A DNA stretch of 26,675 bases, taken from positions 1 through 26,675 of the forward strand of contig JAANBB010000499.1 of the NCBI GenBank assembly GCA_014621425.1. Reading direction: 5' to 3'. Positions 1 through 26,675 of this stretch are shown in pieces; the stretch's first letter is position 1, and every line of letters starts with the position of its first letter. Both the position numbers and the translations under genes were made by a program. The notes under the pieces are model-generated. The model searched no databases and had not been told where the DNA came from. It worked only from the letters and a program-made list of their open reading frames with translations. Origin of the DNA: Cylindrodendrum hubeiense (taxonomy: Eukaryota > Ascomycota > Sordariomycetes > Hypocreales > Nectriaceae).

Positions 1-651
1 CTGCGTACATGTGGACCGGACACTGGACGATACTTCCGCAGTCGGCCGGTACCTTACTCAGGCACAGGCACAAGCGCGCATACTGACACGGCAAGGTCAG
101 CCGCAAAGCCCCAAAGTCTCCCTTCCCCCTCTCCCACTGACGTTGGTGGGCTCGTAAAACGGCCTGGATGGCCCAATGACCCGCTGCCGCGAGAGGTAGC
201 GTTTTTACTTTGGCCTGTCGTTGTCTGACGGCGTGAGATGGGACGGACGAGGCTCAACAACACGAACCATACCCGATTCCGCCCACACACACTCACACAA
301 TCACACACCATCTCCAGACTCTCGTTCTTCATCTCTCTGTGCTCCCGTCCTCCCTTCCTTCGTATTCTCCATCGTTTCCATCGTCGGATTGTACCCTAAT
401 ATCCTTTTCTCTCCTCCTCCTCCTCCTCTCCTCTCGGCGCTTGCCACCTCCCCTCTCCTCCTCTCCATCCGCCTCCCGGTTCCGCCCCTCCGACTCTTCC
501 GCTGTCGCTAGCTTACTACCTACCTATCCTTGCCTCCTTCGACTCCTCTCATCCGCTGCTTTGCTCGTCCCTCCTCATGTCGCTCAATGCACCTCGCCAC
601 TGCTGAGCTCATCGTCGCCGAGCTCATCATTGCCCAAGCCCAACCGTCGCC
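1..651 (+). promoter_or_regulatory. Upstream region and 5' leader of the GH76 gene
   Basis: I see no convincing gene here; the open frames are low-complexity Pro/Ser translations of a pyrimidine-rich strand. From about 406 to 490 the + strand is almost entirely C/T (TCC and CTC repeats). Long CT tracts just ahead of the start codon are common in filamentous-fungal promoters and leaders. I infer that this is the promoter and 5' UTR of the gene starting at 652. No TATA box is obvious close to the start. Confidence 0.55.
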
Positions 652-3038
652 ATGATCCCGACGCGGGGATCGGAGCCAAGGCTCGGCTTTGCCGGGCTCC
701 TTGCAGCCTTGCTGCTCACCCTGAGCAGCTTTGCCAATGGCTACGACTTGGACCCCAACTCGACTCGTTCGTCGCATCCTCTGTCCGTTTTTGATAAGGA
801 TGCATGCTGATTTTAACTTTCCCGTCCAGAATCGGTCAAGACAATCGCAAAGAGTATGGTTGCAGACCTAATGTCCTTTTACGACGGCGACCAGCCGGGT
901 AACACTCCCGGTCTGCTTCCTGACCCGTACTACTGTATGTACTTTCTCGCCCTCTTTGTGGTGACTCGGTCATCCTCGGCTTTGTTACTAATCGTTCTCG
1001 CAGGGTGGGAGGCCGGTGCCATGATGGGTACGCTCATTGGTACGTACACGCATTGTCTTGGTCGTGGGCACGAGTACTGACGTGATGTTCAGAATATTGG
1101 TTCTACACCAAGGACGATAAATATGTCAACGCTACCAAACAAGCCCTGCTTTTCCAGGTCGGCGAATACGACGACTACATGCCCATTAACCAAACCAGAA
1201 CCGAGGGAAACGATGACCAGGGTTTCTGGGGTCTCGCCGTCATGTCCGCCGCCGAATACAACTTTCCCCACCCCGATCCAGACCAACCACAATGGCTCGC
1301 CCTCGCCCAGGCCGTTTTCAACACCCAGGCCGCCCGGTGGGATACTGAACACTGTGGTGGTGGCTTACGATGGCAAATTTTCCAGTGGAACACCGGTTAC
1401 AATTACAAAAACTCGATTTCCCAGGCATGCTTCTTCGCCCTCGGCGCCCGACTCGCTCTCTTCACCGGCAACGACACCTATGCCGACTGGGCTGACAAGT
1501 CATGGGACTGGATGGAAGAGGTCAAATTCATCGACAAGGAGAAGAACTGGGCTGTTTATGACGGCGCGCATATCGAGACCGGCTGCACCAACATCGTCCC
1601 CTACCAATTTTCCTACAACGTCGGCGGCTTCATTCTCGGTGCGGCAGCCATGTACAACTATACTGAGAGCGACGTTTGGAAGAACCGCCTCGACAACTTA
1701 ATTGAGGGCGTCAAAGTCTTCTTCACTGGTCCCGACAAAAACATCATGGCAGAAGTCGCCTGCGAGCCGGTCAAACTCTGCAATACCGATCAGCAGTCCT
1801 TCAAGGCCTATCTAAGTCGCTGGCTGGCCGTTACTACACAGTGGGCTCCCCACACCGCCGATACCATCAGACCACTATTGAGAACATCCGCGGTCGCCGC
1901 TGCAAAACAGTGTGTCGGGGGTGACAACGGGCACATGTGTGGTATGATTTGGACCAAGGATAAATACGATGGAACGACCGGTGTGGGACAGCAGATGGCC
2001 TCCCTAGAGGTTACGCTCTCTTGTATAGTTGGTCAACGAGGCGCTCCCTTGACAGCCGACAACGGAGGCACTAGCAAGGGCGACTCAGGTGCTGGCTCTG
2101 AAGATATTGGGCGGACGGAACCAAATCGCAACTGGCGGCGCATAACCGCGGGCGACAGGGCAGGCGCTGCTATCCTCACCACACTTATCATTGGCCTGCT
2201 TGTCTGTGGTGTTGGCTGGATAATGGTCGACGAGTCGTCGGAGAAGAGCGTGAAGGACCAGTTCAACGGTTTCTGCACTTCGACCATTGGCACTATCGCC
2301 GCTGTAGCCGGAGTTGGGGGTGCTGCCGCAACTCTGCATCGGAAGGACTCAACGGTAGTCAGAGAGAAGGCTACTGCTGTAGTAGGAGTTGACTCCAGCG
2401 AAGGCAGCTCGCGGGTCAGTGGCGACAAGGAAATTGCTGACCTTCCTCCCGTCCTGATCGGAAACGTCCGCAACCAAGAGCCGGGCCACCAGCGTCGAGT
2501 TTCGAGTATGCCCATAGGATGGCCGCATAACCGGTCGATGAGAGGGAGTGCCATGCTTGACCCTGACGGCATTTATTCCATGGCTGGAGGAAGCCAGTCC
2601 CGAATAGATCTCGCAAGCATCTACAAAACGCCAAACTTCTCTCGGCCGGATCTGAGCTCGACAGACAGGAACAGCCACACTTCCGAAAACACAAATCCGA
2701 TGGAAGAACGAAGACGCTCTGCGGAGGTATTTTATGACTCCACTGAAACCAATGGGTCGACTGGAGAGAAGCACCAAGCGACAGATGGCACCAGCAGTTC
2801 CGTAGAGCACGATTCGCCTGAGGAGACTAGCCGAAATACGGAAGAAGAGGATCGCCTGGCGGAAAGCACCATTCCTTTGGAGGATAATGGCAAGAAGAAT
2901 GCAGCTCCTATCGAGGACGCTCATTCTAAAGAAGAAACTGATTCGTCACCAAAGGAAAACGATTTGTCCCCAAAGGAAACCGATTCGTCACCAAAGGAAA
3001 GGGAATCGTCTGAAGAAGCACCTCTTTCAACGAAATAG
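652..3038 (+). CDS. GH76 alpha-1,6-mannanase-like cell-wall protein (Dfg5/Dcw1 family), membrane-anchored with long tail
   Basis: Exons 652-766, 830-934, 1004-1039 and 1093-3038 join in phase (introns 63, 69 and 53 nt, all GT-AG) to give 733 aa. The start at 652 is followed by a hydrophobic signal peptide (about residues 10-30). The GH76 domain follows, with the family motif GNDDQGFWG carrying the adjacent acidic pair D126-D127 that matches the catalytic Asp pair of GH76 enzymes, and then CGGGLRWQI. Dfg5/Dcw1 proteins act at the cell surface, where they are thought to cleave GPI-glycan mannose and transfer glycoproteins into the wall. They normally end in a GPI-attachment signal. Here a transmembrane-like segment (about residues 441-464) is followed by some 270 more residues: a second weakly hydrophobic Ala/Gly stretch (about 479-501), then a Ser/Glu/Lys-rich tail ending in ETDSSPK-type repeats. 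Membrane anchoring rather than GPI anchoring is an inference. Family assignment is secure; the tail is unusual. Confidence 0.93.
2934..3008 (+). repeat. 21-bp coding tandem repeat (ETDSSPK units)
   Basis: Three consecutive 21-bp units (2934-2954, 2955-2975, 2976-2996), plus a diverged partial copy, encode ETDSSPK, ENDLSPK, ETDSSPK and ERESS at the C-terminus of the GH76 protein. The 7-residue period keeps frame, so copy number could vary between strains without breaking the gene. Confidence 0.85.
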
Positions 3039-3774
3039 CGGATAGGGTCGATTGGAGCAAAATAACCAACTTCACAATATTAATGGGATCTTACGAAAGC
3101 TTGTGGGTATCGCATATTGCTTGGGACAACATGGCGTTGGGACTGCAGCTTTTCTGGGTGGCGTTTGGGGGCTAGTGCAAATCGATTATGGGTAGCCTTG
3201 ATTATTGAACCTCTGGCACGGACAACTTGTCGTGGAATTAACACCTGGCTAGAACTTGACGGCCATTTGAAAGAATAAGAAGCGATCCAGATATATAAAC
3301 CCGAAGAACTGTGTATATGCTATATCTGTACGGACCTGTCGTGATCGTTCTTGATATGAAATGCCAGGTTGTAAAAGCGGCCTATTATCAAACTTACAGT
3401 ACCGTTTCTACCTAACAATCAGAACCGGGCACTTGACCTGTTAGTAGCATTGCGAGGGGGTATCAACGCGACGCGAAAGAAAACGAATTACACTCGTGCC
3501 TGGTTGATTTGATTCACTACAACTTACTAACATGGCTAACACACTATTCCGTTGCCTAGAGCTAAGCTAATGGCGTCAACTACCCACCACCCTGAACCAT
3601 GCTGATATAAGGGGTTATTTGGGTATGATCGACCGTTAGACCTAAATTTCCGTGTCATATTTGGTTAACCCGATCAACAATACTCTTCTCCCTTTGTTTA
3701 GCTTTTCTTCCTATCGTCAACCCCGCTTGTGGGATAGGCCTCTTTAACCTCGAGCTGAATATTCCGAAGCGTAG
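3039..3774. other. AT-richer gene-free interval
   Basis: No open frame of coding character is visible. The stretch is more AT-rich than the flanking genes and holds the 3' end of the GH76 gene. It lies where the missing N-terminal, FAD-binding half of the oxidoreductase relict would be expected, but I recognise no remnant of that half here. Confidence 0.5.
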
Positions 3775-4753
3775 CTTGGGGTAGTGGGAACCGTTGGTGA
3801 AGGTCTTCGTGGCATGGCACTGCGTGTTTTAGTGTCTTGCCAGGTAGTCCTAACCGATGGACGCATTGTCACGGCGTCGGAGCCAGATAATTCAGACCTG
3901 TTCTGAGGTCTCCGTGGTGCTGGCAGCAGTTTTGGCGTCGTCGCCGAGTTCACCAGTAAAGCCTTCCCGCAGGGGGATGTCTGGGGTGGATTGATTGCTT
4001 TCCCTTTGGGAAGTCTCCCGACTGTTGTCGACTTCATCAACTACTGGGGCCAGACCGGCGATGGCTATCAGTCCTTTAGCCCATTCTTCACCCATGCAAT
4101 TCCAATTCCTGGAGCGGGCCCTGAACCCCCGCGTCCCCCGGTAGTCCTTATATCGGCTACTTATACCGGACCCGATGCACGGACAGTAGGGCCAGAATAC
4201 TATGCTCCGCTACTGAAGTTAGAAACCATGATGAAGCATGTCGGGTCCACGCCGTATCCCGCCAGTAACAAAGGGACCGATGACGTCTTTTGTTCGGGCA
4301 AGCGCTATCTATTTGGCGGAAGCAACTTCACCATGCCGTTGACGCTCTCTGCAGCAGAGGCTTGCTGGGACTAGTTTCTTAGCTTTGCCGAAGCCAACCC
4401 CGAAGCCCAAGGGCAGCGTGTGCGTGTTCTACTGCTTCTCCAACCGCATTAGCAAATTGGTCCCAGCTGAGGCCATGCCGTTCAACAACAGAGGCAACTA
4501 CTTGAACATTGGCACCCTGTGGACGTGGAAATAGGTCTCCCTCGACCAGACGATCCGTGCCCACAATCGAGCATTTCAGAGTGCTACCCACAAGTTTGGG
4601 TATGATGACGCTGAGCTCAAGGACGGCGCCGGACGGTATGTAAACTACGATGGCGATACCCTCAGGGCAAAGGCGGCTTTTGGCTCCAAAGTAAAACGGC
4701 TGCGGGAGTTGAAGGAGAAGTATGATCCCGGAAACGGTTTCGATAAGATGTGA
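3775..4753 (+). pseudogene. FAD-linked oxidoreductase (BBE-type) relict
   Basis: Conceptual translation in one frame from about 3784 gives features of the middle of a FAD-linked (PCMH/BBE) oxidase: VVLTDGRIVTASEPDNSDLF, then GLRGAGSSFGVVAEFT, and later RYLFGGSNFTMPL. The frame is broken by TGA at 3904-3906, where the family has Trp (LFWGLRGAG), and by TAG at 4372-4374. A frame change between about 4395 and 4421 leads into NRGNYLNIG, a TAG at 4532-4534, and the C-terminal BBE-like end YVNYDGD...KYDPGNGFDKM, stopping at 4751-4753. The N-terminal half with the flavin-attachment motif is missing. Three in-frame stops, one frameshift and 5' truncation make this a pseudogene. It may be a relic of a metabolic cluster with the NmrA-like and Zn2Cys6 genes to its right; that link rests only on adjacency. 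Confidence 0.87.
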
Positions 4754-4940
4754 AAGCTTGGAGCCCAGGCCGAGACAAAATAAAGACTGGCTTGCTCGAA
4801 AACATCAAAGTATAGATATGGTTTAGTCAACCTTCAATAAATAATGCAATGTCGAAATAATCTTGTATAGAATGTAGTCCTCAAATCAATAGAGCGCCAT
4901 CTGATGGTCGTGCATCCTCTCCCCATGGGAACAAACCCCC

Positions 4941-5867
4941 TCAAGCGGAGCTGTTGTAAGTCTCATTCACTCTCTCGTTTTCCCTCTCCAAATATTCCTT
5001 GAACGTGCCTAGCGGAATTCCCCACTCCTTGACCTCGTCCATGTTAACAAGCCGGGACATGTCCCGCATGGCAAGTTGTCCTCCAAGGAAAATGTTGGTT
5101 GAAATCTGTGCCTCAATCTCCTCCTCCGTTAGATACACAGCCTTCAATTCCCGCCCCGATGCCTTCGAGACCTGTTCCAGAAGCGCATCTACACCTACCA
5201 ACTCATCCGCAAAGGCAACCTCCTTGCTGCTGAACCGCTCGGGCTCTAGAACTGCTGCACATGCGAAGAGCCCAATCGTCTTGGTGTCGACCATGGGCAG
5301 CACCGTCTCCCGTGTCAAGGCCGTGGCCCACACACCCTGCTCGACCAGCCCGGCGTACATGCGCACGAACGGCTCCAGGAAGTTGGCCATGAAGTTGCCG
5401 GGGCGCAGGATCGTCCAGTGCTCGTAGCCCGCCTCCCGAACCTCGCGCTCGATGCCCTGCTTGGAGCGCAGAACCATAGCCACAAAGCCTTGCTGATCTA
5501 GAAATCTGAGCTTCTCGAGTTGGCCTACGCCGAATCCGCTAGAGTAGATGATGTGCTTGGCGCCGGCGGCCTTACCGGCGGCGATGATGCTCTTAGCCCA
5601 GACCGTCTCGGAGGCCAGGTTTTTGAGGTCGGGCATCAAGTTAATGAAGATGGTGCCACAGCCAGCGGTGGCGGCCTCGAGGGCTTCATTGTTGTCGTAG
5701 TCACCATGCCAGAGCTTCACGCCAAGAGTCTCTAGGGCTTTGGCTTTGTCGGAGGTTGGGTCTCGGGCCAACGCGTGTACTTCGACATTCTTTGCGCGAA
5801 GGCAGCGGGCGAGGGCGCCACCTTGAGTGCCGGTAGCGCCGCAAACGAAAACTTGAGAGGGAGACAT
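4941..5867 (-). CDS. NmrA-like family NAD(P)-binding Rossmann protein
   Basis: A single exon of 308 aa. The N-terminus VFVCGATGTQGGALARCL is the glycine-rich dinucleotide-binding loop (GATGxxG) of NmrA/HSCARG-type atypical short-chain dehydrogenases. Further family features are the acidic HGDYDN turn after beta-3, HIIYSSGFGVG in the central strand (residues about 105-115), and TILRPGNFMANFLEPF (about 153-168). Members are NAD(P)H-binding redox sensors or reductases such as isoflavone-reductase-like enzymes; substrate cannot be told from sequence. The usual SDR YxxxK pair is not evident, which fits a regulatory or NmrA-type protein. The length is normal for the family. The gene is divergent from the Zn2Cys6 regulator 487 bp away and tail-to-tail with the oxidoreductase relict, so control by that regulator is plausible but unproven. 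Confidence 0.9.
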   Translation of the reverse strand: MSPSQVFVCGATGTQGGALARCLRAKNVEVHALARDPTSDKAKALETLGVKLWHGDYDNNEALEAATAGCGTIFINLMPDLKNLASETVWAKSIIAAGKAAGAKHIIYSSGFGVGQLEKLRFLDQQGFVAMVLRSKQGIEREVREAGYEHWTILRPGNFMANFLEPFVRMYAGLVEQGVWATALTRETVLPMVDTKTIGLFACAAVLEPERFSSKEVAFADELVGVDALLEQVSKASGRELKAVYLTEEEIEAQISTNIFLGGQLAMRDMSRLVNMDEVKEWGIPLGTFKEYLERENERVNETYNSSA

Positions 5868-6129
5868 TTGAGAGCTTTCGTGATGTAGTATAAAGATGAA
5901 AGATTTTGGTGTAGTTGCTGGTTTGGTTCTGTTTGCAGCTGTATGTGTAGTTGATGTGTAGGTATAGGTATAGATGAAGGCTTGTGATTTTGGATTGGCT
6001 GTGTAGTTTATTTCATGACTTTTGATGGTCAGCTATGATAGTTATATAGAGAAATTAACGGTGAAGCCTCAATAGACTTCATTTTGTTCCATGTTCGCTG
6101 CCTGCTTAGTGGCTGACAGGGAGTGGAAA

Positions 6130-6141
6130 TCCGTCGACGGA
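6130..6141. promoter_or_regulatory. 12-bp perfect palindrome, everted CCG/CGG site 1
   Basis: TCCGTCGACGGA is its own reverse complement and presents CCG and CGG triplets as an everted pair separated by 4 bp. Zn2Cys6 dimers bind paired CGG triplets, and everted TCCG...CGGA sites are known for Pdr1-type regulators. It lies 263 bp upstream of the NmrA-like start and 214 bp upstream of the regulator start. Binding is inferred. Confidence 0.5.
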
Positions 6142-6181
6142 CCTCCGCAATGCCGGGATCTCATCTTCCCCGTGCACGGAG

Positions 6182-6193
6182 TCCGCCGGCGGA
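6182..6193. promoter_or_regulatory. 12-bp perfect palindrome, everted CCG/CGG site 2
   Basis: TCCGCCGGCGGA is a second perfect palindrome with the same TCCG-N4-CGGA form as the site at 6130. It starts 52 bp further on, close to five helical turns, so both sites would face the same side of the DNA. A role as operator for the adjacent Zn2Cys6 protein is inferred. Confidence 0.5.
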
Positions 6194-6354
6194 ACTCCGC
6201 CCAGACCCCACATTTACGGCACAGTTCCATTCCACACATCTGGAACCTGCCTTCATTCATCATCATCAACTGCTCACTCGATCGGATCTCCGCCCTCAAA
6301 TATCTTCTACTGCATCATTTGCGTATCACCGCAGATTAGTGTCCTCCATTCAGC

Positions 6355-7625
6355 ATGTCTCTGACTACGCGGGAACGACGGAACCCTCCGCCGCGGCGGA
6401 AGTCGTGTGCAGCCTGCATCAAGGCTAAGCGGCGCTGCGACATGGCCCTCCCAGCCTGTTTGAGATGCTCCCAGCGGCGAGTTCTCTGTCAATACCCGAG
6501 CCGAGGTATCCGCGACCAGAATCCCGCGAAGTCCCAATCGGACCCGATGTCGGGTCTGTTGATTGAGGATGTGGTGTGCTTGTCTCCGTCGATGGCGGGG
6601 CAATTTGAGGGAAGCATTGAGGACTTCAACTCAGTGGCGGCCATTGACACAAACTTCGACAACTTGGCACCTTTTGAAATTTCAATTGATGAGGATACCT
6701 TGGGTTTATTGCATCAATCATCAACGCTGGCTCCTCCATCAACAAGGGTGTTCGATGCCGTTCCAGAGGCGATCACGAATCGGTTGCAGTGGTCTATAGA
6801 TGAGATCTGCAAGGCACCATCTACTATGATTCTAGAGAACAGAACACCTTGGTGCCACCCGATGGTATACAAGGATGAGATGCCTCGCTCTATCCAAGGC
6901 GAGCTCCTCATTCCCCACCTGGAGCTCAACTAACCCCTGATGTAGATGCTCATGCCTGTTGTGCCCTATACCTGGCAAAGAACCGCGTGAATGCACCCGT
7001 CATCTTTCGCTCCATCGAATCCCGGGTCAGCGACCTCCTCTGTTCCCCTGTCCCCAACACACCGAAGGATTGCCTCGCACATACCCAAGCACTACTCCTC
7101 TACCAGATAATACGTCTATTCGACGGTGACATTGCTGCCCGGGCCTCTGCCGAGCACGACCTTTCCGCTATTGAGACCTCTGCCATCGCCCTCTTCGCTC
7201 ACGCCAAGTTTGACCTTGACCCAGTCTCAACTGAACTGCCCCTGTTTCCTATTGGACCCACCAAGAAGTTCTGGCACGAATGGATCCTGAACGAGTCGAT
7301 TCGTCGCACGCTCCTCATAACCTTCTACTTCCTCCAAATGTATCGAATCATTTCGCTCCAAAAGGGGCTGCACTGCGACGGGAGGTTGGGGCTCTGCCAT
7401 TCGTGGACGGTGTCGTCTTACCTGTGGGGGGCTCAGACGCCAATGGAATTTGCGGAGGCGTGGAAAAACAAGAAGCACTTTGTGGTAACGAATGCTAGCT
7501 TCAATGAGGTACTAAAGGAGGCGATGGCAGATGATGTAGATACGTATGGGAAGATATTTATTACCTCGTTGGTGGGGATTGACGAGGCGGAAGGTTGGTT
7601 TGCGAGTAGAGGGGGCAGCCTTTGA
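6355..7625 (+). CDS. Zn2Cys6 fungal transcription factor, GC-AG intron
   Basis: Exons 6355-6898 and 6946-7625 give 407 aa. The N-terminus has the binuclear zinc cluster C18-X2-C21-X6-C28-X6-C35-X2-C38-X6-C45 with a basic stretch (KAKRRC), which binds CGG triplets. The rest resembles small secondary-metabolism or pathway-specific regulators (PWCHPM..YKDEMPRSIQDAHACCALYLAKN, then helical LLLYQIIRLFDGD). The frame breaks after SIQ unless a 47-nt intron (6899-6945) is removed. Its 3' end is canonical (CTAAC branch, TAG), but the only donor restoring the conserved reading in phase is GC rather than GT. Unspliced, translation stops at 6931-6933 and leaves a 192-aa protein with only the DNA-binding part. 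The gene is divergent from the NmrA-like gene and a likely regulator of it. Class is certain; target and ligand are unknown. Confidence 0.85.
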
Positions 7626-8201
7626 AAAGATCATATACGATGAATCTATGAGGGCAATTTATTGATACAAATGCAAATTTGCAAACACCTCCCTCGGTGA
7701 TTAACCGAACAATACCACGGCCATGAGACTTTCTCTCCACTTGACGATGGTGTAGCTGCCAGCTCTCTCGGATTAGGCCAACGAATTTGGTTGGCTAGGG
7801 GAATAAAGGTAGCCCATCTATGAGATGATTGTCTTGAAAGGATGAGGTGCCTCCGTGTCAATGTGGTGCCTGGTCGCTCGTTAACGTTGGGGACAGGCAG
7901 TTGGACACCCCTCGCCCTCGAATGGTCACGCTGAGGACAAATGTGACTATTACTAATTCCCACAAAATGGAAGTTGAAAAAAGATTTCTGCAATCGTCTT
8001 TTTATATACATCTGGTTTGGGTCTTGTACTTTGATTTTGGTCAGTATGATAACTACAATGTACACTCGTTTTCCCACTCCTAGAGAGTGAGCTATTCCAG
8101 GGAGTGGCTAATTATTGACATGCAAATTTCAGAGCCCACTAGTAAATGTGATGGGCCTTAGATACTTAATACAATTTATGAGCATCGTTTCCAATCAACA
8201 C
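7626..8201. other. Gene-free interval between regulator and tRNA gene
   Basis: No gene is supported. A 143-codon minus-strand frame here shows no domain and is probably chance. A 7-bp inverted repeat (CCACTCC/GGAGTGG, roughly 8076-8107) could form a hairpin. Just before the tRNA, TCAACA (8195-8200) resembles a fungal Pol III initiation site, and AT-rich sequence at about 8163-8180 is where an upstream TATA-like element would sit. Confidence 0.45.
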
Positions 8202-8327
8202 GCGGGTTTAGCTCAGTTGGGGTATGTCTACACATTAATCCCTCACTCAAGCAATCACTAACCTTCACTGGCAGAGAGCGTCAGACTGAAGATCTGAAGG
8301 TCATGTGTTCGATCCACATAAACCGCA
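8202..8327 (+). tRNA. tRNA-Phe (GAA) with a 53-nt insert in the D-loop
   Basis: Joining 8202-8221 to 8275-8327 gives a 73-nt tRNA without encoded CCA. The acceptor is GCGGGTT/AAACCGC (one G-A mismatch at pair 5-68). The D-stem GCTC/GAGC, anticodon stem TCAGA/TCTGA and T-stem ATGTG/CACAT are all fully paired. The anticodon loop CTGAAGA carries GAA (Phe), the variable loop is AGGTC and the T-loop is TTCGATC. The D-loop AGTTGGGA has the same 8-nt form as yeast tRNA-Phe only if the insert 8222-8274 is removed. There is no intron at the usual 37/38 site. Internal Pol III promoters are intact: A box TAGCTCAGTTGG ends at nt 19, just before the insert, and the B box core GTTCGATCC is whole. The gene could be functional after splicing, or a dead copy. 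Confidence 0.9.
8222..8274 (+). other. Spliceosomal-type intron inside the tRNA-Phe gene
   Basis: The insert begins GTATGT, contains CACTAAC (branch A at 8261, 13 nt from the end) and ends CAG. Its 53-nt length is typical of fungal mRNA introns. It sits between G20 and A21 of the tRNA, and exact GT-AG removal restores the tRNA. This is unlike endonuclease-spliced tRNA introns, which in nuclear genes of fungi lie one nucleotide 3' of the anticodon. Whether it is spliced cannot be told from the sequence. Confidence 0.75.
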
Positions 8328-8337
8328 AGGACTGATA

Positions 8338-8342
8338 TTTTT
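8338..8342 (+). terminator. Pol III T-run terminator
   Basis: A run of five T residues starts 11 nt after the last tRNA nucleotide, as expected for a Pol III terminator. It supports the view that the tRNA transcription unit is still intact. Confidence 0.65.
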
Positions 8343-8836
8343 GGTTGATTCCACTCTTTTTGACCCTGATGGACTACAGCCAGGGTGGCATGCCATGCAG
8401 CCACGCAATGCGCACATGGGTTTAGTGCGGCCTACTCTTTGGCGGATCGCAGTACGGATGTGGATCTCTTCTGGTGGTGTGACATTAACTTTAAACCAAG
8501 CAAATACATCCACTTAGGTAACATGTGCCATATTATCAATCTCAAACAAAGGGATTTACGTGGATTCCATGGGATTAAATGAGGTGATGAGATTGAAGGG
8601 CTCGCGCGAATACCCACCAATGTAAAAGTCGCCTGCGTCTCGTCGTGCCATTTTAGAAACAATGACCGTGTGTCAGACGGCGTCACCGGAGCCCGGTGGA
8701 TATTTACCCCGGTCTCGTTCGTGTCCGTATAAGCTTATCGACTTCAATATCGCATTTCCATCCTCTTTCCAATCAATCGCGATTTTAGATGCGTGCCATT
8801 CCAAGCGTCGAAGGGACCTTGTGAGGGCTTTCCAAC
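8343..8836 (+). promoter_or_regulatory. Promoter and 5' leader of the phosphodiesterase gene
   Basis: No gene is supported between the tRNA terminator and the start at 8837; the short frames on both strands lack any motif. A CCAAT pentamer at 8769-8773, about 64 bp before the start codon, and the pyrimidine-rich stretch just ahead of it are the only promoter-like elements I can point to. Confidence 0.45.
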
Positions 8837-11269
8837 ATGTCTCTACACAATCTTGACACGAATCCACCGAACGGGGGCCGGGACAACGCCTCCCTCCTGT
8901 CCCCTAATGGGTACGACGACGATGCCTCATCCATCCATTCTCGAAGCGACCAAGACACCGACAGCGACGATGACCAGCTCATCTCTCGCGCCAGAAATAG
9001 CCGCGAGCTCCGCGCCCACGATCGCATTGTGCTGATGGAGGAGGAGGAGACGGACAAACTGGTCACCGACACCCGCAAGAAGCAGGAACGGGAGCGTCGC
9101 GGATCTGGATTGGCCGTTCCCAACCCGCTAAAAATGTTCGGACGGCGCCCTGGTTCTTCCCGGGGCCTAGATCCCAACAGCTCGACCGAAGACCTGGTAT
9201 CCGAAAAGAGGACCGTCAGGCGCACGAGGAGACAGAAGAAGCGAGAGAGGCTGCTGGACAATGCGCATCATGGCGAAGACGGAGAGCTGATGTACGAGAT
9301 GGAAGAGGGAGGCATGAAAGAAGGCAGTTCGACCGGGGAAAGCAGCGAGAGGGACGACAGCGACGAGATGGACCGACTTCACCTCAACATGATAGCTGAC
9401 GCAAAGGCCCAGCGAAGACGGACCTGGCGCCGGTGGGTGCTCATTCACACCCTCATCGCCATCGGTTTCGCAATCCTGATTCTTATCGCCTGGAAGCTTT
9501 CAAACACCCGAAAGAGGGTGCTGCCCAAGGCACAGGCGATGGTGAGCAATGGCACTGCGCTCTTTGCGCCCACCACCCTCATCATTAGCCTGGACGGTTT
9601 CCGCGCCGACTTCCTCCAGCGCGGCCTCAGTCCCAGGTTGAGCGCTTTCATCAAGGAGGGTGTCTCGCCAAAGTGGATGCACCCGTCATTTCCCTCCGTG
9701 ACTTTTCCGAACCACTACACGCTCGCGACTGGGCTCTATCCCGAGAGCCATGGCATCGTTTCAAACACCTTCTGGGACCCCGAGCTTGGAGCGGAGTTCT
9801 ACTACACCGATCCTGCGCGAAGTCTCGACCCCAAGTGGTGGGGCGGAGTGCCTTTCTGGGTGACGGCTGAGGAGCAGGGAGTTCGAAGTGCTATCCACAT
9901 GTGGCCTGGGAGCGAGGCACATGTCCTCCACACGGAGCCGAGCATCATGGACAAGTTCAGCCGGGAGGACACACTCGATGGCAAGGTTGCCAGAATCCTC
10001 GAGTTCCTGGACATGCCAGGCGCAGAGGATAAATCGGCCGACTTCAAGGACATGCGTCCTCAGCTGATTGCCGCCTATGTTCCCCATGTTGATTCCGACG
10101 GACACAAATATGGCCCCAACAGCACCGAAATTCGCGAAACCATTACCAAGGTGGACACGATGATGGATCAAATCTTCACGGGCCTGGAGGAACGCAACTT
10201 GACTGATATTGTCAATGTCATCGTCGTCTCCGATCACGGCATGGCGACAACGGACATTACCAGGCTGATCCAGCTTGAGGATCTTATCGACACCAGCAAA
10301 ATTGAGCATATTGACGGCTGGCCGCTGTATGGTCTTCGTCCTAAGAACCCCGAGGATTTGCAAGGTCTTTATGAGGAGCTTGTAGAACACTCGAAGTCGA
10401 AGTCTTTCGAGGTTTACCTTCGTGACAAAAATATGCCCGAGCGGTATCACTTCACTAAGAATGACCGCATCGCTCCCTTGTGGATCGTGCCTGAGACGGG
10501 ATGGGCGATTGTCACCGAGGAAGAGTTCAACGTCAAGGAAGGACTGGAAAAGAATCTAGTGTACCATCCCCGTGGCCTACACGGGTACGATCATGAGCAC
10601 CCGTTGATGCGGGCCATCTTCATTGCTCGTGGCCCTGCATTCCCCCACCCGGCGAACAGCCAGGTCGATGTGTTCCGTAAGTCAAGCCCACCGCCGGGGC
10701 GCCGAGAATCCGCTGGCTAACATTGCACAGAAAATATCGAGGTGTACAACCTGCTGTGCGACTCACTCAACATCGAGCCACATCCCAACAACGGAACCTT
10801 GCGGTTGCCGCTGAAGCCCGTAGGACTCCACAAGCCCGAGGAATCGCCCGATGAACCGGCAGATCCCGAGACTTCGGATAAACCAAGCGAGTCGACGAAG
10901 CCGGAGCAACCAGCTGTCCATGAGAAGCCGACGCAGCCAGCGCGGCCGACCTTACCCGTTGCGCCGTCGCAGCCAGCTCGCCCGACGGCACCCGAGAAGC
11001 CGGAGGAGCCAGAGGAGCCAGAGGAGCCAGAAGAGCCAGAAGAGCCAGAAGAGTCAGAGATTACAGAAAAGCCAACCAAACCGACCAAGCCAACCAAGCC
11101 GGCAAAACCCACCAAGCCCGCGAAACCGACATCTGGTAGCAATGATTCTGACGACAAGGACGGCAAAGACGACGAGGATGACGACAAGGACGACGGCGGC
11201 TGGTGGGATTGGCTGACTGACAAGGTGGACAAGGCATGGCACAAGATCACGGGATCAGATTCTGACTGA
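8837..11269 (+). CDS. Type II membrane nucleotide pyrophosphatase/phosphodiesterase (NPP family)
   Basis: Exons 8837-10676 and 10731-11269 (54-nt GT-AG intron) encode 792 aa. An acidic/basic cytoplasmic N-terminus of about 200 residues is followed by one transmembrane anchor (about 201-219) and a lumenal or extracellular phosphodiesterase domain. Visible NPP signatures are the metal ligand Asp253 in SLDGFR, the Thr289 nucleophile in VTFPNHYTL, HVDSDGHKYGP, VVSDHGM, and GLHGYDHEHP near the domain end. Enzymes of this family hydrolyse nucleotide phosphodiester or pyrophosphate bonds; yeast Npp1/Npp2 help scavenge phosphate from nucleotides. After the domain comes a Pro-rich tail with PEE and KPT/KPA repeats (about 705-752), an Asp/Lys-rich stretch and GGWWDWLTDKVDKAWHKI at the end. 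The start at 8837 (CAACATG) is the first in-frame ATG giving the anchor. Substrate specificity is not predictable. Confidence 0.93.
10996..11130 (+). repeat. PEE and KPT/KPA coding repeats
   Basis: Degenerate 9-bp units encoding PEE run from about 10999 to 11056, followed by 9-bp units encoding KPT or KPA from about 11068 to 11130. They form an extended charged, Pro-rich stalk after the catalytic domain. The antisense frame across this stretch (Gly/Leu/Ser repeats) is a mirror of the repeat, not a gene. Confidence 0.8.
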
Positions 11270-12458
11270 GAACGGACACGTGTCTACTTGTCGCCACCAG
11301 CAAGTGCGACATGAGTTTGAGTGTGCTTTTTTTTGTCACAGGCGTTCCGGCGGGGCATGGTATATGGGCAGTGTTGAGCGGCGTTTGGCTACGTGGTGCG
11401 GGTAGAACGGTGGCTTGGAGTTTGCATTAAAAGACTCTGATATTGCACATTATTCCGTCCACCCGCAGAGTATCACGAATCCAGCTGCGGGAATAATCCA
11501 TTTTAGCTTGCACTTTATCATGCACAAACCAATAATTACCTCTACGTTGCTGAGGCGGGTGGCCTCATTCAGAACCAGAGGCGTTTTCTGTTCCAGCTGA
11601 TACCAGAGGGTCGGGATGTGAGACATGATTCGTTGCCTCGTTTGAGAGGGGTTTGAGCTGTGGCGGGAGATAAGCACAAGGTACATCTCGAATAGGCTGC
11701 ACTGTGGATGAGTATGCAAGCCATCTCCTTTTGTTCGCCTCATGATGAAATGTCGGCTTGCTGGTTTGTTTGTCGATGGCGTCCACCCGTGCAAGCGCAG
11801 GCTACATCTCCACGGCACGTTCTCTGCATGCTCGTCGGTTACGGAGTTCCCCCCGCTGTTTGGCTTAGTGCATCCTGGGTACCTGCCCCGTTTGCTTAGG
11901 CCAGCTGTTAGGGCGTTTAGTGCATGCGCCCGGTGGGTGAGGGCCTAGTGGCGGCATTTACACTGGGGCAAACCGCTGAAAAGCACCCGCAGCCACTATA
12001 GCGTTACGGTACCCTGACGCCGTGCTAAAGTGACCTGCGGCCTGCCTGCCACTACCTGCCACTGCCTGCCACTGCCTGCCTAATAAGACCTTCGCTCCTT
12101 CCACACGGCTCGGCATTTCAAACGTTAAGAAACTACAACGCGAACGCGTGACGCGGCTCTTTCTTTCCCACCACTACACTAACAAATTGCCTGAACGGGA
12201 ACTTCGGGATATCTCAACCCAAGCCTCCCACCAAAGGCGGCACTCCCTCATTACAAAGTCACCTGCAGCACAGGGCCTGGTATCACCAACTCAACACTCG
12301 CCATCCACTCATTTTGGCCGGTTCACTCTACCCCCGACAACGCGAGCGGTTCCCTGCCTATTTGGCGCTCAGCACTGACCGCTGTCGCTACTGTGCTTGC
12401 GGGTGCCTGGTGTTCAAGACTCCTTGTGCGCTGCTCGCCTCGGCGCACCACCCGCATC
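11270..12458. other. Gene-free interval; promoter of the SNF2/RING gene
   Basis: No gene is supported. A minus-strand frame at 11450-11818 has one protein-like stretch but no recognisable domain. The right part is the promoter and leader of the SNF2 gene and includes a 10-bp tandem repeat at 12041-12083. Confidence 0.5.
12041..12083. repeat. 10-bp tandem repeat (ACTRCCTGCC)
   Basis: Three in-register copies (12051-12060, 12061-12070, 12071-12080) follow a related CCTGCCTGCC block, about 380 bp upstream of the SNF2 start. It may be a simple-sequence expansion or a promoter element; no function is implied by the sequence. Confidence 0.75.
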
Positions 12459-15400
12459 ATGGCTACCATGAGCGTCACCGCGTTGACGGAGGAGCTGACC
12501 ATCCAGAAGGTGATCCTGGACTCGCTGCAAAACCAGACATTTGACGGTGCCGATGAGGAGCGCTTTGAGGCTCACCGGGAGATTGAACGCCTGAAGAATC
12601 TCCTGCGCATGGCAAACCATCAGCGGGAAGATGCTGACGGTAAGGCTGCCCGCTTCCCCTGTTGCCGCAGCCCGGATACACGTTGATGGACTCGAATTGA
12701 CCAAACTGATAGAGCCGACGCTTCCACCCGCGACGCTCCAACGCCCTTTCGGCAACCAAACGCCCACCGGGCCATCTCAAGGTATGAGCCGTTTGTGTTT
12801 CATTTGTTTCCTCGGTGGCTTGGTGATTCTGCGCCTCCCTCATCTCTGTTTCCCTGCTTTTTTCTTCCTCCTTGGATCTGCGTTTGTCGCACATGACCCT
12901 CTTCAACCTGCCTTTTTCAACCCTCCTCTGCCATCTCACATCTGTCTCTCACCCATGCTCGTGGGTCTTTTGCTCGCCCTCGGACCGCTATCAAAAGGCC
13001 TGCGCCTCCCCCCGACTTTCATTCACCTTTCTCATTCACAGCCCGCACACACCGAGGCCCGTTCCTGCCTATCTTTGTCCTGTCACTCACTCACCTTGCC
13101 TTCGCAATTATAAAAACCCCTCTCACCAAGCCTAATGTCTTTCTTCTACGATCATGATTATCTCATCCAACAAATGGCAGATTTCCCGGAGCTACCTCTC
13201 TCTTACAGCCCTTTTCTCTCAACAACACCAGGCCTCCCGACTGATCTCGTCCCACAAGTGCACGAGCCCACCGATGTCCCAGTAGCCATGTCAACGCCTC
13301 TCAGGAGCAACAACACATGGAACGACCTGGGGTCACGTTCTTTGCCCAGTCGCAAGCGGGACTCTGAATCCGCTAGTCTCTTTGCCCCCATCGGACCTAG
13401 CAAGTCTCGACGTGCAACTCCGGTTACAGCCACGGATCCCTTCTTTCATTCACCGTCTCTCGGCAACCTCAACGGAAGTCAAGTCGACGTCATCGACCTT
13501 ACTGGGTATGTCTTTCTACGTCATTTTTCGTATTTCATCTTGATTTCTGCTATGCTTTTGCCTATGTCAGCCGAGCCATATACTAACCCTACATATCTAG
13601 GGACGATGATGAATTCAACTCTCACTACATTGCCCAGCAAATTGAGGCTGAGAAAGCACGCAAGCAAGAGAAGGATGACCATGAGTTTGCCCGCCTGCTT
13701 TCTAGCCAGGGATCTCCAATGCCAGGCCCATCCGCCCTACCAGCGCAAACCAATGCTTTCACTCGGTTGATGAGCAGTCAACCATCCGGCCCTATCGACG
13801 CAGATCTAACGGATGGAGATTCAGAGGCATCATTCGGAGTCCCCTACCCTAATCCAGTACCCCTGCCAGGACCGCCTACAAACCAAATGCCAGGGGGATA
13901 TGATCCCAGCTGGGATGCGGCCGTTCCTCTTCGCCAGAACCCCCCAATACCCGCGGCAAACGCCATGTCTAGAGGCTATGGGCCTGTCGTGACAACTCCC
14001 CAGGTGCCTACGTTCAATGGATTTACGGTCGCTGGCAGTAACATGCCACACCCCACCTACCGATCCGGGGTGCCACTGCCAAATATGGGCCCGATCCCAA
14101 CCCAATTATCGGGCCAAATGCCGAGCCAATTCCCAGGTCAATTCTCAGGACAGATTCCAGGCCCGAACCAAGGCTTTCCACATTTTGGAGGCCGACCTGT
14201 ACCGGCAATGCCGTCCTTTGCAGGACCTAGCACTACGCCATGGATTCCCGGTGCTCGCTCAACTCCTATTCTAGCGAGTCAGGGCATGCCAGGCTTGTCT
14301 GATATTATCAACAAGACAAGCATGTTCGACTACACTATGGGCATAGATGGATCTGGCAATGCTCTGCCCGAACACTTGACCAATTTTATCCAGGACGCTT
14401 ACCACGATCCTAGAATGACTGACAAAGACTTGGATAATCTCTTGCAAAACATTCGTCCCGACATGGATATCCCAGAGAGAAACCGTGATGGAACGCCAGC
14501 TGGGCTAAAGAGGCCACTGTACCCTCACCAAGAAGTAGCCCTCACCTGGATGAAGAAGATGGAAGAGGGGACAAACAAAGGAGGTATTCTTGCGGATGAC
14601 ATGGGTCTCGGGAAGACTATTTCCACGCTAGCTCTTCTCCTGTCCCGTCCAGCAACCAGTCGCCCAAAGGTAAGTTGTATACCTATCTCTCGTATTATTG
14701 ACGCTAACCTTCACAGACAAACCTGATCGTGGGCCCAGTTGCTCTCATCCGGCAGTGGGAGGAAGAGCTCTCCACGAAGACAAAACTTTCTCACAGGCTA
14801 TCGGTTTTTCTTTACCATAATAAAAAGGCAACGACAGAGGATCTGCTCAAGTATGATGTTGTTTTGACAACTTACGGTACCATCGCTCAAGAGCTGAAGC
14901 GACTCGAGAAGTATCTCGAGGACAACAAGGATCGCAAGATCGACTTCAACGACAAGAACTTTTGCGTCAAGTGTCCCCTGCTACACCCGAACAAGGCAAA
15001 GTTCTATCGCATCGTTCTCGACGAAGCACAATGCATTAAGAACAAGGACACGAAAACTTCAAAGGCATGCGCCAAGTTGAAGGCAACCTACCGATGGTGC
15101 TTGACCGGAACCCCAATGATGAATAGCGTTCTAGAACTCTACTCCTTGCTCAACTTTCTTCAGATCAAGCCTTATTCCGCATGGGACCAGTTCCGTCAGG
15201 TATGTCACAACAACAATGTTTGAATCGCTCGGACTAATCTCTTAATAGTCATTTGGTGTCTTGTTTGGCCGCAACGGCGATGCAAAGAGCGTAGCCATGG
15301 ATCGGCTTCGTGCGCTACTCAAAGCAATCATGCTTCGACGCAAGAAGAACTCGCAGCTTGATGGCAAGCCTATTCTCAAACTTCCAGAGAAAATAGAGGA

Positions 15401-16754
15401 GGTTGTTTACGCCGAGTTGTCTCCGGAGGAACACGACTTTTATAGTCAGCTGGAGAAAAAGTCCCAAGTACAGTTCAGCAAGTACCTTCGAGACGGGAGC
15501 ATCGGCAAAAATTACTCCAGTATCCTTGTTCTCCTGCTTCGACTACGCCAGGCATGTTGCCATCCCCACCTCAACTTGGACGTCGACGACGTCAGCTCCG
15601 TTTCTGACGAAGAAAAGGTGGATTTGGTCAAGTCTCTGAATGAAGCAATCGTTGAGAGAATCAAGGGCATTGAGGCCTTCGAATGTCCCATCTGTTATGA
15701 CGCTGTGCAGTGCCCCACATTCTTTGTCCCCTGCGGTCATGACAGCTGCAGCGAGTGCCTCTGCCGTCTCACTGAAAATGCTACGGTGCTCAATTTGCAG
15801 GAGGGAAACGAAGGAGGCAAGGCTAAGTGCCCTGTCTGCCGTGGTACATTCGATCCTAGCAAATGTTTCACGTATGAAACCTTTCAGAAGATTCACATGC
15901 CGGAGTGCGTCCCGAAAGCAGAATCCGAGGAAGAGGCATCGGATGATGACGATGATGACGAGCCAGACTCTGATGATTTTATCTCCGATGATGAAGTTAA
16001 CAAGCAGGGCAATCTTAAAGGCTTCATTGTGGAGGATGACGACGATAACGACGAAAAACCGAACAAGAGGGTACTTGACAAGGACAAGAAGAGGAAGAAG
16101 AACAAGGGCAAGAAGAAGGCATCAGACATCAAGCCCTCGATGCTCAAAACCCTTCGCAAGGAGGGCTACAAGAACCGGGATGCTTTCAAAAAGTACATGC
16201 GATACTTGCGTAAGACGTGGATGCCTGCCGCAAAGGTAACGGAATGCATGGAGCTCTTGAAGAAGATCTCCGAAACCGGGGAGAAAACAATCATTTTCTC
16301 TCAGTGGACCCTTTTGCTCGATCTCCTCGAGGTAGCAATGTGGCATGAGAAGATGGCGAAACCAGAGAGATATGACGGCAGCATGTCGGCTATGCATCGA
16401 AACATGGCGGCTCACAACTTCCGAGACCGCAAGGACGTCAAGGTGATGCTGGTCTCTCTCCGAGCGGGTAATGCGGGACTCAACTTGACAGCCGCATCCC
16501 GAGTCATCATCATGGACCCTTTCTGGAACCCATACATTGAGATGCAGGCCGTTGATCGCGCCTATCGTATCGGCCAACAGAAGGAGGTCAAGGTGTACCG
16601 TATCCTGACCAAGGACACGGTCGAGGATCGAATTGTTGCACTGCAGGAGAAGAAGAAGTCGATTGTGGAGGCGGCCTTAGACGAGGCTGAGAGCATGAAG
16701 ATTGGACGCCTGAGCACCGGCGAGCTGAAGTTCCTTTTCAATGCGCGCGGTTAG
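12459..16754 (+). CDS. SNF2-family ATPase with embedded RING finger (Uls1/Rad16-like)
   Basis: Exons 12459-12639, 12713-12781, 13181-13505, 13601-14669, 14717-15199 and 15249-16754 join in phase to 1210 aa. Residues 1-60 form a charged helix. VDVIDLTGDDDEF (about 185-195) has the hydrophobic-then-acidic form of a SUMO-interaction motif. The ATPase has Walker A ILADDMGLGKT (about 520) and motif II DEAQ (about 650). A C3HC4 RING (CPICYDA...CGHDSCSECLC...CPVCRGTF, about 855-908) lies between the two helicase lobes, then an acidic/Lys-rich linker (about 935-1000) and the C-terminal lobe (IIFSQWTLLLD, LVSLRAGNAGLNLTAASRVI, QAVDRAYRIGQ). RING-in-SNF2 proteins include Rad16, Rad5 and Uls1; the SIM favours Uls1, a SUMO-targeted ubiquitin ligase/translocase acting in the nucleus. 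The 5' end is the weak point: exon 2 and the 399-nt intron 2 are placed on splice phase only, and another acceptor (13130) or a start at 13135 is possible. Confidence 0.93.
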
Positions 16755-17846
16755 ACGAGATCGGGCAATGCCGCCAGGCCTAGAGGCAGCATGGCCCATT
16801 CATGAAACGGCATATGACAGTGATACAGGGATGTTTTGTTTGTTTGCTACCTGCCCATCACCCGTGGCTCACTGTGGAAACAGGATCACGGAACAGGGGT
16901 TGCACGGAGTTTGGGGGGTTTCCATGATACCGAAAAAGAAGAGTCACACCTCACGGTGCAGGGTTGACTGACTGGCTGGATGCTATGAAAGGAATACATC
17001 GGTTTTGGTAATGAGATACGAAGACTATTTCTCCCTCGCGCGATGTATCCGCAGAGGAGAAAAGATTTTGAGAGAGTATATGAACAATGAGATACCAATA
17101 TTGCAGCATAAATGTGCCCATGGGGTGATGTATTGCAGTTGTGGTGAGATCTCGGTGTGTGCCTTAGCTTGTTTGACGCATCCTCCTTAATCACATGTAC
17201 AGCCCCTCAGTGCTGGGCGATGCATGAGCTCCACAACAAGGCGATTAATCAAGGAGAGCATTGTCATTCCCATGCAAACTATGGCTATTCCATGCGTCTA
17301 GGGATTTGACTACTTATAGCCACGTGTAGAAACTAAAGGGAATGATAGATGCGTATTTTCAATGATATCGAATGGGATTTGACCAAACTTCTTTGTCCTC
17401 CTAACAACATTTTCAACACATGTGCAAATACGAATGCGCATACTTGGGTCTAGGTTGACTTAATGCTGCAAGCTGGTACCGGGTACATAATTTCAGAATA
17501 ACGTATCGTACGCGAGGGAATAGCAGTGCTCAATAGGATGGCTAGGGGAAATCACTTCTGGGTATATACTGCCTATCGCTATTATTTTTGCCGCTCAACT
17601 CAACGCCGTAATTTGTCTCCCTTGTCCCCTTTTCCCGTTGTACAGGAATGTTTCTCATTGTGATTCTAGTCTTGTTTATTTCCCCTTGGGCAAAAAGGGG
17701 AACTCGTCAGGGGTTGCAACGGTGCTCTCTCTCGAGTCCTCGGGTGTCCCGCCCTCAACCTCCAAAAGCCAGTTGCCAATGCGAACGCACGACCTCAGGT
17801 GAGTGCCTAAATCGAAAGTACCGGCGACGGCCGGTCGGCCTCTTTC
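16755..17846. other. Convergent 3' intergenic interval
   Basis: The 3' ends of the SNF2 gene (+) and MED17 (-) face each other across about 1.1 kb. I find no domain-bearing frame and no tRNA or recognisable small RNA. The middle is AT-richer than the genes, as expected for untranslated and polyadenylation regions. Confidence 0.5.
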
Positions 17847-19879
17847 CTAAGAGAGCGCCTGGTTGACGGCTTGGCCGACGATGTCCTCGACACTGGCCGA
17901 TTCGCTCGTGGTGGCAGGGTCGGCAGACCAGGTCCATTTGCTGCTAGAGGGCCGGCCGTTGACGAGGGAGGTGCTCGTGACAAGCAGAGATGGTGCGGTG
18001 TTGAGGTTGACGACGTTGAAGCGCAGTTCAAAGTCTTCCCTCTCGACGTCGACGATGGAGGTGCCGCCGACGCTCTTGACCCATTCGGAGCCAGAGGGCG
18101 CGGGGAGTATGTCAAGGAAGTGCTCGGTGAGGACGCGGGCTGTTGCAGTCCGGAGGTAGTCGGCAAGAGCTTTGAGGTCCGGGTATCCGTCCTTGTAGGG
18201 GGCGCAGATGGAAGCGAGGGGCGAGCCGGGGGGGGAGGATGACGTAGAAGAAGGTGGCGGTAACGGGGAAGAGGAACGTGCGGCCACGGATGGTGAAGGT
18301 GATGTCCGGGAAGAGGGTCAAGTGAGTGTTGAAGTCGGTGGGCTGGAGCATGTTGCGGATGAGTGTCTGCGATGCCGAGGGCTGGTTAGGTCCACGCGCA
18401 GCAGCATCGTTGTCGGCCGGGGCGGACGACAGTGTGTGGAGGGTGAAGCGGGCGGGCATGCCAGCCTTTTGTAGGGCCTGGACGAGGGCACCGATATGCT
18501 CGGTGCAAGCGTGGACGTTGCGGATATGCATCAGGCGCGCAATGACGGGTCGGAGGAGAGCGCACGTTTGCTGGCCGCGGTTCCGCGGGATGTGAGGAGG
18601 CATGGGCCGGGTTCTCATGAGCTCGTTGTGGCGGTGGGCATAGCTGAGAAGAATATGCAGTGCAAGCGATATCGTCTCAGCCATGTTGTTGTCTGGCAAG
18701 GCGTCTTCGGAGGGCTGGGAACCCAGCGGCACCAGTTCTACCGTCACCTTGGTCGTCGAGTCCGGGGCACATGTCAGCCTGGACCCGTCCGGCTTGACAT
18801 CATATGCGGCAAGCGTCCGAGCCTCTCGCGTGAGCTCGTGCCACAGTTCTTGCGAGAAGATGGTGTTGCGAGCCTCAAGGACGCGTGCCTCGAGGGGAGC
18901 ATCTTCGGTGGTGTGCGCGGGCAGAGCGGAGCGGCCGGTGACTTGGCCGTCCTTTTCGTATGTTACTACCAGGCGCTCAGAGACACCCCCTAGTCGGCCG
19001 AGATCGAGCTGGACTGTGCCACCGACACCTCGTCGCATTGGGGCGAGTCCGTTGCTGCGAAACTCTGGGGCAGCTATTCACACCACGTCAGCATCGGTGT
19101 TCTAGGAGGGTGTGGCTTTGGCGGTTACCTTCTGAGAAACCGAATCGCACACCGAGGCTGTGTCGTTCCTGGGGAACCTTGGAGATTGACCACCCGCTCT
19201 TCTGGACCGCAACGATCTCCTCCCAATACTTGCCCTCGGCGGCTATCTCGCGCTGCAAAAAAGAGCTGGCAGCCTCGGCGGCATCCCGCGTCTTGTTAAT
19301 CTCCATGAGAGTCCAGCCAATGGCCACTTCCTCCTGGTCCTTGACCTTGGCCGGTGTGATGTTGGAGTCGTCGAGCTTGTCGGCGCCCATGGTGCCGATT
19401 CCGACCATCTCACGCAGGCCCTGGGACAGCGTGACGCCGGCTTGCGTCGGGTTCTGCTTGGAGAGGAGGAGCGAGAGGAAGTCGAGGGTGAGCAGCGCCG
19501 TGTTGCCTGCGATGCTTTGATCTCAGTCAGCTTGGGATTGTCGCAGGAGGGAGCTCTCTTGAGCTCAAGGGCAGAGCAAGACATACTCAATGTTCCTCAA
19601 CACCTCCATCCGTGCCTCATTGGGGTCCTTGACCGCATCCTCGTCGTCCTCATCGTCGCCGCCCTCGGACATGTCAACATCCTCGTCGGCCGCCTCGCCA
19701 TTCTCGTTGTTCTCCTCGCGGATGCGGATCTCCTCGCGTAGCTTCTCCTCGGAGACGTCACGGAAGCCGCCAGGTTGGGCGTTGACGCGGCCAATGAACT
19801 CGGCGAGGTTCTTGGGTTTGCGGTCGGCGACGGGGTGCGGCCGCAAGGAGAGCGGCGGGCCGTCGTCGCCGGGCGCCAT
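17847..19879 (-). CDS. Mediator complex subunit 17 (Srb4), with an apparent homopolymer frameshift
   Basis: Minus-strand exons are 19879-19587, 19514-19129 and 19073-17847; introns are 72 nt (acceptor AAAG after a CTGAC branch) and 55 nt. The N-terminus LRPHPVADRKPKNLAEFIGRVNAQPGGFR, split here by family reading as LAEFIGRVNAQPGGFR, is typical of fungal MED17. It is followed by an acidic stretch, then LLTLDFLSLLLSKQNPTQAG and TLSQGLREMVGIGTMGADKL. MED17 is the essential scaffold of the Mediator head module linking activators to RNA polymerase II. As written, the frame is lost in a run of eight C (minus strand; 18228-18235). Upstream it reads FPVTATFFYVILPP; downstream the coding continues in another frame (GSPLASICAPYKDGYPDLKALADYL) to the stop at 17847. 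Seven C residues would keep one frame of about 634 aa, a normal length. A sequencing or assembly error is most likely. The choice of first acceptor is less certain than the rest. Confidence 0.9.
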
Positions 19880-20534
19880 GGTTTCGAGAGGGCTCTTCGG
19901 TGGTACTGCGAGCTGCAGGCGTCGACTGTGAACAGCGTGGAGGGGAGTTGTAGTATCGCGGAGTGATGTATCGTCGTTGCGCCCGTCGTAAAGTCTTAGT
20001 CGATGTAAGTTGGATGAAGTTGAGTTGAGTTTCAGCCTCGCTCGCGACCTTGTTCAAGTGGCACGGGCGGGCAGCCAGTGGAGGGGCAAGTTTCGGTGTG
20101 GCGCTGCTCCACTAGGCAAGTGTTACCAATCTGCAACTCAATCTTGATGTGAATCTATCATGGATGAGAAAAATCGAAATCTCACTTAGAAAAGCATATA
20201 CCGCATTTGCAGAAAGGAGAACCATCAAGCTGGTTTGGCAATGTTTGCACCCTGGGTTACGTGATTGAGTCCCATGTGCAAACTGAACCTCTTGCATTGC
20301 CATCTTGAACGAAGCCCCAGCACGCTTTGTTTGCCTAGCTGAGAACCAAGTCAATCACGGAAATAAGGGGAATAAAAGTGGTTGTAATAAGCAGTAGTTC
20401 GATCTAACTATAAAGACTTTCTATCTTCTCTCTATACGCTGTGCATAAAGTCTACACAACAACAAAATGCAAGATGCTAGGAATATAGCACCAACTCCCG
20501 TTCGCCGGAATAATGAACTCCATCTCCAGGCCAC
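19880..20534 (-). promoter_or_regulatory. MED17 promoter and YVC1 3' region
   Basis: This interval separates two genes in tandem on the minus strand. It must hold the MED17 promoter and the YVC1 3' end. No open frame has coding character and no specific site stands out. Confidence 0.5.
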
Positions 20535-22865
20535 TCAGCCTTCCTTGATAACGGGACTGGGACACGGCTTGGGACTGGGGCACGCACTGACAACTACACT
20601 AGGAGCGCGGCTGTGACCGGGACGCTCTTCTCCAGCCTCAACAACCGACCCCTCCGCCATGGTCGTTTCCCGCCTCAGAAGCCTCCATCGGCGCAGCTTC
20701 GAACGCGGGTTGTCGCCTAGCATCGTCGGCATCAGGTCATCCTCCAGGATGGGCACCTCGGAGAGCGGGTCCAGTTGGTCGATGATGTCGGCAATGTCCG
20801 GGGGCGGCGCCGCCATGAACACGGCCTGCACGTCGCCGTACGGCGAGAAGCTCATGAACTGCCACTTGGACGGCTTCTTGGTTTTGGACATCTGCGCAAA
20901 CCGCCGACGCTCGAAGAAGCCGATGAGCAGCAGAGTGAAGAAGTTGAGCGTGCGGATCAGCGCCACGTTGATTACGTGGAACACACGCGCCGACGCCACC
21001 AGCTTCAACGGGAGGAGGAGGATTAGGGCGACAATGTTAAAGGGGGGCGGGTAGGCGAAGATAGAGTCGCTCTTAACACCCTCGAATGTCAGCACGGCGC
21101 GGCGGAACTGGATCTCGGCTGTCTCGTCGGCGATGATTTTGGAAAAGGTGTTTGTGAGCATGGCGATCAGAATAGTCAGGAATAGCGTGTTGCCCAGGAA
21201 GGCAAACGAGATCATGAGCGCCGGGCCGAGGATGGTATGGAAGCGAACCGACTCCTCGATGCCCTCGCCGTCCAGCCCGAACCAGATCCAGAGCATCCAC
21301 TTGCCCACAACAACCCAGCTGAACTCCTCGCGGCCGTCGTTGCCGGCGGCTACGAGCCATTGCAGCGCGAGCAGGAAGCCCGTGAAGCACCACGTCGCCA
21401 GGAACGTCAGCACAGTAAAGTCCCGCATCATGGCGTGCAACGAAATGAAGACGATATTGTTAGGCAGCAGGTTGAAGGCAACACGGGTCAGCATAATCGG
21501 CGCCGCGATGCAGAGGATCGGCAAGCCCCAGCCGCTGTGAAGCTGGTCAAGCATCAGATCGGCCAGGCGGGCAAGGAGGTAGGCACCGAAGATGGAGGTG
21601 AAGGTGATGTCGAGGAAGGCCCACAGGTTTTGGGCGTGGACTTCCCATCCGTGCTCGATGATGGCCGCCAGCTTCTCGAGGACCCAGCCAGCCGTGTAGA
21701 TGATGAAGGCGAATTCCCACGGGTTGAATTCCGAGTGCCGCGAGACCATAGTCATGACGTAGAGGCCAAGCAGGATGATAAACTGGAGGAGCTCAATGAG
21801 ATTCCTCGTCCGGGGGACAATCAGACGATGGTGGTTCAGAAGAGGAGCTTTGCGGGGGTCATAGAGAGAGATGGGACGGCGCTTATAGTGATCCGGGAGG
21901 ATATCCATAAAGGACTGGGGCGTATAGACGATTTGACCATCATGGACTGCGTCAACGGCTCGCTGACACGCCGAGGAGCTGATGAAGGTCTTGCTCTCTG
22001 ATAGAATGGCAAGTTCCAGGGCAGTGACCTTCTTCTCGTTGCCGTGATTCTCCTGATCGGGCAATTGAGATTGTGTCTTTCGGCTCCGGCCCCGGCGCCG
22101 GACAATAGCTGGGGCACCCTGGAACGGATCAAAGCCTTCCACGAGGATGTGAGCAAGCAGGAGAAGGCCCTGTGGTCCTGGGTTGTCCTCATGGAAGCGG
22201 CGGAGGATGCGACTTGCAAGAAGCTCGCACAGCGTCGCTCGGGCGACATTGACGCTCTGGTGGACCGTCTTTGACTGGTCTCGCAGGAAGGAGACGCGGT
22301 TGGCCAGCAAGCAGTAGACTGTCTCATGTCAGATGAGGCTCTTGGACACCATCCTATGTGGCTTACTCACCGACGGAGATGTCATCCGGGTTGTAGAGCC
22401 TGTCAACCAATGGTCTCACAACGAGGGCGTTCATCTTGGGATCCCTGAAGTGCTCCAAGGTGTAAGGATCATCTGAAGGATTGTTAGCGGCCATGGCCTT
22501 CAACGCACAGTACGAGGCTGCGTTTTCCCACAAGACACGTACCGATACTAGCAAGCACTAGACGCCGGACTCTGCACTCAAGAGGTGTTAGCACGCTGGT
22601 TCCTCGTCATCTCACGACTGGGCGATGGTCACGCTGCCGCGAGATCTGGGGACGCGTCACGCTGCGTCGGAAGCAGGCAGATTTACCGGTGAATGGTCAT
22701 GTACACAGGGAGGACCTCGGGCACAAGATTGAGGGTCGACCTATTGCCATCGTCGAGGCATCCCTTTGCCTCGGCGTCATCGGTGCCGGAGAGGAAGGCC
22801 TCGTCCTCCTCATCGTCAACGGGCCGCAGCCAATCGCCGGTGCGCTCAGAGCTGGACCGTGTCAT
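20535..22865 (-). CDS. YVC1: Vacuolar TRP-type cation/calcium channel (Yvc1 / spray family)
   Basis: Minus-strand exons 22865-22687, 22571-22543 (29 nt), 22472-22371 and 22318-20535 join in phase to 697 aa; all introns are GT-AG with clear CTAAC branch sites in the first two. The start at 22865 is the first in-frame ATG. The N-terminal cytoplasmic region has the family blocks EVLPVYMTIHR, DPYTLEHFRDP, NALVVRPLVDRLYNPDDISV and ATLCELLASRILRRF. Six hydrophobic segments lie at about 277-294, 306-323, 337-356, 368-387, 403-426 and 466-492, with a pore loop FGLDGEG (about 450-456) before the last one (LGNTLFLTILIAMLTNTF). Yeast Yvc1 releases Ca2+ from the vacuole on osmotic shock, and the Neurospora homologue is the spray protein that shapes the tip calcium gradient. 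The C-terminus is Pro/Ser-rich. The family is clear; vacuolar location is by homology. Confidence 0.93.
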
Positions 22866-23110
22866 GGCGAATTTCAGCAATTCTACAGCGAAGCGTCCAA
22901 GTCGAGTGATAGACTGCAATCAAGCCCTCGGGCGACAAACAGCGCCAGGTTTCGATGAAGTTTACAAAGTACGATGACGAAGAGATCAGGAAGATGAGAC
23001 CCCAAATGTATAATTTGAAGCACGTTTAACCCCTGAATACGAGAGTTGAATGAGCCAATCGGCGACGCGTAATGCTTCACGACCCGCCCCGCAGGTTCCG
23101 ACAGCTCGTC
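22866..23110 (-). promoter_or_regulatory. YVC1 promoter with CCAAT box
   Basis: This is the sequence immediately upstream of the YVC1 start. AGCCAATCGG at about 23053-23062 (CCAAT at 23055-23059), some 190 bp before the start codon, matches the preferred context of the CCAAT-binding complex. Function is inferred from sequence and position only. Confidence 0.4.
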
Positions 23111-23760
23111 ATTCTTGGTTTAGCGGCTGGAATTTAAGAACGTGGTCTTCCGAGCATCTGGTTCATGACCGTTGGTATGGTATGGCATGGTCACTTTGAG
23201 TGTTGAGTGTTTCCTGTAGATATTGGGAGATATTGGAGGGGAGTCTGACCGGAGGAGGATCAAGCGGATTGAGGCGACCTTGCCAAGAGCCTGGATTAGG
23301 CAGTGGCCCAGAAACCCCACTGTCAGCACGCTGGATCGAGATTGGTAGCATGAGCTCTTATGTCAAAGGAGTCAGATCCAAGTGACAGACGTGGGATGAG
23401 TCGTCATTCTGTCGCCTGAGTGGGTTGGCGACGCACGGTGATGGAGTCGGCCTTGTCAACCCAACTGCCTGGTGCCTCCGGCTTACAAAGGATTCGGTAC
23501 TCAATAATCAAGCCACAAATAACCTCCTAGCGTTGGATCCATGGCCAGGGTTTGTGAATACTTCTAATGGCGAGAACTGGCTACCACGGCTGCAGGACTG
23601 AAGGCGTTCTCCGCTGCTTGGCGGCGGTAGTGGAAGTTCCTCGACTTGATGCTAGGGCGACAGGCTTGTACTTGAGGCCAGCTCAATGCAAGATGGGCGT
23701 GACCGTGCGAAGTTCGTCGACGACTATTGGTGCCTGTTAGGGTGATTTCTCGGTGTCGTG

Positions 23761-23784
23761 GCACTCGTGGCACTCGTGGCACTT
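23761..23784. repeat. 9-bp tandem repeat (GCACTCGTG)
   Basis: Two perfect copies (23761-23769, 23770-23778) are followed by a partial third. It lies outside any supported gene. Confidence 0.7.
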
Positions 23785-24835
23785 GTTGAACTCGAGATAG
23801 AGGTGCCATGTCAGACCGAGTTTAATGATGGCTGACACTGCCACACAAGCCATCTCGTAGGCCCTGTTCTAGCGTATTTCCCGGAACTTGCCGGGTCGAC
23901 TGAAGGTATGCTGATAACGTGTATTGCACTTGTACGTGCACTCCGCGCTACCTAATACAGATTTGAATGGAGAGAAGTGGAGGACGTTAGGGCGGAAGGG
24001 TCTAGACCTGCCAAATTACAGCCCTATGGATATGGAGTGCCTGGGATGTCCAGGACGACAGCAACACAGGTGAAGCTAAGAAGAATGGCATGCTGCGCTA
24101 GCAGGTTGCAATAGGATAACGGGAGCGGCGGCCACTTTGTATGCTCTCGACCCAGGGAGAGGTGTCAGCATGGCGGCCACACACCCACATGGGTGGGACT
24201 TTGGTTGTATCCGGGCAATGCATTTCGACAGCGCTTTGGGGTATGTGCCTGAGGAATTGAACAAGCCTGTGAGTAGTATGGACGCAATGGAATGTGAGGT
24301 GGTTCAGGACTACATAGAGGTACGCCAGGTACGTATGGAGTATGGAGCATGTATCTGGAGAGGCTGTTTGTCCCCAATCTTGACCAATCTTGGACGGTGG
24401 CGTCAAACCCACTCATTGGCGGGTCACCTATTCGGTTCGCGTCTGATCCATCTTGGTCAGTTGAGTCTCGGGGTCTTGGCCCATGAGTAAGGGAGAGACG
24501 AGAGCGACTGAGTGGGAACAATGCTCGGCCACACGTCGCCGCTTAGCAGATGCGTGGTTGATGACACGCGAGTGGGCCGATTCAGACCAGGTTCACGCGA
24601 GGCGGTTGCGCCGTATCGAGGCAGTCATGACGCCGGGGGGCTCGCATCGAAGCGAAGCTGGGGCGGATGCTCGATTTGGGAAGTTGTTGCACCTGGGAGC
24701 CAGGACCAGCACAAGGTTGACGGCGTCCATGCGGGCGGGGGATGCGCAATGCCGAAAATTAGCTGCTTCTGTGCTGATGCAGGCGGAGATATTGGTACGT
24801 ACAGCCAGGATCGTCGATAGGCCTGTTGATGGGCC

Positions 24836-24865
24836 ACCTGGTTCTGGACAACCTGGTTCTGGACA
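24836..24865. repeat. 15-bp perfect tandem duplication
   Basis: ACCTGGTTCTGGACA occurs at 24836-24850 and again immediately at 24851-24865. It looks like a recent slippage-type duplication in non-coding DNA. Confidence 0.85.
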
Positions 24866-25140
24866 AGAGGGCAAGTTTGACTCTGAACGTGCCAAGGGCA
24901 TCCTGGGGCTGTGCATCGCGAGGACTTGTAAGCGTCGGGAGGTAGGTACATAGTATCTAAGGACATGACCAGCCAGGACAGGACGTCTAGCCAAACGGGT
25001 ATGACCCGAGAGGCGTTGTTGGGAACGGGGCTTGGAGCAGCTGATGACCAGATGACAACCCCAGGTCTTGGCTGCGAATCGACGAATTACTGCCTCGAGA
25101 TCAAAGAGATCAAGGGCTTGGCTCCGACGGCGTAGCGGGC

Positions 25141-25167
25141 AGTACAGTACTCGCAGTACTCTGTACT
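25141..25167. repeat. GTAC-rich imperfect hairpin
   Basis: AGTACAG at 25141-25147 pairs with CTGTACT at 25161-25167. Inside it TACT pairs with AGTA around a CGC loop, with a 2-nt bulge on the 3' arm. This could form an 11-bp stem. No function is evident. Confidence 0.6.
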
Positions 25168-25385
25168 ACCAACCATGTACGCAAGGTACACAGCAGCAGG
25201 CGATGGCGCGCGGTAGCAGGCCGCGGCGTCGTTTGGGGGCAGTGACACAGACACATGTCGTTGCCAGTGGCATGCATCGCCTCGGCTGGATGGACGGAGC
25301 AGCCGCGGAGCGAGGCGACGAGAACGGATCACATTGTGAAGATGCTCACTACACGGCCGGAGAAAAAGAGGCCAAAGGGTAAGGG

Positions 25386-25415
25386 GACGAGACCGGGGAC
25401 GACGAGACCGGGGAC
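25386..25415. repeat. 15-bp perfect tandem duplication
   Basis: GACGAGACCGGGGAC occurs at 25386-25400 and again at 25401-25415. It is a second direct duplication of the same unit length as that at 24836, but of unrelated sequence. Confidence 0.85.
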
Positions 25416-26675
25416 GGGCGGGCGCCCAGTCAAGGGGGCAGCCTGTCAACCGATCGACCAGGCATCCCCTTCCCCGGCCGTGGCTTGCAAGTCGGGGACG
25501 GCGGGAGGGATAGAGGGACAGATGGACAGAGGGGCGGCGGCACAGAAGGCTCGGCGGCGCTGAAACGAGGAACCAAATCGTACGGTGACGGGTTCAGGAA
25601 TTGACGCGTACCGCTGCGGCAACTTAGCTTCTCGGTTGGCGACCGGCCAGAGGCAGCATCATGAGATGGGCGCATGGAAATGGCTCCGATTTTCTGTTGC
25701 TCTGGCTGACGTCCAGGCAGGAAAAGTGTTGGGAACAGATACACATACAAAAGGCGATAATACGGGACTTACGGCATGGCTGACTTGTCACCCACCCACC
25801 GTCTCGTCGAGCTAACATTGGATAGCTCGCTTTCCGTTGATGAGGGGAAAAGCGTCAAGGGGCAATGGAGCTAAAAACAAAAAGTAAGTGTGGCGTCGGT
25901 AGGGGAGGCATGGAGTACTTGGGACTATTGGATGAAGTAGGTACCTTGCGTAGCACTTTATTATTGTCGTGTCTGTCATGGGATTTTGTGGATGGTTGCT
26001 TGTCTGAGATGCCATTTTCCCGAGGCATCGTCACTCCTGGCCTCTTGGCCTCCGGCCTTGCTCCAGCACTCGTCTTGCCTCGCTCTGTGCAACCCTACCT
26101 ACATGGCGCATGCCGAGTTATCTTTCCCTTTAGCTTGTGATTCTACCCACTTTCGCCTCTGGCTGGTGTATCCGCCGCTCGGCGCCGTGGTCAGCAAGGA
26201 AGCTGGCGGGTCCTCCTGTACCTGGTGCAGTTGCATGTCGACTGCTACACCAAGGTAACCCACAATGACGCGACGAGGCCAGAATCGAGTTGCTTGTGCA
26301 CCGGCCAGCGCCCAGGACGGACCAACGCCAGGGGACACCTACTATGTATGGGAAGGGTACGGGCATTAGCAATGGCAAGGCGCATGGGTTGGGATGGATG
26401 GATGTAACGCTGAAAAAAGATCCATCCTCGACCAAATATGGAACCAGACGACGAAATGAATTAAATCAAGCCAAACGCGCGCGCGGAGAGGCTGCTTCTG
26501 CTTCGTGCGTGCTGCCACACACACCCACCATGCGTCGCCAAACATGACGGCGGAGATGTTGGGTGATGTTGGGTGAGGCTGGGTGAGGCTGCTGTTCCTA
26601 TCCATGACGATGACGACCAGCGGCCGGCTGGGTCGGCGGCGACGGCGACGGCGGGACCACGGCAAACACGCACCT

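Follow-up and report, generated by a model that had tools for sequence, protein, structure and literature searches.

Textbooks treat the splicing of tRNAs and the splicing of mRNAs as two separate worlds. Introns of the mRNA type are also known in other RNAs: Tani and Ohshima in 1989 and Canzler et al. in 2016 reportedly described them in fungal U6 snRNA genes, and Rogers et al. in 1993 are said to have found them in fungal nuclear rRNA genes. The U6 introns resemble the intron described here in being short spliceosomal introns of a Pol III-made RNA, of which one of the two U6 genes found in the present genome is an example, and they differ in that the host snRNA itself enters the spliceosome, whereas the hosts here are tRNAs of two families. 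The rRNA introns likewise combine an mRNA-type intron with a non-mRNA host, but rRNA is a Pol I transcript. In the available text on fungal U3 snoRNA genes, introns are described with GTRWGT, RCTRAC and YAG signals and a branch site 6-36 nt from the acceptor (PMC5832005). These signals and a clustered insertion site make the U3 introns similar to the tRNA inserts, and paralogues with and without the intron occur in eight genomes, Fusarium and Nectria included, much as the tRNA families reported below are mixed; the U3 introns differ in their host, a snoRNA rather than a tRNA, and in their mean length of 92 nt (PMC5832005).

Introns of eukaryotic tRNAs are described, in the accessible portions of two sources, as processed by an endonuclease and a ligase (PMC4090602; PMC12621601). 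Like the present case, they interrupt nuclear tRNA genes and have to be removed, but they lie beside the anticodon and depend on endonuclease and ligase, whereas the insert here lies at 20/21 and has GT-AG ends and a branch site (PMC4090602). Disruptions of the D-loop are described as bulge-helix-bulge (BHB) type or undefined, and those of Cyanidioschyzon merolae and the Guillardia nucleomorph are alike in place, even reaching 20/21 in permuted type I genes; the C. merolae disruptions are BHB-mediated, and in the text available to us the combination of GT, branch site and AG is described for neither organism (PMC3978253). The available text on tRNAscan-SE 2.0 describes noncanonical introns for archaea (PMC8450103). 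Among the open-access literature matches listed, titles and abstract openings contained no report of a spliceosomal intron in a tRNA gene; subscription journals fell mostly outside this search, and an earlier description is possible. Within the open-access literature searched, mRNA-type introns are already known in U6, U3 and rRNA, and the tRNA hosts would be the new part. Scans for relatives in viral and prokaryotic contig collections gave 0 matches.

The gene lies in a 26,675-nt stretch of DNA from Cylindrodendrum hubeiense, which we refer to as the window. Direct reading of window positions 8202-8327 on the + strand identified a tRNA-Phe(GAA) gene in which a 53-nt insert splits the D-loop between G20 and A21, with the following features.

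8202..8221, + strand: tRNA-Phe(GAA) exon 1, tRNA positions 1-20, the same in six of seven intact copies and with one change in C111
8209..8220, + strand: Pol III A box TAGCTCAGTTGG, from the sequence, which stops one base short of the last base of exon 1
8222..8274, + strand: 53-nt spliceosomal-type (GT-AG) D-loop intron between G20 and A21, an arrangement common to seven intact Phe genes (this one counted) and five Asn genes
8222..8227, + strand: 5' splice site GTATGT; GTANGT in all 12 intact copies
8257..8262, + strand: branch site ACTAAC, with the branch A at 8261, 13 nt from the insert end; CTAAY in all 12
8272..8274, + strand: 3' splice site CAG (the insert ends GGCAG); CAG in 7 of 7 intact Phe genes and AAG in 5 of 5 Asn genes
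8275..8327, + strand: tRNA-Phe exon 2, tRNA positions 21-73, from the sequence and from ARAGORN on the joined exons
8288..8290, + strand: anticodon GAA in an uninterrupted anticodon arm without a 37/38 intron, from the sequence and from ARAGORN on the joined exons
8307..8315, + strand: Pol III B box GTTCGATCC, in exon 2, from the sequence
8338..8342, + strand: T5, a likely Pol III terminator; a T run of 5-8 lies within 40 bases 3' of all 12 intact intron-bearing genes

TAGCTCAGTTGG and GTTCGATCC were assigned to the two promoter boxes by the Pol III consensus. This reading agrees with the preliminary description, which had reported the same split and splice signals, an insert just behind the A box, an intact B box, a T5 terminator and no 37/38 intron. 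That account had also predicted that exact removal of the insert would leave a 73-nt tRNA with an 8-nt D-loop, and ARAGORN called the 73-nt joined exons as tRNA-Phe(gaa) with a D-loop of that size. When the unspliced gene was supplied, ARAGORN found no tRNA, also when it was allowed anticodon-arm introns as long as 200 nt. It likewise found none in the window, which contained no Rfam family at the gathering threshold. The A box, the B box, the T-run terminator and the cloverleaf that appears once the insert is removed are those of a Pol III tRNA gene, which predicts its transcription, and the tRNA is a tRNA-Phe with a single acceptor-stem mismatch, G5:A68. The insert at 20/21 does not occupy position 37/38, where a canonical tRNA intron would lie. 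A purine-purine mismatch at 5:68 was present in all nine tRNA-Phe genes found, as G:A in seven and as G:G in C111 and C557.

Copies of the gene were sought in the window's own assembly (47.5 Mb in 798 contigs, the relevant ones denoted here by C and a number). BLAST with the 141-nt region returned nine places, all tRNA-Phe, eight of which bear an insert and lie on six contigs. A search for tRNA-Phe anticodon arms without interruption (two mismatches or fewer), which would miss any Phe gene with a 37/38 intron, matched ten places, namely the nine from BLAST and C545, which contains no tRNA. The seven intact insert-bearing copies were recovered by both searches, neither of which requires splice signals. 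For the list of tRNA-Phe genes that had been proposed as a check, these searches gave nine: seven are intact with a 53-57 nt insert and lie on five contigs (C444, C70 with three, C13, C111 and C295), one is decayed (C31) and one is insert-free (C557). The 73-nt exons are identical in six of the seven intact genes and differ at 2/73 positions in C111, and flanks and insert interiors vary despite these near-identical exons.

The two remaining tRNA-Phe genes differ from this set in distinct ways. The decayed copy (C31:41609-41730) has 10/73 exon changes, and its insert starts with TT instead of GT and ends with AC instead of AG. The preliminary description had considered that the window gene might be a dead copy, which does not fit; the decayed copy is another locus, and neither of its splice-site dinucleotides is left. 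The intronless gene on C557 differs at 6/73 positions, and four of these changes compensate each other in two base pairs (4:69 from G-C to A-T and 49:65 from A-T to G-C), which suggests that it is a live gene, and its D-loop reads GTTGGGAGAG, the exact junction that removal of the insert would leave. Comparison of upstream flanks, with C31 left out, gave z > 5 for the C13/C111 pair alone. A stretch like ACATGAAGCCTCC is common to C13, C111, C31 and C70, about 20-30 bases upstream of several tRNA-Phe genes, and may be a promoter element or have been left by a duplication. At two other loci (C87:49861-49990 and C168:187907-188037), ARAGORN called a tRNA-Phe(AAA) that by eye resembles a tRNA-Ser(TGA) with a long anticodon-arm intron.

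A second family carries inserts at the same structural site. Five tRNA-Asn(GTT) genes (C90:141842-, C117:27657-, and C795:20385+, 20693+ and 24609+) have a D-loop GT-AG insert of 51-54 nt between 20a and A21, and all five inserts end in AAAG. Their exons are identical at 74/74 positions among the split genes and to an intronless tRNA-Asn on C795, and by eye C90 and C795b resemble each other upstream. A general tRNA search, in which 63 of 1339 candidates were scored and 59 listed, gives less than a full tRNA count and sets the number of intronless Asn genes at one or more; further ones may exist in the genome. The window gene is consequently one of at least 12 such genes (seven Phe and five Asn) rather than a lone oddity, and most of the tRNA-Phe and tRNA-Asn genes found in the genome carry an intron at this one D-loop spot.

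Other families were sought with seven sequence patterns, which would overlook genes with differing 5' splice sites or B boxes. Two patterns that join an A box to a 5' splice site behind it gave eight matches (the seven tRNA-Phe genes and one non-tRNA) and 11 matches (the five tRNA-Asn(GTT) genes among them), and two further patterns of this type gave six and five matches without a tRNA. One pattern, unable to detect Phe because of its B box or Asn because of its leading G, produced four matches and no tRNAs. A broader pattern (5' splice site, AG before A21-G22, B box) matched ten places, comprising four Phe genes, five places without a tRNA and a tRNA-Tyr on C108, where GTATGT sits upstream of the gene. 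A second broader pattern matched 12, comprising five Asn genes, two Phe genes, three places that are not tRNA-like by their letters, and two candidate places, C667:80674-80770 and C774:8384-8463. Reversed versions of the seven patterns gave 7, 5, 6, 9, 2, 7 and 15 matches, which indicates that match counts mean nothing alone and that the matched letters decide. C667 and C774 aside, no family besides Phe and Asn with such a D-loop insert appeared among the matches of the seven patterns.

The splice signals are retained in every intact insert. All 12 (51-57 nt) start with GTANGT and contain CTAAY, whose branch A lies 11-13 nt from the end; the terminal AG is the first AG after the branch site. 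The 5' splice sites are GTAAGT in seven, GTATGT in four and GTACGT in one (C70c), so that GT-AG holds for 12/12 and GTRWGT for 11/12. RCTRAY at 6-36 nt from the acceptor also holds for 11/12, the exception being TCTAAC in C295. The departures from consensus are the AAG ends of the Asn inserts, where fungi prefer YAG and all seven Phe inserts have CAG, the T before CTAAC in C295, where fungi prefer R, and the GTACGT of C70c. When insert letters were placed in random order, one of 200,000 sequences combined a GTRNGT start and a terminal AG with CTRAY at 6-20 nt from the end, compared with 12/12 real inserts, which were themselves found partly with patterns requiring a 5' splice site.

Between these signals, the inserts have diverged. 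The core of the C295 insert compares with the other six Phe cores at z -1.5 to 1.1, like shuffled letters, and the closest pairs are C444/C70a among Phe (z 8.0) and C795a/C795c among Asn (z 4.9), where 8/10 pairs fall below z 2. Constant exons and splice signals next to freely varying interiors are what selection for exact removal would be expected to produce. The copies are partly related by duplication (C13/C111, and by eye C90/C795b), which means that the 12 genes are not 12 independent cases. The preliminary description had raised an introner-like insertion, a term that implies near-identical intron copies across many genes; this suggestion was not borne out, as BLAST with the gene, a short query for which common words were skipped, reached nine places that are all tRNA-Phe, and the inserts are diverged, several of them no more alike than shuffles. 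Between the families, z is 3 or higher (3.3-3.9) in 4/35 Phe-Asn core pairs, each of them involving C795c, a weak hint of either shared origin or composition.

The same signals occur in mRNA introns of the window. Three introns of the neighbouring SNF2/RING gene were located by eye at reading-frame breaks.

13506..13600, + strand: mRNA intron of 95 nt, GTATGT...ACTAAC...TAG
14670..14716, + strand: mRNA intron of 47 nt, GTAAGT...GCTAAC...CAG
15200..15248, + strand: mRNA intron of 49 nt, GTATGT...ACTAAT...TAG

All three share the signals of the tRNA inserts, and one reads GTAAGT...GCTAACCTTCACAG. We also found two U6 snRNA genes, one uninterrupted (C450:12981-13083) and one (C41:36727-36888) split after ACAGAGAAGAT by a 58-nt intron that reads GTGAGT...ATACTAAC...CACAG, which indicates that a second kind of Pol III gene has an mRNA-type intron in this genome. 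The C41 gene also has a long 5' stem-loop. The genome contained one match to SRP RNA, whose 286 bases for a 293-position model indicate that it has no intron. Depletion of T runs was considered as a mark of Pol III transcription and discarded: 13/14 motif-predicted introns likewise lack T4, which makes the absence of T runs in the inserts no evidence, and about a third of the motif-predicted set (18 matches versus 5.7 in shuffles) may be chance.

From these sequence features, we conclude that the window gene is very probably a working nuclear tRNA-Phe gene, read by Pol III, with a U2-type D-loop intron that the spliceosome removes. The preliminary description had offered removal by the spliceosome as one of its readings, and the 11 further intact genes in two families, the intronless genes with the exact junction and the signals kept in diverged inserts argue for it. 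They suggest that the spliceosome, rather than the usual tRNA splicing enzyme, finishes these Phe and Asn tRNAs. The shared signals in the neighbouring mRNA introns and in the split U6 gene, and the loss of both splice-site dinucleotides in the decayed C31 copy, point the same way, whereas the AAG ends of the Asn inserts and the TCTAAC of C295 weigh against it. Pol III would transcribe the gene from its own A and B boxes. The insert begins two positions after the end of the A box, exon 2 contains the B box, and each of the 12 genes is followed by T5-T8. The spliceosome would then recognise GTATGT, ACTAAC and CAG in the precursor and release the insert as a lariat, in parallel with the presumed spliceosomal removal from the U6 precursor, and the resulting normal 73-nt tRNA would fold and mature. 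We infer an origin by intron insertion, perhaps by reverse splicing, just behind the A box. Behind the A box, this is the earliest point at which an insert leaves both promoter boxes whole, a possible reason why two families share it. An intronless gene is present in both families, which indicates that the split genes need not be essential.

An alternative, which we consider very unlikely, is that the inserts are unusual tRNA introns processed by the tRNA splicing endonuclease and tRNA ligase, comparable to those in the D-loop of Cyanidioschyzon tRNAs or at ectopic sites in the Guillardia nucleomorph, and that the GT-AG ends are incidental. D-loop and ectopic introns of this kind do exist, a permuted C. 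merolae junction lies at 20/21, and many Guillardia introns lack a defined BHB in the available text (PMC3978253). Of 80 ARAGORN gene calls at 50 loci (loci overlap and isotype names are unchecked), 9 have a predicted anticodon-arm intron of 12-38 nt, which suggests that the ordinary tRNA splicing machinery is probably present in this fungus. However, in a strict scan for a BHB with 3-nt bulges at the joints, neither the central nor the outer helix was complete in any of the 12 genes (seven Phe and five Asn), the partial helices reaching at most 3/4 central and 3/4 outer pairs, and single-sequence folds of the inserts had no shape in common. GTANGT, CTAAY and AG at narrow spacing in 12/12 inserts also argue against an endonuclease, and we know of no role for these signals in endonuclease splicing. 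In the BHB scan of the Phe genes and in an accompanying alignment, C111 was entered with the common exon 2 rather than its own. In 6/7 Phe folds the anticodon arm is paired with the intron tail CTTCACTGR. A structural gating by this tail was not adopted, as 95/300 insert shuffles of C13 were equally or more stable, which gives no sign that the pairing is special. Of the unspliced genes given to ARAGORN, 0/4 Phe and 1/5 Asn were detected; the one detected, C90, was parsed with a 51-nt anticodon-arm intron, which counts against the GT-AG reading of C90.

It is at least as improbable that the intron-bearing copies are silent and that the tRNAs are supplied by intronless genes, of which there are one for Phe and at least one for Asn. 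The decay of one intron-bearing copy (C31) is in line with silence, but in the other copies the exons are identical although the inserts are unrelated and the flanks mostly so, splice signals and T runs are kept, and gene conversion would have to transfer the two exons each time while leaving the insert out. That the copies are a tRNA-derived repeat (SINE) family or an assembly artefact is highly implausible, despite the upstream stretch common to several Phe copies and the clear upstream relationship of C13 and C111, as BLAST gives just eight insert-bearing Phe places on six contigs with mostly unrelated 3' flanks, and two tRNA families carry different inserts.

If the spliceosomal reading of these introns is extended to the genome as a whole, we lean towards a model in which mRNA-type introns of a filamentous fungus have colonised one structural site, just behind the A box and in front of A21, in at least two families of tRNA genes, in which most tRNA-Phe and tRNA-Asn genes would need the spliceosome and translation capacity would be tied directly to mRNA splicing, and in which related fungal genomes may hold such genes unannotated. 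tRNA finders do not model such inserts, which is how cases in related genomes may stay unannotated. tRNA counts can be wrong for the same kind of gene, as illustrated by the unspliced genes that ARAGORN overlooked and by the misplaced intron in the one it called. If the GT-AG tRNA introns work, the spliceosome is able to process a tRNA precursor and tRNA supply would be coupled to splicing; two families with one site and paralogues with and without the intron would also provide a natural test system for intron entry.

The surrounding genes were also identified from matches of the window's reading frames.

1179-3035: GH76
4944-5867: NmrA-like
6355-6930: Zn2Cys6 factor
8837-10717: nucleotide pyrophosphatase
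15261-16751: SNF2/RING helicase
20538-22310: YVC1-like channel

The protein encoded by 8837-10717 places the source in the Nectriaceae (Hypocreales): it is 92% identical to a Dactylonectria macrodidyma protein and 93% identical to an unnamed protein, with Neonectria, Thelonectria and Fusarium next.
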